Source: Sulfitobacter maritimus (GTDB taxonomy: Bacteria > Pseudomonadota > Alphaproteobacteria > Rhodobacterales > Rhodobacteraceae). From it: a DNA stretch of 64,000 nucleotides. The position numbers were made by a program, and so were the translations under genes. The DNA lies in contig NZ_JABVBB010000034.1 of the NCBI RefSeq assembly GCF_013346665.1, positions 372,001 to 436,000 of the forward strand, read 5' to 3'. The notes under the pieces are model-generated. The model was given only the letters and a program-made list of their open reading frames with translations. It was not told where the DNA came from and made no database searches. Positions 1 through 64,000 of this stretch are shown here, piece by piece (the stretch's first letter is position 1; each line of letters begins with the position of its first letter).

Positions 1-69
1 GCCTTTGCCTCTCTGCGCAACAAAAAAGTGCAGACCCCGTGGAAGAAGCACGACAACATACCTTTGTGA
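1..69 (+). CDS. pccB: Propionyl-CoA carboxylase beta chain, 3' end
   Basis: Only the last 22 codons are in the window, read from base 1 to a TGA at 67-69. The C-terminal residues include NKKVQTPWKKHDNIPL, and an ending of the type PW-(K/R)-KHDNIPL is the familiar tail of PccB carboxyltransferase subunits. PccB transfers CO2 from biotin to propionyl-CoA, giving methylmalonyl-CoA. The biotin carboxylase subunit pccA lies about 2.2 kb downstream on the same strand, and the mutase that uses the product follows, which supports the call. The gene is truncated by the window edge, so nothing can be said about its active site. Confidence 0.85.
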   Translation, partial: AFASLRNKKVQTPWKKHDNIPL

Positions 70-111
70 GCGCCCCCATGGTCCTTCATCCTTTTTCAAA
101 TACCGATCCCA

Positions 112-136
112 CCGAGGCCGCTTGCGGAACCCTCGG
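112..136 (+). terminator. Possible pccB terminator hairpin
   Basis: CCGAGG (112-117) pairs with CCTCGG (131-136) around an inner CCG/CGG stem. A short run of T follows only after a further 10-15 bases, so this is a weak candidate. It lies between the pccB stop and the next ribosome binding site. Confidence 0.3.
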
Positions 137-174
137 CGGGCTGGGCGGTTTTCCCTGCGAAGGAGGATCATCTC

Positions 175-429
175 ATGCCCAATTCATCGATCAAGGACGA
201 AGAGACCTACAAATCCCTGCGCGAGGACGGGGCGAGCAAGGAGAAAGCCGCTCGGATCGCCAATGCGCAGGCCAACGACAGCCAGCACCCCAGCAAGAAG
301 GGAGGCAAACAGCCGCCCTACGAGGATTGGACCAAGGACGAGCTCTACGACCGGGCGCAGGAGCTTGGGATCGAAGGGCGCTCGGATATGGACAAGGACG
401 CGCTGATCGACGCTCTGCGCAACCATTAA
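175..429 (+). CDS. DUF7218 / Rho-termination-factor N-terminal-like small protein
   Basis: This 84-residue hydrophilic, highly charged protein is preceded by a strong AGGAGG nine bases before the ATG. Residues 1-45 resemble the small DUF7218-type domain (SSIKDEETYKSLREDGASKE). The C-terminal third (WTKDELYDRAQELGIEGRS, then MDKDALIDALR) has the helix-extended-loop-helix pattern of the Rho N-terminal/SAP-like fold, often found in small nucleic-acid-associated proteins. It has no signal peptide and should be cytoplasmic. The function is unknown; a nucleic-acid-binding role is inferred only from the fold. Confidence 0.75.
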   Translation: MPNSSIKDEETYKSLREDGASKEKAARIANAQANDSQHPSKKGGKQPPYEDWTKDELYDRAQELGIEGRSDMDKDALIDALRNH

Positions 430-461
430 CGCGGTTCGCAGGATGGTTTGTAGCAGGGGCG

Positions 462-824
462 TTGGGGCTTGGGCTCGCGTCACCTGCCACTGCCTTTGAC
501 GTGCCATCGGGCCAACAGATCACCTTACAAGAGGTGCTGGTCGAAGACCTGGGCGGCGAGACCTGGCTGCGCTTTCGCTTTGTCGCGCCACAGATTGCCG
601 AGGGGCCGGACGCAATCGCCTATGACCTCGCCGCACCGGATATGGAGTATCTGTGTCACGCCGTAGCGCTGCCCTATATGGTCGAACATGCGTTGACGGG
701 CCAAATGATCGTTGTGTCTTTGGCTGACCGCGTTGTCGAATTTGGGTCTGCCGATCCCGATGCAACCCAGTTTTTCGAAGCCTTCCGTCCCAAAGATGGC
801 GTCTGCATCTGGGAGGGTTTGTGA
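462..824 (+). CDS. Exported DUF6497-like hypothetical protein
   Basis: The open frame runs through a hydrophobic stretch and an Ala-X-Ala-like cleavage motif (LASPATAFD) into a mature region of about 110 residues with a single Cys pair, ending at 824. It resembles the DUF6497 family of exported proteins in Rhodobacteraceae. The start is unresolved. The first ordinary start codon after the upstream gene is TTG at 462, preceded by AGGGG, but that leaves a signal peptide without a basic N-region. The hydrophobic segment itself begins near 432, so a non-standard start or an overlap with the upstream gene is possible. Function unknown. Confidence 0.6.
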   Translation: MGLGLASPATAFDVPSGQQITLQEVLVEDLGGETWLRFRFVAPQIAEGPDAIAYDLAAPDMEYLCHAVALPYMVEHALTGQMIVVSLADRVVEFGSADPDATQFFEAFRPKDGVCIWEGL

Positions 825-944
825 TGAGACCACAATATCTTGCGGATTTCCGCCGGTCGTCCTTTTCGAATGAGGCTTTGGAGTCACAGGCGGGTCGATT
901 GCGCTTGCAACCATATCCATTGCCATGTGAATCGCTTAAGATGC

Positions 945-1007
945 GGGTAAGGAATACCGACGTATCCCTTACCCCAGAACCAGGGCCTGCATGGCATGCC
1001 GCCATGC
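945..1007 (+). promoter_or_regulatory. Two stem-loops in the leader of a small lipoprotein gene
   Basis: The first stem pairs GGGTAAGGAATAC (945-957) with GTATCCCTTACCC (962-974) around CGAC: 13 pairs with one mismatch. The second pairs GCATGGC (989-995) with GCCATGC (1001-1007) around ATGCC. Neither is followed by a T-run. They sit 30-95 bases before the ATG at 1039, so they would be in its 5' leader or form the 3' end of the upstream transcript. Confidence 0.45.
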
Positions 1008-1038
1008 CGGGTTCCATTAACACAGACAGGAGATTTAC

Positions 1039-1179
1039 ATGTCCAAGAGCATCAAGTTGCTGGCAGCGTTCGGTTTCGTTGCAGCTGTTTCGGCCTGCGC
1101 ACAGCAAGAAGAAGAATACGTTGTTGTTGAGCCGGCGCCCATCTCGGTTGAGCCCGTCTACACCGGCAAGTACAAGTAA
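1039..1179 (+). CDS. 46-residue lipoprotein
   Basis: This very small gene starts with ATG after AGGAG (spacing 7). The product has a basic start (MSKSIK), a hydrophobic core and a lipobox ending VSAC at Cys20, which predicts lipidation and signal peptidase II cleavage. The mature peptide is only about 27 residues, with an acidic patch (EEEYVVVE) and a proline-rich tail ending TGKYK. It therefore appears to be a tiny envelope-anchored peptide, analogous in size to other small lipoproteins of Gram-negative bacteria. Two hairpins precede it and a strong one follows, which suggests a separate, probably abundant short transcript. Function unknown. Confidence 0.7.
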   Translation: MSKSIKLLAAFGFVAAVSACAQQEEEYVVVEPAPISVEPVYTGKYK

Positions 1180-1187
1180 TGCCGATG

Positions 1188-1213
1188 CAGGGCAGGCGTC
1201 CGCGCCTGTCCTG
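1188..1213 (+). terminator. UNCG-capped terminator-like hairpin
   Basis: CAGGGCAGGCG (1188-1198) pairs with CGCCTGTCCTG (1203-1213): 11 pairs including one G-T, with a TCCG tetraloop. It begins eight bases after the lipoprotein stop. There is no T-run, so it may act as a 3'-end stabiliser as much as a terminator. Confidence 0.55.
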
Positions 1214-1257
1214 ACCTCCACCCTCTCTGTCACCCCTGCAATCGGAAGGGGTGTCTG

Positions 1258-1617
1258 ATGCCCGCCTATATGCTTAAACATCGCGGGTTTCCGGGCCGTT
1301 TGCCCGGCACCGATTTCCAATTCACCATTCGCCGCCCGAACCCGAAAGGGGTCACGCCAATTACCCGGCGCGAACGCAGGCCCGACCGCCGCGCCCCTGA
1401 CCGGCGTGCTGATACCGCCTTTGTCAAAGCGCTCTATGAAGCTTTTGGCGATCAGCCTTTTGAGCGGGGCAATTTGGATGCGGGGCGACTGTCGTGGCTC
1501 TTTGGTCGCGAAGTCTTGCCTGCTACTGACCCGTTTGACCCTGCAGATTACGAAGCGCTCTTGGTGCTCGATGTCGCGGCTGCCCGTGCGGCGTTCCCCG
1601 ACGCTTTCGAGGATTGA
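1258..1617 (+). CDS. Hypothetical protein, Arg/Asp-rich
   Basis: I do not recognise this 119-residue soluble protein. It has no signal peptide or membrane segment. Residues about 37-52 form a striking basic stretch (TRRERRPDRRAPDRRAD), followed by a more ordinary globular half with FVKALYEAFGD and a C-terminal VLDVAAARAAFPDAFED. The ATG follows GGAAGGGG with reasonable spacing. Its codon use matches the neighbours, so I regard it as real, but it could be a lineage-restricted gene. Confidence 0.6.
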   Translation: MPAYMLKHRGFPGRLPGTDFQFTIRRPNPKGVTPITRRERRPDRRAPDRRADTAFVKALYEAFGDQPFERGNLDAGRLSWLFGREVLPATDPFDPADYEALLVLDVAAARAAFPDAFED

Positions 1618-1939
1618 TCGGCGTGATGTTGCCGTGCCTCTCCGCTGATCAGCGTGGCTTTGCCGATGGGCAGCGCCAGTCCGTTGCGTCCTTGGCGTTC
1701 ACGCAGGGCTGGCCCATGATCAAGGGGACTGGCAGGGCGCATTTTGTCCAAGGCTCTGTCAGCCATGAAGACCATACCCCTTCCCCTGTCGGGCAGCGGG
1801 TCAGTGCGCTGACATCGCTGTCCGACGTTTTTGGACTGTGGCATTTTACACACAAAGATGTGGGGCAAATGGCGGCGGCGGAACCCGTCGTCAGCAGGCA
1901 GGTTGGTCAGACAACAATAAGCAAAAGAGGAACAGGCAG
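1618..1939. other. Intergenic region, about 320 bases, no gene seen
   Basis: Frames on both strands here give arginine-, serine- and cysteine-rich translations without a convincing start or family resemblance. I see no tRNA fold. The region presumably holds the promoter of the small lipoprotein gene at 1940, whose ATG follows GAGGAACAGGCAG. Confidence 0.4.
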
Positions 1940-2152
1940 ATGTCCATCCGTACACTCATTCTCGCGCTTGGCGCGACAGTCGGGCTCGCCGCTTGCGGCA
2001 ACACGATCCCCGAACAATCGCTTGCCGGTGCGGCCGTTGGTGCAGGCGCCGCAGCGATCACCAGCGGGTCGCTCCTTCAGGGTGCGGCGATTGGTGCTGC
2101 GGGCAATGTCGCCTATTGCCAGCTTAACCCCGGCAAATGCCGCGGCTACTGA
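1940..2152 (+). CDS. Small glycine/alanine-rich lipoprotein
   Basis: The 70-residue product starts at ATG 1940, well inside a longer open frame, because this start gives a signal peptide with lipobox GLAAC at Cys19. The mature part has alternating small residues (AGAAVGAGAAAITSGS, then GAAIGAAGNVAYC), a glycine-zipper pattern seen in small outer-membrane or envelope-associated lipoproteins, and ends with two cysteines around CQLNPGKC. The exact role is unknown. It is likely membrane-anchored through its lipid and possibly through the zipper. A hairpin follows the gene. Confidence 0.7.
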   Translation: MSIRTLILALGATVGLAACGNTIPEQSLAGAAVGAGAAAITSGSLLQGAAIGAAGNVAYCQLNPGKCRGY

Positions 2153-2183
2153 TAGCCGCTTTAATCATTCCATTCTGACGGTT

Positions 2184-2206
2184 CCGCTGGCCCTTCGGGC
2201 GGGCGG
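2184..2206 (+). terminator. Terminator-like hairpin after the glycine-zipper lipoprotein
   Basis: CCGCTGGCCC (2184-2193) faces GGGCGGGCGG (2197-2206) across a TTC loop, with an internal mismatch. It lies between the lipoprotein stop and pccA. No T-run follows. Confidence 0.4.
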
Positions 2207-2295
2207 CGCTGTCTATCTCTCGTTCATTTTAGGCACCGCGCAGCCCCGGCTGACGCGGTTTTTCGCCTTGCCTGCCACTGTCAAAGGAAGTGCTG

Positions 2296-4341
2296 ATGTT
2301 TGACAAGATCCTGATCGCCAACCGGGGCGAAATCGCCTGCCGCGTTATCAAAACGGCCAAGAAGATGGGGCTGACCACAGTTGCCATCTACTCCGACGCC
2401 GACGCGCAGGCGTTGCATGTCGAGATGGCGGACGAAGCCATCCACATCGGCCCGCCGCCCGCGAACCAATCCTATATCGTCATCGACAAGGTGATGGAGG
2501 CGGTCAAACAGTCTGGCGCGCAGGCGGTGCATCCGGGCTATGGTTTCCTGAGCGAAAACAGCAAGTTCGCCGAAGCTCTTGATGCGGCTGGCGTTGCCTT
2601 TGTCGGCCCCCCGGTGGGCGCGATTGAGAAGATGGGCGACAAGATCACCTCGAAAAAGATCGCGCAAGAGGCCGGGGTGTCGACCGTGCCGGGCTATATG
2701 GGCCTGATCGAAGACGCCGAGGAAGCGGTCAAGATTTCCAACGAGATCGGCTATCCGGTGATGCTCAAAGCCTCCGCCGGCGGCGGCGGCAAGGGGATGC
2801 GGATCGCTTGGAATGATGCAGAGGCACGCGAAGGCTTCCAGTCGTCCAAGAACGAGGCCGCGAACAGCTTTGGCGATGACCGTATCTTCATCGAGAAGTT
2901 CGTGACGCAGCCACGCCACATCGAGATTCAGGTGCTCTGCGACGCGCATGGCAACGGCATCTATCTGGGCGAGCGCGAATGTTCGATCCAGCGCCGCAAC
3001 CAAAAGGTCGTCGAAGAAGCACCGAGCCCCTTCCTTGACGAAGCGACCCGCAAAGCGATGGGCGAGCAGGCCGTAGCACTGGCGCAGGCCGTAGGCTATA
3101 CCAGCGCGGGGACGGTGGAATTCATCGTCGACGGCGACAAGAACTTCTACTTTCTTGAGATGAACACCCGCCTTCAGGTGGAGCATCCGGTAACGGAACT
3201 GATCACCGGTGTGGACCTCGTGGAACAGATGATCCGCGTCGCCAATGGCGAGAAACTGTCGATCACCCAAGACGACGTGCAACTGACCGGCTGGGCCATC
3301 GAAAACCGTCTCTATGCCGAAGACCCGTATCGCGGTTTTCTGCCCTCCATTGGCCGTCTGACCCGCTACCGCCCGCCGCAGGAAGTGGCCGCCGGGCCGC
3401 TGCTGGAGAAAGGCACGTGGCAGGGCGATGCGCCAAGCGGTGACATGGCCGTGCGCAATGACACTGGCGTCTATGAGGGCGGCGAGATTTCGATGTATTA
3501 CGACCCGATGATCGCCAAGCTCTGCACTTGGGCCCCGACGCGGGCCGAGGCGATTGAGAAGATGCGGGTGGCCTTGGACAGTTTCGAGGTCGAGGGGATC
3601 GGACATAACCTGCCGTTCCTCTCAGCCGTGATGGATCACCCGAAATTCGTCTCTGGCGACATGACCACCGCCTTTATCGCGGAAGAATATCCCGACGGTT
3701 TCGAGGGCGTGACCCTACAGGACGCGGAACTGCGCCGCATTGCCGCCGCCTGCGCCGCGATGCACCGGGTGGCCGAGATTCGCCGCGCCCGCGTCTCGGG
3801 CCGGATGGACAATCACGAGCGCAAGGTCGGCAGCGACTGGAACGTGCGTTTGCAGGGCGAGAGCTTTGACGTGGTGACGAAGGCCGACCCTGATGGGGCC
3901 ACGGTTAGGTTCACCGATGGGGCCGAGATGCGCGTGAGTGGAGATTGGACGCCAGGCGACCAGCTTGCCATGATGACGGTGGATGACGCGCCGCTGGTGC
4001 TGAAGGTCGGAAAGATCTCTGGCGGCTTCCGCATCCGGACGCGCGGCGCGGACCTTAAGGTCCATGTGCGCACGCCACGTCAGGCCGAACTGGCCGCGCT
4101 CATGCCCGAGAAACTGCCGCCAGATACCTCCAAAATGCTACTCTGCCCGATGCCAGGTCTGGTGGTGAAGCTCGACGTCGAAGTGGGCGATGAGGTTCAA
4201 GAAGGCCAGCCGCTCTGCACTATTGAGGCGATGAAGATGGAAAACATCCTGCGTGCCGAGAAGAAGGGCGTGGTCAGCAAGGTCAACGCCAGCGCGGGCG
4301 ACAGCCTTGCGGTGGACGATGTGATCATGGAGTTCGAATAA
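2296..4341 (+). CDS. pccA: Propionyl-CoA carboxylase biotin-carboxylase (alpha) subunit
   Basis: The 681-residue protein carboxylates its own biotin with ATP and bicarbonate and passes CO2 to PccB for propionyl-CoA. It opens with the biotin carboxylase N-domain (KILIANRGEIACRVI), then an ATP-grasp domain with the glycine-rich loop KASAGGGGKGM near residue 158 and the EMNTRLQVEHPVTE signature. A linker (BT) domain follows, and a C-terminal biotinyl domain with EAMKMEN, biotinylated at about Lys647. I chose ATG 2296 over the upstream GTG 2290 because AAGGAAG lies five bases ahead. Length matches the family. It works with pccB and scpA in the propionate-to-succinyl-CoA route. Confidence 0.97.
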   Translation: MFDKILIANRGEIACRVIKTAKKMGLTTVAIYSDADAQALHVEMADEAIHIGPPPANQSYIVIDKVMEAVKQSGAQAVHPGYGFLSENSKFAEALDAAGVAFVGPPVGAIEKMGDKITSKKIAQEAGVSTVPGYMGLIEDAEEAVKISNEIGYPVMLKASAGGGGKGMRIAWNDAEAREGFQSSKNEAANSFGDDRIFIEKFVTQPRHIEIQVLCDAHGNGIYLGERECSIQRRNQKVVEEAPSPFLDEATRKAMGEQAVALAQAVGYTSAGTVEFIVDGDKNFYFLEMNTRLQVEHPVTELITGVDLVEQMIRVANGEKLSITQDDVQLTGWAIENRLYAEDPYRGFLPSIGRLTRYRPPQEVAAGPLLEKGTWQGDAPSGDMAVRNDTGVYEGGEISMYYDPMIAKLCTWAPTRAEAIEKMRVALDSFEVEGIGHNLPFLSAVMDHPKFVSGDMTTAFIAEEYPDGFEGVTLQDAELRRIAAACAAMHRVAEIRRARVSGRMDNHERKVGSDWNVRLQGESFDVVTKADPDGATVRFTDGAEMRVSGDWTPGDQLAMMTVDDAPLVLKVGKISGGFRIRTRGADLKVHVRTPRQAELAALMPEKLPPDTSKMLLCPMPGLVVKLDVEVGDEVQEGQPLCTIEAMKMENILRAEKKGVVSKVNASAGDSLAVDDVIMEFE

Positions 4342-4383
4342 GGTGCAACGTCCGGGGGATCAGAACGGGCAGGGGGCGGGGCA

Positions 4384-4839
4384 TCAGCGGATGACCTGCG
4401 GCTCCTTTGCCTCTCTGATCTCCCGCTGGCGCAGGGGCATTTTGTCGATGCTGCGGGTGATCTCGCGCACGTCCCAAGGGAAGGGTTTGCGCAACTCGAT
4501 GTTACCTTCCTTATCGACCAGCACCAGCATGAAGCCGCGCGGCCTCATGCGCAGGCGGAGCGGGCTGCGGGCGGCAGGGTCTGTGTCGGTCAGTACGATG
4601 ACATCGCGCAGGCGCAATTCGTCCGGGCGCGCCTGTAGATATTCCATCTGCGCCACGAAGGCGGGGTCGTTTTCCGAATTGGCAAAGACCAAGACGGGCC
4701 GCTTTTTCCACTGGAATTCGCTCAAATCCGCCATATCGGCAGGAAGAAACAGCGGGTCTTCGTCCGGCACATCAGCACTTTGGGCGCTGGCTGTTGCGGC
4801 GATTATTCCTGCGAAAACAAGTGAGATAAGACGTTTCAT
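4384..4839 (-). CDS. Exported DUF4174 protein
   Basis: The 151-residue product starts at 4839, where AGGAG precedes the ATG and a clear signal peptide begins (MKRLISLVFAGIIAATASA). The mature region, with KRPVLVFANSENDPAFVAQM and RDVIVLTDTDPAARSP, matches the DUF4174 family. That family has a thioredoxin-like outline but no CXXC here, so a redox role is not supported. It would act in the periplasm. It converges on pccA, with 42 bases between the stops. Function unknown. Confidence 0.75.
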   Translation of the reverse strand: MKRLISLVFAGIIAATASAQSADVPDEDPLFLPADMADLSEFQWKKRPVLVFANSENDPAFVAQMEYLQARPDELRLRDVIVLTDTDPAARSPLRLRMRPRGFMLVLVDKEGNIELRKPFPWDVREITRSIDKMPLRQREIREAKEPQVIR

Positions 4840-5007
4840 TAAAGCTCCTGTCCCCTCAGATATAAGCGTTCGGCCCGCGTTTGCGAAGGTCAAAGCGCCG
4901 CAGGGGCGGATTAATCCCATTGCAAGGCATTTTGGCCCATGACGGCGGTGTTCCCTGCGTCATGGCCGGTCGGGGCGGCCGTACTGCCAGCATTGGGCCG
5001 CGCCATC

Positions 5008-5949
5008 ATGGACGTCATTCTTCACATCGGGGCCCATCGCAGCGGCACCACCAGTTTTCAACGCTACCTGCGCGACAGTCAGGCGGATCTGAGCGCACGT
5101 GGCATTGGCTTTTGGGGCCCCGCGCGGGTGCGCCAATCGGTCTTTCCCGGCCTGTTTCCGGGGCCAGCCGTGGCACGGGGGCGCGACCCTGTGCGCCGGG
5201 CCGAAGGGCGGGTGCAGATGCAGGTGGCGCAGTGTCATGCGCAGGGCTTGCGCCAGTTGCTTATCAGCGATGAGAACATGATCGGCAGCGCCCGGCAGTG
5301 TCTGCGCAGCGCCGCCCTTTATCCGGCGATTGGCGAGCGTATGGCCCGGATCGGCAGCGCTTTTGGCGGGCGGATCAAACGTGTGGTGCTGAGCGTGCGG
5401 GCGCCGGACCTGTGGTGGGCGTCAGCCGCCGCCTATACGATAGGGCGCGGGCATCCGGTGCCGAGCGCGCAGACCTTTGACACGATTGCGCAGAACCCGC
5501 GGTCGTGGCGCGATGTGGTCACCGATTTGGCCTGTGCGCTGCCGGAGACTGAAATCAGGGTGACCCCTTTTGAGCAATTCGGGGGGCAGCCTGACGCGTT
5601 GTTCACGGCCTGCACCGATCACGTGGCGCCCGCAGGGGCGGCAGGCTGGCTCAACCGCGCGCCCGATTTGGCCGCTCTGCGCGAGACCCTGAACGAACGC
5701 GGCCAAGACCCCGCGTCGCTGCCCCATGCTGCCGGGCGCTGGCAGCCGTTTAATCCCACGCAGGCGTCTGCTTTGCGTGAACGCTATGCCGATGATCAGT
5801 TCTGGCTCGCCGCCGGGGCCGATGGTCTGGCCACTTTGACAGAGGACCCCAGCCGGAGAAGAGCAGGCCCAAGCCTGCCGCCCGGTGCCATGAGAGAAGG
5901 ACATGCATATGACATCCGACCAAAAGGACGCCAAAACCCGCTGGCGTGA
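5008..5949 (+). CDS. Sulfotransferase-like P-loop protein
   Basis: From ATG 5008 the protein begins [20 protein letters not shown]. This matches the 5'-phosphosulfate-binding loop of sulfotransferases, in which a beta strand leads into a G-X-X-(R/K)-S/T-G-T-T-S loop. A start at 4939 in the same frame is possible but adds a poorly conserved extension. A second beta-strand motif with [13 protein letters not shown] fits the 3'-phosphate loop, where an Arg and a Ser usually contact the nucleotide. The acceptor is unknown, and the resemblance may reflect a non-catalytic relative. The 3' end overlaps the start of scpA by 41 bases, so the two are probably co-transcribed. Confidence 0.6.
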
Positions 5950-8050
5950 TCTGGCCACTGGCGAGTTGCGCGGGCGCAGCCTCGACGATCTGACGTGGAA
6001 AACGCTGGAGGGGATCGACGTTCAGCCGCTTTATACCGCTGAGGATGTTGAGGGGCTCGACCATCTTGGCAGCATTCCGGGCGAAGCGCCGTTCACGCGG
6101 GGCGTGAAGGCCACGATGTATGCGGGGCGGCCCTGGACGATCCGGCAATATGCGGGGTTCTCGACGGCTGAGGAATCGAACGCCTTTTACCGCCGTGCGC
6201 TGGCGGCTGGGCAGCAGGGTGTTTCGGTTGCCTTCGATCTGGCGACGCACCGGGGCTATGACAGCGACCACCCGCGGGTTGAGGGTGACGTTGGTAAGGC
6301 CGGGGTGGCGATCGACTCGGTTGAGGATATGAAAATCCTCTTCGATGGCATCCCGCTCGATCAGGTCTCGGTCTCCATGACCATGAACGGCGCGGTGATC
6401 CCGATCTTGGCGAGCTTCATCGTCGCGGGCGAAGAGCAGGGGCATGACCGCGCCAAGCTGTCTGGCACGATCCAGAACGACATCCTCAAGGAATTCATGG
6501 TGCGCAACACCTATGTTTACCCGCCGGAACCGTCCATGCGGATCATCGGGGATATCATCGAATACACCTCGGATTATATGCCGAAGTTCAACTCGATCTC
6601 GATCTCCGGCTACCACATGCAGGAGGCGGGCGCGAACCTTGTCCAAGAGCTGGCCTTTACCATCGCGGACGGGCGGGAATACGTGCGCACGGCGATTGCG
6701 GCGGGCATGGATGTGGACCGTTTCGCGCCGCGTCTGTCGTTCTTCTTTGCCATCGGCATGAACTTCTTCATGGAGGCCGCCAAGCTGCGCGCGGCGCGTC
6801 TGCTCTGGTCGCGCGTGATGGAGGAGTTTGAGCCGAAGAACCCCAAGTCTTCGATGCTGCGGACCCATTGCCAGACCTCTGGCGTGAGCTTGGCCGAGCA
6901 GGACCCCTACAACAACGTCGTGCGCACGGCCTACGAGGCGCTTTCGGCGGTGCTGGGCGGGACCCAGTCGCTGCACACCAACTCGCTGGACGAGGCGATT
7001 GGCCTGCCGACCGAACATTCCGCGCGCATCGCCCGCAACACCCAGTTGATCCTGCAAGAAGAGACCGGCATCACCAATGTCGTCGATCCGCTCGCCGGCT
7101 CCTACTACGTTGAGAAACTGACCGCCGATCTGGCCGAGGCCGCGTGGAAGCTGATCGAGGAAGTCGAAGAGATGGGCGGCATGACCAAGGCCGTGGCCTC
7201 TGGCATGCCCAAGCTGCGCATTGAGGAAGCGGCGGCGCAGCGGCAGGCGGGCATCGACCGGGGTACTGAGGTGATCGTCGGCGTCAACAAATACCGCCGC
7301 GACAAGGAAGAGCCGATCGACATTCTCGACGTCGATAACGTTAAGGTCCGCGCCGGTCAGGTGGCGCGGTTGGAGCGCATTCGCGCCGAACGCGACGAGG
7401 ACGCTTGCACCGCTGCCTTGGCAGAACTGACACGGCGGGCTGCCGAGGGCGGCAATCTGCTCGACGCGGCGGTCGAGGCCGCACGCGCACGCGCCACAGT
7501 GGGGGAAATCAGCATGGCGATGGAGAAAGAATTCGGGCGGCACCGGGCCGAGGTCAAGACACTCTCGGGCGTCTATGGCGCAGCCTATGAGGGCGACGCG
7601 GGCTTTGCCGATATCCAGAAATCGGTCAATGAATTCGCCGAGGCCGAAGGCCGCCGCCCGCGTATGCTGGTGGTCAAGATGGGCCAAGACGGGCACGACC
7701 GGGGGGCCAAGGTAATCGCCACGGCCTTTGCCGACATCGGCTTTGATGTGGACGTGGGGCCACTGTTCCAGACCCCTGCCGAAGCCGCGCAGGATGCGGT
7801 GGACAACGACGTGCATGTGATCGGCATCTCTAGCCAAGCGGCGGGGCATAAGACGCTTGCACCGCAGCTTATTCAGGCGCTGAAGGATGCAGGGGCGGAG
7901 GACATTCTGGTGATCTGTGGCGGGGTCATTCCGCAGCAGGATTACAAGTTCCTGCAGGACGCGGGCGTAAAGGCGATCTTTGGGCCGGGGACCAATATCC
8001 CAACGGCGGCACAGGATATTCTCAAGCTGATCCGTGAGACACGCAAGTGA
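5909..8050 (+). CDS. scpA: Methylmalonyl-CoA mutase, adenosylcobalamin-dependent
   Basis: The 713-residue enzyme isomerises (R)-methylmalonyl-CoA to succinyl-CoA, the last step after propionyl-CoA carboxylase. Residues about 1-540 form the substrate barrel, with the family signatures [24 protein letters not shown] and [11 protein letters not shown]. Residues about 575-710 form the cobalamin domain, with GQDGHDRG, whose His (about 596) is the cobalt ligand, followed by [11 protein letters not shown] chose ATG 5909 over 5903 because GAGAAGG lies eight bases upstream of it and only two from the other. This is a single-chain homomeric form, not an alpha/beta pair. Confidence 0.97.
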
Positions 8051-8060
8051 ACGGCAGCAA

Positions 8061-8086
8061 GCTCCTCGCCCTTCGGGGCGGGGAGC
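8061..8086 (+). terminator. Perfect 11-bp hairpin with TTCG loop overlapping the next gene's ribosome binding site
   Basis: GCTCCTCGCCC (8061-8071) pairs completely with GGGCGGGGAGC (8076-8086), one pair being T-G, around a TTCG tetraloop closed by C-G. No T-run follows. The right arm contains GGGGAG, the only good ribosome-binding-site match before the ATG at 8097, so folding would hide it. Confidence 0.6.
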
Positions 8087-8096
8087 AGATGGCGGT

Positions 8097-8585
8097 ATGA
8101 CACTGCGCGCAGCTCAACTGAGCGATGCGGCGGCGGTGGCGGAGCTGTGGAACGGTATGATCCGCGACAGCCTCGCGACCTTCACCACGGATGAGAAAAG
8201 CGCGGACGACATTGCCACGCTGATCGACACCCGCACGGGCGCCTTCTGGGTGGCCGACGTGGCGGGGCAGGTGGCGGGGTTTGTCACCTACGGCAGCTTT
8301 CGCGGCGGGCCGGGCTATGCTGCGACGGTGGAGCATAGCATCGTGCTCGCCGACGCCGCACAGGGGCAGGGGCTGGGGCGCGGCTTGATGACGCGGGCGC
8401 TGGACGCGGCTGCGGCGCAGGGGCACCATGTGATGGTGGCCGCGATCAGCAGTGCCAACCCCGGCGCGGTGGCGTTCCATGAAAAACTGGGCTTTGCGCA
8501 GGTCGGCCACATGCCAGAGGTCGGACGCAAGCGGGATCAATGGCTTGACCTTATCCTCATGCAGAAAGTACTCGACGCACCCTGA
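8097..8585 (+). CDS. GNAT-family N-acetyltransferase (phosphinothricin-acetyltransferase-like)
   Basis: The 162-residue protein has the GNAT fold landmarks: a start of LRAAQLSDAAAVAELWN, the acetyl-CoA loop AQGQGLGRGL at about 88-97, and NPGAVAFHEKLGFAQVG near the C-terminus. The last is the Asn/His/Tyr-bearing helix-strand seen in phosphinothricin acetyltransferase-type enzymes. Such enzymes acetylate amines of small molecules, and the real substrate cannot be told from sequence. It follows scpA by 46 bases and is probably on the same transcript. Its ribosome binding site is buried in the intervening hairpin. Confidence 0.85.
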   Translation: MTLRAAQLSDAAAVAELWNGMIRDSLATFTTDEKSADDIATLIDTRTGAFWVADVAGQVAGFVTYGSFRGGPGYAATVEHSIVLADAAQGQGLGRGLMTRALDAAAAQGHHVMVAAISSANPGAVAFHEKLGFAQVGHMPEVGRKRDQWLDLILMQKVLDAP

Positions 8586-8638
8586 CTTTCACCGCTACGC
8601 GGGCTAGGATTGGGGGATTACCACTGAAGGGCAATCCC

Positions 8639-9328
8639 ATGTCGATCTGGACACGCATTTCCGAGGCTCTTTCGGCCCTTACCGCAGGCGAGGGGCTGTC
8701 GGCAGTCTTTGACCGCCTGCGCAGCCCGCCCGAGCGGTCGGTCGCCTTTACCATCGCCGTAATCGCGCTTGGGGCCAAGATGGCCAAGGCGGACGGGCTG
8801 GTGACCCGCGACGAAGTGACAGCCTTTCGCGAAGTGTTCCAGATTGCCGAGGGCGATCAGGAAGGTGCGGCGCGGGTGTTCAATCTTGCGCGGCAGGACG
8901 TGGCGGGGTTCGAAGAATATGCCCGGCGCATCGCCAATATGTTCGACGATCAGCCTCAAATGCTGCATGACCTGATGGAAGGGCTGTTTCACATCGCCAT
9001 GGCGGATGGCACCTATCACCCCAATGAGAACGCGTTTCTTGAGGATGTGGCCGCGATCTTTCGAATGGATGAGGAAGAGTTCGCCTCTCTCAAAGCGCGT
9101 TTCGTGCCAGACAGTTCGCCCCTGCCGCGCACGGTTCTGGGGATCGGGCCGAATGCAACGCTTGAGGAGGCGCGTAAGGCGTGGCGGCGTTTGGTGCGGG
9201 AAAATCACCCCGATGCGCTGGTGGCGCGGGGCCTGCCGGAAGAGGCCATCAAGATGGCGGAGAAACGCATGATCGACATCAACCGCGCATGGGAGACGAT
9301 TTCGGGCAAACACACCGGGACAGCGTAG
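8639..9328 (+). CDS. TerB-domain DnaJ-type co-chaperone (DjlA-like)
   Basis: Residues about 35-150 form a helical TerB-like domain (AVIALGAKMAKADGLVTRDE and IAMADGTYHPNENAFLEDVA are its acidic, metal-binding-type helices). Residues about 163-225 form a J domain with the essential HPD at His190 (VRENHPDAL). The combination is that of DjlA-type proteins, which stimulate the DnaK ATPase. Unlike classic DjlA there is no N-terminal membrane helix, so this one is probably cytosolic. The ATG at 8639 follows GAAGG. Confidence 0.85.
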   Translation: MSIWTRISEALSALTAGEGLSAVFDRLRSPPERSVAFTIAVIALGAKMAKADGLVTRDEVTAFREVFQIAEGDQEGAARVFNLARQDVAGFEEYARRIANMFDDQPQMLHDLMEGLFHIAMADGTYHPNENAFLEDVAAIFRMDEEEFASLKARFVPDSSPLPRTVLGIGPNATLEEARKAWRRLVRENHPDALVARGLPEEAIKMAEKRMIDINRAWETISGKHTGTA

Positions 9329-9410
9329 TAGAGTAGGCGGCAAAGATAGGTGCGGTAAAAATCTGGGGCGGAGCGCTCGATATTTTCGCAGACCTGCCTA
9401 CATCTGAGGT

Positions 9411-9788
9411 ATGACACGTTTTATACCTCTCATCGCCCTTTGTGCATTGCTGCCGATCTCGGCAGTTGCACAGGATGAAACCGAAGAACGCGGCCTTGGC
9501 TTGATGGAGCGGGGCGCGCAGATGTTCATGGACGGGATCATGGAAGAGATGGGCCCGGTCATGGAAGGCTTCGAAGGCTTTACTGAGGCCATGCGCCCCG
9601 CGCTGCGGGACTTTGCGCGCGAGATGGGGCCAAAGCTGACTGAGCTTTTGGATGAGGTCGAGGACTGGAGCGCCTATCAAGCGCCCGAGATGCAGCCCAA
9701 TGGCGATATTATTATTCGCCGCAAGCCGGACCATCCGATGCTGCCCCCCGACACGCCGACAGAGCCTGAGCCGCAGATCGATCTCTAA
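9411..9788 (+). CDS. Exported acidic hypothetical protein
   Basis: The 125-residue product starts with a signal peptide (RFIPLIALCALLPISAVAQ) cleaved after AVA. The mature region is acidic and methionine-rich, probably helical, and ends in a proline-rich tail (PPDTPTEPEPQIDL). TGAGGT precedes the ATG. I know similar short exported proteins from Rhodobacteraceae, sometimes misnamed as AAA ATPases, but there is no P-loop here. Function unknown. It converges on ppx, with ten bases between the stops. Confidence 0.65.
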   Translation: MTRFIPLIALCALLPISAVAQDETEERGLGLMERGAQMFMDGIMEEMGPVMEGFEGFTEAMRPALRDFAREMGPKLTELLDEVEDWSAYQAPEMQPNGDIIIRRKPDHPMLPPDTPTEPEPQIDL

Positions 9789-9797
9789 GGCAAAGGG

Positions 9798-11381
9798 TTA
9801 GCGCGGCGGGCGTTTTCCGGTGCGTACATGGACCTCCGCCTCAAGCGATTGCGCGAGCGAGTTCAATCGCGCCTCGGCCACTTCGCCAAAGAGCGGCACC
9901 ATGTCGGGCGTGAGCCAAAGTTCCAACTGCTTTTTCTTGGGGAACCAACGCAATTCGCCGCGCTGCTCGTTTTTGTCCATCCACAGCATTGCGCCAAAAC
10001 GCATGGCTTTGCCGAGGATTTCAGCCTCTCGGCGGGTCTGCTCGTCGACCATTTGATAGAGGTCCGCGAACCGCGTGTTTTCGCGTTTGTTCGAGTAGCG
10101 GTGCAGCAGCGCGAGGCCCAGATAGATGCGCTCAGCGTGTTTCAGGCCGCCCAAATTGGCGCGGGTGGCGTTGTCAAAACAGGTCTCGGCGCGGTAGTCG
10201 GGATGCGCGCGCCAGCTGACGTCATGCAGCAGGCAAGCGGCTTTGACGAGACGTTTGCGGGCGTGCGGGGCCGAGCGGTAGAGCGGCAGGATGAAGTTAT
10301 AAAGCACCTTGCCGAAACCGGGCATACGGGCGTCTTTCGACTCCGCGAAATAGCAGGCTTCGATCAGCGGATCACGGTCGCGCAGACGCTGCGGCATTTG
10401 CTCGTAGAGCATGCCTTCGCGGATGCCGTAGCTTGAGATCGCGATGTCCTTGGGGCGGAAGGTTTTGACCAGTCGGCTCAGCACTTCGGCGGCGTAAGGC
10501 ACCAGCGACATGCGGCTAGAGGATACCCCGCAGGCGTTTTTCAACTCTTTCAGGTCAGCCTGCTGGATGAACTTTACCGTTTCGCGCACCGAGGTCACGG
10601 TCATGCGGTATTCATGCAGCACATGCAGCGGATAGCCGCGGCGGTACATGTCGATCCGCGCAATGGCCCGCCATGAGCCGCCAACGAGGAACAGGCGGTC
10701 GCGTTGGCTGCCCATCTTGTCGTGCAGCCCGTTCATCACATCTTTGATATGGGCGTGCCGCCCCTTGGCCCCGCCTGCAAGGTCGCGCAGTTTCAGCGGG
10801 CCGAGTTGCGAGGTCACGCGTTTGCCCACGCGCCCGCCGGAGATTTCTGCCAATTCCATTGAGGAACCGCCGATGTCGCAGACAAGACCGTAGGCACCGG
10901 GCCAACCCAGCAGCACGCCTTGGGCCGACAGACGTGCCTCTTCTTCGCCATCAATCACCCAGATCCGCAGGCCGGTTTCGCGCAGCACATCGGCGCAGAA
11001 CTCGCGTCCGTCTTTGGCATCGCGCACGGCGGCGGTGGCAACGACGGTGAGTTCTGACAGGCCCATGCCATCGGCAAGTTTGCTAAAGCGGCGCAGGGCC
11101 GAGAGGGCACGCAGGCGGCCTTCGGGCGACAGATGCCCCGTCTCGGCCATGCCCGCGCCAAGAGCGCACATGATCTTTTCGTTGTAAAAATAGGCCGGAG
11201 AACGCGCCGCCCCGTCAAAGACCACAAGGCGGACGGAGTTTGATCCGACATCCACCACGCCCACGCGGGCCAGCGCTCTTGCGCCGGGGTCTTGGAACAG
11301 CGGTTTTCCGAAAAGCCCCAGTTCCGCCACACCGGTTTCAGGGACGGCGGACGTTCGGGAAGGGTCGGTCTGGTCTGCCAT
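9798..11381 (-). CDS. ppx: Exopolyphosphatase / Ppx-GppA family phosphatase
   Basis: The 527-residue protein belongs to the ASKHA-fold Ppx/GppA family, which removes terminal phosphate from polyphosphate or hydrolyses pppGpp. The phosphate-1 loop VDVGSNSVRLVVFD is at about 43-56, and the second phosphate loop CDIGGSSMELAEI is near 165. The C-terminal part (LLHDVSWRAHPDY) is the HD-like helical region. An N-terminal extension of about 38 residues precedes the fold. I chose ATG 11381, preceded by AGGAG, rather than the TTG before it. It lies downstream of ppk, the polyphosphate-synthesising enzyme, on the same strand. Confidence 0.93.
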   Translation of the reverse strand: MADQTDPSRTSAVPETGVAELGLFGKPLFQDPGARALARVGVVDVGSNSVRLVVFDGAARSPAYFYNEKIMCALGAGMAETGHLSPEGRLRALSALRRFSKLADGMGLSELTVVATAAVRDAKDGREFCADVLRETGLRIWVIDGEEEARLSAQGVLLGWPGAYGLVCDIGGSSMELAEISGGRVGKRVTSQLGPLKLRDLAGGAKGRHAHIKDVMNGLHDKMGSQRDRLFLVGGSWRAIARIDMYRRGYPLHVLHEYRMTVTSVRETVKFIQQADLKELKNACGVSSSRMSLVPYAAEVLSRLVKTFRPKDIAISSYGIREGMLYEQMPQRLRDRDPLIEACYFAESKDARMPGFGKVLYNFILPLYRSAPHARKRLVKAACLLHDVSWRAHPDYRAETCFDNATRANLGGLKHAERIYLGLALLHRYSNKRENTRFADLYQMVDEQTRREAEILGKAMRFGAMLWMDKNEQRGELRWFPKKKQLELWLTPDMVPLFGEVAEARLNSLAQSLEAEVHVRTGKRPPR

Positions 11382-11465
11382 CAATGCTCCTGCGGGCCAT
11401 CCGTTTGCAAAGATATTTGGCGCAGGGGGGCGGGGAGGTCAATTGCTAACGGGCCGTCTGCCGGG

Positions 11466-13640
11466 TCAATCCTCGGTATGGGTCAGTTTAGGCACATCCG
11501 ACGCGCCCGCGCTGCCGCGCCCGGAGAGCGAGGGGTTTTCCATGAAAAAGCGGTGGCAGTTAAAGGCGAAGGTGCCTTCGGGAACAGCGGGGCGGGTGAA
11601 TTTGCCCTCCGGTCCCATGACCCAGCTTTGCGCCACATCGGCAAGGTTTGCCGCCATGATCTGGCTGGTAATCTGCGCTTTGACAGTGGGGTTTTCGATC
11701 TCGACCAGCGTCTCGACCCGGCGGTTCAGGTTGCGGCCCATCCAGTCGGCGGAAGACATGAACACCCGCGCTTTTTTGTGCGGCAGACCGTGGCCATTGC
11801 CGAAGCAAACAATGCGGCTGTGTTCGAGAAACCGTCCGATGATGGATTTTACGCGGATATTGTCCGACAGGCCTTTCACGCCGGGGCGCAGCCCACAGAT
11901 GCCGCGGATCACGAGGCTGATCTCCACCCCCGCTTGGCTGGCGGCATAGAGCGCGTCGATGACCTCAGCATCAATCAACGCGTTCATTTTGGCCCAGATC
12001 GCCGCCGGTTTGCCGCGCCGCGCGTGTTCGGCCTCGGCCGCGATCAGTTCCAGCAGACGCGGTTTCAGTGTCGTGGGGGAGATGGCGAGGTTGTCGAGCT
12101 TTTCGGGCGGGGCGTAGCCTGACAGGAAGTTAAAGACCTTGGTGGCATCGCGGCCAAGGTTCTGGTCGCAGGTAAAGAGCGACAGATCGGTATAGATCCG
12201 TGCCGTGATCGGGTGGTAGTTACCGGTGCCGTAGTGGGTGTAAGTCACCAGTTGATCCCCCTCGCGCCGCACCACTGTGGAGATCTTGGCGTGGGTCTTG
12301 AGGTCAAGAAAGCCGTAGACCACATGCGCACCCGCACGCTCCAGACGGCGGGATTGGCGGATGTTGGCCGCCTCGTCAAAGCGGGCCTTTAGCTCGACCA
12401 GTGCGGTGACGGATTTGCCATCTTCCGCCGCTTCACAAAGTGCCTCGACAATCGGGCTGTCGCGGGAGGTGCGGTAGAGCGTTTGCTTGATCGCCACCAC
12501 ATCGGGGTCACGCGCCGCTTGGGCAAGGAAGCGCACCACCATGTCGAAGGTCTCATAGGGGTGGTGCAGCAGCATGTCCTTTTGACTGATGGCGGCGAAC
12601 ATATCACCGTCATGGTCGCTGACACGCTCAGGAACGCGCGGGGTGAAGGAGGGCCAGAGCAGGTCGGGGCGGGCGTCGGTTACCAGTTTGGACAGGTCCG
12701 CGATGCCCAACATGCCTTCGATTTCGATCACGTCTTGGGGCCGCACGCAGAGCTCGCGCATCACCACGGATTTCAGCTTGGCGGGCGCGCCGGCGGAATG
12801 GGTGAGCCGCACGACCTCGCCCCGGCGGCGGCGTTTCAGGGCGACTTCAAACTCACGCACAAGGTCTTCGGCCTCATCTTCGACTTCAAGATCGCTGTCG
12901 CGCAGCACGCGGAACTCAAAATGGGCTTTCAGTTTGTAGCCGGGAAAGAGGTTCGGGATGTTGATGAGCAAGAGGTCTTCAAGCGGCAGGTAGCGCAGGC
13001 AGCCGTCGGGCGCGGGCAGGGGCATAAAACGGTCGATCTGGCCGGGGATCGGCAGCAGCGCTTGCAGCGGGCGTTTGTCGCGGGTGCGTTCCAGTTGCAA
13101 CGCGAGCGCGAAGCCGGTGTTGGGGATAAAGGGGAAGGGATGCGCGGGATCGATGGCCAAGGGCGACAGGACGGCGAAAACTTGATTAAGGAAGACATCT
13201 TCGAGGTATTTCAGGTCATCTTCGGTCAGGTCCGCGGTGCGCTCCAGCATGATCTTCTGCGCGTCCATTTCGGCCATGAGATCGACCAGCACGCGCTGTT
13301 GAGACATCATCAGATTGCGGGCATCTTCATTGATGAGCACCAGTTGTTCAGCAGGGGTTAGCCCATCGGCGGCGGCGGTGGTGTTACCCGCCTGCGCCAG
13401 TTCCCGCAGGCCCGCGACGCGGACGGTGTAGAACTCATCCAGATTGGTGGCCGAGATCGACAGAAAACGCAGCCGTTCCAGCAGTGGCACGCGGGGGTTC
13501 TCGGCCTCTTCCAGCACGCGCCAGTTGAAATCGAGCCAACTCAACTCACGGTTAAAGAACCGGCCCGGCCCAGAGGTATCAAGCTCAGGCAGTTCGGTGG
13601 CGGGCGGAAAGGGCGCTTGCAAAAAATCGGCTTGGGTCAT
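11466..13640 (-). CDS. ppk1: Polyphosphate kinase 1
   Basis: The 724-residue enzyme reversibly builds inorganic polyphosphate from ATP. The N-terminal domain carries [19 protein letters not shown], a hallmark of Ppk1. The two phospholipase-D-like catalytic domains follow, with DLKTHAKIS containing the phosphohistidine at about residue 450, [15 protein letters not shown] near the C-terminus, and Arg-rich phosphate-binding segments. Length fits the family. Its antagonist ppx lies 84 bases downstream and hdaA 64 bases upstream, in the order commonly found in alphaproteobacteria. Confidence 0.97.
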
Positions 13641-13704
13641 GTGGGCCTCATGACATTGGAATGTAACGGGTTTATGATAGCGCTGCCCCGTCTGCCCGCC
13701 AGTA

Positions 13705-14385
13705 TCACGCCTGCGACGGGGCGATGTCCAGCACCTGCGCAGCCAAGGCGCGTGTCAGAGGCCGCTTTTGCGCAAGGCTGGCGGCATCCAGCCGGTCCAC
13801 CAGCGCGATGGCCGCGGCAAAGGAGCGGTCCATCCGGGTCATCAGGTAGTTGATCAGCTCCGGCTTGGGCGTCAGTTGGCGGTCAGCCAGCAGTTTGACC
13901 AGCAGCGCCGAGAGCAACGCGTCGTCCGGCGCGTCCATCTCAACCGCCGTGGCGCCACGCATGCGGCTGACAAGGTCGGGCAGGGTGAGACCCCAGTGAG
14001 CAACGGACCCGGTGCCAGTGAGCAGCAGCGCTTGACCTTCGGCCAGCACGAGGTTGTGCAGGTGGAACAGCGCGGTTTGGGCGGCGGCGTCATTGGCGAT
14101 CAGATGCACGTCTTCGACCGCCACCGGGCCACGGGCGAGGGCGGGGATGTCGGCGTTCAGCAAGTCCGTCGCGCTGAAGATCCGTGCTCCAGAAAGGTCC
14201 GCCCAAACATGTGTGAGATGCGTTTTGCCTGACCCCTGCGGCCCGGTCAGCGCCAGTTTGCCCCCGGCCCAGCCGCGCCAGCCATCAATCATCGCCATCG
14301 CCATGGCATTGGACGGGGCGACAAAGAAAGCGTCACGGCCCAGAGCCGTCCGGCTAGGCAGGTTCAACCCGAGTTGGTGGGCCAT
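13705..14385 (-). CDS. hdaA: DnaA-related regulatory ATPase HdaA
   Basis: The 226-residue AAA+ protein resembles the central domain of DnaA without its DNA-binding domain. With the beta clamp it stimulates hydrolysis of DnaA-bound ATP and prevents over-initiation. The N-terminus [10 protein letters not shown] fits a clamp-binding motif of the QL-X-L type, and the Walker A is GPQGSGKTH at about 48-56. I chose ATG 14385: it begins one base after the perM stop (TGA, C, ATG), and the longer frame adds only perM shadow. It is translationally linked to perM. Confidence 0.88.
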
Positions 14386-14386
14386 G

Positions 14387-15469
14387 TCAGCGGATGTCCT
14401 CGTCAAGTGTCGTGTCAGGCTCGCGGCCCATGTAGAGCACGCTTTCGCGGTAACGCGCCGTGGCAAAACGCGCGATCACACCAATTGCAGCGGCGACCGG
14501 CACAGCCACCAGCAGGCCCACGAAGCCAAAGAGCGTGCCAAAGACCGACAGCGCCAGCAGCAGCCAGACCGGGTGCAGGCCGACAGAGTTGCCGACCAGC
14601 TTCGGTGTCAGCAAGTTGCCTTCGACGACCTGACCCAACACAAAGATGCCTGCGACCAGCCCGATGGAGAGCCAATCGCCCCAGAACTGAAACAGCGCGA
14701 GGCCGATCGCCAATGCGCCGCCGATCAATGCGCCGAGGTAGGGGATAAAAGTGACCAGCCCCGCGACAAAGCCGACGACGAGGCCAAATTGCAGCCCCAC
14801 CAGCATCAGTGCCACCGCGTAATAGGTGCCGAGGATCAAACAGACCGTCCCCATGCCGCGCACGAAGGAGGCCAGCGTCGCGTCAATATCCCGCGCCAAT
14901 TGGCGGATCGTCGGCGCATGGTCGCGTGGCAGCAGGCGGTCGATGCCGGCCACCATACGGTCCCAATCGAGCAGCAGGTAAACGGCGACGACAGGCACGA
15001 TGACAAAGAGCAGCAGGATGTTGATAAGCGAGGCAAAGGAGGCAAGCGCCGTTTGCAGCAATTGCCCACCGCGTTCTTGAATCGTGGTGCCAAGCGTGGT
15101 CAGCGAGGTGCGCAGCGTCGAATCGTCGTCGAGCAACGAGGGGAAACGGTCGGTGATGAAATCGGTGAAGTTGCGTGTCACCTGCGGCGCAGTCTCAATC
15201 AGGTTAACCGTTTGATTGACGAGCGTTGGGATCACCAGAAGCGCCATGAGCACGAAGATCATGATTGCGGCCACGGTGATCAGCGCCGTAGCCATCACAC
15301 GGCTGAGGCCGAGACGCTCCAACCGGTCGGCGATGGGATCAAGGAAATAGGCAATCGCGCCGCCGAGCAGGAAGGGCAGGAGCACATCCCCCATGAACCA
15401 CAGCGCCACCATGAACACCGCCGCAGCGATGCCCCAGTATTTCAATTGGTCTCGGATTGGCAGGGCCAT
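14387..15469 (-). CDS. perM: AI-2E family transporter (PerM-like permease)
   Basis: The 360-residue inner-membrane protein has the family pattern. There is an N-terminal pair of helices around AVFMVALWFMGDVLLPFLLGG, two more near VMATALITVAAIMIFVLMALL, a cytoplasmic or periplasmic helical segment, and four C-terminal helices. The signatures are FIPYLGALIGGALAIGLALF and GNSVGLHPVWLLLALSVFG. Family members are linked to export of autoinducer-like or other small molecules and Na+/H+ exchange, but this one's substrate cannot be inferred. It heads the perM-hdaA pair. Confidence 0.9.
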   Translation of the reverse strand: MALPIRDQLKYWGIAAAVFMVALWFMGDVLLPFLLGGAIAYFLDPIADRLERLGLSRVMATALITVAAIMIFVLMALLVIPTLVNQTVNLIETAPQVTRNFTDFITDRFPSLLDDDSTLRTSLTTLGTTIQERGGQLLQTALASFASLINILLLFVIVPVVAVYLLLDWDRMVAGIDRLLPRDHAPTIRQLARDIDATLASFVRGMGTVCLILGTYYAVALMLVGLQFGLVVGFVAGLVTFIPYLGALIGGALAIGLALFQFWGDWLSIGLVAGIFVLGQVVEGNLLTPKLVGNSVGLHPVWLLLALSVFGTLFGFVGLLVAVPVAAAIGVIARFATARYRESVLYMGREPDTTLDEDIR

Positions 15470-15595
15470 GATGCTCTCCGGCAGGGAATGTTCTCACATC
15501 GCTCATGTGGCGTTTCGTTTCAAGTCTTGGCTGCAGGCGGGGCGGCTTGACAGGGGCGTGGATCAGGTGACGATGGCGGCAAAACGAGGGAGCAG

Positions 15596-16840
15596 ATGAT
15601 GCGCAGCGAATTTGATGACGAGCTAGAACAGCGGCTGGTCCGCTATGCGAAGATCGACAGCCAGAGTGACGCGGAAAGCCCGACCTCACCCAGCACCGAC
15701 ATCCAGCTCGATATGTCGCGGCTGTTGGTGAAGGAGTTGCAGGAGATGGGGGCGCAGGAGGTGACGCTCACCGACTATGGCGTGGTGTTGGCGACGATAC
15801 CCGCCACGGCGGAGGGTGGCCCCGTGATGGGCTGGGTCGCGCATGTGGACACCGCGCCGCAGTATAATGCGACAGGCGTGAAACCCGTCGTGCATCGCGG
15901 CTATAACGGCGGCGACATCACCTTTGCCGACGCGCCAGAGTTGCGGCTGTCGCCCGAAAACGCGCCCTATTTGGCAGAGAAACAGGGCGAGGACATCATC
16001 ACCGCCAGCGGGCTGACGCTCTTGGGCGGGGATGACAAGGCCGGGGTGGCGATTGCGATGACGGCAGCGCGCCATCTGATCGAGAACCCGGATATTCCGC
16101 ACGGTAAAATCCGCCTTGCCTTTACCCCCGACGAAGAGATCGGGCGCGGGGTGGATGCGCGTCTGCCCAAGGATTTGGGCTGTGACTTTGCCTATACGTT
16201 TGACGGGGGCAAGCCGGGCGAGATCGAATATGAGACCTTCAGCGCCGATGGGGCCGTGGTAAAGATTACCGGCGTCTCGGCCCATCCCGGTTTTGCAAAG
16301 GGCAAAATGGTCAACGCACTGCATTTGGCGGCCAAGATCGTGATGGCCCTCCCGCAGGCCACGATGACGCCGGAGACGACTGAGGGGGTTGAAGGTTTTC
16401 TGCATGTCTCTGAGATCAACGGCGGCTCATCAGAGGCCGAGATTAAACTAATCCTGCGCGATTTCGAGCGCGATGGCCTGCAAGCCAAGAGTGATCTGCT
16501 GCGGCAAGTCTGTGCTGCGGTGGCCGCCGGGGAGCCGCGGGCGCGGATTGAGGTCGATATCCAGCCGCAATACCGCAACATGCGCTACTGGTTGGAAAAG
16601 GACATGACTCCCGTCGATCTGGTACGCGGCGCGGTGGAAGCCGTAGGGCTAGAGCCGCGCTCGGTCCCCATTCGCGGCGGCACTGACGGTTCGCGTCTGA
16701 CCGAGATGGGGGTGCCTTGCCCCAATGTCTTTACTGGGATGCAGGAAATTCATGGGCCGCTGGAATGGATTTCGGTGCAAGACATGGCGCTGGCCACCAA
16801 GGTTGCGGTGGAACTGGCGCAGCGGGCCGCAAAAGCCTAA
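15596..16840 (+). CDS. pepT: Peptidase T (tripeptide aminopeptidase)
   Basis: The 414-residue M20B zinc peptidase releases N-terminal residues from tripeptides in the cytoplasm. Zinc and catalytic motifs are present in order: AHVDT (His83, Asp85), GGDDKAG, the catalytic/metal pair in TPDEEIGRG, VSAHPGFAKG in the dimerisation domain, and EIHGPLEW near the C-terminus carrying the last metal His. RGGTDGSRLTEMGVPCPN is another family signature. Length is typical. Confidence 0.95.
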   Translation: MMRSEFDDELEQRLVRYAKIDSQSDAESPTSPSTDIQLDMSRLLVKELQEMGAQEVTLTDYGVVLATIPATAEGGPVMGWVAHVDTAPQYNATGVKPVVHRGYNGGDITFADAPELRLSPENAPYLAEKQGEDIITASGLTLLGGDDKAGVAIAMTAARHLIENPDIPHGKIRLAFTPDEEIGRGVDARLPKDLGCDFAYTFDGGKPGEIEYETFSADGAVVKITGVSAHPGFAKGKMVNALHLAAKIVMALPQATMTPETTEGVEGFLHVSEINGGSSEAEIKLILRDFERDGLQAKSDLLRQVCAAVAAGEPRARIEVDIQPQYRNMRYWLEKDMTPVDLVRGAVEAVGLEPRSVPIRGGTDGSRLTEMGVPCPNVFTGMQEIHGPLEWISVQDMALATKVAVELAQRAAKA

Positions 16841-16915
16841 GGCCCCGCCGCGATGTGATTGTCTAGCCTCCCGACATGCACTAGTCAGGGGGCAATTCGT
16901 CAATGAGGAAACACC

Positions 16916-18256
16916 ATGCGCCTGTCCCAATATTTTCTGCCCGTGCTGAAGGAAAACCCTGCCGAGGCGCAGATCGTCAGCCACCGGCTGATGCTGCGGG
17001 CGGGGATGATCAAGCAATCCAGCGCGGGGATCTATTCTTGGTTGCCGCTGGGCTACAAGGTGTTGCGCAAGGTCGAAGAGATCGTGCATCAAGAGCAGCA
17101 GCGCGTGGGCCATATTCCGATGCTGATGCCAACGCTGCAATCGGCGGACCTTTGGAAGGAATCGGGCCGCTATGACGCCTACGGCCCCGAGATGTTGCGC
17201 ATCCGCGACCGGCAGGATCGCGACATGCTTTACGGTCCCACCAATGAAGAGATGATCACTGACATCTTTCGCAGCCATGTCGGTTCTTACAAGGACCTGC
17301 CGCTGACGCTTTATCACATCCAGTGGAAATTCCGCGACGAGATTCGCCCGCGTTTCGGCGTGATGCGGGGGCGCGAGTTCCTGATGAAGGACGGCTACAA
17401 CTTCGACCTGACGAAAGAGGACGCGCTGCACGCTTACAACCGCCATCTGGTCAGCTACCTGCGCACCTATGAGCGGATGGGGCTGCAAGCGATCCCGATG
17501 CGCGCGGATTCTGGCCCCATTGGCGGCGATGACACGCATGAGTTCCTCGTGCTGGCCGAAACGGGTGAGAGCGAGGTCTTCTATGACAGCGAGATCACCG
17601 ATCTGACCTTTGGCGACCGCGAGATTGACCCCAGCGATCACGACGCCTGCCGTGCCGTGCTGGATGAGTTCACTTCGCGCTACGCCCGCACCGATGAGAC
17701 CCACGACCCGGAGCTCTTCGCCAAAGTGCCGGAAGAGCGTCAGCGCACAGCACGCGGCATCGAAGTGGGGCAAATCTTTTACTTCGGCACCAAATATTCC
17801 GAAGCAATGAACGCCAAGGTGCAAGGTCCGGACGGCAAACAGGTTGCTGTGCATATGGGCAGCCACGGCATCGGCGTCAGCCGTCTGCTGGGCGCAATCA
17901 TCGAGGCCAGCCATGACGATAAGGGCATCATCTGGCCCGAGGGCGTGACGCCCTTCCATGCCGGGATCGTAAACCTCAAACAAGGCGATGCCGAGGCCGA
18001 TGCGGCCTGCGACGCGCTGTATAACAGCCTCAAGGCGCTGGGCCTTGATCCGCTTTATGACGACCGCAAGGGCGGGGCGGGGATGAAGTTTGCCACGATG
18101 GACCTGATCGGCCTGCCGTGGCGGATCACTGTTGGGCCGCGCGGATTGAAGAACGGCGTGGTCGAGTTGACCAGCCGCCGCACTGGGGAGAGCGAGGAAC
18201 TGCCGCCCGAACAGGCGGTTGAGAAGCTGGCGACAATTTACGCCGGCATCGCCTGA
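16916..18256 (+). CDS. proS: Prolyl-tRNA synthetase, short alphaproteobacterial type
   Basis: The 446-residue class II synthetase charges tRNA-Pro. It has the N-terminal catalytic core (motif 1 around [19 protein letters not shown], motif 2 [20 protein letters not shown], motif 3 [16 protein letters not shown]) and the anticodon-binding domain at the end. The editing insertion domain of typical bacterial ProS is absent: the chain is about 130 residues shorter than that form, as expected in alphaproteobacteria. The ATG at 16916 follows GAGGAAACACC. Confidence 0.96.
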
Positions 18257-18264
18257 GAGCGGCG

Positions 18265-18771
18265 ATGATCCTGCGGGCGCTGACATTGGCCGGTGGGATC
18301 ATAGGGGCAGGGATTGCCGCACAAGGCCCGGGTTTTGCCCGGGCCTATGTGTTTGAGCTTGAGGCCACAGCGCGGACGCTATCTGGCGTTGTGTCGAAAT
18401 TCGACGCCGCCGCCAGCGCCGCCGGAATTGACCGAGAGGCCGCATTGGCCCGGCTGCGTGGGTCGGCGTTGCTGGAACGCCGCCGTATTGATCTGGCCCG
18501 CAACATCGAACGCCACGCCGTGCTTGAGGCCGATTTGCCCAGACTGCAAAGGGCAGGCCCATTTCTGCGCGGCTATTACCTGCTGCGCGCGCCGGATGGG
18601 GAGGCCCTGCGTGCAACCGCACAGGAGTTTTCGCCCACCGCGCCGCACAGCCGCGCCGAATTTATCTTCGCCGCCATAGGCTTCATCGCCGGGGCCGCCT
18701 TCGCGCGGCTGCTCCTTTGGCTGCCGACATGGCCCGCCCGCTACCGCCGCCGCCGGGCATTGCGTTCTTGA
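18265..18771 (+). CDS. DUF2937 membrane-associated protein
   Basis: The 168-residue protein matches DUF2937: an N-terminal hydrophobic helix (LRALTLAGGIIGAGIAAQGP), a soluble helical middle, and a C-terminal membrane helix (FIFAAIGFIAGAAFARLLLWL) followed by an Arg-rich tail. It would be an inner-membrane protein with both ends anchored. It starts eight bases after the proS stop and is likely co-transcribed with it. A GC-rich inverted repeat (18324-18346) lies inside its 5' coding region. Function unknown. Confidence 0.75.
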   Translation: MILRALTLAGGIIGAGIAAQGPGFARAYVFELEATARTLSGVVSKFDAAASAAGIDREAALARLRGSALLERRRIDLARNIERHAVLEADLPRLQRAGPFLRGYYLLRAPDGEALRATAQEFSPTAPHSRAEFIFAAIGFIAGAAFARLLLWLPTWPARYRRRRALRS

Positions 18772-18776
18772 CCCTT

Positions 18777-18793
18777 CTGAGGCAAAGCCTCAG
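18777..18793 (+). terminator. Short terminator-like hairpin
   Basis: CTGAGGC (18777-18783) pairs perfectly with GCCTCAG (18787-18793) across AAA, six bases after the DUF2937 stop and before lolC. No T-run follows. Confidence 0.45.
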
Positions 18794-18825
18794 GTTGCGC
18801 GCACCTCAGACCGGAGCCTTCCCGC

Positions 18826-20121
18826 ATGGCCAGTAAGCCTACACGCACCGCCCCATTCGCGGCCTTTGAATGGATGATCGCTTGGCGCTACCTGCGCGCC
18901 CGCCGCGCCGAGGGTGGGGTGAGCGTGATGACGTGGATCAGCCTCATCGGCATCACGCTTGCGGTCTTTGCGCTGATTGCGACGCTGTCGGTCCGCTCCG
19001 GCTTTCGGGCCGAGTTCGTCGACACGATCCTCGGCGCAAACGCGCATGTGACAGTCTATACGATGGGCGAGGTGCTGCCCAACGGCCAGATCGACCGCAC
19101 GATCGAGAATTACGAGGAGATGGCCGCCGAGGTCGCCAAGGTCGAAGGCGTTACCCGCGTGGCGCCCTTGGTGCGCCAGCAAGTTATGGCCAACCGACGG
19201 CAGGCCAATGCGGGCGTCGAGGTCTTTGGCATTGCCACTGAGGACCTGATGACGATCCCCGGCATCCAACCGTCTGAGCGTTCACAGGGCGACATCGCGC
19301 GATTTGAGGAAGGTGTCGCCATCGGCAGCGGCGTGGCGCAGAGCCTTGGCGTGCAACTCGGCGACACGATCAAGCTGATTTCGCCCAATGGGGTCAAAAC
19401 CGCCTTTGGCACCAGCCCACGTGTGAACGGCTATGAGGTGGTCTATATCTTCTCTGCCGGGCGCTATGACATTGATAAGACGCGAGCTTATCTGCCCATT
19501 GCCGAGGCACAGAGCTTTTTCAACCGCGAAGGTGTCGCGGATGAGTTGGAGGTCATGGTTGAAGACCCCGAAAGCGTCGACACCATGGCACCCGCACTGA
19601 TGCAAGCAGCGGGCGATTTGGCGCAGGTCTGGACGTGGCGCGATGCGTCGGGGTCGTTCCTTTCGGCCTTAGATATCGAGGACCGGGTGATGTTCGTCAT
19701 CCTCTCGGTTCTCGTGCTGATTGCGGCGATGAACATTGTTTCGGGGCTGATTATGCTGGTGAAAAACAAGGGCCGGGACATCGGTATTCTGCGCACGATG
19801 GGGCTGAGTGAAGGCTCGGTCCTGCGGGTGTTTTTTATCTGTGGTGCCTTCACCGGCATCATCGGCACCGCGGCTGGCGTGGTGCTGGGTGTGCTTTTTG
19901 CGATCTACGTCGATCAGATTTTCGCCTTCGTGAACTACCTCAGCGGTGGAAATGCTTGGGACGCGTCAATCCGGGGCATCTACTTCCTACCCGCGAAACT
20001 GCAATTGGCTGACGTGCTCTCCGCCGTGGCCCTATCGCTTGGCCTCAGCTTCGTCGTCACGATCTTTCCCGCCCGCCGCGCAGCGCGGATGAACCCTGTG
20101 GAGGCCCTGCGCTATGAATGA
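18826..20121 (+). CDS. lolC: LolC/LolE-type lipoprotein-releasing ABC permease
   Basis: The 431-residue inner-membrane protein extracts mature lipoproteins for transfer to the outer-membrane pathway. It has the Lol/FtsX plan: [13 protein letters not shown] before the first helix ([21 protein letters not shown]), a large periplasmic domain of about 220 residues, and three C-terminal helices. These are [20 protein letters not shown], the segment near [20 protein letters not shown], and the last before the coupling motif [17 protein letters not shown] single permease gene with one ATPase suggests a homodimer, as in LolF-type systems. It overlaps lolD by eight bases. Confidence 0.93.
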
Positions 20122-20797
20122 TCCCGTCTTGCGCCTGAGCGGCATTTCCAAGGCCTATAACCCCGGCAAGCCCAATGAGGTGCATGTCCTGCGCAGCATT
20201 GATCTGGAGGTCGCTCCCGGTGAGGTCGTGGCGCTGGTGGCACCTTCGGGCGCAGGCAAGTCGACGCTGCTGCATATCGCAGGGCTGTTGGATACCGCCG
20301 ACAGCGGCAGGGTCGAGATCGCAGGTGATGACCTGACCGGCCAGAGCGACCGCAAGCGCACTGGGGTGCGGCGGGCGGATGTGGGGTTCATCTATCAGTT
20401 CCACCACCTGCTGCCGGAGTTCACGGCGCTAGAGAACATTGTGCTGCCGCAGCTTGCCAATGGCGTGGCACGTTCTGCTGCCGAAGCGCGCGGCCGCAAG
20501 TTGCTGGCTGAGGTGGGCATCTCTGAGCGCGCTGACCACCGCCCTGCCGCCATGTCAGGTGGCGAGCAACAGCGGGTGGCCTTCTGTCGAGCATTGGCGA
20601 ATGAACCGCGTTTGCTTCTGGCCGATGAGCCGACGGGGAACCTCGACCCTTCGACTTCAGATCAAGTGTTCGGTGCGCTGATGACCTTGGTGCGCAGCAC
20701 CGGGCTGGCGGCTGTGATCGCGACACATAACCTTGACTTGGCCGCCCGAATGGACCGCCAGATCCGGCTAGAGGCCGGGCAACTCGTGCCTGTCTGA
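20114..20797 (+). CDS. lolD: Lipoprotein-releasing system ATPase LolD
   Basis: The 227-residue ABC ATPase drives the LolC/E permease. Motifs are Walker [10 protein letters not shown] at about 43-51, [17 protein letters not shown] (the Q-loop region characteristic of LolD), signature [15 protein letters not shown], Walker [13 protein letters not shown] and the switch His in [10 protein letters not shown]. The start overlaps the lolC 3' end by eight bases, indicating coupled translation. Confidence 0.95.
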
Positions 20798-20808
20798 TCG
20801 CCCCCGCG

Positions 20809-20828
20809 CATTGGCGTTTGCGCCAGTG
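20809..20828 (+). terminator. Terminator-like hairpin after lolD
   Basis: CATTGGCG (20809-20816) pairs with CGCCAGTG (20821-20828), one pair T-G, across TTTG, just after the lolD stop. No T-run follows. Confidence 0.4.
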
Positions 20829-20891
20829 TCGCCCGGCGCCTATCATCGCGGTAAGGGCCGCAAATGCCCGCCAAAGACCATAGGAGCAGAT

Positions 20892-21305
20892 ATGCCGAGC
20901 CCCAGATTACCGCTGATCCTCGCGGGTGCAGCCGCCGCCATCGTGGCCGCCTGCACCGTGCCGTCGATGCCCGAAGCGCCCGATGGGGCGAAGTTCTATG
21001 CCGCGAACTGCGTATCCTGCCACGGGATGCCGGGGCAGGGCGATGGGCCGTTGGCAGCGGGGCTGAACCCGGCACCGGCGGACCTTACCCTGCTGGCGCG
21101 CGAGAACGGCGGCACGTTCCCCCGGGCGCGGGCGCTGAGCTATATCTACGGCGACCCCGAGCAGGGCCATCTGGCCCGCGTCATGCCGCAGTTCGGCGGG
21201 GCGATGGCCGATGACACCGTGCCGATCGAAGTCGACGGTGTGCTAACCCCAACCCCCCGTGTGCTGGCCGGGCTGCTGGCCTATCTGGAGAGCATCCAGC
21301 GTTAA
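20892..21305 (+). CDS. Lipid-anchored class I cytochrome c
   Basis: From ATG 20892 (TAGGAG upstream) the 137-residue product has a signal peptide with lipobox VAAC (Cys21). One haem c site follows, CVSCH at 40-44, and a likely distal Met in RVMPQFGGAM. It should be a periplasm-facing electron carrier tethered to a membrane by lipid. Its partner is not evident: neighbours are lolD and a metallopeptidase-like lipoprotein on the other strand. Its stop codon overlaps that of the convergent gene (TTAA, 21302-21305). Confidence 0.85.
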   Translation: MPSPRLPLILAGAAAAIVAACTVPSMPEAPDGAKFYAANCVSCHGMPGQGDGPLAAGLNPAPADLTLLARENGGTFPRARALSYIYGDPEQGHLARVMPQFGGAMADDTVPIEVDGVLTPTPRVLAGLLAYLESIQR

Positions 21306-21979
21306 CCGCAGATGCCGTTCAGCTCGACCCCGTCCCATGGCAGGCTCACGTCCGACAGGCGGCTTTGGGGCAGGGGGGCGACGGGCATGACTTCTGAGAG
21401 CATGTTATGCAGCCGCTTGGTGCGCGGCGCTTGCGGGTCGAGCGCACGGCAGCAGACGAATTCCTCGACAATGGAACCCTGCTGTTCGTAGCCGAAATTG
21501 AGAAACTTGGGTTCCGTTTCGATATCAAAGAGATAGGGATCAGGGCTATTGCCATGTTCCGACGCGGCGCGGAGCGGGGAGTAGCCCGTCACCGCTCGGT
21601 TTTGCCATTGCCAGACATGGGTGACCTCATGCGCCAGCAGCATCGCGGCGATCAGGCTGATGCGGTCTGGGTGATCGGGCAGGTAGTCTTCGAGATACCA
21701 ATCCTTGTCAAAAAGCACGTTGTTCCACAGCGCCATGGCGGCGGGTTTAGAGGTGACGGTATCCCCCTCAGGCGGCGGCAAGATGCGTTCGCGGCATGTG
21801 GTACGCGGACGCGGTTTGCGTTTGAAGGTGACGGCGCGGGTGGGCGCTCCGTCGTGCAGGCGGACGCGGCTGTAGTCGACGGAGGTGCCGTGAATGGTGG
21901 AGAGATAGGCACGCTCGTTCTCCGTCAGCGGACGGCCGCAGGCGGTGAGGAGCAGGAGCAGGATGAGCGCGCGGATCAT
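21302..21979 (-). CDS. Putative zinc-metallopeptidase lipoprotein (HEVTH motif)
   Basis: The 225-residue product starts at 21979, where a short signal peptide and lipobox LTAC (Cys14) begin. The upstream part of the frame is not signal-like. A helix with AAMLLAHEVTHVWQWQNR contains the HEXXH zinc-binding motif, seen in DUF4157-type and related putative peptidases, and SIVEEFVCC may give a third ligand. CGRPLTENERAYL and the paired cysteines are otherwise unassigned. Peptidase activity is inferred from HEXXH only. No good ribosome binding site is visible. Confidence 0.7.
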   Translation of the reverse strand: MIRALILLLLLTACGRPLTENERAYLSTIHGTSVDYSRVRLHDGAPTRAVTFKRKPRPRTTCRERILPPPEGDTVTSKPAAMALWNNVLFDKDWYLEDYLPDHPDRISLIAAMLLAHEVTHVWQWQNRAVTGYSPLRAASEHGNSPDPYLFDIETEPKFLNFGYEQQGSIVEEFVCCRALDPQAPRTKRLHNMLSEVMPVAPLPQSRLSDVSLPWDGVELNGICG

Positions 21980-22090
21980 GGGGCGAGTTAGGACCGGCGT
22001 GGGCGGCAGATCAAGGGGAAAGATTGGGGTTGGGCGCTGACGTTGCGGGTAGCTGCTGGTACGGTCCCGACCTATCGTTGTGCGGAAGCT

Positions 22091-22132
22091 CCTTCCCCAT
22101 GGGGAAGGGAAGGGGCTATGCGCCAAAGGCGC
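22091..22132. repeat. 18-bp perfect palindrome and adjacent hairpin
   Basis: CCTTCCCCATGGGGAAGG (22091-22108) is a perfect palindrome. Ten bases on, TGCGCC-AAA-GGCGCT (about 22118-22132) forms a second hairpin. On the minus strand these lie downstream of the DUF6693-like gene and upstream of the metallopeptidase-like lipoprotein, so they may form its terminator. They also mark the edge of an AT-rich patch. Confidence 0.45.
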
Positions 22133-22186
22133 TTGGGATACGGAACAGATGTGGCTAGGCCGTTAACCACATCGCAAATGAGCTTT

Positions 22187-22525
22187 TCAAAGCGGTCGAA
22201 TTGTAGCTGCATTCAGCAGCCGCTTAACTACAGAAGGCCAGTAGACGAAATAAGCTAAACCAAGCGTAATGATCGACAACAGTAGCCATAGCAGTGCGTG
22301 ACCAATGATATCCCCAAAAGATACTTCCACATTAACTTTCCCTACGGTGTTTCCAACCGGGTCGATTAAGGTAGACCTATTCATCGGAGCCTTCAGAAAA
22401 TAGTAGGGCAAGATAAACAAAGCTAAGCCAAAAGTTATTAGGGAAAGCAGAATCCAAATGATGATTTGGCCGATCGCTTCGCCCACCGAAAAATCGCATT
22501 TAAGCTTGTAACCGTTTAAAGTCAT
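22187..22525 (-). CDS. DUF6693-like membrane protein with internal duplication
   Basis: The 112-residue protein consists of two similar halves. VGEAIGQIIIWILLSLITFG (about 14-33) and FGDIIGHALLWLLLSIITLG (about 70-89) align well, and each is followed by a second hydrophobic run and a basic end. Four membrane segments are likely. The pattern fits the DUF6693 family. The DNA from about 22140 to 22620 is visibly AT-rich compared with neighbours, and codon use differs (many AAA, TTA, ATT), which suggests later acquisition. Function unknown. Confidence 0.7.
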   Translation of the reverse strand: MTLNGYKLKCDFSVGEAIGQIIIWILLSLITFGLALFILPYYFLKAPMNRSTLIDPVGNTVGKVNVEVSFGDIIGHALLWLLLSIITLGLAYFVYWPSVVKRLLNAATIRPL

Positions 22526-22620
22526 GGGAAATTACCTAAGTTGAAAGTAACTATACCCATAGTTGCATTCACATGCGAATTTCAATCAAAAATTTTAGCT
22601 GTGCCTTCTGTTAGCCCCCC

Positions 22621-24576
22621 TCAAACATCCAACTCCTCCACAAACTGCGCGTTCTGCTGAATATACGCGAACCGCATCTCCGGTTTCTTCCCCATCAACC
22701 GCTCCACCAAATCCCCGGTCTCGCCCGGCACGTCCTCATCCACGGTCACGCGGATGAGCTTGCGGGTCTCGGGGTCCATCGTCGTCTCTTTGAGGTCCTT
22801 TGCGTCCATCTCGCCCAGACCCTTAAAACGGCTCACGTCGATCTTGCCTTTGCCGCCCAAGCCCTTCTCCAGCCACACGTTTTTTTCGGCCTCGTCGAGG
22901 CAGTAGACCCGCTTGGCACCTTGGGTCAGGCGGAACAGCGGCGGGCAGGCGAGATACAAATGCCCTGCGTCGATCAGCGGGCGCATTTGGGTGAAGAAGA
23001 AGGTCATCAACAACGACGCGATATGCGCACCGTCGACGTCGGCGTCGGTCATGATGATGATCTTGTCATAGCGTAGATCGTCGAGATTGAACTTAGTACC
23101 CATGCCGACGCCAAGCGCTTCGCAGAGGTCGTTGATCTCGGCGTTGGTGGTCAGCTTGCTGGAGGCGGCCCCCAGCACGTTCAGAATCTTACCCTTCAGC
23201 GGCAGCAGCGCTTGGGTGTTGCGGTTGCGCGCGCCCTTGCCGGAGCCGCCCGCCGAGTCGCCCTCAACGATGAACAGTTCCGTACCCTCGCGCGACTTGC
23301 TGGTGCAGTCGGTGAGCTTGCCGGGCAAGCGCAGTTTTTTCGTGGCGCTCTTGCGCGCGGTTTCCTTTTCCTGCCGGCGGCGCATGCGCTCTTCGGCGCG
23401 CAAGACGAGGAAATCGAGGATCGCGCCTGCGGATTTCGTGTCTGCTGCCAGCCAGTTGTCAAAGTGGTCGCGCACGGCGTTTTCCACCAGACGCGCGGCC
23501 TCGGTCGTGGCGAGGCGGTCCTTGGTCTGGCCCACGAATTCCGGCTCGCGGATGAAGCAAGACACCAGCGCGCAGCCTCCGGTAATCAGGTCTTCGCGGG
23601 TGATGTCCTTGGCCTTGCGGTTGTTGGCAAGCTCGCCATAAGCCCGGATGCCCTTAAGGATCGCGGCCCAGAAGCCGCCTTCGTGGGTGCCGCCTTCGGG
23701 CGTAGGGACGGTGTTACAGTAGGACTGGATGAAACCGTCGCGGGCCGGGGTCCAGTTGATCGCCCATTCGACCTTGCCCGGCACGCCGAAACGCTCTTGA
23801 AAGTCGACCGTTCCGGCGAAGGGGTTTTCGGCGTAGGTCGTTGATTTGCCCAGCGTTTCGCGCAGGTAGTCGGCAAGGCCGCCGGGGAAGTGAAAGACCG
23901 CCTCCATCGGCGTGTCGCCATCCTCGATCTCGGACTTCCAGCGGATTTCGACGCCGGAGAAAAGGTAGGCTTTGGAACGGACCATTTTGAGCAGGCGCGA
24001 CGGTTTGAACCGATGTGCGCCAAAGATTTGCTCGTCCGCGTGGAACGTGACGCTGGTGCCGCGCCGGTTGGGAGCGGCGCCGACTTTCTCGACCGGCCCT
24101 TGCGGAATGCCGCGGGAAAAGCGTTGCTCGAACAACTCACGGTTTCGCGCGACCTGCACCACCATGGAATCGCTCAGAGCGTTGACGACCGAGGCGCCAA
24201 CGCCGTGAAGACCGCCCGAGGTCTGATAGGCCTTGCCCGAAAATTTGCCGCCCGCGTGTAGCGTGCAGAGGATCACTTCGAGCGCAGATTTCTCGGGGAA
24301 CTTCGGGTGTGGATCAATTGGAATGCCGCGGCCGTTGTCGCGGATGGTGACCGAATAGTCGGCGTGCAGTTCGACCTCAATGCGGTTGGCATGGCCTGCG
24401 ACGGCTTCGTCCATCGAGTTGTCGAGCACTTCGGCCACGAGGTGGTGCAATGCGCGCTCATCAGTGCCGCCGATATACATGCCGGGGCGTTTGCGGACGG
24501 GTTCCAACCCCTCCAGCACTTCGATGGAGGAGGCGTCGTAATCTGTGGGTTCCTGGCCGGAAAGAAGGTCGGTCAT
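22621..24576 (-). CDS. parE: DNA topoisomerase IV subunit B
   Basis: The 651-residue subunit supplies the ATPase for decatenation with ParC. It has the GHKL ATPase motifs (VLDNSMDEAVAGHA, IRDNGRGIPIDPHPK, TSGGLHGVGASVVNALSD) and the TOPRIM domain with IVEGDSAGGSGKGARNRNTQ and MTDADVDGAHI. GQTKDRLATTEAARLVE is closer to ParE than GyrB, and there is no GyrB-type insertion. Start ATG 24576 is preferred because the upstream extension lacks conservation and would run back over the doc promoter side. Confidence 0.93.
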   Translation of the reverse strand: MTDLLSGQEPTDYDASSIEVLEGLEPVRKRPGMYIGGTDERALHHLVAEVLDNSMDEAVAGHANRIEVELHADYSVTIRDNGRGIPIDPHPKFPEKSALEVILCTLHAGGKFSGKAYQTSGGLHGVGASVVNALSDSMVVQVARNRELFEQRFSRGIPQGPVEKVGAAPNRRGTSVTFHADEQIFGAHRFKPSRLLKMVRSKAYLFSGVEIRWKSEIEDGDTPMEAVFHFPGGLADYLRETLGKSTTYAENPFAGTVDFQERFGVPGKVEWAINWTPARDGFIQSYCNTVPTPEGGTHEGGFWAAILKGIRAYGELANNRKAKDITREDLITGGCALVSCFIREPEFVGQTKDRLATTEAARLVENAVRDHFDNWLAADTKSAGAILDFLVLRAEERMRRRQEKETARKSATKKLRLPGKLTDCTSKSREGTELFIVEGDSAGGSGKGARNRNTQALLPLKGKILNVLGAASSKLTTNAEINDLCEALGVGMGTKFNLDDLRYDKIIIMTDADVDGAHIASLLMTFFFTQMRPLIDAGHLYLACPPLFRLTQGAKRVYCLDEAEKNVWLEKGLGGKGKIDVSRFKGLGEMDAKDLKETTMDPETRKLIRVTVDEDVPGETGDLVERLMGKKPEMRFAYIQQNAQFVEELDV

Positions 24577-24671
24577 GCGGGCCTGCTCTTTGTTTGTGGG
24601 TGAAGGCCATTTTGACAGGGCCGCGCGGCGGGGGCAATCGCGGGTTTGTCTTATGGGCCGGATTTGGTTGG

Positions 24672-25049
24672 TCAGGTGGCTCTGGCGCGTAGCCAATCGG
24701 CGAGGCTGTCTTCGTCAATGCGGCGTTGGGCCACGTCGCGGATCAGATCACCGGCTTCGATGGTGTCATGCGTGATGCGGATACCGTTCAAATGCAGGCA
24801 AACGATCATGGTCTTATACGCCGTACGCTTATTCGCATCATTGAAGACATGTCCGGTTGCTACAGTCACGCAGTAGGCCACGGCAAGGTCGAAAATGTTG
24901 TTGATCATTCCGTAGACGAGCCGATTGTCCACCCGCGCTAAAGCACCGTCGAGCGATTTGTCGAGCGCTCGCCCCGCAAGCTCTCCGGGGTTCAAAACCG
25001 CATCGTGAATCGTTTCGACAAGTTCGGCGTTCAAAAGGACGTAGGTCAT
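24672..25049 (-). CDS. doc: Doc/Fic-type toxin
   Basis: The 125-residue protein has the Fic/Doc active-site loop HVFNDANKR at 67-75. Doc enzymes use this loop to phosphorylate elongation factor Tu and halt translation. The size and position directly after a Phd-like antitoxin, overlapping it by four bases (ATGA), fit a type II toxin-antitoxin pair. The His, Asn and Lys-Arg of the motif are all present, so the toxin appears intact. Confidence 0.92.
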   Translation of the reverse strand: MTYVLLNAELVETIHDAVLNPGELAGRALDKSLDGALARVDNRLVYGMINNIFDLAVAYCVTVATGHVFNDANKRTAYKTMIVCLHLNGIRITHDTIEAGDLIRDVAQRRIDEDSLADWLRARAT

Positions 25050-25294
25050 TTATCTTTGAGGTAGTCGAGCACGGGCTGGGTTTGCGTACGGGTCGCCGCA
25101 ATACTCTCCATCACCTCGTCCAGCGTCGCCACGCGCGGCTCTTCCTGAAGCGTCGCCTCTGCCGGTACGAAATAGCCCACGCAACGCGAGTTCTTCATCA
25201 CCGCCACAGGTTTGCCGCCTGAGCGTTCCAGTACCTTATGCGGTTCACGCATTTCGGTCATGGTGGCGATGTGGTTCGTATGGATGCGGGTCAT
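25046..25294 (-). CDS. phd: Phd/YefM-type antitoxin
   Basis: The 82-residue protein has the Phd/YefM N-terminal fold: basic start, VLERSGGKPVAVMKNSRCVGYFVPAEA, which is the DNA-binding and dimerising part. An acidic, helical C-terminus (TLDEVMESIAATRTQTQPVLDYLKDK region) should wrap the Doc toxin. AGGAG precedes the ATG by eight bases. An AT-rich palindrome directly upstream is the likely operator. Confidence 0.9.
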   Translation of the reverse strand: MTRIHTNHIATMTEMREPHKVLERSGGKPVAVMKNSRCVGYFVPAEATLQEEPRVATLDEVMESIAATRTQTQPVLDYLKDK

Positions 25295-25308
25295 TGTAGG
25301 CTCCTGAA

Positions 25309-25326
25309 TGCATATTTAAATATACA
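25309..25326 (-). promoter_or_regulatory. Palindromic operator of phd-doc
   Basis: TGCATATTTAAATATACA is an 18-bp inverted repeat with one mismatched pair and a perfect core ATATTTAAATAT (25312-25323). It stands in otherwise GC-rich DNA 15 bases before the antitoxin ATG. Phd proteins repress their own operons through such sites. The core could also carry the -10 element. Confidence 0.65.
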
Positions 25327-25340
25327 CTTTCGGGCCTATT

Positions 25341-26228
25341 TTACAAGGGTCGCTGCGCGCACCACTTTAATACAGCATCGGCCACGGCCTTGGGCTTTTG
25401 GTGATGCAGCCAATGGTCTGCGCCTGCGATCTCGACCCGTGTGAGGTCTTGCACGAAAGTCTCCAAACCTTCTGAGGCTTCGGGCAGCAGAGCACTATCA
25501 TCTTGGCCCCAGATCAAAAGATGCGGGCATCTCACCCGCAACCGCTCGACGGGGAAGTTCGGCAGGTCGCGGACCGGTCTGCCGGGGGTGGCGACTTGGA
25601 GCGGGGAGGCGCGGTACCAGTTGATCATGGCACGCAGGCGCCCCGGCCGGCCCCATTCGGCGCGATAGGCCTCGCAGCGCTCCGGCGTTAGCCAACTTAA
25701 GTCCATATGCGCGGAGAACAGGTTGAGCAGGCCCGCAAAATCGTCTTTCGCCAGCCTCACAGCGCTGCCTTCGCTGCGCAGAGCGTTGATATATTGCGAA
25801 GCCGCCGTTTGCGGCCCCCCTGCGGCCAAGGCGCGTTGGAACGGTACCGGATGCACGCCATTGAGCACGATCAGCCGAGCCACCAGTTCAGAGCGGAACA
25901 TCGCCAAGGCATAGCCCACCGAAGCGCCCCAATCATGAGCCAGAACAGTCACTGGCCTATCGCCAATCAACTCAGCCATATCTGCCATCAAATGCGCCAT
26001 CGCGTAGGGCTCAATTCCTTCGGGCGCACTGCTTTGGCCATAGCCGCGTTGGTCGGGGGCGATACAATGGAAGTGTTCGCACAGATGGGGGGCAAGGTCG
26101 GACCACGCGCCGCCGAATTCGGGAAACCCATGCAACATAAGCAGCGGAGGCAGGCCGTCATCGCCCCAGTGCCGCAAGAAGATTTCCTGTCCGTTGATGT
26201 GGCGTGTCTCGGTTCTCGTCCGCTCCAT
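25341..26228 (-). CDS. Alpha/beta hydrolase, epoxide-hydrolase-like
   Basis: The 295-residue enzyme starts at ATG 26228 (GAGGGGG upstream); the longer frame adds non-conserved residues. It has the oxyanion motif HGFPEF at 33-38, a nucleophile elbow LAHDWGAS with Asp99, and a C-terminal acid and His in IWGQDDS and GADHWLHHQ. An Asp nucleophile after His points to epoxide hydrolase or dehalogenase chemistry, through an alkyl-enzyme ester. The cap region with a Tyr-rich segment (MINWYRASP) fits epoxide hydrolases better. Substrate unknown. Confidence 0.85.
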   Translation of the reverse strand: MERTRTETRHINGQEIFLRHWGDDGLPPLLMLHGFPEFGGAWSDLAPHLCEHFHCIAPDQRGYGQSSAPEGIEPYAMAHLMADMAELIGDRPVTVLAHDWGASVGYALAMFRSELVARLIVLNGVHPVPFQRALAAGGPQTAASQYINALRSEGSAVRLAKDDFAGLLNLFSAHMDLSWLTPERCEAYRAEWGRPGRLRAMINWYRASPLQVATPGRPVRDLPNFPVERLRVRCPHLLIWGQDDSALLPEASEGLETFVQDLTRVEIAGADHWLHHQKPKAVADAVLKWCAQRPL

Positions 26229-26378
26229 AACGCCCCCTCTCGGCCCCAGTCTTGCTGTTCTGTCTAAGTTAATCAAGATATTCATGCGCTTGGGTGTAGA
26301 TGATACCGTTTTCCCAACGGTGAACAGCCCCGGAAAACCAGCCTTCCCCTTTTCGCTGGCTCGGCGTAAGGCTCTTTT

Positions 26379-27734
26379 ATGACAACAGCTATGACCCACC
26401 GCAAACACGTCCGCGCGATCTTGACGCTCGGCCTGCCGCTTATCGGCGGACATCTGGCACAGATGGCCATCGGCGTGACCGATACCGTCATGCTGGGCTG
26501 GTATTCGATCGAGGCGTTGGCTGCAGGGGTGCTGGGCAGCACGTTTTTCTTTGTCCTGTTTATCTTTGGGTCGGGGTTCGGCATGGCGGTGATGCCCTTG
26601 GTCGCGGCCTATGATGCCGAAGACGACGAAATCGGTCTGCGCCGCGCCACGCGAATGGGCCTATGGCTATCAATCGGTTTTGCCATGATCGCTTTGCCGG
26701 TGATGATCTGGTCTAAACCAGTGCTGAGCCTGCTGGGGCAGGAGCCCGAGTTGGCCGCGTTGGGCGGGCGTTACCTGTCCATTGCGGGCTGGGGCATCGT
26801 GCCGGCGCTGTTGGTGATGGTGCTGAAATCCTACCTCGCCGCGCTAGAGCGGACGCAGGTCGTGCTGTGGATCACGTTGGGCGCCGCTATCGTCAATGCG
26901 TTGGCGAATTACGCGCTGATTTTTGGCAATTGGGGCGCGCCGGAACTCGGGGTCATGGGGGCGGCCATTGCGTCTGTGACGACGCATACGGTCTCGTTGA
27001 TCGGGATCGTGGTCTACGTCCTGATCGCCCTGCCGCAGCATAGTCTTTTCGTCCGGCTTTGGCGGGTTGATCCGCAGATGTTGCTGCGCGTGTTTAGGTT
27101 GGGGCTGCCCATCGGTCTGACCACTTTGAGCGAAGTGGGGCTGTTCGCCGCGTCCTCGCTGATGATGGGCTGGATCAGCACCTTTGCGCTGGCCGCCCAT
27201 GGTATCGCGATCCAACTCGTCTCGCTGGTTTTCATGGTGCATCTGGGGTTGAGCAATGTGGCGACGATCCGGGTCGGCAACGCCTTTGGTCGCCGAGACG
27301 CGCCGCATATGGCACGCGGGGCGTGGATCGTGATTGTCCTGTCGGTGGTCTTTTCCTTGCTCACCATGATCGGCTTTATCGGCTGGCCGGAGGCGCTCAT
27401 TTCGCTTTTCATGCAGGAAAGTGAGCCAGCCCGGCTGGAGATCATCGCGATTGGCACTGGCCTGCTCGTGATGGCGACCTTGTTCCAATTGGTCGATGGC
27501 GCACAGGTGGTAGCACTTGGGCTGCTGCGTGGGGCGCAGGATACCCAAGTGCCGATGATCATGGCGGCGGTCAGCTATTGGGGGGTGGGGGTGCCCTGTT
27601 CCTACCTCTTAGGCTTCACGTTTGGCTATGGGGCGTTGGGCGTTTGGGCCGGGCTTGTGGCCGGACTGGCTTTGGCGGCTGTGCTGCTGAATGCGCGGTT
27701 TTGGGGGCAGACAATTCGGCGGTTGAATTTCTAA
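26379..27734 (+). CDS. MATE-family multidrug efflux transporter
   Basis: The 451-residue integral membrane protein has about twelve hydrophobic segments arranged in two halves, with family signatures LGLPLIGGHLAQMAIGVTDT at the N-terminus and LGLPIGLTTLSEVGLFAASS at the start of the second half. MATE proteins export organic cations and other compounds using Na+ or H+. An alternative start at 26391 would remove four residues. The stop codon abuts that of the convergent gene with no intervening base. Confidence 0.93.
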   Translation: MTTAMTHRKHVRAILTLGLPLIGGHLAQMAIGVTDTVMLGWYSIEALAAGVLGSTFFFVLFIFGSGFGMAVMPLVAAYDAEDDEIGLRRATRMGLWLSIGFAMIALPVMIWSKPVLSLLGQEPELAALGGRYLSIAGWGIVPALLVMVLKSYLAALERTQVVLWITLGAAIVNALANYALIFGNWGAPELGVMGAAIASVTTHTVSLIGIVVYVLIALPQHSLFVRLWRVDPQMLLRVFRLGLPIGLTTLSEVGLFAASSLMMGWISTFALAAHGIAIQLVSLVFMVHLGLSNVATIRVGNAFGRRDAPHMARGAWIVIVLSVVFSLLTMIGFIGWPEALISLFMQESEPARLEIIAIGTGLLVMATLFQLVDGAQVVALGLLRGAQDTQVPMIMAAVSYWGVGVPCSYLLGFTFGYGALGVWAGLVAGLALAAVLLNARFWGQTIRRLNF

Positions 27735-28136
27735 TCAGCCGCGCCCGATCCGGTCCGCCTTTTTGCGCACCAGCGTGCTGCGCAGGTCGTGCATGGCGAG
27801 CAAAAGGTCATCGGTCACGGCGTCTAGCTGTTCTTCGCTGGCGCGCGATTGCGCCCATTGGGTTGTGAGGTTCAGGTGATCTACCGTCCGGCGGATGTCA
27901 TCGATCTCACGCGCAGCAAGCAGCGCACGGCGGGCTTCGATCCAGCGATCAATCTCAGCCGTGTCGGCTTCGGTGAGGCGGTACGCTCCGTGTGGTTTCA
28001 CCTCACCGCTGCGCAGATTGACCACGGCGATCTGATCCATCTCAATCCGGCGCTGGCGGTTCTCGCTATCAAGGCGAAACACCGCTGCGCCGTTTTCGCG
28101 GACCCTGAAGTAATAGTCTGGAAGATCGCCCGCCAT
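27735..28136 (-). CDS. Hypothetical protein with helical C-terminus
   Basis: I do not recognise this 133-residue soluble protein. The N-terminal third (LPDYYFRVRENGAAVFRLD) looks like a small beta-rich domain. The rest is helical and charged (EIDRWIEARRALLAAREIDD, then TDDLLLAMHDLRSTLVRKKA), possibly a coiled coil. There is no signal peptide. It begins ten bases upstream of the aspC stop, on the same strand but in reverse order of transcription (aspC first), so co-transcription from aspC is likely. Confidence 0.65.
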   Translation of the reverse strand: MAGDLPDYYFRVRENGAAVFRLDSENRQRRIEMDQIAVVNLRSGEVKPHGAYRLTEADTAEIDRWIEARRALLAAREIDDIRRTVDHLNLTTQWAQSRASEEQLDAVTDDLLLAMHDLRSTLVRKKADRIGRG

Positions 28137-28146
28137 TGCCCCGCCC

Positions 28147-29828
<1,682 letters not shown>

Positions 29829-29836
<8 letters not shown>

Positions 29837-30095
29837 AGCGCCCGAACACCGCCTGAAACGTCTGCAAATGCGCTCCATGCGGCGCGGGATCAAAGAGATG
29901 GACCTGATCCTCTCCGCCTATGCGGAGGCGCGGCTGCCGCAGATGGATGACGTAGGTCTGACGCTCTATGACCAGATGCTGAATGAGAACGACCATGACC
30001 TTTATCTCTGGGTCAGCGGTCAGGCCGATCCGTCTGAAAAATACGCAGCGCTTGTTAGTGATATTCGCAGCCAACTTGCGGAAACGCGCGGCTGA
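29829..30095 (+). CDS. sdhE: Succinate dehydrogenase assembly factor 2 (SdhE)
   Basis: The 88-residue protein matches SdhE/Sdh5, which assists covalent FAD attachment to the flavoprotein subunit of succinate dehydrogenase. The diagnostic surface motif RGXXE appears as MRRGIKEMD near residue 20, followed by DQMLNENDHDLYLWVSG, also typical. It overlaps the preceding HTH gene by eight bases. The sdh genes themselves are not in this window. Confidence 0.93.
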
Positions 30096-30098
30096 TCC

Positions 30099-30120
30099 GG
30101 ACGGGCGCGGGCGTCCTTTT
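30099..30120 (+). terminator. Probable intrinsic terminator after sdhE
   Basis: GGACG (30099-30103) pairs with CGTCC (30112-30116) across a GC-rich loop and is followed by TTTT. It starts a few bases after the sdhE stop. Confidence 0.5.
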
Positions 30121-30189
30121 CCGGTTTAACGAATTATTCTGTTTTATTGTTCAGTTTCCCGCTCAACGAGATTGAGTCGGAGAGAACCT

Positions 30190-30690
30190 ATGAGCATCCA
30201 AGACCCCACCACACAGCCGCTCGCTGTGAAAGGTTTCATGGTCGGCTACCTTGAAGCCCTGTCATTGGTGGAGCGCCTGCACCGCCTGCTGCTGGACGTG
30301 ATCAAGGATGAGTTTGAACGCGTCGGTGTGTTGGAGATCAATGCCGTGCAGGCCTTGCTGCTGTTCAACATCGGCGACAATGAGGTCACGGCAGGCGAGT
30401 TGAAAAGCCGTGGCTACTATCAGGGTAGCAATGTCAGCTACAACCTCAAGAAACTGGTCGAGATGGGCTATATGCACCATCAACGTTGCGAGATCGACCG
30501 ACGCTCAGTCCGCGTGCGGCTGACGGAAAAGGGGCGTTATATCCGCGATGTCGTGTCCGACCTCTTCTCGCGCCATGCGGATGGGATGGAGAGTAAGGGC
30601 GTTTTGGGCGATGCGGGGATTGAGGACATCAGCCAGTCGCTCAAACGGATGGAGCGCTATTGGTCGGACCAGATCCGCTATATTTACTGA
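30190..30690 (+). CDS. MarR-family winged-helix regulator (LdtR-like)
   Basis: The 166-residue protein starts at ATG 30190. A long N-terminal helical part (YLEALSLVERLHRLLLDVIK) precedes the winged helix (NDNEVTAGELKSRGYYQGSN-type recognition region, VSYNLKKLVEMGYMHHQ, and the wing DRRSVRVRLTEKG). It closely resembles the alphaproteobacterial LdtR subgroup, linked to cell-envelope and L,D-transpeptidase control, but no transpeptidase gene is nearby, so that function is inference. The upstream 70 bases are AT-rich and probably hold its promoter. Its end overlaps the convergent gene by seven bases. Confidence 0.8.
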   Translation: MSIQDPTTQPLAVKGFMVGYLEALSLVERLHRLLLDVIKDEFERVGVLEINAVQALLLFNIGDNEVTAGELKSRGYYQGSNVSYNLKKLVEMGYMHHQRCEIDRRSVRVRLTEKGRYIRDVVSDLFSRHADGMESKGVLGDAGIEDISQSLKRMERYWSDQIRYIY

Positions 30691-31436
30691 TCAGAACGCC
30701 GGAGGAGCCGACGCGGCTGGGTCACCTGAGAGACCATCATACCATCCAACTCGCGCAGCAGTTTCTCGGCCATGGCGCGGGCATAGTCATCAAAGCCATG
30801 CGCAACCTGCACAAAGGCGTCGTGCCCAAGAATAACTTCGGCGCGGAAATAGGACGACAGACCGTCGATTTCGGTCTCGCGACTGTCGCCACGCACCGGT
30901 GCCGATGCGCCAATCACCAAAGCGTTGATCGTCAGGTTCTGGTCCGCGAGGCTGCGGCGTATATCGCGCGGGCGCGGGCCGTAATTGGAAATTCCATCGC
31001 CGGCAATATCCAGCGTATGTTTGGCGCAATCGGGTCGTTGGGTCAGCAAATCTGCGCCAAACTGCATTGCGGTGCCAAGCGCGGTGCCGGGGGATGTGTC
31101 GCGCCTTGGGGTGCTGCGCAGGTCGGTGACAACGGCCTCCAAGGTCATGGCGCTGTCAATGGTCGTCCAAGGCAGGATCACCGCCTGATCAGACGCACCG
31201 CTCCATTCATAGACCAGCAGATCGACCGGTTGACCGGGCAGCGCCAGCAAAGCCGCCGCGACAGGCGGATCGCTCAGCGCATCCGCCAAACCGCCGATCT
31301 GCTGGCGATATTCGCGCGCATCAACTGAGCCTGAGACATCCAGCCCCAGCGCCAGCGCCTGCCGACAATCCGCCTCTGCCTGGAGGGGGGTGGCGCACAG
31401 GGCGATAACGAGACAAGAGGCGAAGGCGCGGATCAT
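30684..31436 (-). CDS. Exported DUF1194 protein with von Willebrand A-like fold
   Basis: The 250-residue product has a signal peptide (RAFASCLVIALCATPLQAEA) and then ALGLDVSGSVDAREY, a MIDAS-type metal site (DXSXS) of the von Willebrand A fold, matching DUF1194. LDIAGDGISNYGPRPRDIRR is a second family signature. It probably acts in the periplasm in protein or ligand binding; no enzymatic motif is seen. It is transcribed away from gloA, which precedes it on the same strand by 118 bases. Confidence 0.85.
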   Translation of the reverse strand: MIRAFASCLVIALCATPLQAEADCRQALALGLDVSGSVDAREYRQQIGGLADALSDPPVAAALLALPGQPVDLLVYEWSGASDQAVILPWTTIDSAMTLEAVVTDLRSTPRRDTSPGTALGTAMQFGADLLTQRPDCAKHTLDIAGDGISNYGPRPRDIRRSLADQNLTINALVIGASAPVRGDSRETEIDGLSSYFRAEVILGHDAFVQVAHGFDDYARAMAEKLLRELDGMMVSQVTQPRRLLRRSDQ

Positions 31437-31554
31437 TCAGAGCGTCCCGGATTAGTCCGACCTGACGACTGGCAGTCACCCGTTCGCGCGAGGACGTCTG
31501 CGAAAACCGCTCGCTTAACTGCGGGAGCACACCGCGAAACGGGTGGCTCACCTG

Positions 31555-31989
31555 TTACCAATGACCGGTGTTCTCCATGCTGGCCCAAGGCTCTTGCGGT
31601 GCCAGCGCCTCGCCCTCTTGCAGCAATTCGACAGAAATATTGTCGGGCGAGCGGACAAAGGCCATGCGCCCGTCGCGTGGCGGACGGTTGATGGTGACGC
31701 CGTTGTCCTGCAAATGCTGACAGGTCTCGTAGATATTCTCGACCGTATAGGCCAGATGTCCAAAATGGCGACTGTCGCTGGGCAACCCTTCGTCGCCGTC
31801 CCAGTTGTAGGTCAATTCAACATCCGCGTGGCCGTCGTCCTGTCCCGGCGGGCAAAGAAAGACCAGCGTAAAGCGCCCACCCTCGTTGTCGACCCGGCGG
31901 CGTTCGACAAGGCCCAGCAAATTGTAAAAGGCGATGGAGGCGTCCAGATCTTTCACGCGGACCATTGTGTGCAGGTATTTGATGGGCAT
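31555..31989 (-). CDS. gloA: Lactoylglutathione lyase (glyoxalase I)
   Basis: The 144-residue VOC-fold enzyme converts the methylglyoxal-glutathione hemithioacetal to lactoylglutathione. The pattern is typical: YLHTMVRVKDLDASIAFY with the first metal His, a Glu in DVELTYNW, HFGHLAYTVENIYETC with a second His, and the last Glu in DNISVELLQ. Length is slightly longer than the usual 130-135, with a short C-terminal tail (APQEPWASMENTGHW). Confidence 0.93.
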   Translation of the reverse strand: MPIKYLHTMVRVKDLDASIAFYNLLGLVERRRVDNEGGRFTLVFLCPPGQDDGHADVELTYNWDGDEGLPSDSRHFGHLAYTVENIYETCQHLQDNGVTINRPPRDGRMAFVRSPDNISVELLQEGEALAPQEPWASMENTGHW

Positions 31990-32056
31990 CGGTTTTCCTT
32001 TGCTGCTGGGCCGAAGTTACGGCTGAACTTAACATGCCGTAGCTGCTTTGCCAGTG

Positions 32057-32651
32057 TCAGAACTTGGATTGGATGCCCAAAGCAACGGAAAGCTCTTTTG
32101 TCTTGAACCGGCTGACATTCGATGTCGTGCGGCTGGTGGTGACTCGCAGGTTTGGCGCGAAGCCGGCGTAATCCAGATCAGGAAACAGCATGTCCAAATG
32201 GGCAGAAGCAGAGAGGTCTTGCCTGCCACCCGGCACCGCAAACAAGGCCGTATAATGCGCGTAATCCACATGAGAGAGGGTCACGCCGCCCGACAAGATC
32301 GCTGGACCGATCTGCTTATTCAGACTGTAGCCCGCGCTGAGCGCAACGCCTTCACTGCGCGTATTGGAAAGATCCCCATCGGCCTTTTGCAGGTTGAGCG
32401 CAAAGGTCACTGCATCGCCATTGCGCAGCTGATGCCGGCTGCCCAATCCAAGGCTTATAATCTGCGTGTCGAAACTGCTGCCAAAGGCTGAATCGCGCAA
32501 CTCAACGCCCGCGCTAAGCGACAGACGCGTGTCGTTGTATAAGTGCGCGCTAGGTCAGGCTGCCTCGTTCCAAGCGCGTGCTGCATCACCTGTTTTGCTT
32601 GCGGCAGGGACAGCTCCACCTCTGGCAAGGCCCATCAAAATCCGCGTCATA
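32057..32651 (-). pseudogene. Decayed outer-membrane beta-barrel (SLAM-like) gene
   Basis: From 32554 to 32057 the frame encodes about 165 residues of beta-barrel strands. They include SLSAGVELRDSAFGSSF, FAVPGGRQDLSAS, FPDLDYAGFAPNLRV and a terminal Phe, much like the C-terminal barrel of surface lipoprotein assembly modifier (DUF560) porins. The same frame upstream, from an ATG at 32651 (MTRILMGLARGGAVPAAS), ends at a TGA at 32555-32557. Read through that stop, the product would be about 197 residues, far shorter than a full SLAM protein, so the N-terminal TPR part is missing. I infer internal deletion plus a stop. The N-terminal piece is the less certain part. Confidence 0.6.
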
Positions 32652-32865
32652 GTGCTCTGCCTCAAATTGTATGCGTTTTTTTGCGACATTCTCAAAGCGG
32701 GGGTGCCTGTGTCAATGTGCATGGCCTCCGTGGTGAGATTTGTCGGTCGAGTGCTACCGAAAAACAATACCGCCCCCGCGCGCCGCGCATTCCTGACCCA
32801 TGGCTTGAGGCTGCCTTCTGTCGACGGTAAGCAGTAAGAAATGTCACGATGACGAGGGTTGCTGC

Positions 32866-33699
32866 GTGAAACAATATCATGATGCCTTGCGCGAGGTGTT
32901 GGAGCAGGGGGTGACCTCTACAGATCGCACCGGCACCGGGACGATCTCGCATTTCGGGATGCAGAAGCGCTACCCTATGGCCGAAGGCTTTCCCTTGGTC
33001 ACGACCAAAAAGCTGCATCTGAAGTCCATCGTGCATGAGCTTTTGTGGTTCCTCGCAGGCGATACCAATGTGGCCTATCTGCAGGAAAACGGGGTCTCGA
33101 TCTGGAACGAATGGGCTGATGAGAATGGCGATCTTGGCCCGGTCTATGGTCATCAGTGGCGGCGTTTTCCCACGGTGGGCGAGCCGATGCCACAGCCTGA
33201 CGGTACGGTGTTGCACCATGCAGGGCAGGTCGATCAAATCAGCAAGCTGGTAGAGGCGATCCGCAAGACGCCCGACAGCCGCCGCCTGATTGTCTCTGCA
33301 TGGAACCCGGGCGAGGTCGATCAGATGGCGCTGCCGCCATGTCATACGCTGTGGCAGGTGCGGATCGCGGGTGGAAAGCTGCATTTGCAGCTTTACCAAC
33401 GCTCAGCGGATATGTTCCTTGGCGTGCCGTTTAACATCGCCTCCTATGCACTGCTCTTGGAAATGCTGGCCCATGTCACCGGATACGCAGCGGGTGACTT
33501 CATCCATACGATGGGCGACGCGCATATCTACTCCAACCATATTGAGCAGGTTAAAACCCAGCTGGCGCGGACCCCCAAACCCCTGCCGCGGATGCGGATT
33601 AACCGCAAAGTCACGTCGATCTTTGATTTCCGCTACGAAGATTTCACCTTTGAAGGCTATGATCCCGACCCGGCGATCAAAGCCCCGGTGGCGGTCTGA
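32866..33699 (+). CDS. thyA: Thymidylate synthase
   Basis: The 277-residue enzyme methylates dUMP to dTMP using methylenetetrahydrofolate. It starts at GTG 32866 with GAGG upstream. Motifs are [14 protein letters not shown] near the N-terminus, the nucleophilic Cys159 in [27 protein letters not shown] and the nucleotide-binding [12 protein letters not shown]. It overlaps folA by one base (TGATG), which recycles the dihydrofolate that ThyA produces. Confidence 0.97.
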
Positions 33700-34199
33700 T
33701 GCTGAGCCTCGTTGTCGCCCGCGCCCGCAATGGTGCCATCGGTAAAGATGGGGATATCCCTTGGTCACTGCCCGAAGACCTGAAGTTTTTTCAGCGCGAG
33801 ACCACCGGCGGCGCGATTATCATGGGGCGGCGTACGTGGGAAAGCCTACCAGTTAAGCCGTTGAAAAACCGTCTGAACTGTTTAGTTTCCAGCACGGATA
33901 GTGATCAAGTCCATGTCGAACGCGACCCGCAGGCGGCATTGGATTATTGCGCGGCGCAAGGCTATCGGCGTCTCTATGGCATCGGCGGGGAAGGGATTTA
34001 CCGCGCACTTCTGCCCTTGGCCGATCGTTTGTTGGTGACGGAGGTCGATGTTGAAATTGACAACGCGGATGCGTTTTTCCCTGACTTTGATCCGGCAGAT
34101 TGGGTGGAACTGGGCAGCCTGTGTCTGCGTGAGCATGGCCCGCGTGCCGTGGCCCGCGAATGGCTGCGTCGGCGGAGGGACCGGCCTAACGGAACATAG
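33699..34199 (+). CDS. folA: Dihydrofolate reductase
   Basis: The 166-residue NADPH-dependent enzyme regenerates tetrahydrofolate. Typical features are the N-terminal LSLVVARARNGAIGKDGDIP with the Met20-type loop and WSLPEDLKFF with the substrate Asp/Glu position, GGAIIMGRRTWESLP, and GIGGEGIYRALLPLADRL. It is translationally coupled to thyA. Confidence 0.96.
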   Translation: MLSLVVARARNGAIGKDGDIPWSLPEDLKFFQRETTGGAIIMGRRTWESLPVKPLKNRLNCLVSSTDSDQVHVERDPQAALDYCAAQGYRRLYGIGGEGIYRALLPLADRLLVTEVDVEIDNADAFFPDFDPADWVELGSLCLREHGPRAVAREWLRRRRDRPNGT

Positions 34200-34284
34200 A
34201 CGCTGACAAAAAGCTGGACTCGTTCAAATTGGCCCGGCAAGCTTTGCTTATTGAAATTCAGTCAAACAATTTGCGAGGATAATC

Positions 34285-34593
34285 ATGCGTCTAACACCCC
34301 TTATTGCCGCCGGAGCAGGGATTTATCTTGCTGCTTTCGCCCCCGGTCAGGCCGCGGCCCAACCCAAGGTTTACGCCTACCCAAGCAGCGCGAACTACTG
34401 TCCGGCTGGGTTGCAACCGGTCACGATCTCGGGGGCCATTTGCTGCGGCACGCCCAATCAAACGGTGACCTATGCACAGGTGAAAGCCCATCCTGCGCCA
34501 CGTGTGAAGCGCCATGTTCACCGCGTTGTCACGCCGCGCCGTTCGGCCCGCGCGCATTGTCCCGTTGGAGTTAAAGGTTGCTCATACGACTGA
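34285..34593 (+). CDS. Exported Cys-containing basic hypothetical protein
   Basis: The 102-residue product has a signal peptide ending QAAAQ. The mature part has about five cysteines (NYCPAGLQ, GAICCGTP, HCPVGVKGCSYD) and a basic, His/Arg-rich stretch (HPAPRVKRHVHRVVTPRR). The cysteines could form disulphides or bind metal in the periplasm. GAGG precedes the ATG. I do not recognise the family. Confidence 0.6.
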   Translation: MRLTPLIAAGAGIYLAAFAPGQAAAQPKVYAYPSSANYCPAGLQPVTISGAICCGTPNQTVTYAQVKAHPAPRVKRHVHRVVTPRRSARAHCPVGVKGCSYD

Positions 34594-34607
34594 GCCCCGT
34601 AGGTGAT

Positions 34608-34629
34608 CCCGGCGCGGTGCGGCGCCGGG
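34608..34629. terminator. Bidirectional hairpin between convergent genes
   Basis: CCCGGCGC (34608-34615) pairs perfectly with GCGCCGGG (34622-34629) across GGTGCG. It lies between the stops of the Cys-containing protein gene (+) and the cold-shock gene (-). No T-run on either side. Confidence 0.5.
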
Positions 34630-34636
34630 TATTGGG

Positions 34637-34843
34637 TCAGAGCAGGGCAATGTCGGTGGCCATTTTGCGGCCATCGCGCCCTTCGGTCAGATCAAAGCTG
34701 ACCTTTTGATCGTCGGCGAGCCCCGTCAAGCCAGAGCGTTCGACTGCCGAAATATGAACGAAGATGTCGTTCCCGCCGTCTTCGGGTGCAATGAACCCGT
34801 AACCTTTGGTGGCGTTAAACCATTTCACGGTGCCGTTTGGCAT
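34637..34843 (-). CDS. cspA: Cold-shock-domain RNA chaperone
   Basis: The 68-residue protein is a single cold-shock domain with RNP1 KGYGFI at about 13-18 and RNP2 IFVHI at 27-31, plus NGTVKWFN at the start. It binds single-stranded nucleic acid and melts RNA structure. AAAGGAGG lies upstream of the ATG. The 170-base AT-rich region upstream, with several T-runs, would give a long 5' leader like those of cold-inducible csp mRNAs; this is inference. Confidence 0.95.
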   Translation of the reverse strand: MPNGTVKWFNATKGYGFIAPEDGGNDIFVHISAVERSGLTGLADDQKVSFDLTEGRDGRKMATDIALL

Positions 34844-35016
34844 AATATCCGCGCCTCCTTTGTCTTTGCGTTTTTGCTCAAATGCAAAACGGCGAAAGCG
34901 GTTGAACTGTCCTTCGCCTTAAGGAAAAGATTGCGCAGTTCTGAAAAAAATCAAGCAATAGCTGTGCAAAGTGTCTGTAGAGTCTTTGGGCTAGGCCAGC
35001 GCCGAGGGGAGAGAAA

Positions 35017-35337
35017 ATGCGGATATACGGGCTGAAAAACTGCGACAGTTGTCGCAAGGCAAAGAAGGCCTTGCCGGAGGCTGAATTGGTTGACGTGCGC
35101 GAGGTTGGTGTGTCGGATGAGCTTTTGGCACGCGCCCATGCGCAGTTTGGCGACGCGCTTCTCAACACCCGGTCGACCACGTGGCGAAACCTGGATGATG
35201 TGGATCGCGCTCTGCCACCATTGGCGCTGCTCAAGGCCCATCCCGCGGTGATGAAACGGCCATTTATCGAAGCGGGGGATCAGCTTTTTATCGGTTGGAA
35301 CAAGGGTATAGAGCAAGAAGTTCAGGCGTTACTTTAA
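35017..35337 (+). CDS. ArsC/Spx-family protein (YffB-like)
   Basis: The 106-residue thioredoxin-fold protein has NCDSCRKAKKAL, a CXXC at the position of the ArsC/Spx active site, and MKRPFIEAGDQLFIGWN, the C-terminal Arg-Pro signature of the family. It is shorter than arsenate reductase and more like the YffB group, whose substrate is uncertain. The stop overlaps that of the convergent doxX gene (TTAA). Confidence 0.8.
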   Translation: MRIYGLKNCDSCRKAKKALPEAELVDVREVGVSDELLARAHAQFGDALLNTRSTTWRNLDDVDRALPPLALLKAHPAVMKRPFIEAGDQLFIGWNKGIEQEVQALL

Positions 35338-35876
35338 CCGAAGCGTTTGCGGATCGCGTGGTCCAAGGACAGGGGGCCGGCCCCTTTGATGACGAGCAGC
35401 AGGAGCAGGAAGATCCAAAGCGCTCGCTGGTCGAGGATAAGCGCGTCCGGGAAACGATCAAACCAAGCGCCTAGGCTCGCTTCTTGCCCATGGCCGTAGA
35501 CATCAGTCAAAGATTGCAGGGTGATGAAGCCGATGATCCCTAAGGCAGACAGGCGCGTCAGCAGGCCGATGACAATGAACACTGGCAAGAGGAACTCTGT
35601 CATAGTGCCCGCGACAACGATGACCCGATGAAACAGCCCGAGCGCGTTGATGTCATAGCCGACAGCTTCAAAGGTGCGGGGAAAAATCTGCGCATAGGCG
35701 CCCGCCGCTGGCTCAAGTACGCCTAACAGACCGTCGCCCAGTTTGGTCAGGCCGGAGTTCAGGTAATAGACCAACAATACGCCGCCAAAGACCAAACGTG
35801 CCAAAGTTGGAAGGAGCCATTCTGCAGATTCGATGCGGTTTGCGAGGCTGCGGTAAAGTTCGGCGTATCGGGTCAT
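35334..35876 (-). CDS. DoxX-family membrane protein of the bufferin-like operon
   Basis: The 180-residue protein starts at 35876 and has four hydrophobic helices typical of DoxX ([70 protein letters not shown]). DoxX-like proteins often accompany MNIO/DUF2063 pairs in RiPP operons of this type, perhaps serving in copper or redox handling at the membrane; the role is not established from sequence. It overlaps the upstream DUF2063 gene by four bases (ATGA). Confidence 0.85.
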
Positions 35877-36631
35877 GACGCATCCTCCAGTGACAGGGTG
35901 CAAAAGACACCGGTGCGAAGCGCGAGGGTCAGCGCCGCGCCAAGATCGAATGCATTGTCCTGTGCGAGTGCCGCTTCATGTGCTGCGCCAAAGGGGCAGC
36001 CATCGGCTAGTTGCTCCAGCCAAACAGCCATGCCAGCAGGCATAAGATGCGGGGCCGGGTCAAACTCCGGACGGGTGATAACAATGTCCTGCGCTTCGGG
36101 CCGGGGTTTGGGAGCGTCAGCGGTGAAGTTGTACCGCCAGATGTCATAGAGCGGCCAGCGCGACCGCAAAATACGGGTTGCGGGTGCGCGTGTGAGGCGC
36201 GCGTTCAGCAATGCCTCCGGCGCAATACGTTGCAAACTTGTGGGGTCCAGCGGGGCGCTATCGGCCGCGTGGTAGGACGCGCGCATGGCCAAATCAAGCC
36301 GCGCCGCGTCTGGCAGGTACCCCAGATGTGCAAGCGGGGTGAAGGTTTTGAGAAACGCCGGGAACTCCGCACCGTAGTGCATCATAACAGGTGATTTCGG
36401 CGGATGCGCGCGGACAAAGAGTGGGGCCAAATCGGCAAACGCCGCTTTGCCGATCAGTTTGCACACCAAGGGAAAGGCCGTCTCTAGCGCCGCGATCAGC
36501 GCGTGGGTGACGTTGTTGCGGTACACACCGTAACGCGCTCCCACCGGGCGGCCCGCCCCATCCCGTAGCCCTTGCGGGACCGGCTGCGCAGGGTCGAGCA
36601 GACCCGCGCGAAAGCTACGTTGAACGGTCAC
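35873..36631 (-). CDS. bufC: DUF2063 partner protein of the MNIO enzyme (BufC/MbnC-like)
   Basis: The 252-residue protein carries the DUF2063 domain at its N-terminus ([59 protein letters not shown]). These are helices homologous to MbnC-type partners, which bind precursor peptides and present them to the MNIO enzyme. The C-terminal half is less conserved. Its start overlaps the MNIO gene by four bases, and its end overlaps doxX by four, so equal, coupled production is likely. Confidence 0.87.
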
Positions 36632-37473
36632 ACCAGCACCTGTTCGGCGCGTTCCGCTTCGGCCCGCAACACCGGCCAGTCTGGCACGTCATTGTCCCAC
36701 TCAACCAGCACCGGCTTCGGCCCGGTCTGAGCCAAAGTGTAGCGCAGCAATTCCCAGACCGGATCGACAACCGGTCTGCCGTGGCTGTCGATCAGCAACA
36801 GCGCACCATGCTCATCCGTATCGGTGTCATGGCCGCCGACGTGAATCTCGCCCACATGGTCGGTGGGGAAAGCGTCGATATAGGCCTGTGGTGACAGGCC
36901 AAGGTTGGTGGCGGAGATAAAGACGTTGTTCACGTCCAGCAAAAGCCCGCAGCCGCTACGCCCCACCAATTCGGCAAGGAAGTCGGTTTCAGACAGGGTG
37001 GAGCTGTCGAACGCGAGGTAGCTAGAGGGGTTTTCGAGCAGCATACGGCGGCCCAAAACCTGCTGCACCTCATCAATATGCTGCGCCACTTGCGTAAGGG
37101 TCTGTTCGGTATAAGGCAGCGGCAGCAGGTCGCTGAGGTATTCCGCGCAGTGGGTGGACCACGCGAGATGTTCGGAAAAGGAGGCAGGCTGCACGCGGTC
37201 GCACAGACGTTTCAGCCGCGTAAGATGGTCTTGATCCAGAGGCTCTTCGCCGCCGATCGAGAGACCCACACCATGCACCGATAGCGCGAAATCTTCCTGC
37301 AATGCACTGAGTTGCGCGAGCGGGCGACCACCGTCGCCCATGTAGTTTTCGGCGTGAACCTCAACCCAGCGGACCGGGCCGGGATCTGCCAAGAGCGCCT
37401 CGAAATGCTGGGCCTTGAACCCGACTCCGGGAGCATTTGGCAGGTTGTTTATCTGGGGGGCGTCGTCGCGCAT
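36628..37473 (-). CDS. bufB: DUF692 multinuclear non-haem iron oxidase (MNIO; BufB)
   Basis: The 281-residue TIM-barrel protein belongs to DUF692, the MbnB-related family of iron-dependent oxidases that convert cysteines of ribosomal peptides into oxazolone/thioamide, thiooxazole or other groups. Candidate iron ligands lie in GVGFKAQHF (His23), [47 protein letters not shown] and IHVGGHD, all conserved family positions. It lies 62 bases after the precursor gene and overlaps its partner gene, which makes substrate assignment strong. Confidence 0.92.
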
Positions 37474-37535
37474 GGGGCCTCCGACAGGTTGAGGGGCAAA
37501 GTCCGGGCGACAGGTGCCGCCCGGCGGGCTACGGA

Positions 37536-37838
37536 TTAAGCGGGCAGGTCGCGGTCAAGCGGCTCCAGTGAGCCTTCGCGATCGGTGCCATCTGCCATTT
37601 CCGGCAGGTCAATCTCGGTGCAGGTGCCAGCATCGACCAAGGTCCACGCATTGCCTTGGTAATCCTTCACAGACGTGCCTGCGCAAGTGGTGCCGGGACC
37701 GGCGGCGCAGTCGTTTTGGCCAGCAAGCGAGACGCCGTAGCATTTCTCTTTTGTGGCGGCCTGTGCGGTAGTGGCGTGGCTCGACATCGCTGCGGCAACG
37801 GCGCCGGCTATGGCGGCTGTCTTGAGCGTATGGGACAT
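37536..37838 (-). CDS. bufA: DUF2282 bufferin-type RiPP precursor
   Basis: From ATG 37838, preceded by AGGAGG, the 100-residue precursor has a Sec-type signal peptide ([16 protein letters not shown], cleavage about residue 27). A core follows with four cysteines at 33, 44, 52 and 73, in [24 protein letters not shown] and DAGTC. This is the DUF2282 pattern of bufferins, peptides whose signal peptide doubles as leader, whose cysteines are modified by the MNIO/DUF2063 pair, and which bind copper in the periplasm. An acidic tail of 27 residues ([13 protein letters not shown]) follows the last Cys. Confidence 0.88.
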
Positions 37839-38008
37839 GATGAATATTCCTCCTCTTGAGTTTGCGTGGTGCATGACCACTAAAGCAAGAGCTTACATCA
37901 CAAGCCATTCACGAGCGAGTGTGTCACGTTCCCGTCAGAAAATGCGGCGAAATTCGCCCAAAAGGGCGACCCTCCCGCGCTGGAACGTCAGTTTTGTTAC
38001 AAAAGTCC

Positions 38009-38048
38009 CCCGGCAAGCTGTGCAGATAGAGTTAGCGCAGCCTGCCGG
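38009..38048 (-). terminator. Intrinsic terminator of thrS
   Basis: Read on the minus strand, CCGGCAGGCTGCGC pairs with GCACAGCTTGCCGG with two mismatches across an 11-base loop, and GGGGACTTTTG follows. It begins 13 bases after the thrS stop. Confidence 0.65.
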
Positions 38049-38060
38049 AGTGATGTTTTG

Positions 38061-40010
38061 TTACCGACGCAGGTCAGGTGGTGTCGATTCCTGCGCCAGT
38101 TCGGTGGTGAGCGTGTCGAGCGGCTGCACCGAAGTCTGTTTCTGGCCCAAACGGCGGACAGAAACGGTGCGCTCTTCGACCTCGCGCGCGCCAACGGCGA
38201 GGATCACCGGCACTTTGCCGACCGAATGTTCGCGCACCTTGTAGTTGATCTTCTCGTTGCGCATGTCGGCCTCGGCCCGCACGCCAGCGGCATTCAGGGT
38301 CTCGACGACTTCAGCCACATAATCATCGGCCTCGGAGGTGATGGAGGCGACGACAACCTGGCGGGGGGCGAGCCAGAAGGGCAACTTACCTGCGTGCTCT
38401 TCGATCAGGATGCCAATGAAGCGCTCGAAAGACCCCAGCGTCGCACGGTGCAGCATAACCGGGCGGTGCTTGCCGCCATCCGCGCCGATATAGGTCGCGT
38501 CCAGCCGTTCGGGCAGCACGAAGTCCACCTGATGGGTGCCGCACTGCCAGTCACGGCCAATCGCGTCAGTCAGGACGAACTCCAACTTCGGGCCGTAGAA
38601 GGCGCCTTCGCCGGGGTTAAGTTCCGGTTCGATCCCTGCGGCGCGTGTGGCCGACAGCAGCGCGGCCTCGGCCTTGTCCCATACCTCATCCGACCCGGAT
38701 CGCTTTTCAGGGCGGTCGGAGAATTTCACTTTAAAGTTCTCAAAGCCGAGGTCGCGGTAGATCTCGCTCAAGAATTCGATGAACTTCGCGGTTTCGGATT
38801 CAATCTGGTCTTCAGCGCAGAAGATATGCCCGTCGTCTTGGGTAAAGCCGCGCACCCGCATAATGCCATGCAATGCGCCCGAAGGCTCATAGCGGTTGCA
38901 CGAGCCAAATTCGGCCATGCGCAGCGGCAGGTCGCGGTAGGATTTCAGACCTTGATTGAAAATCTGCACGTGGCAGGGGCAGTTCATCGGCTTGAGCGCG
39001 TTCACTGCTTTTTCGCGGGCGTGTTCCTCGTCCACTTCGACGATGAACATGTGGTCTTGATACTTCTCCCAGTGGCCGGAGGCTTCCCACAGTTTGCGGT
39101 CCACGACCTGCGGGGTGTTCACTTCAACATAGCCGCCCTTGCGTTGCTGGCGGCGCATGTAGTCTTGCAACTGGGTGTAGATCGACCAACCGTTTGGGTG
39201 CCAGAAAATCTGGCCGGGGGCTTCTTCCTGCATGTGGAACAGGTCCATCTCGCGCCCCAGTTTGCGGTGGTCGCGCTTGGCGGCTTCTTCGAGCATGTTA
39301 AGATGCGCGCGCAGCTTTTCCTTGCCGGTGAAGGCCACGCCGTAGATGCGTTGCAGCATGGCGCGGTCGCTGTCGCCACGCCAATAGGCCCCGGCGATGG
39401 ACATCAGCTTGAAGGCATCGCCCGGCACTTGGCCAGTGTGTTGCAGGTGCGGGCCACGGCAGAGGTCTTGCCAGTCGCCGTGCCAATACATACGCAGCGG
39501 CTCGTCGCCGGGGATCGCGTTAATCAGCTCGACCTTATAGGGCTCGCCGTTGTCTTCGTAATGTTTGATCGCGCGCTCGCGGTCCCAGACCTCGGTGCGG
39601 ACGGGATCGCGTTTGTTGATGATCTCTTTCATCTTCTTTTCGATGAGCCCGAGGTCTTCGGGGGTGAAGGGCTCTTTGCGGTCGAAGTCGTAGTACCAGC
39701 CGTCCTTGATCACCGGGCCGATGGTAACCTTGGTGTCGGGCCAAATTTCCTGCACGGCACGGGCCATGATGTGGGCGAGGTCGTGGCGCACCAGTTCGTT
39801 GGCCTGCTCTTCGTCGGCCATGGTGTGGATCGCGATGTTGGCGTCGGCTTCGATCGGCCATGCCAGATCGTAATGCGCGCCGTTCACGGTGGCGCTGATG
39901 GCCTTTTTGCCCAGCGATTTAGAGATGTCGGCAGCCACTTCGCCTGCGGTGATACCGGCGTCATATTGGCGGCTGTTGCCATCGGGAAGGGTGAGGGAGA
40001 TTTGGGCCAT
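38061..40010 (-). CDS. thrS: Threonyl-tRNA synthetase
   Basis: The 649-residue class II synthetase charges tRNA-Thr. It has an N-terminal TGS domain ([20 protein letters not shown]), an editing domain with [11 protein letters not shown] (the HXXXH element), and a catalytic core with zinc-binding [11 protein letters not shown] and motif 2 [20 protein letters not shown]. The anticodon-binding domain at the end carries [19 protein letters not shown]. Complete length. Confidence 0.97.
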
Positions 40011-40177
40011 CTGGGGCGCTCCTCGTCGGTTTGGCGCCTACGAGACGCCCGGTTGCGGGTTTGGTTCGCGCCACATGTGGCGGGGCGGCGGCGGCTTGTC
40101 AATGCAGCGAAACCCGCGAGACTGGCCTGAGGCGTCTCCCGCGCTATCTCCGGCAGGGAATACGAGGGACATGACAG

Positions 40178-41464
40178 ATGCAAAACGACACGGCAGACCG
40201 CGCTTTCGCGACGATCTCTGGGGCGGAAGATCCCGCTCCGGGGCTGGACGATGCCGCCCAGCAGGCCGAAGCGCGCAATGGGCTGCGCCATATTGTATCG
40301 CTGTCGATGACCAAAGTGGCGGATGGGCTGATCGACCCGAAACTGGTGCTGGCGTGGCTGCTGAGTGCATTAGGTGCGCCAGCCGTCTTTGCGGGGGCGC
40401 TAGTCCCGGTGCGCGAGGCGGGGTCACTGCTGCCGCAGATCGCCCTCGCGGGGATGGTGCAACGCATGGCCCGGCGCAAATGGGCTTGGGTTTGGGGCTC
40501 GGTCGGGCAGGGGGTGGCGGCGGCGCTGATCGCGCTGGCGGCGCTGAGCCTTGAAGGTGCCACAGCGGGCTATGCTGTGATCGCCGCACTGGCGGTTTTG
40601 GCGGTCTGCCGCGCGGCTTGTTCTGTGTCCTTCAAAGAGATTTTGGGCAAGACCGTAGGCAAGACCCGGCGCGGCGCGGTGACAGGGATGGCGGGCTCGG
40701 TGTCTTCTGTCGGCGTGGTGATTTTCGCCGGGTTGCTGATGTCCGGGCTTTTCCAAAGCCGGGGCGTGGTGATCGCGGCGATTGCGCTGGCGGCGGGCCT
40801 ATGGATCGCAGCGGCGCTGTTGTTTGCTACGATGGAAGAAAGCCCGAGCGAGACTGAGAACAACAAAGGTGTCGACTTCGCGCTGCTAAAGGGCAACCGA
40901 GACCTTTGGCTATTCATTCTGGTGCGGGGGCTCTTGGTCTCCACCGCGCTCGCGCCGCCCTATCTCGTAGTGCTGGCCGGATCGTCTGAGGGCGGGCAGC
41001 TGGGCCAATTGGGCGCGCTTGTGCTGGCCTCGGCGCTGGCGTCGCTGGTCAGCTCTTATGTCTGGGGCCGGCTGTCGGATATGTCGAGCCGCCGGGTCTT
41101 GATGCTGACCGGCGTCGTCGGAGCGTTGGCGATGGTGCTGGCAGTGGCGCTGTGGTTCATCGGGCTGGCCGAGGCGGTTTGGGCGATGCCCGCTGTGCTC
41201 TTCATCCTGATGATTGCCTACCACGGTGTGCGACAGGGCCGCTCAACCTATCTGGTCGATATGGCGCCCAAGGACAACCGCGCCGCCTATGCCGCGGTAA
41301 GCAATACGGTGATCGGCCTGCTGCTCTTGCTCGCCGGGGTGCTGGGCGGCGGGGCCGCGTTGATCGGGCCGCAGGCGACTTTGGTGCTGTTCGCACTCAT
41401 GGCAGCCGCTGCAGCCGTCGCGGCCCATTGGCTGCCGGAGGTCGAGCATCTCGGCGACGGCTGA
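40178..41464 (+). CDS. MFS transporter
   Basis: The 428-residue protein has about twelve hydrophobic segments in two halves, with a central cytoplasmic acidic loop (MEESPSETENNKG). The motif YVWGRLSDMSSRRVLMLTG is the loop 8-9 form of the MFS motif G-X-L-S-D-X-X-X-R-R. Substrate unknown. The N-terminus has a soluble extension of about 45 residues. It diverges from thrS. Confidence 0.85.
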   Translation: MQNDTADRAFATISGAEDPAPGLDDAAQQAEARNGLRHIVSLSMTKVADGLIDPKLVLAWLLSALGAPAVFAGALVPVREAGSLLPQIALAGMVQRMARRKWAWVWGSVGQGVAAALIALAALSLEGATAGYAVIAALAVLAVCRAACSVSFKEILGKTVGKTRRGAVTGMAGSVSSVGVVIFAGLLMSGLFQSRGVVIAAIALAAGLWIAAALLFATMEESPSETENNKGVDFALLKGNRDLWLFILVRGLLVSTALAPPYLVVLAGSSEGGQLGQLGALVLASALASLVSSYVWGRLSDMSSRRVLMLTGVVGALAMVLAVALWFIGLAEAVWAMPAVLFILMIAYHGVRQGRSTYLVDMAPKDNRAAYAAVSNTVIGLLLLLAGVLGGGAALIGPQATLVLFALMAAAAAVAAHWLPEVEHLGDG

Positions 41465-41515
41465 CTTGCCCTCTATCGCCGCGCCGCGCAGGATTGGCGC
41501 AAAGACGGAGGCATC

Positions 41516-42265
41516 ATGGCACAGACCCAATTCATCGACACGCCCCAAGGGCGGCGCATTGCATATCACTACAGCGCGGGGCAGGGGCCTTGCGTGGTTT
41601 TTCTCGGCGGTCTGAAGTCCGACATGATGGGGACCAAGGCCGTGTTCCTAGAGGACTGGGCGCGGCGCGAAGGGCGGGCATTTCTGCGGTTTGACTATTC
41701 GGGGCATGGGGAGTCTTCGGGTCAGTTTACCGACGGCTGCATCGGTGACTGGCACGAGGACACACTGGCGGCGGTCGATGCGTTGACGGAGGGGCCGCTG
41801 GTCATTGTCGGCTCTTCGATGGGCGGTTGGCAGGCGCTGCTGCTGGCGCGGGCCATGCCGGAGCGGATCGTCGGGATGGTGGGCATCGCCGCGGCCCCCG
41901 ATTTCACCGAAGATGGCTATTGGGCCAATTTCACTGAGGCGCAAAAACAGACCTTGGCCGAGGTTGGACAGGTCGAACTGCCCTCGGACTATATGGAACC
42001 CTATATCATCACCAAGCGAATGATCGAAGATGGCCGCAATCGGTTGGTGCTGCGCAGCCCGCTTGAACTGCCGTTTCCGGTGCGGCTGTTGCAGGGCACC
42101 GCCGATACCGCGGTTAGCACGGCCACGGCGGTGCGGCTGCTGGACCATGCGCGCAGCCCTGACATGCGGCTGACCTTGGTGAAGGACGCCGATCACCGGT
42201 TCTCGGACGAGACCTGTCTGCGGCTTATCACCGACGCAGTGAACGACGTGTCACCCAGCAGGTAG
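41516..42265 (+). CDS. Alpha/beta hydrolase (serine, GXSXG)
   Basis: The 249-residue enzyme has LRFDYSGHGES before the elbow IVGSSMGGW (nucleophile Ser in GSSMGG), an acid in LLQGTADTAVS and the catalytic His in DADHRFSD. It resembles ABHD10/serine esterase-type hydrolases and may be a thioesterase. GGAGG precedes the ATG. The substrate cannot be told. It lies three genes upstream of phaZ but no link is demonstrated. Confidence 0.85.
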   Translation: MAQTQFIDTPQGRRIAYHYSAGQGPCVVFLGGLKSDMMGTKAVFLEDWARREGRAFLRFDYSGHGESSGQFTDGCIGDWHEDTLAAVDALTEGPLVIVGSSMGGWQALLLARAMPERIVGMVGIAAAPDFTEDGYWANFTEAQKQTLAEVGQVELPSDYMEPYIITKRMIEDGRNRLVLRSPLELPFPVRLLQGTADTAVSTATAVRLLDHARSPDMRLTLVKDADHRFSDETCLRLITDAVNDVSPSR

Positions 42266-42395
42266 CGCGGAACCGCCGATGCGTTGGGCGTGAGATTTCT
42301 GATGCGAAAGTCGCGTGTTAAAGCAGCGCCAAAGACAGGAGACGGCATGTTCGCAACATCACCCCACCCCATGCAGCTTGCCACGCGCTTTCGTC

Positions 42396-43106
42396 ATGCG
42401 TGAGCCGCTGGTCCTTCTTCCCGGTATGATGTGCGACGCGCGTGTTTTCGCGCCGCAGATCACCGCTTTGTCAGGTAGCACGACAGTCGTGCTCGGGCCG
42501 GTCACCCAAGGTGAACGGATTGAGGAAATCGCATCGGGCCTGCTTGATCAACTGCCGCCGCGCTTTGCTCTGGCGGGGCAGGGCATGGGCGGCGTGGTCG
42601 CGCTTGAACTGCTGCGTCGCGCGCCGGACCGTGTCAGCCGGATCGCGCTTCTGGCGACGCAGGTCTTGCCCGAACTGCCCGCCATTGCCGCCGACCGGGA
42701 GCCGCAGATCATCGCGGCGCAATCAGGGCGTCTGTCGGAAGTCATGCAAAATCGCATGGCCTCCGGGTTCTTGGCGCCGGGACCACAACGCAACGCTGTG
42801 CTGGCGCAGGCGATGGAAATGGCCGAGAGCCTTGGCCCTGAGGTCTTTGTACAGCAGTCGCGGGCCTTGCAGCGGCGACGGGATCAGCAGCCGACCCTGG
42901 GCAAGTGTAAAATCCCGGCCTTGGTTCTTTGTGGGGAGCATGACGCGATCTGCCCGGTCAAACGCCACAACTTCATGGCCGAACTGATCCCCTATGCAAC
43001 GCTCGACGTGCTGGCAGATGCAGGCCATCTGCCAAGCCTTGAACAACCCGAGGCCACCACCGCCGCGCTACGCGACTGGATGCAGCAGCCTCTGGTCCTT
43101 CAATAA
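42396..43106 (+). CDS. Alpha/beta hydrolase (GXGXG-type elbow)
   Basis: The 236-residue protein begins EPLVLLPGMMCDARVFAPQI, the usual oxyanion-hole strand. The elbow reads LAGQGMGGVVALELL, where the nucleophile position is Gln in GQGMGG, so a conventional Ser is missing. The acid and His appear in LCGEHDAICP and DAGHLPSLEQ. The non-standard elbow suggests altered chemistry or an inactive enzyme. Start ATG 42396 is preferred because the longer frame lacks conservation. It converges on phaZ. Confidence 0.8.
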   Translation: MREPLVLLPGMMCDARVFAPQITALSGSTTVVLGPVTQGERIEEIASGLLDQLPPRFALAGQGMGGVVALELLRRAPDRVSRIALLATQVLPELPAIAADREPQIIAAQSGRLSEVMQNRMASGFLAPGPQRNAVLAQAMEMAESLGPEVFVQQSRALQRRRDQQPTLGKCKIPALVLCGEHDAICPVKRHNFMAELIPYATLDVLADAGHLPSLEQPEATTAALRDWMQQPLVLQ

Positions 43107-43113
43107 GCCGCGC

Positions 43114-44385
43114 TTAAGCCGCTTTGGATCGGCGCGGTTTCTGCGGCTTGCTTGCGCCGTTGTTCGCGTCAATGAAATCCAGCACCAGCGGGCGGATGTT
43201 ATTGCGCCAGCTTTTGCCCGCAAAGATACCGTAGTGACCCGCGCCGTCCTCAAGATGGCTGGCTTTCTTGGAATCCGGCAGGCCGGTAAGCAGATCAAGT
43301 GCCGCAATACACTGGCCGGGGGCCGATATGTCGTCTTTGCTGCCCTCAACGGTCTTGACTGCCACGGTGGTGATCTTGCCAATATCGACCGGGCGACCGG
43401 CCACGGTAAAGACATTCCGCGCGATCTCGCGTTCTTTGAACACGCGCTGCACGGTGGAAAGGTAGAACTCCGCCGGCATGTCCATCACGGCGAGATACTC
43501 GTCGTAGAATTTGTTGTGCTTGTCATGCTCCTGCGCGACCTTCTGCGCCACGCGGGTGATCTGATTGGCAAAGGCGTCGCGGTGCGTGTCGTTGTTCATT
43601 GAGATGAAGGACGCCAACTGCAACAAGCCGGGATACACCTTGCGCCCCACGCCTGCATATTTGAAGCCGACGCGCTGGATCATCAACTGTTCGAGCTGCC
43701 CCATCGTCACGCTATGGCCAAAGTCGGTCACATCCGTAGGCGTGGCATCAGGATCAATCGGCCCACCGATCAGCGTCAGCGTGCGCGGCTGCGTTTCGGG
43801 GTCTTCCTCGGCCAGATAGGCGGTGGCCGCCAGCGCCAGCGGTGCTGGCTGACAGACCGCGATCACATGGGTGTCAGGCCCAAGCGCGCGCATGAAATCA
43901 ACCAGATAGAGGGTGTAATCCTCGATATCGAATTTGCCCGCACTAACTGGAATATCACGCGCGTTGTGCCAGTCTGTCACATAGACGTCGCAATCGGGCA
44001 GCAGGGAGATCACGGTGGAGCGCAGGAGGGTCGCATAGTGACCAGACATCGGAGCAACGAGCAAAACCTTGCGGCCTGTGTCTTCGCGCCCTTGGACGGA
44101 GAACCGCAGCAGATCGCCAAACGCGCGTCTCTCTACCGGCTCAATGCTAACCAGACGGTCCTGCCCGTTGGGGCCGACGACCGGAGGAATGTTCCAATCA
44201 GGTTTCACCACCATCCGCGCAAAGCTGCGTTCAGTCACTTCGCCCCAAGCGGCAAGCCATTCCATCGCAGGGTTTGGAAACATCGAGAAACCGGGGTAGG
44301 ATGCCATAGCGAGGGCGGAGGCGCCGAGCCATTGGTTGGTGTTCCGGATGGATTCCATCATGTCGTAGGTGGCCATATAGCGCAT
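43114..44385 (-). CDS. phaZ: Intracellular polyhydroxyalkanoate depolymerase
   Basis: The 423-residue enzyme degrades stored polyhydroxybutyrate. The catalytic Cys178 lies in VIAVCQPAPLA, the lipase-box-like site of the intracellular depolymerase family, and the His is in GAGHYGIFAGKSW. Start ATG 44385 has AAAGGAG seven bases upstream; the longer frame extends over the phaC start. The C-terminus is basic (KPQKPRRSKAA). It diverges from phaC, 49 bases apart. Confidence 0.94.
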   Translation of the reverse strand: MRYMATYDMMESIRNTNQWLGASALAMASYPGFSMFPNPAMEWLAAWGEVTERSFARMVVKPDWNIPPVVGPNGQDRLVSIEPVERRAFGDLLRFSVQGREDTGRKVLLVAPMSGHYATLLRSTVISLLPDCDVYVTDWHNARDIPVSAGKFDIEDYTLYLVDFMRALGPDTHVIAVCQPAPLALAATAYLAEEDPETQPRTLTLIGGPIDPDATPTDVTDFGHSVTMGQLEQLMIQRVGFKYAGVGRKVYPGLLQLASFISMNNDTHRDAFANQITRVAQKVAQEHDKHNKFYDEYLAVMDMPAEFYLSTVQRVFKEREIARNVFTVAGRPVDIGKITTVAVKTVEGSKDDISAPGQCIAALDLLTGLPDSKKASHLEDGAGHYGIFAGKSWRNNIRPLVLDFIDANNGASKPQKPRRSKAA

Positions 44386-44434
44386 GCGGGGCTCCTTTAT
44401 GCTGCACCTGCGAAGATAGGAGGGAAAGGTTAAG

Positions 44435-46240
44435 ATGACAACAGAATCTACCACTTCAGATCCCACGGACCCGGCCGCTCTGACGCGAATGGCGCAGAAT
44501 TTGCAGAAAGTTGAACAGTTAACGGAGCGTCTGACCCGCGTCTTGACCTCACGTAAAGGGCATCAACCTGCGCTGGATGGCCCCAATCAAGAGCTCTTTG
44601 CCAAGGCAGCCCAGTCCTATTGGTCTGAGGCAATGACCAACCCGGCCCGTCTGATGGAGCATCAAATGGGCTATTGGAGCAAATCCGTCACCCACTTTAT
44701 GGAAACACAGCAAGCCTTGGCCAAGGGCGATTTTGCTGCACCGCAGGAAGAGGCTCCGCAAGACAAGCGCTTTACCAATCCGCTGTGGCAAACCCACCCC
44801 TATTTCAGCTTTATCAAGCAGCAGTACCTAATCAACGCCGAAGCTCTGCGCCAAGCGGTCGACGATGCCGTGGATATGGACCCCGCTGAAAAGAACCGGC
44901 TGATCTACTTCACCCAGCAAATCATCGCGATGATGTCGCCCACGAATTTCCTCGCCACCAACCCCGATGCGCTGGAACGCGCGGTGGAGACCGAGGGCGA
45001 GAGCCTCGTCAAAGGGTTGGAGAATATGATCTCTGACCTTGAGGCCAATAATGGGGAGCTGGTGGTCAGACTGGCTGACGACAGTGCCTTTGAACTAGGC
45101 CGCAACATTGCCACCACCCCCGGCAAAGTGGTGTTTCGCAACCGCATGTTCGAGTTGATCCAATATACGCCCAGCACCGATGAGGTGCATAAGACCCCGC
45201 TGCTGATCTTCCCGCCTTGGATCAACAAATACTACATCCTCGACCTCAAGGCGCAGAACAGCCTTGTGAAATGGCTGGTCGATCAGGGCCATACGCTCTT
45301 TGTCGTATCTTGGATCAACCCTGATGCCAGTTATGCCGATGTCGGGATGGAGGATTACGTCGAAGAGGGCTATCTCACCGCGATTGAAGAGGTCAAAGCG
45401 ATCACCCGTGAAAAGCGGATCAACGTCGTGGGCTATTGTATCGCTGGGACGACGCTCGCGCTGACGCTGTCGCTGCTGAAACAACGCAATGACCCCTCTA
45501 TCAAATCCGCAACATTCTTTACCGCGCTGACCGATTTTTCCGATCAGGGCGAGTTCCAGCCCTTCCTGACCAATGACTTTATCGACGGGATCGAGGCGGA
45601 GACTGCGGACAAGGGTATCTTGCCATCGGTCGTCATGGCCCGCACTTTCTCATTTCTGCGCTCGCATGACCTTGTCTACGGTCCGGCAGTGCGCAGCTAC
45701 ATGATGGGAGAAACCCCGCCTGCGTTTGATCTGCTCTATTGGAACGGGGACGGGGCGAACCTCCCCGGCAAAATGGCGATGCAGTACCTGCGCGGGCTGT
45801 GTCAGCGTAACGAGTTGGCCGATGGCGGGTTTGACCTGATGGGGCATCGCCTTGAACTGAGCGATATCGACGTACCGCTCTGTGCGGTAGCCTGCGAGAC
45901 GGATCACATCGCGCCTTGGAAGGACTGCTTTCGTGGTGTGCAAAAGATGGGGTCAGAGGACAAGACCTTTATTATGACCCAATCGGGCCATATCGCGGGC
46001 ATCGTCAATCCACCAAGCCGCAACAAATACGGACACTACGTCAACGGCGATCTGACGCAGGATTATGCGGCATGGCTGGAAGCGGCGAAGTTCCACGAAG
46101 GCTCATGGTGGCCGCGGTGGGGGAAGTGGCTGAACAAGCGCGCAGGCAAGCAGGTCCCAGCACGATTCCCCGGCGACGGTGGGCGGGAAATTTTGGCGGA
46201 TGCCCCGGGCACCTATGTCGCGCGCAAGGCAAGCGGTTGA
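44435..46240 (+). CDS. phaC: Class I polyhydroxyalkanoate synthase
   Basis: The 601-residue enzyme polymerises (R)-3-hydroxyacyl-CoA. The lipase-like box VVGYCIAGTT carries the active-site Cys at about 335. The Asp/His pair lies in CETDHIAPW and TQSGHIAGIVNPPS. The N-terminal domain has the usual FxxxYLxxxxxL-type helices (FAKAAQSYWSEAMTNPARLM). Length fits class I, needing no PhaE/PhaR subunit. GGAGGG precedes the ATG. Confidence 0.96.
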   Translation: MTTESTTSDPTDPAALTRMAQNLQKVEQLTERLTRVLTSRKGHQPALDGPNQELFAKAAQSYWSEAMTNPARLMEHQMGYWSKSVTHFMETQQALAKGDFAAPQEEAPQDKRFTNPLWQTHPYFSFIKQQYLINAEALRQAVDDAVDMDPAEKNRLIYFTQQIIAMMSPTNFLATNPDALERAVETEGESLVKGLENMISDLEANNGELVVRLADDSAFELGRNIATTPGKVVFRNRMFELIQYTPSTDEVHKTPLLIFPPWINKYYILDLKAQNSLVKWLVDQGHTLFVVSWINPDASYADVGMEDYVEEGYLTAIEEVKAITREKRINVVGYCIAGTTLALTLSLLKQRNDPSIKSATFFTALTDFSDQGEFQPFLTNDFIDGIEAETADKGILPSVVMARTFSFLRSHDLVYGPAVRSYMMGETPPAFDLLYWNGDGANLPGKMAMQYLRGLCQRNELADGGFDLMGHRLELSDIDVPLCAVACETDHIAPWKDCFRGVQKMGSEDKTFIMTQSGHIAGIVNPPSRNKYGHYVNGDLTQDYAAWLEAAKFHEGSWWPRWGKWLNKRAGKQVPARFPGDGGREILADAPGTYVARKASG

Positions 46241-46275
46241 TCTTGCAGGACGTTTAAGCAGCTTTCGCCTTTATG

Positions 46276-46324
46276 CTGCATCGCAGAAAAAACACTTGAA
46301 ATGCTGCGGTGCGGCATCTATATT
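46276..46324 (+). promoter_or_regulatory. phaP promoter with two PhaR-type operators
   Basis: TTGAAA (46296-46301) and TATATT (46319-46324) are separated by 17 bases, a good -35/-10 pair. CTGC-ATC-GCAG (46276-46286) is an exact CTGC-N3-GCAG element, and CTGC-GGT-GCGG (46304-46314), one base off, lies between the two hexamers. TGC-rich sites of this kind are the reported PhaR targets in Paracoccus, so repression by steric block is likely. Confidence 0.7.
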
Positions 46325-46392
46325 GTGGTCAGACGCGAAACGAGTGGGTCTGCTCCCGCTCCCCTGCAAATGCAGTTACAAAGGATAGAGAC

Positions 46393-46836
46393 ATGACCAA
46401 GACACCCGATATGACCGCGATGTTCAAAGACGTTCTGGGCGCATTCCCAATGGACAATTCCGCCATGCAGGATGCTTTCAAAAGCACAGCAACCCTGAAC
46501 GAAAAGCTGTCCAGCGTTGCGTTCGACGCCGCTGACAAATCCGCCGACATTTCTTCGGCTTGGACCAAAGACACGCTGACACGTCTGACCGCCATGACCT
46601 CGGCCAAAAACGAGCCGACCGACTACGCGAAAGCAATGACCGAGTTCGCTTCCGCTTCTGCCGAAGCCGCCGCTGAGCATATGGCCGCTTTCGCTGAAGT
46701 CGCGAAAAAGGTTCAGATGGACACTGTTGAGCTGATGATGGCTGCCGGTAAAGACATCAAAGCCGACGCGACCACGGCGACCACCAAAGCTGCTGAGACA
46801 GTGCAGACCGCAGCGCAAAAGCCTGCCGCGAAATAA
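46393..46836 (+). CDS. phaP: Phasin
   Basis: The 147-residue, Ala-rich helical protein coats polyhydroxyalkanoate granules. It matches the phasin family: FKDVLGAFPMDNSAM, then long amphipathic helices with many Ala, Lys and Glu (FASASAEAAAEHMAAFAEV) and an Ala/Thr-rich tail (TTKAAETVQTAAQKPAAK). Start ATG 46393, after AGGATAGAG. It lies between phaC and phaR, and a strong terminator follows. Confidence 0.92.
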   Translation: MTKTPDMTAMFKDVLGAFPMDNSAMQDAFKSTATLNEKLSSVAFDAADKSADISSAWTKDTLTRLTAMTSAKNEPTDYAKAMTEFASASAEAAAEHMAAFAEVAKKVQMDTVELMMAAGKDIKADATTATTKAAETVQTAAQKPAAK

Positions 46837-46876
46837 GCATCGGCGCGGCTGTGCCGCGGTGAGTGAAGAAAGACGA

Positions 46877-46908
46877 GGGGGCGGGTCCGCAAGGGCCGGC
46901 CCCCTTTT
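46877..46908 (+). terminator. Intrinsic terminator of phaP
   Basis: GGGGGCGGGTCC (46877-46888) pairs with GGGCCGGCCCCC (46893-46904), one mismatch, around a GCAA tetraloop. TTTT follows. Confidence 0.85.
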
Positions 46909-46946
46909 GCTATGCGCCCTTTCTATTTGCCGATCCCTGTCCTAAG

Positions 46947-46957
46947 CTGCACCGCAG
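46947..46957 (+). promoter_or_regulatory. PhaR-type operator before phaR
   Basis: CTGC-ACC-GCAG matches CTGC-N3-GCAG exactly and lies 24 bases before the phaR ATG. It suggests autoregulation. Confidence 0.6.
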
Positions 46958-46980
46958 CACCACTGGCCGGGAGGAATATC

Positions 46981-47529
46981 ATGGCGGACAAACCAAAACC
47001 CTTGTTGATCAAACGCTATGCCAGCCGCAGGCTCTACAACACCGAAACCAGCGACTATGTGACGCTGGAAGATATTGCAGGATTTATCCGCGATGGCCGT
47101 GAAGTGCAGATCGTTGATCTGAAATCCGGCGATGACCTGACCCGACAGTACCTACTGCAAATCATTGCAGAGCACGAAAGCCGGGGCGAGGCGGTCTTGC
47201 CCGTAGATGTCCTGACCGATCTGGTGCGCAGCTATATGTCCGGCAATGTTTCCGTCGTTCCACAGTTTTTGCAGGCGTCCTTTGACATGCTGCGGGATGG
47301 TCAGAGTAAGGTCGTGGAGAACATGAGCGCGATGAACCCGATGGCCAAAATGCCCGGCATGGAAGCAATGCAGGCGCAGCAAGAGGCGTTTATGAAGGCG
47401 ATGACCGGGGGCTGGGCAAAGTCCACCACTCCCGAAAAATCCGACAACCCGTCCGGTCAGGGCGATGATCTCAACGCGATCAAAAAGCAGCTGGCCGAGT
47501 TGCAGGACAAGCTTTCGAAAATGAGCTGA
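46981..47529 (+). CDS. phaR: Polyhydroxyalkanoate synthesis repressor PhaR
   Basis: The 182-residue regulator binds granules and DNA, and represses phasin synthesis until granules form. The N-terminal PHB_acc_N domain reads PLLIKRYASRRLYNTETSDY with VTLEDIAGFIRDGREVQIVD. The following PHB_acc domain has YLLQIIAEHESRGEAVLPVD. A Met-rich, then coiled-coil C-terminus follows (DLNAIKKQLAELQDKLSKMS). GGGAGGAATATC precedes the ATG. Confidence 0.95.
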   Translation: MADKPKPLLIKRYASRRLYNTETSDYVTLEDIAGFIRDGREVQIVDLKSGDDLTRQYLLQIIAEHESRGEAVLPVDVLTDLVRSYMSGNVSVVPQFLQASFDMLRDGQSKVVENMSAMNPMAKMPGMEAMQAQQEAFMKAMTGGWAKSTTPEKSDNPSGQGDDLNAIKKQLAELQDKLSKMS

Positions 47530-47570
47530 CCTTTTATTGCTCTAGGCCAGATACAGTGCGAAAGAATTTT

Positions 47571-47595
47571 GAGGGGGCCAATGGCCCCTTCGTTT
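47571..47595 (+). terminator. Intrinsic terminator of phaR
   Basis: GAGGGGGCC (47571-47579) pairs with GGCCCCTTC (47583-47591) across AAT, followed by GTTTT. It lies 42 bases after the phaR stop. Confidence 0.75.
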
Positions 47596-47608
47596 TGATA
47601 GCGACAGT

Positions 47609-48787
47609 TTAGGCCGCTTTGGCTTCGGCAATTTCCGCCAGCACATGCAGGATCACATCAGCGACCGCGTCGATCTCGGCAAGGGTCAACTGCACTGGCA
47701 GGCGGATGTCACAGGCCCGCATGAGCATCGCGCGGGTGCGCGGCAGGTCGGGCAGGTCTTTGATGAATTGCCAGTTCCAAAAGGCCCGCGCATTGTCAGT
47801 GCTTTGCCCGAAAACCTGCACCTTCACGCCCGCTTTATCCGCCGCTTCGGCGAAGGCCCGGATCGCAGTATCGGACAAATTGACCAGATTGAACTGGATG
47901 GAGTCCGGCGCGCGGGTTTCGCCGGGCAGGGGGGATGGCACCTCAATCAGGGGCGAGGCCGACAGACGCGCGGCCATGTGGTCATGGTTGCGCAAGCCCG
48001 CCGCCACCCGACGCGGCAGATGAGCAAGCTGGGGGCGGATGATTGCAGCCGACAGGTTCGACATGCGCAGGTTGTAAAGCGGCAATTGGTTCTGCCATTT
48101 GGCAAAGCTGTCCTGTACCGCGGCGTGTTTCTTCCAATTGTGCTCATAAGCGCCCGACATGATGATCGCACGCGCCACGAGGTCGGGGTCGTCGGTGATC
48201 AGGATGCCACCTTCGCCCGCGTTAATCATCTTGTAGGACTGGAACGAAAAACAGCCGATATCGCCAATCGTCCCGATCTTGCGCCCCTGCCAAAGCGTGC
48301 CGAGCGAATGGGCCGCGTCTTCGATCACCGGCACACCAGCGGCGCTGCACAGGTCCATGATCGCGTCCATGTCAGAGGTGTGACCGCGCATATGGCTGAT
48401 AATCACAGCACTGATGCCATCGAGCTTGGCGGCAAAATCCCCAAGATCGACGCGGTAGTTCTCGCCCACTTCGCACAGCACCGGAGTGTAGCCCGCGTGG
48501 ATCACCGCCGAAGGCACAGCGGCAAAGGTAAAGCCGGGGATCAGCACGCGTGCGTCTTTGGGCAAATCCAGCGCCAAGAGCGACAGGAACAAAGCGGCAG
48601 AGCAAGAGGAGACAGCCAGCGCGTAGCGGCTGCCCATCATCTTCGCAAACTCAGTTTCCAGCAGGGATACAGGCGCGTTTTCGGCAGCGGTATAGCGAAA
48701 CAGATCACCGCTTTGCAGCAGTTCCGCAATCGCAGCCTCGGCCTCGGCGGGGATCGGCTCGGCCTTGTGCATGTCGGGCAATGCCAT
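47609..48787 (-). CDS. DegT/DnrJ/EryC1-type PLP aminotransferase
   Basis: The 392-residue protein has the fold-type I pattern of sugar aminotransferases: YALAVSSCSAALFLSLLAL, GFTFAAVPSAVIHAGYTPVL, VPVIEDAAHSLGTLWQGRK, and CFSFQSYKMINAGEGG with the PLP Lys. The family usually aminates nucleotide sugars in glycan synthesis, but the neighbours are polyamine-type genes. Here it may act on another keto substrate or simply be adjacent. Start ATG 48787, since the longer frame adds noise. AGGATTG precedes it. Confidence 0.85.
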   Translation of the reverse strand: MALPDMHKAEPIPAEAEAAIAELLQSGDLFRYTAAENAPVSLLETEFAKMMGSRYALAVSSCSAALFLSLLALDLPKDARVLIPGFTFAAVPSAVIHAGYTPVLCEVGENYRVDLGDFAAKLDGISAVIISHMRGHTSDMDAIMDLCSAAGVPVIEDAAHSLGTLWQGRKIGTIGDIGCFSFQSYKMINAGEGGILITDDPDLVARAIIMSGAYEHNWKKHAAVQDSFAKWQNQLPLYNLRMSNLSAAIIRPQLAHLPRRVAAGLRNHDHMAARLSASPLIEVPSPLPGETRAPDSIQFNLVNLSDTAIRAFAEAADKAGVKVQVFGQSTDNARAFWNWQFIKDLPDLPRTRAMLMRACDIRLPVQLTLAEIDAVADVILHVLAEIAEAKAA

Positions 48788-48866
48788 GTTTAACAATCCT
48801 GAACAGTGGTTTTCAGCGTTGTAAAACAAAGCCGACCCGGCACCAAGCAGTTTCCCCTATAAGGTG

Positions 48867-50171
48867 TCAGAGCCCCAACCGGTCCCGCGTGGCGTACCAA
48901 ACCATCGCGAGCGCCAAAAGCGGGCTGCGCATCGCGGGGCCGCCGGGGAAGGGCGTGGCCGGGATTGCCGCCATTGTGTCGAACCCGTCGGTCTCCCCTT
49001 CGATGGCTTTCGCCATAAGATAGCCCGCATGCGTCGCAGTGCCGACACCGTGGCCGGAATAGCCCGACGCTGACAGGATATTGGGCGCAACCCGCGCGAC
49101 ATAGGGCAGGCGCTTCATGGTGATGCCCAAGGTGCCGCCCCATGCGTAGTCGATTTTCAGGTCCTTCAGCTGTGGGAAGATCTGCGACATCGGTTTGCGC
49201 ACTTTGGCGGCGATGTCCTGCGGAAAGCGGTAGCCATAACTCTCACCGCCACCGAAAAGCAGCCGCCCATCATGTGACAGTCGGAAGTAGTTGACCACAA
49301 AACGGCTGTCAGCCACGGCCACGTCGCGCGGCAGCACGTCTTTGATGCGATCGCCAAGCGGTTCGGTCGCGGCGATGAAATTGTTGATCGGCATGACTTT
49401 CGCCGCAACTTCACCGTTGAGCGTCCCCAGATAGCCGTTACAGGCCAGCACTACATGATCTGCGGTTACGCTGCCGGTGGGGCAATGAACAATGGTCTTT
49501 TGCCCTTCGACGATGTCATGCGCGGGGCTGTTTTCAAAGATGCGCACGCCCGCGGCAGCGGCGGCACGGGCAAGGCCAAGTGCATAGTTCAGCGGATGCA
49601 GATGGGCCGCACCCATATCCAATACGCCGCCCTTGTAATCGGGGGAGGGGCAGACCGCTTGCAGGGCTTCGTGGTCCAGCACCTCGATCTCGTCGTAGCT
49701 GTAGCGCTGTTGCAGATGTTCCGCATAGTCATGCAGATGCCGCACGTCAGAGGCGGTTGATCCTGTCCAAGCCACGCCCGGTTTCAGGTGGCACTCAATC
49801 TCGTGGGTCTTGATCAGAGATTTGACCAGCGCTTTGGCCTCTTGCCCCATCTCCCAAAGTTTGGCCGCATGTTCCGGCCCCAGCATCTTTTCCAGACCGT
49901 CCTGCTCAACACGCTGGCCCGATCCCAACTGCCCGCCATTGCGCCCCGATGCGCCAAAGCCCACACGCTGCGCGTCGATCAAAACCACGTCGCGCCCGGC
50001 TTCGGCCAGATGCAGGGCCGCTGACAGTCCGGTGTAGCCGCCGCCGACCACGCAAACATCGGCTTTTACATCGCCTTGCAAAGGCGGGTGCGGTTTGTGC
50101 GGCGTGGCGGTCGCGGCATACCAGCTGGCTGGGTATTGGCCGGGGACATCATTGGCGTAGAGCAGGTTCAC
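48867..50171 (-). CDS. puuB: FAD-dependent amine oxidoreductase (PuuB/OrdL-like)
   Basis: The 434-residue DAO-family flavoenzyme has a Rossmann FAD loop VVGGGYTGLSAALHLAE at about 41-57, GFGASGRNGGQLGSG, and the C-terminal GYSGHGVGTATHAGYLMAK. Closest in pattern to gamma-glutamylputrescine oxidase, it would oxidise the free amine of a gamma-glutamylated polyamine, giving an aldehyde, ammonia and H2O2. It lies 16 bases downstream of a PuuA-like ligase on the same strand, supporting that assignment. Confidence 0.85.
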   Translation of the reverse strand: MNLLYANDVPGQYPASWYAATATPHKPHPPLQGDVKADVCVVGGGYTGLSAALHLAEAGRDVVLIDAQRVGFGASGRNGGQLGSGQRVEQDGLEKMLGPEHAAKLWEMGQEAKALVKSLIKTHEIECHLKPGVAWTGSTASDVRHLHDYAEHLQQRYSYDEIEVLDHEALQAVCPSPDYKGGVLDMGAAHLHPLNYALGLARAAAAAGVRIFENSPAHDIVEGQKTIVHCPTGSVTADHVVLACNGYLGTLNGEVAAKVMPINNFIAATEPLGDRIKDVLPRDVAVADSRFVVNYFRLSHDGRLLFGGGESYGYRFPQDIAAKVRKPMSQIFPQLKDLKIDYAWGGTLGITMKRLPYVARVAPNILSASGYSGHGVGTATHAGYLMAKAIEGETDGFDTMAAIPATPFPGGPAMRSPLLALAMVWYATRDRLGL

Positions 50172-50187
50172 GAGGGGCCTCCGGGCT

Positions 50188-51549
50188 TTAGACGTTCATC
50201 AGCAGATGTTCACGTTCCCAAGGCGAGATTACCTGTAGAAACTCCTCGTATTCTGCGCGTTTCACGATGGAATAGACGCGGGCAAAATCGGGGCCAAGAA
50301 CCTCGTGCAACTCGGTGGCTCCTTCGAACAGATCAAGCGCTTCGCCCAGAACCTGCGGAATGTCCCCTTCGCCGACATAGGCGTCGCCTTTGAACTCGGC
50401 CAGCGGGTCTTTCTGTTGCGTCAGACCCAGATAACCGCAGGCAAGGCTGGCGGCGATCCCAAGGTAGGGGTTGCAGTCCATCCCGGCGAGCCGGTTTTCC
50501 ACCCGGCGCGATTTCGGCCCCGAGAGCGGCACGCGGATTCCGGTGGTGCGGTTGTCGCGGCCCCATTCAAGGTTGATGGGGGCGGCATGGTCTTTGACGT
50601 AGCGGCGGTAGGAGTTCACGTAAGGCGCGATTACCGCCAAAGCGCTTGGCATGTGGTTTTGCAAGCCGGCGATGAAATGTTTGAAAGGTGCTGTCTCTTC
50701 ACCGTCGGCATTGGCAAAGATGTTCTCGCCGGTTTTCACGTCCAACACCGAGTGATGGATATGCATGGCGCTGCCCGGCTCATCCGCGATCGGCTTGGCC
50801 ATAAAGGTGGCATAGCATTCGTGCCGCATCGCCGCTTCGCGGATCAGGCGTTTGAAGTAGAAGACCTCATCCGCCAGCCGTACCGGATCACCGTGTTGCA
50901 GGTTAATCTCCAGCTGGCCTGCGCCGCCCTCTTGGGTAATGCCGTCGATCTCGAACCCCTGCGCCTCGGCAAAGTCATAGATGTCGTCGATGACGGGGCC
51001 GAATTCATCCACAGCGGTCATCGAATAGGCCTGCCGCGCGGCGGCGGGGCGGCCCGAACGGCCCATCATCGGCTGGATTTCCTTGGCCGGGTCAATGTTG
51101 CGCGCCACTAGGAAGAATTCCATCTCAGGCGCCACCACCGGCTCCCAGCCCTTGTCGCGGTAGAGTTGCACCACGCGTTTGAGCACGTTGCGCGGCGAAT
51201 AGGGCACCGGCTCATCGTTGCGATCAAAAGCGTCGTGGATCACCTGAAGTGTCCAATCCCCCGTCCAAGGGGCGGCGGTGGCCGTTTCCATGTCCGGGCG
51301 CAGGATCATATCTTTTTCGATGAACCCGTCTTCCCCTGCCGCTTCGCCCCATTCGCCAGTGATGGTCTGGTAAAAGATACTGTCAGGCAGGTGGAAGTAA
51401 TCCTGCCGGGCGAATTTGGACGCCGGAACCGCCTTGCCGCGGGCAATGCCGGGTAGGTCGGGAATGATACATTCCACTTCGTCCAACCGACGGCCCTCCA
51501 GATAAGCGCGCGCCGCTTCGGGTAATGCCTCTGTCCAATCGTCGGCCAT
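50188..51549 (-). CDS. puuA: Glutamine-synthetase-like gamma-glutamyl ligase (PuuA-like), copy 1
   Basis: The 453-residue protein has the glutamine synthetase catalytic domain: PEMEFFLV, GGAGQLEINLQHGD, AMHIHHSVLD, GRDNRTTGIRVPLSG and NRLAGMDCNPYLGIA. The GlnA adenylylation segment NLYDLPP is absent, so it is not the housekeeping enzyme. Gamma-glutamylation of putrescine or a related amine is likely. The start overlaps the preceding amidotransferase gene by one base (TGATG). Confidence 0.88.
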   Translation of the reverse strand: MADDWTEALPEAARAYLEGRRLDEVECIIPDLPGIARGKAVPASKFARQDYFHLPDSIFYQTITGEWGEAAGEDGFIEKDMILRPDMETATAAPWTGDWTLQVIHDAFDRNDEPVPYSPRNVLKRVVQLYRDKGWEPVVAPEMEFFLVARNIDPAKEIQPMMGRSGRPAAARQAYSMTAVDEFGPVIDDIYDFAEAQGFEIDGITQEGGAGQLEINLQHGDPVRLADEVFYFKRLIREAAMRHECYATFMAKPIADEPGSAMHIHHSVLDVKTGENIFANADGEETAPFKHFIAGLQNHMPSALAVIAPYVNSYRRYVKDHAAPINLEWGRDNRTTGIRVPLSGPKSRRVENRLAGMDCNPYLGIAASLACGYLGLTQQKDPLAEFKGDAYVGEGDIPQVLGEALDLFEGATELHEVLGPDFARVYSIVKRAEYEEFLQVISPWEREHLLMNV

Positions 51550-52238
51550 CAGGCCCTCTCTTTCCTGTTGTCTTTAAAGAATGCGGCCATTTGGTCCGCG
51601 ATTTTATGGTTATCAATCGGGCCGCCTAAGGCAGCGGTCGCCTGTTCAAGCTGGTGGTCTGGCACCACGCCTTTGCCACGGGTTTTGATCAGACCGTCGA
51701 TGAAATCATGATCAAACTCAGGGTGCGGCTGCACTGTCCAGATGCGGTTGTCATAAGCAAGCGCCGCATAGGCGCAGAAATCCGATGAGGCGACGACCTC
51801 CGCCCCTTCTGGCAGTTCCACCACCTGATCCTGATGCCATGCGTTCAGCGCCAGCTTCTCGCCGCCCATGTCATATTCGGTGCGCCCGATAGACCAGCCG
51901 TTGGGGAATTTCTCAACCTTGCCACCAAGCGCTTGGGCAATGATCTGGTGGCCAAAGCAGACACCGATCATCGGGCGGCCATCCGCATAGGTATCGCGGA
52001 TGAAATCTTCCAGCGGAGGAATCCAGTCGTGATCCTCATAAGCGCCGTGTTTCGAGCCGGTGATGAGCCAGCCATCCGCCTCGCTCACGCTGTCAGGCAG
52101 GATACCATCAACGACCGACCAGATTTGAAAGTCGAAATCATGGCCGTCGAGCAGTTTGGTAAACATCTCGCCGTAATCGCCCAACTCCTTGCGGAATTCA
52201 TCGGGGGAATGGCCGGTTTGCAGAATGCCGATTTTCAT
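51549..52238 (-). CDS. Class I glutamine amidotransferase-like hydrolase
   Basis: The 229-residue protein has the class I triad: Cys94 in GVCFGHQ, and the His-Glu pair in QPHPEF, plus the oxyanion strand DGWLITGSKHGAY. In polyamine operons the hydrolase PuuD, which cleaves gamma-glutamyl-GABA, belongs to the related peptidase C26 group. This one's Cys motif is of the GMP-synthase-like amidotransferase type, so the substrate is uncertain. ATG 52238 with AGGTG upstream is preferred over the GTG three codons before. Confidence 0.82.
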   Translation of the reverse strand: MKIGILQTGHSPDEFRKELGDYGEMFTKLLDGHDFDFQIWSVVDGILPDSVSEADGWLITGSKHGAYEDHDWIPPLEDFIRDTYADGRPMIGVCFGHQIIAQALGGKVEKFPNGWSIGRTEYDMGGEKLALNAWHQDQVVELPEGAEVVASSDFCAYAALAYDNRIWTVQPHPEFDHDFIDGLIKTRGKGVVPDHQLEQATAALGGPIDNHKIADQMAAFFKDNRKERA

Positions 52239-52250
52239 GGGGGTCACCTG

Positions 52251-53585
52251 TTACACGGTGTCGAGATAGATCTCGACCTGTTCCTGTGGGGTCAGTTCTT
52301 GCATGTAATGCAATTCCTGCCGCTTGGTCAGCACGAAATTACGCACCATTTCGGGCGCAAAGATGCGGGCGACATGGGGGCAGACTTCGAACAAGTCGAT
52401 GGCCGTTTTCCAGTCGCTCGGCATCTGTGGCAGATCGGCGGCATAGGCGTTGCCGGTGATCGGCTCTGGCGGCTCCAGCCCGTCTTCGATGCCGTTGATC
52501 GCAGCCCCCAGCACGGCAGCGAGCATCAGATAGGGGTTCACATCACCGCCCGAGACACGATGCTCAATCCGCCGCGCCTTATGGCTGCCAGAAGGGATGC
52601 GGATCGCGGCGGTGCGGTTCTCATAGGCCCAGCAGACACCGGTCGGCGCATGGGCGCCCGGCACCATCCGGTCAAAGCTGTTGGCATGGGGGCAAAAGAC
52701 CAGCGCCGAGCCTTCCATCGCGGCCATACAGCCGGCCACCGCGTGGCGCATCATATCAGTACCGCGCGGACCGCCGTCATCAAAGACGTTGTTGCCGTCC
52801 TGATCCAGCACCGAGAAATGCGTGTGCAGGCCAGAGCCGGAGTAGTCCTCATAAGGTTTTGCCATAAAGCTCGCGGCAAAGCCGTGGCGGCGGGCGAGCC
52901 CTTTGACCAACATTTTGAACAGCCAAGCATCATCCGCCGCCCGCAGCGCGTCGTCGCAATGCATCAGGTTGATCTCAAACTGACCCAGACCCGCCTCGGA
53001 AATCGCGGTGTCGGCGGGAATGTCCATCTCTTCGCAGGCGTCATAAAGATCGGTGAAGAACAGATCGAACTGATCCAGCGCGCGGATCGACATAGTCTCA
53101 GCCGCCTTGCGACGCTTGCCCGAACGCGGGCTGAGCGGCACCTGAAGGTTGCGGCCCGAATCGTCGATTAGAAAGAATTCCAACTCCACCGCACAGACCG
53201 GCGTCAGCCCGCGTGCTTTGTAGCGGTCCAGCACAGCCCGCAGCGCATGGCGCGGATCGCCGGGGTAGGGGCGGCCATCCTCGCGGAACATCCAGATCGG
53301 CAGCAGGGCCGAAGGCGCGTCGAGCCATGGCATCGGCATAAAGCCCCGCTCGGTCGGTTTCAGCACGCCGTCTGCATCGCCGGTCTCGAACACCAGCGGG
53401 CTGTCGTCGATGTCTTCGCCCCAGATATCGAGGTTCAGGACAGAGACCGGAAAACGCGTGCCTTCCTCGGTCACCTTATCGGCGAAGCGGGTGGGGATGC
53501 GTTTGCCGCGGGCCTGCCCGTTGAGGTCAGCCGCTGCCACACGGATGGTGCGGACTTGAGGATGTTTGCGAAGCCAATTGTTCAT
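52251..53585 (-). CDS. Glutamine-synthetase-like gamma-glutamyl ligase, copy 2
   Basis: The 444-residue protein is a second GS-family enzyme, divergent from copy 1. Motifs are VELEFFLIDD, EAGLGQFEINLMHCD, SGLHTHFSVLDQDG, YENRTAAIRIPSG and HRVSGGDVNPYLMLA. The adenylylation segment is absent here too. It may ligate glutamate to a different amine (another polyamine, ethanolamine, or a monoamine) or form a hetero-oligomer with copy 1. Start ATG 53585 follows AGGTG. Twelve bases separate its stop from the amidotransferase ATG. Confidence 0.87.
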   Translation of the reverse strand: MNNWLRKHPQVRTIRVAAADLNGQARGKRIPTRFADKVTEEGTRFPVSVLNLDIWGEDIDDSPLVFETGDADGVLKPTERGFMPMPWLDAPSALLPIWMFREDGRPYPGDPRHALRAVLDRYKARGLTPVCAVELEFFLIDDSGRNLQVPLSPRSGKRRKAAETMSIRALDQFDLFFTDLYDACEEMDIPADTAISEAGLGQFEINLMHCDDALRAADDAWLFKMLVKGLARRHGFAASFMAKPYEDYSGSGLHTHFSVLDQDGNNVFDDGGPRGTDMMRHAVAGCMAAMEGSALVFCPHANSFDRMVPGAHAPTGVCWAYENRTAAIRIPSGSHKARRIEHRVSGGDVNPYLMLAAVLGAAINGIEDGLEPPEPITGNAYAADLPQMPSDWKTAIDLFEVCPHVARIFAPEMVRNFVLTKRQELHYMQELTPQEQVEIYLDTV

Positions 53586-53675
53586 ACGTCACCTGCAAGG
53601 GCGGTGGGCATGTCTTTAGGCCAGTTGCCCCCTTTAGAACGAAGGCAAAAGCAGTCGACGCCCACGCGCCGGATA

Positions 53676-53687
53676 ATTTGATCAAAT
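53676..53687. promoter_or_regulatory. Perfect palindrome ATTTGATCAAAT
   Basis: This 12-bp palindrome stands between the hisM-like stop and the copy 2 ligase start, 91 bases upstream of the latter, in the longest gap of the ligase side of the array. It is a candidate operator for local control of the ligase genes. GGTA-C-TACC (53693-53700 region) next to it overlaps the permease stop. Confidence 0.4.
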
Positions 53688-53695
53688 ACTTGGTA

Positions 53696-54502
53696 CTACC
53701 GGATCAGATTAGGACGCAAGCGAATTTTACGCCGTTGTGCACGGGGCAGGTGGCGGTTGAGCCGGGAATTGATCAAACCGAAAACCCCGATGATGCAAAG
53801 CGTCAGCAGAATGAAATAGCCCGCAAGGATCGGATAGGGGACGAAGGGGTTAAAGGTTTTGTCGGCAAAATAGCTCGCGTAGTAAAGCGCATCGCCGCGT
53901 TGCTGCCAGGCCGGGAAACCGCTGAAAAACACCAGTGTCGTGGCGTGAAACAGAAAGATCGCCTCATTGGTATAGGCGGGCCACGCCAGCCGCAGCGAGG
54001 TGGGCCAGATCACCCGGCGAAAGCGCGACCAGCCGGACAAGCCATAGGCGTCAGCGGCCTCGACATCGCCCTTGGGGATGGATTGCAGCGCCCCGTAAAA
54101 AATTTCGCCCGAATAGGCGGCTGTGTTAAGAAAGAGCACGATCAGCGCGCCGAGCCACGCGGCGGTGAAAGGCGCGAAGAAGGCGTATTCAGACTTCAGG
54201 GTCTGGAACAGGAAGTAGCCAAAGAAGAACTGAATAAACAGCGGCGAGCCACGGAAGATGAAGATGAACCACGCCGCAGGCTTGCGGAACCATGGGTTCG
54301 CACTGGCCTTGCCGACGCCAAGCGCCGTGGCAAAGAAAAACCCGGTCAGCAGGGCGATGACGCCGAAGTAGATGTTCCAGATCATGCCCGATCCGATCAG
54401 CGTGAACTGTTCGCAAAGCGTGAACCCTTCACGTGGGAGCAGCCGTTCGCCAATGCCGAGCGAGCGCAGACCGTAGTCCTGAATGGTTTGCAGACAGCTC
54501 AT
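53696..54502 (-). CDS. Polar/basic amino acid ABC transporter permease (HisM-like)
   Basis: The 268-residue permease has five or so membrane helices. The permease coupling motif is EAADAYGLSGWSRFRRVIWP, the EAA-loop contacting the ATPase. IFRGSPLFIQFFFGYFLF is the typical RG-X-P-L motif of the HisMQ family. Start ATG 54502 overlaps the partner permease stop by four bases (ATGA). The longer frame is noise. Confidence 0.9.
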   Translation of the reverse strand: MSCLQTIQDYGLRSLGIGERLLPREGFTLCEQFTLIGSGMIWNIYFGVIALLTGFFFATALGVGKASANPWFRKPAAWFIFIFRGSPLFIQFFFGYFLFQTLKSEYAFFAPFTAAWLGALIVLFLNTAAYSGEIFYGALQSIPKGDVEAADAYGLSGWSRFRRVIWPTSLRLAWPAYTNEAIFLFHATTLVFFSGFPAWQQRGDALYYASYFADKTFNPFVPYPILAGYFILLTLCIIGVFGLINSRLNRHLPRAQRRKIRLRPNLIR

Positions 54503-55383
54503 GCGCCGGCCCTCCGCTGGGCTTCGCCGCCGGTGGTGGCTTGGCCGCGTGTCAGTCGTTTCATCAGCCGGTCCAGCGCCACTTCGGAAATGCGGGTGAA
54601 GATCAGGTAGAACACCAGCAACGCCAAGAAATACCACATGCGGTAGTCAGGATGCGGGTAATCGGTGAAACGCGCGGTCTTGGTGCCGCCAAGCTCACGC
54701 GCCCAATAGACGATGTCCTCCACGCCCAAAAGGAACAGCAACGGCGTGGCCTTGATCAGCACCATCCACAGGTTGCTCAGGCCGGGCAGGGCATAGACCC
54801 ACATCTGCGGCACCAACACGCGCCAAAAGGTCTGGCGATGGGACATGCCATAGGCCGCGGCGGTTTCAAGCTGCGGATGCGGCACTGCGCGCATCGCCCC
54901 GAAAAGCACATTGGCGGCAAAAGCGCCAAAGACGATGGCAAAGGTGAACACGGCAAGCGCAAACCCATAGGTTTCGTGCACCCATTGCGCGGCATTGCCT
55001 AATGGCATCTTGGCCGCTTGGCAGACCACGAAATCATTGCCCTGACGGATCGGCATATCCCAATCAGAGCACAAAACCTTGTGCCGCAGATATTCGATGC
55101 CCTGATCGAGCGCGATGACGAAAAACAGGAAAAATGCGATGTCCGGCACACCGCGTACCAGCGCGATATAGCCCTTACCAACCCAACTGAGCGGCGCAAA
55201 ACGCGCCCGCGCCAGCATCGCCCCGCCAAAGCCGAAGGCCAGCGCCACAGGCGCGGTCACGGCGAGCAGGAGCAAGACCTTGAGAAAGGACAGGTAGAAC
55301 GACATATGGACGCCGGTTGTCAGGTAACAGGCGGTCCAGAACCAGTCGTTCAGGAGCGATGGGTCAGTGCAGAAAGAGAACAT
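54499..55383 (-). CDS. Polar/basic amino acid ABC transporter permease (HisQ-like)
   Basis: The 294-residue permease pairs with the HisM-like one. It has an N-terminal TM (FLKVLLLLAVTAPVALAFGF), the RGVPDIAFFLFF motif, a periplasmic insertion with two Cys (KVLCSDWDMP and VVCQAAK), the EAA-loop ETAAAYGMSHRQTFWRVLVP, and two final helices. An extra loop of about 40 residues makes it longer than typical HisQ. Confidence 0.9.
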   Translation of the reverse strand: MFSFCTDPSLLNDWFWTACYLTTGVHMSFYLSFLKVLLLLAVTAPVALAFGFGGAMLARARFAPLSWVGKGYIALVRGVPDIAFFLFFVIALDQGIEYLRHKVLCSDWDMPIRQGNDFVVCQAAKMPLGNAAQWVHETYGFALAVFTFAIVFGAFAANVLFGAMRAVPHPQLETAAAYGMSHRQTFWRVLVPQMWVYALPGLSNLWMVLIKATPLLFLLGVEDIVYWARELGGTKTARFTDYPHPDYRMWYFLALLVFYLIFTRISEVALDRLMKRLTRGQATTGGEAQRRAGA

Positions 55384-55463
55384 ATGCCCCCATGGGCTAA
55401 TCCGCGCAAAGGTTTTGCGCAGGGAAAGTCAGGCGCGCCGGATGCAGCGCGCCTGAGGTTACA

Positions 55464-56201
55464 TCACTCGTAGATTGTGGTTTCGTCGCCGAACCACTTC
55501 TTGAGGAGTTCGTTCAACGAGCCGTCTTCTTTCATTTCGGTGATGGCCGCGTCAAAAGTCTCGCGCAGGTCTTCGTCGGACTGGCGCAACGCCATGCCGA
55601 TGCCTTCGCCGAGCGGTACATCGTCACCCACGAACATCAACTCACCGCCGGATTCCTCGACGATCGGCACGAGGTAGTCCTTATCCGCGAAAACCGCATC
55701 CGCTTCACCGTTGCGCACAGCGGCGACGGTCTCTTCCGGGGTGGCGAATTCGATCAGCGTGGCACCGCTTTCAGCCACATGCGCGGCCTGAATGGTGGCC
55801 GTCTGGCCGGCAACGACGCCGCCTTCGATATCCGCATCTTCAGAGGCCGCGACATAGGCCGAGGCGGTGGGCGGATAGTAGTCCTGCGTGAAGGCCACGA
55901 CTTCGCGGCGCTCATCGGTGATGCTCATCCCGGCCATGATGTTGTCGTAGTTGCCCGACACGAGGTTGGGGATGATGCTGTCCCAGTCGTTCTTGACCCA
56001 TTCGCAGGTCAGTTCGGCGCGTTTGCACAGCTCGTCGCCCAGTTCGCGCTCAAACCCGTCCACTTCGCCAGCGTCGTTGATGAAGTTATAAGGGGGGTAG
56101 GCGCCCTCTGTGCCCATGCGGATGGTTTTGCCGTGGCTTTCGGCAACGGCCATGCCTGCGGTGAGGCTCAATGCGGCTGTTGCCAGTAGTATCTTCTTCA
56201 T
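55464..56201 (-). CDS. ABC transporter substrate-binding protein (polar amino acid type)
   Basis: The 245-residue protein has a signal peptide (MKKILLATAALSLTAGMAVA) and the SBP_bac_3 fold: IRMGTEGAYPPYNFINDAG, GFERELGDELCKR, WDSIIPNLVSGNYDNIMAGM and the acidic residue cluster that often binds basic amino acids. It should capture a polar or basic amino acid, ornithine or an opine-like compound in the periplasm. It lies 24 bases after the ATPase gene. Confidence 0.92.
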   Translation of the reverse strand: MKKILLATAALSLTAGMAVAESHGKTIRMGTEGAYPPYNFINDAGEVDGFERELGDELCKRAELTCEWVKNDWDSIIPNLVSGNYDNIMAGMSITDERREVVAFTQDYYPPTASAYVAASEDADIEGGVVAGQTATIQAAHVAESGATLIEFATPEETVAAVRNGEADAVFADKDYLVPIVEESGGELMFVGDDVPLGEGIGMALRQSDEDLRETFDAAITEMKEDGSLNELLKKWFGDETTIYE

Positions 56202-56225
56202 TAGGTTGCTCCCTTTGGTTTTTAT

Positions 56226-57017
56226 TTACGCAGGCTGGGTTGCCGATAGGAACCCACGCAGACGTTCCGATTTGGGCGCGCCAAAGACTTCTTCGGGCGT
56301 CCCTTGTTCTTCGATCAGACCTTTGTGCAAAAACACGACATGATCGCTGACGTCGGCCGCCAGTTTCATGTCATGTGTCACAATCACCATTGTGCGCCCC
56401 TCTGCGGCGAGGTCTTTGATAACCTTGACGACTTCCTGCTCCAACTCCGGGTCGAGCGCACTGGTCGGCTCGTCAAACAGAAGCGCTTCCGGCTCCATAC
56501 ACAAGGCGCGGGCGATGGCAGCACGCTGTTGCTGGCCCCCGGAGAGTTGGGCCGGATAGACATCGCATTTGTCGCCAATGCCGACTTTGTCCAGATAGCC
56601 GCGCGCGGCACGTTCGACCTCGGCCCGGTCGCGGCCCAAGACGGTAAGCGGCGCTTCCATCACATTTTGCAGGATCGACATATGGGCCCAGAGATTAAAC
56701 TGCTGGAACACCATCGACAGATTCGTGCGGATGCGCAGCACCTGTTTAGCGTCCGCCGGGCAACGATGGTGGCCGTGGCCTTTCCAACGCACCGGCTCAC
56801 CTTTGAAAATGACTTCGCCCTGCTGGCTGTCTTCGAGCAGGTTGCAGCAGCGCAGAAGCGTAGATTTGCCTGAGCCGGACGACCCGATGAGCGAGATCAC
56901 ATGCCCGCGCGGCGCGGTCAGGTCGACTCCTTTCAGCACCTCCAATGTGCCATAGGCTTTGTGAAGGTTCTTGATCTGAATAACCGGAGTATCTGTGGTC
57001 ACGGATGTGGTCGCCAA
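56226..57017 (-). CDS. Polar amino acid ABC transporter ATPase (HisP-like)
   Basis: The 263-residue ATPase energises the importer. Walker A is GSSGSGKST at about 45-53, then [20 protein letters not shown], signature [15 protein letters not shown], Walker [15 protein letters not shown] and the switch His in [10 protein letters not shown]. The start is uncertain: no ATG fits, TTG 57017 gives the longest plausible product and GTG 57002 is next. It is the first gene of the array. Confidence 0.9.
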
Positions 57018-57035
57018 TCTGTCGTTTCAGTGCGC

Positions 57036-57065
57036 TATAAAGCGACAAAACGCTGATGATTGCAA
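57036..57065 (-). promoter_or_regulatory. Possible promoter of the importer/ligase array
   Basis: On the minus strand TTGCAA (57065-57060) and TTTATA (57041-57036) are 18 bases apart and point into the ATPase gene. An imperfect inverted repeat, TGTCGTTT (57020-57027) against AAAGCGACA (57039-57047), overlaps the -10 and could bind a regulator. Confidence 0.35.
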
Positions 57066-57110
57066 CGTCGTTTCCGTAACTCAAACAGAGGCCGCGCGGC
57101 TGACCCAAGG

Positions 57111-57551
57111 TCAATCGTTTGCGGCAACCCGCTGACGCGCCATGGCGCTGTCGGTATCGGTAACCCCCAGCAAACTGGAGACCAAACGCAGCAACGCGTC
57201 TTCCTCATCTGAGCGGCTGCCATCGGCCAGAACCACCTGCCAGAGCGTCTCGATCACGCCCAAGCGTTGCTCGTAAGGAACCGCGTCTTTAATGGCGCGG
57301 GTGAACCGCACAGTGTCGGGCGCTTGTGCCTCCAACTCTTCCGCTTGTTGGCGCAGAGCGGTCGCATCCGGTTCGCTGAGCCCGTAGCGGCGTGCGGCTA
57401 TCTGGTCGATCAACTGACGCTCGCTCATGGCGTAATCATTATCAGACCGCGCAATGCGCACCAAAAGCGCGGTCAGCGCAAGGCGGGCGTCATTGTCGGC
57501 CAGTGGGTCGGGCTCGGGCTGGGTCAGCCGCTTGAGAAAGTCACCAAACAT
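57111..57551 (-). CDS. TerB-like protein, copy 1
   Basis: The 146-residue helical protein starts at ATG 57551 (MFGDFLKRL). The pattern LALTALLVRIARSDNDYAMS and LWQVVLADGSRSDEEDALLR, an acidic helix-turn in each half, is that of TerB/DjlA-like tellurite-resistance domains, which may bind metal. It resembles the next gene over its length and probably arose by tandem duplication. Function unknown. Confidence 0.8.
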   Translation of the reverse strand: MFGDFLKRLTQPEPDPLADNDARLALTALLVRIARSDNDYAMSERQLIDQIAARRYGLSEPDATALRQQAEELEAQAPDTVRFTRAIKDAVPYEQRLGVIETLWQVVLADGSRSDEEDALLRLVSSLLGVTDTDSAMARQRVAAND

Positions 57552-57617
57552 AATTTGCGATATAGTCCTGCTGCGGGCAAAGGCCAATTGGCCTTTGCGC
57601 GGATAGATTGGGGCGTG

Positions 57618-58055
57618 TCAGAGCGTGTTTAGCGCATTGGCGCGGGCTGCGGCCATGTCTTCATCCGACAGGCCAAGCGCAGTCTCAATAGCCACAAGCT
57701 GGATTTCCTCATCATCATTACGCGCCCCGTCCGAGAGCGCTACTTGCCACATCGCCTCACCCAAGGCTTTGCGGTCGGTGTAATCAACTTCTTCACGCAG
57801 GATACGGGTGAACTCCGGCGTGCCGGGGGCGTCACGCTCCAACGCTTCGCAGGTGGCCCGCAGTTTTGCCGCGTCAATGGGTTTAAGACCAAAGGTCTGG
57901 GCGAGGATGCGGTCAATCTGGCCGATCTCAGAAGCGCGGTAATTGCGGTCAGCCAGCGCCACCCGCACCAAGAGAGCGCCCAAAGCCAGTTGGGCATTGG
58001 GCTGCGGCAGCGGCTTGGGCGTTGCCTTGCGGCGGGGGAACAATCGGGACAGCAT
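57618..58055 (-). CDS. TerB-like protein, copy 2
   Basis: The 145-residue paralogue has LALGALLVRVALADRNYRAS and MWQVALSDGARNDDEEIQLV at the same spacing as copy 1. The N-terminus is basic (LSRLFPRRKATPKPLPQP). I prefer ATG 58055, although the GTG three codons upstream is possible. It precedes copy 1 on the same strand by 66 bases. Confidence 0.8.
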   Translation of the reverse strand: MLSRLFPRRKATPKPLPQPNAQLALGALLVRVALADRNYRASEIGQIDRILAQTFGLKPIDAAKLRATCEALERDAPGTPEFTRILREEVDYTDRKALGEAMWQVALSDGARNDDEEIQLVAIETALGLSDEDMAAARANALNTL

Positions 58056-58139
58056 GAGGCTCACTTAACGCAGAAATATCGGGTTGTTATATGGGAACTG
58101 CGCATCACGCACTGTGGTTCCTGAATGACTTGTCGGGAG

Positions 58140-58433
58140 TTAACTATCGTAGCCTTCGACGATCACCAAAGATCCATCGGCCACGTTGAGGCGAATATCT
58201 TTGGCGCGCTGGTAGCTGGGGCTTTCATAGCAGGCGACAGCATCGGCGTAGCTGGGAAATTCCAGCACCACGGTACGGCTGCGCATCTGGCCTTCGCGGA
58301 TCTGCTGGGTACCGCCGCGCACAAGAAACTTCGCGCCGTAATCGGCAAAGGGTTTGGCATTGGCAGCGCGGTATTTGTCGTAAATCGCAACGTCGTGGAT
58401 ATCCATTGTGGCGATCCAATAGCCTTTTGGCAT
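58140..58433 (-). CDS. DUF1330 family protein
   Basis: The 97-residue protein matches DUF1330, a dimeric ferredoxin-like alpha+beta barrel: GYWIATMDIHDVAIYDKYR, EFPSYADAVACYESPSYQRA and a C-terminal SLVIVEGYDS. Members are cytoplasmic and of unknown activity. It begins three bases downstream of the rlmJ stop on the same strand, so the two are co-transcribed. Confidence 0.9.
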   Translation of the reverse strand: MPKGYWIATMDIHDVAIYDKYRAANAKPFADYGAKFLVRGGTQQIREGQMRSRTVVLEFPSYADAVACYESPSYQRAKDIRLNVADGSLVIVEGYDS

Positions 58434-58436
58434 TTG

Positions 58437-59228
58437 TTAGCTCTCCTGTTTGGTCAAAGTAGCGAAACGGGCGCTGAGGTTCTGCGCCTCAGTTTCCAGC
58501 CCATAGGGGGGATTGATCACGAACATGCCTGAACCGACCATCCCATGCCCGGGCCGCGCGGGCGGAAAGCGCACTTCGTGGCGCAGGGCGTCGGGGTGGT
58601 TGGCGGTGAGCACATCCAGCATCGGCAGATGCGCGCGGTTGGTCAGGATCGGATACCACAAAGCGATGAGCCCGACGTTCCACGCGCGGTTCAGCTTGGC
58701 GATCTGGCGCGGGATCGTCTCGTAATCGGTTTTGATCTCGTATGAGGGGTCAATCAGCAACATCCCCCGGCGCGGGGTCGGTGGGGTGAGGGCAAAGGCC
58801 ATCTCGAACCCATCGCTGAGGTGGCATTTTGCCGGATAGGGCGACATGGCCAGATCAAGCGCGCTATGCTCTTGCGGATGCAACTCGGCCAAATGGATGC
58901 GATCATTGGGACGCAGCAGCTTCGCCGCCAGCAGGGGGGAGCCGGGATAGGCGCGGGGGCCATGTGTCTCGCGCAGGCCGTGTAGGACTTGCGCATATGG
59001 GTGGTCGGGCGCGAACCAATTGGCCACCTTGTCGATCCCTTGCCGCGCCTCGCCAGTCTTTTCCGCCGCGGCATCCGACAGATCATAAAGCGCGCGCCCT
59101 GCGTGGGTTTCCAGATAGGTAAGCGGTTTGCCCTTGCGGGTCAGATAGGCCAGCGTCCACGCCAGCAGCGCATGTTTGTGCACGTCTGCAAGGTTCCCGG
59201 CGTGGTAGATATGTTGATAGCTGAGCAT
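58437..59228 (-). CDS. rlmJ: 23S rRNA (adenine2030-N6)-methyltransferase
   Basis: The 263-residue RlmJ methylates A2030 of 23S rRNA. The start LSYQHIYHAGNLADVHKHAL is diagnostic, and the catalytic motif DPSYE (in MLLIDPSYEIK) corresponds to the D/N-P-P-Y/F motif of N6-adenine methyltransferases. HAGRALYDL contributes to S-adenosylmethionine binding. Confidence 0.95.
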   Translation of the reverse strand: MLSYQHIYHAGNLADVHKHALLAWTLAYLTRKGKPLTYLETHAGRALYDLSDAAAEKTGEARQGIDKVANWFAPDHPYAQVLHGLRETHGPRAYPGSPLLAAKLLRPNDRIHLAELHPQEHSALDLAMSPYPAKCHLSDGFEMAFALTPPTPRRGMLLIDPSYEIKTDYETIPRQIAKLNRAWNVGLIALWYPILTNRAHLPMLDVLTANHPDALRHEVRFPPARPGHGMVGSGMFVINPPYGLETEAQNLSARFATLTKQES

Positions 59229-59372
59229 GGCTCAGGTGTAGCGGAGTGGTTGGCGGGCGCAATGCGAAAGAGCGTGAGGCCTGCGACTGCGCGTGGGTGG
59301 GCAGCCCGGACCTCGATTCATGCCACTTGGTCGTCCAATGCGCTTGCAGAGGTGCGCATTCGCAGCAAGATC

Positions 59373-59400
59373 GCCCGCCCGCCCGCCCGCCCGTCCGTCC
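59373..59400. repeat. Tetranucleotide simple repeat
   Basis: Five GCCC units (59373-59392) are followed by two GTCC units (59393-59400) in the 270-base rlmJ-pyrG gap. No gene is seen in that gap. Slippage could vary the copy number. Confidence 0.8.
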
Positions 59401-59462
59401 GGGCAGGCGTTGGCACGGCGCCTATAACTTGATCCCGGACTTGAGGGTGGTCGCTATATAAC

Positions 59463-59490
59463 AAAAAGGCCCGGCGTTTCCGCACGGGCC
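59463..59490 (-). terminator. Intrinsic terminator of pyrG
   Basis: On the minus strand GGCCCGTGCG pairs with CGCCGGGCC with one bulged T, around a GAAA tetraloop, and is followed by TTTTTG. It starts nine bases after the pyrG stop. Confidence 0.9.
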
Positions 59491-59498
59491 TACGTCGC

Positions 59499-61142
59499 TT
59501 ATACCAACCGCGACACATCCTTCGCCGCGCGCACGAAATCTTTGAACAGCGGGTGGGGGTCAAAGGGTTTCGACTTCAGCTCAGGATGGAACTGCACGCC
59601 GATGAACCAAGGGTGATCTGTCCATTCCACGATCTCTGGCAGCTTCCCGTCGGGCGACATGCCCGAGAACTTCAGACCGACCTTCTCAAGCTGGTCTTTA
59701 TACGCGATATCAACCTCGTAGCGGTGGCGATGGCGCTCATCGATTGTGGTCGTGCCATAGGCTTCGGCCACGCGCGACCCTTCGACCAGCGTAGCATCAT
59801 AAGCGCCCAACCGCATGGTGCCGCCCTTGTCGTCATCGACCTTCCGCGCAACCTTGTAATTGCCCTGTACCCATTCCTTGAGGTGGTAAACCACGGGCTC
59901 GAAACGCTTTTTGCCTGCCTCGTGGTCGAATTCCTCCGACCCAGCTGTCTTGAGCCCGGCAACATTTCGGGCCGCTTCAATCACAGCCATCTGCATTCCA
60001 AGACAGATCCCGAGGTAGGGCACGTTATGCTCCCGCGCATATTGCGCCGCTTTGATCTTGCCCTCAGTCCCCCGCTCGCCAAAACCACCGGGGACGAGGA
60101 TCGCATGGAAGCCTTCCAGATGCGGGCCTGCATCCTCACTATCGAAAATCTCGGCGTCGACCCATTCGACCTTGACCTTCACACGGTTGGCCATGCCCCC
60201 ATGGGTCAGCGCTTCAGCAATGGATTTGTAAGCATCCTCAAGCTGGGTGTATTTGCCAACAATGGCGACTTTGACCTCGCCTTCAGGATTGTAAATGCGG
60301 TCCGCGACATCTTCCCAACGCGACAAGTTGGGCTTGGGGGCAGGGGTGATTTGGAAGGCATCCAGAACCGCCTGATCTAGGCCTTCGCGGTGATAGGCCA
60401 AAGGGGCTTCGTAGATCGATTTCAGATCCTGCGCGGCAATCACGGAATCCGGCCGCACGTTGCAGAACAAGGCCAGCTTCTCACGCTCTTTCGCCGGGAT
60501 CGGCCCTTCGGAACGGCAGACCAGAATGTCAGGCGCAATGCCGATGGAACGCAATTCTTTGACAGAGTGTTGCGTTGGTTTGGTCTTCAACTCGCCGCTC
60601 GCCTTCACAAAGGGCAGCAGTGTCAGATGCATGAAAATACACTGCCCGCGCGGCTTGTCCTGAGAGAACTGGCGGATCGCTTCAAAGAAGGGCAGGCCTT
60701 CGATGTCGCCCACCGTGCCGCCGATCTCGCAGAGCATGAAGTCGACCTCATCATCGCCAATCTCGATGAAGTCTTTGATTTCGTTGGTGACATGGGGAAT
60801 GACCTGAATGGTCTTGCCCAGATAGTCGCCCCGGCGTTCCTTCTCCAACACATTGGAATACACGCGCCCGGAACTGATGCTGTCGGTCTTGCGCGCGGCA
60901 ACGCCGGTGAAGCGCTCGTAGTGGCCCAGATCAAGGTCCGTCTCAGCGCCATCATCGGTGACGAAAACCTCACCATGCTCAAAAGGCGACATCGTGCCGG
61001 GATCGACGTTAAGATAGGGGTCCAACTTACGCAGACGCACCGAAAAGCCGCGTGCCTGAAGCAAAGCGCCCAAGGCCGCCGAGGCCAGCCCCTTGCCCAA
61101 AGACGAGACCACACCGCCGGTGATGAAAATATAGCGTGCCAT
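59499..61142 (-). CDS. pyrG: CTP synthase
   Basis: The 547-residue enzyme makes CTP from UTP, ATP and glutamine. The synthase domain opens [20 protein letters not shown] with the P-loop, followed by [20 protein letters not shown]. The amidotransferase domain has the nucleophile in GICLGMQ and VQFHPELKS with the His-Glu pair. Start ATG 61142 is preferred because the preceding frame is not conserved. It follows secG on the same strand, 179 bases away. Confidence 0.97.
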
Positions 61143-61321
61143 GTGATCAGAGACCCCCGTGAATTCAAAGTTTGTTGCAGGCAAAAACCAGCCAAACGCG
61201 CTGCGGAAAACCGCAGCACCACGGGATTTAAGCCTTATAGGATTCGGATGTTCAAAGCAAGGCCCGCCGCAACATGATGTTGCCAAGCCGGGCCGCGCCT
61301 CAAGGTTTTGTGTTTGCTAAG

Positions 61322-61684
61322 TTAATCAGCCGCAGGGACCAAAGGCGTGTCACTGTCGGCCGATGGGGGCAGCAAATCATTGCCCGACGGCAGTGCAGGG
61401 CTGCCCTCTTGGTTTTGCGCAGGCGGTGTGGCGCTCAACCGGTCGATCACCGAAGAGCCTGCGGATTTTTCAGCCGCGATGATGGTCAGCGTGATCGAGG
61501 TAGCGATAAAGCCGATCGCGAGGATCCAAGTCATCTTGCCCAGAGCGGTCGCAGCCGAACGACCAGAGACAGCACCACCGCCGCCCCCGATGCCAAGGCC
61601 GCCGCCCTCAGACCGTTGCAGCAGCACCACGGCGATCAGGCCAAGGGCCAGAATCAGGTGAATGATCAGAACGACATTTTCCAT
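61322..61684 (-). CDS. secG: Preprotein translocase subunit SecG
   Basis: The 120-residue protein has two membrane helices: VVLIIHLILALGLIAVVLLQ, then the glycine-rich loop RSEGGGLGIGGGGGAVSGR, and MTWILAIGFIATSITLTII. This is the SecG pattern. It supports SecYEG export. The C-terminal tail is Pro/Ser-rich (PSGNDLLPPSADSDTPLVP), typical of alphaproteobacterial SecG. Confidence 0.94.
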   Translation of the reverse strand: MENVVLIIHLILALGLIAVVLLQRSEGGGLGIGGGGGAVSGRSAATALGKMTWILAIGFIATSITLTIIAAEKSAGSSVIDRLSATPPAQNQEGSPALPSGNDLLPPSADSDTPLVPAAD

Positions 61685-61820
61685 GGGCGAGACTGCTTTC
61701 GGTTTTGGTTGGCGGGTATCTATGCGTCTTTGCCCATGGGGGCAAGGGTGGATTGGTGCGCAGCAGCGATCCAATCCGTGACAGGGAGGGGTTGGCGACT
61801 AGAAAACGTCTACCACAAGC

Positions 61821-61850
61821 AAAGACCGCCGCATGGGGACGGCGGTCTTT
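61821..61850. terminator. Perfect bidirectional terminator hairpin
   Basis: AAAGACCGCCG (61821-61831) pairs completely with CGGCGGTCTTT (61840-61850) across an eight-base loop. A-runs and T-runs flank both sides, so it can terminate in both directions. Confidence 0.85.
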
Positions 61851-61919
61851 TGAAGCAGTACTCAACCACAGTATGTAAGAGGGCAATCCTGGAAATAAGG
61901 TGGTGCAGACTCGCTTCGT
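61821..61919 (-). ncRNA. Candidate small RNA between secG and purA
   Basis: On the minus strand an extended -10 (TGTGCTATAGT, hexamer 61931-61926) would start a transcript near 61919 that ends at a perfect hairpin terminator at 61850-61821, giving about 98 bases. No reading frame fits, and the secG and purA starts face away, so the terminator serves no known gene. No good -35 is seen (17 bases upstream reads GCCCGG), which weakens the case. The rest of the 540-base secG-purA gap shows no gene. Confidence 0.4.
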
Positions 61920-62223
61920 AGCCTTACTATAGCACAAAATCCGCTAATCCGGGCATGGATAGTTTTCAAGAAAATGAAGCCTTTGCCACAACTAGGTAAA
62001 AAGAGCTCGGTGGCCTTCGCACTCTGGACCTGCCCGACCGCGCCGCTCCAGTCCATTTCTTCCCGCCCGGCTTCCTAGGCGCTCCCGTTCTTTCTGGCCC
62101 AAAAAACTGTACCGGACGTTTGGAAACCTGCACCGCTCCCAGCCTTGGGGCGCGACGATTTTGCAGTTTCACAAGGTCGCCACTGTCGCTATACGGGCGC
62201 GGGACATCGCAAAGGAATATAAC

Positions 62224-63519
62224 ATGGCCAATGTCGTCGTTGTCGGCGCCCAATGGGGTGACGAAGGAAAAGGCAAGATTGTGGACTGGCTCTCGGAGCG
62301 CGCCGACGTCATCGCACGCTTTCAGGGCGGGCATAACGCGGGCCACACGCTGGTCATCGACGGCAAGGTCTACAAACTGCACGCGTTGCCTTCGGGCGTG
62401 GTGCGCGGCGGTAAGCTGTCTGTCATCGGCAATGGCGTGGTGCTCGACCCTTGGCACCTGCTGAAAGAGATCGAGACCATCGAAGGGCAGGGGGTTGAGA
62501 TCAACCCCGAGAACCTGATGATCGCGGAAAACACCCCGCTGATCCTGCCGTTCCACGGTGAGTTGGACCGCGCCCGCGAAGAGGCGGCGAGCAAGGGCAC
62601 CAAGATCGGCACCACCGGTCGCGGTATTGGGCCCTGCTATGAGGACAAAGTCGGCCGCCGCGCCATCCGCGTGGCTGATCTGGCCGATCCGGCCACCCTC
62701 GAAGCCCGCGTTGACCGCGCCTTGCAGCACCATGATCCGCTGCGCAAAGGCTTGGGCGTCGAGGCCATCGACCGGGACGCGCTGATTGCGCAACTGCAAG
62801 AGATTGCGCCGACAATCCTGCCCTTCGCGGCGCCCGTCTGGAAGGTGCTGGCCGAGAAGCGCAAAGCGGGCAAGCGCATCCTTTTCGAAGGCGCACAGGG
62901 CGCGCTGCTCGACATCGACTTTGGCACCTATCCCTTCGTTACCTCCTCAAATGTGATCGCGGGGCAGGCAGCGACCGGCGTGGGCCTTGGGCCGACCGCC
63001 ATCGACTATGTGCTGGGCATCGTCAAAGCCTATACCACCCGCGTCGGCGAAGGCCCGTTCCCGACCGAATTGGAAGATGCAGACGGCCAGCGCCTGGGTG
63101 AGCGCGGCCATGAGTTCGGCACGACCACCGGGCGCAAGCGGCGCTGTGGTTGGTTCGACGCGGCGCTGCTGCGCCAGACCTGCGCCACTTCCGGCATTAC
63201 TGGCATCTGCCTGACCAAGCTTGACGTGCTCGACGGGTTCGAGACGCTAAAGGTTTGCGTGGGCTATGATCTCGACGGTGAGCGGCTCGATTATTTGCCG
63301 ACGGCAGCTGAACAGCAATCGCGCTGCGTGCCGATCTACGAAGAACTGCCGGGCTGGTCCGAATCGACCGAAGGCGCGCGCAGCTGGGCCGATCTGCCGG
63401 CCAATGCGATCAAATACGTGCGCCGGGTCGAGGAGTTGATCCAATGCCCGGTCGCGTTGGTCTCCACCTCGCCGGAGCGGGAAGACACCATTTTGGTGAC
63501 CGACCCCTTTGCGGATTGA
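62224..63519 (+). CDS. purA: Adenylosuccinate synthetase
   Basis: The 431-residue enzyme joins aspartate to IMP with GTP. Motifs are [11 protein letters not shown] with the catalytic Asp13, GGHNAGHT with His41, [19 protein letters not shown], and [12 protein letters not shown], with TKLDVLDGF near the GTP base site. Start ATG 62224 is preferred, with AAAGGAATATAAC upstream; the frame extends 21 codons further without conservation. Confidence 0.97.
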
Positions 63520-63523
63520 TCCG

Positions 63524-63745
63524 GTGGCATTGAGCTACAAAGCCCGGCGCCGTTGGGCGCTGCTTATCCTGCTCGTCGGGCTGCCCAGCTACATCGCTGT
63601 CGCGGTCTGGGCCGTGGCGCAGTTCGACAGGCCTCCGGTCCTGCTGGAATTGGGCATCTATATTCTGCTGGGGCTCATCTGGGCGATCCCGCTGCGGTTC
63701 GTTTTCAAAGGGGTCGGCCAAGCCGATCCCGATGCAGAGGACTGA
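63524..63745 (+). CDS. DUF2842 membrane protein
   Basis: The 73-residue protein starts at GTG 63524, four bases after the purA stop. Two hydrophobic helices (WALLILLVGLPSYIAVAVWA and ELGIYILLGLIWAIPLRFVF) and the basic N-terminus SYKARRR match DUF2842, a small inner-membrane family of alphaproteobacteria. It is co-transcribed with purA. Function unknown. Confidence 0.82.
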   Translation: MALSYKARRRWALLILLVGLPSYIAVAVWAVAQFDRPPVLLELGIYILLGLIWAIPLRFVFKGVGQADPDAED

Positions 63746-63751
63746 AACAAG

Positions 63752-63776
63752 AAAAGCGCCCCGTGGGGCGCTTTTT
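63752..63776 (+). terminator. Intrinsic terminator of purA-DUF2842
   Basis: AAAGCGCCC pairs with GGGCGCTTT across CGTG (or a tighter variant), followed by more T. It lies six bases after the DUF2842 stop. Confidence 0.88.
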
Positions 63777-63799
63777 CGTATCTTTGCCGCGGTCTGGAC

Positions 63800-64000
63800 T
63801 TAGCCAACCGCGCGGTGATCAGGGCGGTAGCCGATGTCTTCCGACACGGTGAACCGCCCACCTTTGATCTTTTCGATCTTGCCTGCGCGGAGCAGTTGAC
63901 CAAAGGAGCGCAGCCCGTCCTCGCGGGAGAACTCATTCAGCCCGACCGAGCGGACCTTGCCCATCAATTGCGGGCGCGAGAACTGATCGCGGCCTTCGAC
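63800..64000 (-). CDS. C-terminal end of a NYN-domain protein (partial)
   Basis: The last 66 codons read RDQFSRPQLMGKVRSVGLNE, then FSREDGLRSFGQLLRAGKIEK and IKGGRFTVSEDIGYRPDHRA, ending at a TAA (63802-63800). This matches the C-terminal winged, OST-HTH-like region found after NYN (PIN-like RNase) domains in Rhodobacteraceae proteins. The catalytic part lies outside the window, so nuclease function is inference from the family. Confidence 0.75.
   Translation of the reverse strand, partial: VEGRDQFSRPQLMGKVRSVGLNEFSREDGLRSFGQLLRAGKIEKIKGGRFTVSEDIGYRPDHRAVG

Follow-up and report, generated by a model that had tools for sequence, protein, structure and literature searches.

A Buf1-type bufferin operon of a Sulfitobacter species and its conserved, SigF-unlike promoter element

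The operon and its four gene products

The window (the whole stretch of DNA analysed, 64,000 nucleotides of Sulfitobacter maritimus) carries four genes on its minus strand at 35334-37838, all present where the original prediction had placed them: bufA, the precursor gene (37536..37838); bufB, encoding a MNIO enzyme (36628..37473); bufC, encoding its DUF2063 partner (35873..36631); and bufD, encoding a DoxX-family membrane protein (35334..35876). A ribosome-binding-site-like AGGAGG (37849..37854, minus strand) precedes bufA, and 62 bases separate bufA from bufB. Four-base ATGA overlaps had been predicted for the last three genes. This holds for bufC and bufD, but bufB and bufC overlap by GTGA, since the DUF2063 gene starts with GTG. 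The layout equals the bufferin core of precursor, MNIO, DUF2063 and DoxX (PMC12452194; papers are cited by PMC number, each for the excerpts of it that were available). One MNIO match and one DUF2282 match were detected in the window genome (G000; 3.79 Mb, 38 contigs). In this Sulfitobacter species, the four genes make up a full Buf1-type bufferin operon, and chance is ruled out by domain scores and synteny. Bufferins of this kind are already known and the operon is an ordinary Buf1 family member; its control is the new part. An ArsC-family gene (35017-35337, plus strand) is convergent with the DoxX gene, and their stop codons overlap by four bases (35334-35337).

A comparison of the precursor with DUF2282 and of the enzyme with MNIO families had been proposed as a check on the original prediction; both matched, the enzyme above the cut-off of the BufB model. 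BufA (P0001, 100 aa) matches Pfam DUF2282 over residues 30-78 (1.4e-23) and contains the four predicted cysteines (Cys 33, 44, 52 and 73); exactly four were found in 77/77 precursors recognised at 80 named loci. In Buf1 precursors, the central cysteines are the targets of post-translational modification and the outer two form a disulphide (PMC12452194, section 14). The Cys44-Cys52 stretch (37683..37709, minus strand), whose pattern recurs in 63/77 precursors, is thus expected to hold the thiooxazole sites. Residues 1-27 (37758..37838, minus strand) were judged by eye to be a Sec signal peptide, with a basic start, an Ala-rich hydrophobic core and the ending TTAQA (AQA-A), a pattern kept across 78 precursors. 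The Sec signal reportedly doubles as the leader in bufferins. The C-terminal tail RxGSLExLxRDLP (residues 87-99; 37542..37580, minus strand) falls outside the Pfam match, and R87, G89, L91, L94, R96, D97 and P99 are 94-100% conserved in 78 roseobacter precursors. This near-invariant tail might act as an additional, lineage-specific signal for recognition or maturation. A structure model of the precursor was poor (pLDDT 46) and too low for use. Tandem DUF2282 precursor genes occur at one locus (L024, G007:C18, near 1068-1358 and 1411-1701) and also in G100:C45.

BufB (P0002) matches Pfam MbnB_TglH_ChrH at 2.8e-104 and scores 375.8 bits against the NCBIfam equivalog model NF050167 (MNIO_BufB, 'MNIO family bufferin maturase'; cut-off 310), which, together with the layout of the operon, bears out the predicted bufferin identity. 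The HvfB, ApyH, MbnB and ChrH models reached at most 235.4 bits, all under their own cut-offs. HvfB was the runner-up, and the operon does resemble the captophorins (HvfABC/oxazolin and fontiphorin) in its MNIO with DUF2063 partner, Cys-rich precursor and copper link (PMC13097082). However, captophorin precursors have EGKCG repeats, and P0002 stays below the HvfB cut-off (235.4 of 360). N175, D242 and H244 are essential in HvfB (PMC13419390); their BufB counterparts are N183, assigned through the 3bww alignment, and D229 and H231, assigned by motif, all conserved in at least 97.5% of 81 MNIOs.

BufC (P0003) matches Pfam DUF2063 (5e-23), and its 252 aa compare with the 250-260 residues of most PME-type 1 partners (PMC12452194, section 18). 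Searches of the PDB gave no match at E<=1 with the BufC sequence and a single unrelated match (E 1.1) with a profile. Its AlphaFold2 model (pLDDT 91.6) had three matches only at E<=0.001, namely chain A of TglHI (8hi7, 8hci), which is TglI (PMC12452194), and NGO1945 (3dee), with fold agreement extending over the length of BufC. In its modelled structure, BufC is a DUF2063 plus RRE partner of PME-type 1 with the predicted fold of known MNIO partners. The BufC alignment A1 holds 20 of 22 references, drawn as every second member of a 44-member family. BufD (P0004) passes the Pfam DoxX cut-off (1e-05; 26.5 bits, cut-off 23.6); in Buf1 clusters a DoxX gene is common without being required. BufC and the DoxX protein both fall under the cut-offs of the HvfC (38.4, cut-off 142) and HvfX (23.6, cut-off 80) models, which would fit another subfamily.

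Distribution and genomic context

DUF2282 was found in 106/149 family genomes and MNIO in 58/58 genus genomes sampled. In one genus genome (G154), the sole MNIO match is only 43% identical (G154:C185:4942-5712) and perhaps belongs to another cluster type. The order thrS-bufA-bufB-bufC-bufD-ArsC/Spx recurs in the best 80 named loci, which come from a wide range of roseobacter genera. Over 81 loci (these 80 and the window), thrS was found in 80, DoxX in 78, the precursor in 72 and the ArsC-like gene in 72; families were formed by simple similarity clustering within about 6 kb, which misses divergent members, and the DUF2063 family clustered in only 44/81. Most of the neighbour families were named by visual inspection. 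Bufferins appear here as a largely fixed, syntenic trait over many roseobacter genera, and from this gene order the operon looks vertically inherited rather than mobile. In line with the original prediction, which saw no copper regulator or ECF sigma gene nearby, no regulator family recurs beside the operon in the 80 related loci plus the window, and a LysR-type family occurs at 6 loci, roughly 3 kb off the operon. In 40/81 loci, the opposite strand encodes a small protein, predicted by eye to be a membrane protein, in most cases in the interval from bufD to the ArsC-like gene; the window lacks it.

Proposed function

By analogy with characterised homologues, from which the modification chemistry, export and copper binding are transferred, a copper role is likely. 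BufA would be synthesised with a Sec signal, and BufB, as an iron-dependent MNIO guided by the DUF2063/RRE partner BufC, would convert Cys44 and Cys52, the central pair, into thiooxazoles by oxidation; the outer pair would form a disulphide. The modified peptide would be exported and would chelate excess periplasmic copper, with some helper role presumed for the DoxX protein. Alternatively, a genuine bufferin operon might serve another metal or envelope stress (Cr, Cd, Au, Hg or oxidative). SigF controls both Caulobacter buf operons and was studied via chromium and cadmium (PMC3511200), gold and MerC-linked bufferins have been discussed (PMC12452194), and the recurrent neighbours at the 80 loci include no recognised copper gene. 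This alternative appears unlikely to us, however, as copper induces both Caulobacter buf operons in all tested conditions (PMC8224329) and the thiooxazole peptides of homologous systems bind copper (PMC12452194, PMC13097082).

A conserved element upstream of bufA

The original prediction had left the control of the operon open. A conserved promoter element unlike that of SigF, found here, answers this question in part. The element, a putative activator site of 33 bp (TNACR-N4-YGTGA-N2-CAC-N5-YGTGA-N-TRG; 37905..37937, minus strand), was recognised by its conservation in relatives. Its anchor, [CT]GTG-N3-CAC, lies 83-98 bases before bufA in 30/30 fetched genus upstreams, flanked by further conserved columns of TRACNNNNNYGTGANNCACNNNNNCGTGANTRG. 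Allowing up to three mismatches in the window genome yields a single site, the one at bufA, and likewise a single match for the backward control. With at most one mismatch, exactly one site was found in 57/58 genus genomes and none by the backward control in all 58; G154 is the only genus genome without the element. All 57 sites lie upstream of MNIO (27 placed by coordinates, at a distance of 441-498). It is this promoter element, conserved, unlike that of SigF and single-copy in almost all genus genomes under stringent matching, that merits follow-up.

The element extends beyond the genus. Of the upstreams of 76 named loci, 67 fit the element with four mismatches or fewer, and the same sequences in reverse score 5 to 10 (of the 80 loci, L094, L105 and L164 were left out for want of a recognised precursor and L118 of an upstream; at L024 the upstream of the first tandem precursor was taken). 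With a refined profile, 119/136 upstreams beat the best of 2720 mononucleotide-shuffled sequences and 17/136 lack the element; these 136 combine the 76 with loci L003-L062, of which L033 is the window itself, and are redundant. In the 149 family genomes, 78 sites were found with at most two mismatches, 72 of them within 400 bp upstream of DUF2282, vs 6 sites for the backward control; three genomes with a two-mismatch site have no DUF2282. Outside the family, the element was found with at most one mismatch in 0/380 alphaproteobacterial genomes, and 3 of the 5 family genomes within that draw carry it. A second element-like site with one mismatch lies just downstream of the DUF2282 match in one genome (G063:C9:6219-6251). 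A search of the genus with the half element CTGACR-N5-GTGACNCAC (at most one mismatch) gave, among the matches listed, extra matches beyond bufA, two of them perfect (G180:C52, G196:C342) and a few of them sequences that recur in several genomes; backward controls match too. Potentially, the regulator of the element may have a wider regulon of weaker sites.

The position of the element relative to a -10 box is equally constrained. In 60 distinct upstreams, obtained from 70 element-bearing named loci by removing those 70% or more alike, TANNNT starts at columns 44-46 in 43/60, while other offsets average 0.8 and reach 3 at most. Information per non-anchor element column averages 0.93 bits vs 0.21 in the flanks; the element columns were used in choosing the sites, the TANNNT box was not. 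An extra TNACR half-site, not part of the profile, lies at -19 to -15 in these upstreams and gives the five-half-site form TNACR-N5-TNACR-N4-YGTGA-N2-CAC-N5-YGTGA-N-TRG. In the window, the outer half-site is not clear, and the box position, 20 nt past the element, is taken by TTTAGT after TGC (37879..37884, minus strand), which is an extended -10 and departs from the strict TANNNT. Element-bearing promoters have no conserved -35, as would be expected of activator-dependent promoters, and the finding of no sigma70 promoter in a scan of 35250-38150 is in keeping with a poor -35. Judged from the DNA pattern, a dedicated activator bound to the 33-bp element just upstream of this sigma70-type -10 box probably switches the operon on. 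Taken together, we assign a probability of roughly 0.86 to the reading that this is a Buf1 bufferin operon for a BufBC-modified, exported copper chelator, controlled by a roseobacter activator at the 33-bp element and not by SigF/NrsF. Among the open-licence papers listed, none treats roseobacter bufferin control, which leaves an impression that it is not in print; PMC12452194 does not contain the word 'promoter'.

SigF, CopR/CusR and the identity of the regulator

In Caulobacter, CC3254-CC3257 form a Buf1 bufferin operon of the same four genes, likewise ordered DUF2282, DUF692 (MNIO), DUF2063 and DoxX, and SigF recognises the consensus GTAACC-N16-CGAA (PMC3511200). However, sigF and nrsF (CC3253, CC3252) are adjacent there, whereas the NrsF profile has no match in the window genome and the promoter element is a different one. 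The Caulobacter consensus had no match with up to two mismatches in 36591-38873 of the window; across the window, such matches number 42 vs 36 expected. With at most one mismatch and spacings of 15-17, no site was found in 260 bp at L033. A SigF-type promoter before bufA in the window was therefore rejected, as the bufA upstream region holds no match.

A related explanation takes the element itself to be a -35/-10 promoter recognised by a non-SigF ECF sigma factor. Buf operons with ECF regulators are known (PMC3511200, PMC12452194) and SigF-type operons occur within the same family. We nevertheless regard this as quite improbable: the element is long and multi-part, a separate TANNNT box follows at a fixed distance, and GTAACC-N15-17-CGAA (at most one mismatch) occurs within 260 bp in no element locus of L003-L062.

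The half-sites point to another class of regulator. CTGACR-n5-GTNA, which in the first unit of the window reads CTGACG-n5-GTGA, resembles both the Pseudomonas aeruginosa CopR consensus CTGACAn5GTAAT and, in its TNAC-N6-GTNA spacing, the TGAC-N6-GTCA core of the Escherichia coli CusR box, and the CusR regulon is very restricted (PMC11195947). In addition, the extra TNACR half-site, located 10 bp upstream, points to tandem binding, and CusRS-family matches were reported from roseobacters (PMC10141476). The element might thus belong to a CopR/CusR-type two-component response regulator that senses periplasmic copper. Yet the element is multi-part, and the heavy-metal regulator model TIGR01387 passes its cut-off in 0/149 genomes. 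Its near-matches in 45 genomes do not track the element (24/68 vs 21/81, p 0.28). In the window genome, the best match (262.7 bits) stays under the cut-off of 279.2, adjoins a DegP-like protease gene and has no such box in its own upstream region. We consider a CopR/CusR-type regulator possible, if rather doubtful; as a candidate, the TIGR01387 type was not supported, its distribution not following that of the element. This best match of the window genome (L193, G000:C28:75290-75943) lies between a divergent gene for a DegP-like protease and a gene for a histidine kinase (named by eye), a neighbourhood suggesting envelope stress.

The distribution of NrsF speaks for a dedicated activator in place of SigF. 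NrsF was matched in 22/149 family genomes, 21 over the cut-off. Among the 106 DUF2282 carriers, 68 have the element (at most two mismatches, located on the strand of DUF2282 and no more than 400 bp upstream of it), 17 have an NrsF match, none has both and 21 have neither (Fisher 1.5e-9 for the exclusion, a value that ignores shared ancestry). In 12 of the 17 NrsF carriers, NrsF lies on the contig of DUF2282, within about 3 kb, and in 5 on another contig. Within the 60 loci L003-L062, sites like the Caulobacter consensus precede bufA in L004, L005, L006, L012 and L013, and at L003 an ECF sigma factor is the divergent neighbour. A tree of MNIO sequences (34 of 35 rows, L019 being dropped because no MNIO was read; 15/31 inner branches weak) places six of seven SigF-type loci, a label given only to loci without the element, on one side of a 100/100 branch, and the seventh, L012, groups with element loci. 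From the near-exclusion of element and NrsF together with this tree, a regulatory replacement inside the family, with at least one exception, fits best; judged from these sequence patterns, control in roseobacters probably falls to a dedicated activator and not to SigF. Somewhat more tentatively, we lean towards a scenario in which the bufferin operon of roseobacters either dropped out of the SigF/NrsF regulon or was never part of it, and is served by a single-operon activator at a five-half-site element about 20 nt before the -10, with the RDLP tail maybe a signal. A precise, testable DNA element shows possible SigF-independent switching of a bufferin operon and is itself a bait for its regulator, and the near-exclusion with NrsF makes regulatory replacement within one bacterial family directly testable.

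Several genomes and loci depart from a strict division. G129, one of the 17 NrsF carriers, has an NrsF match below the cut-off with two stops, and the element by the looser profile (L022, score 24.2). Some of the 21 genomes with neither, e.g. G137 (L027), also have the element by that profile. The RDLP tail is missing in the SigF-type loci L003-L006 and L013 and present in the SigF-type loci L011 and L012. At the element loci L008, L016 and L061, a loose SigF-like match lies 174-227 bases upstream as well.
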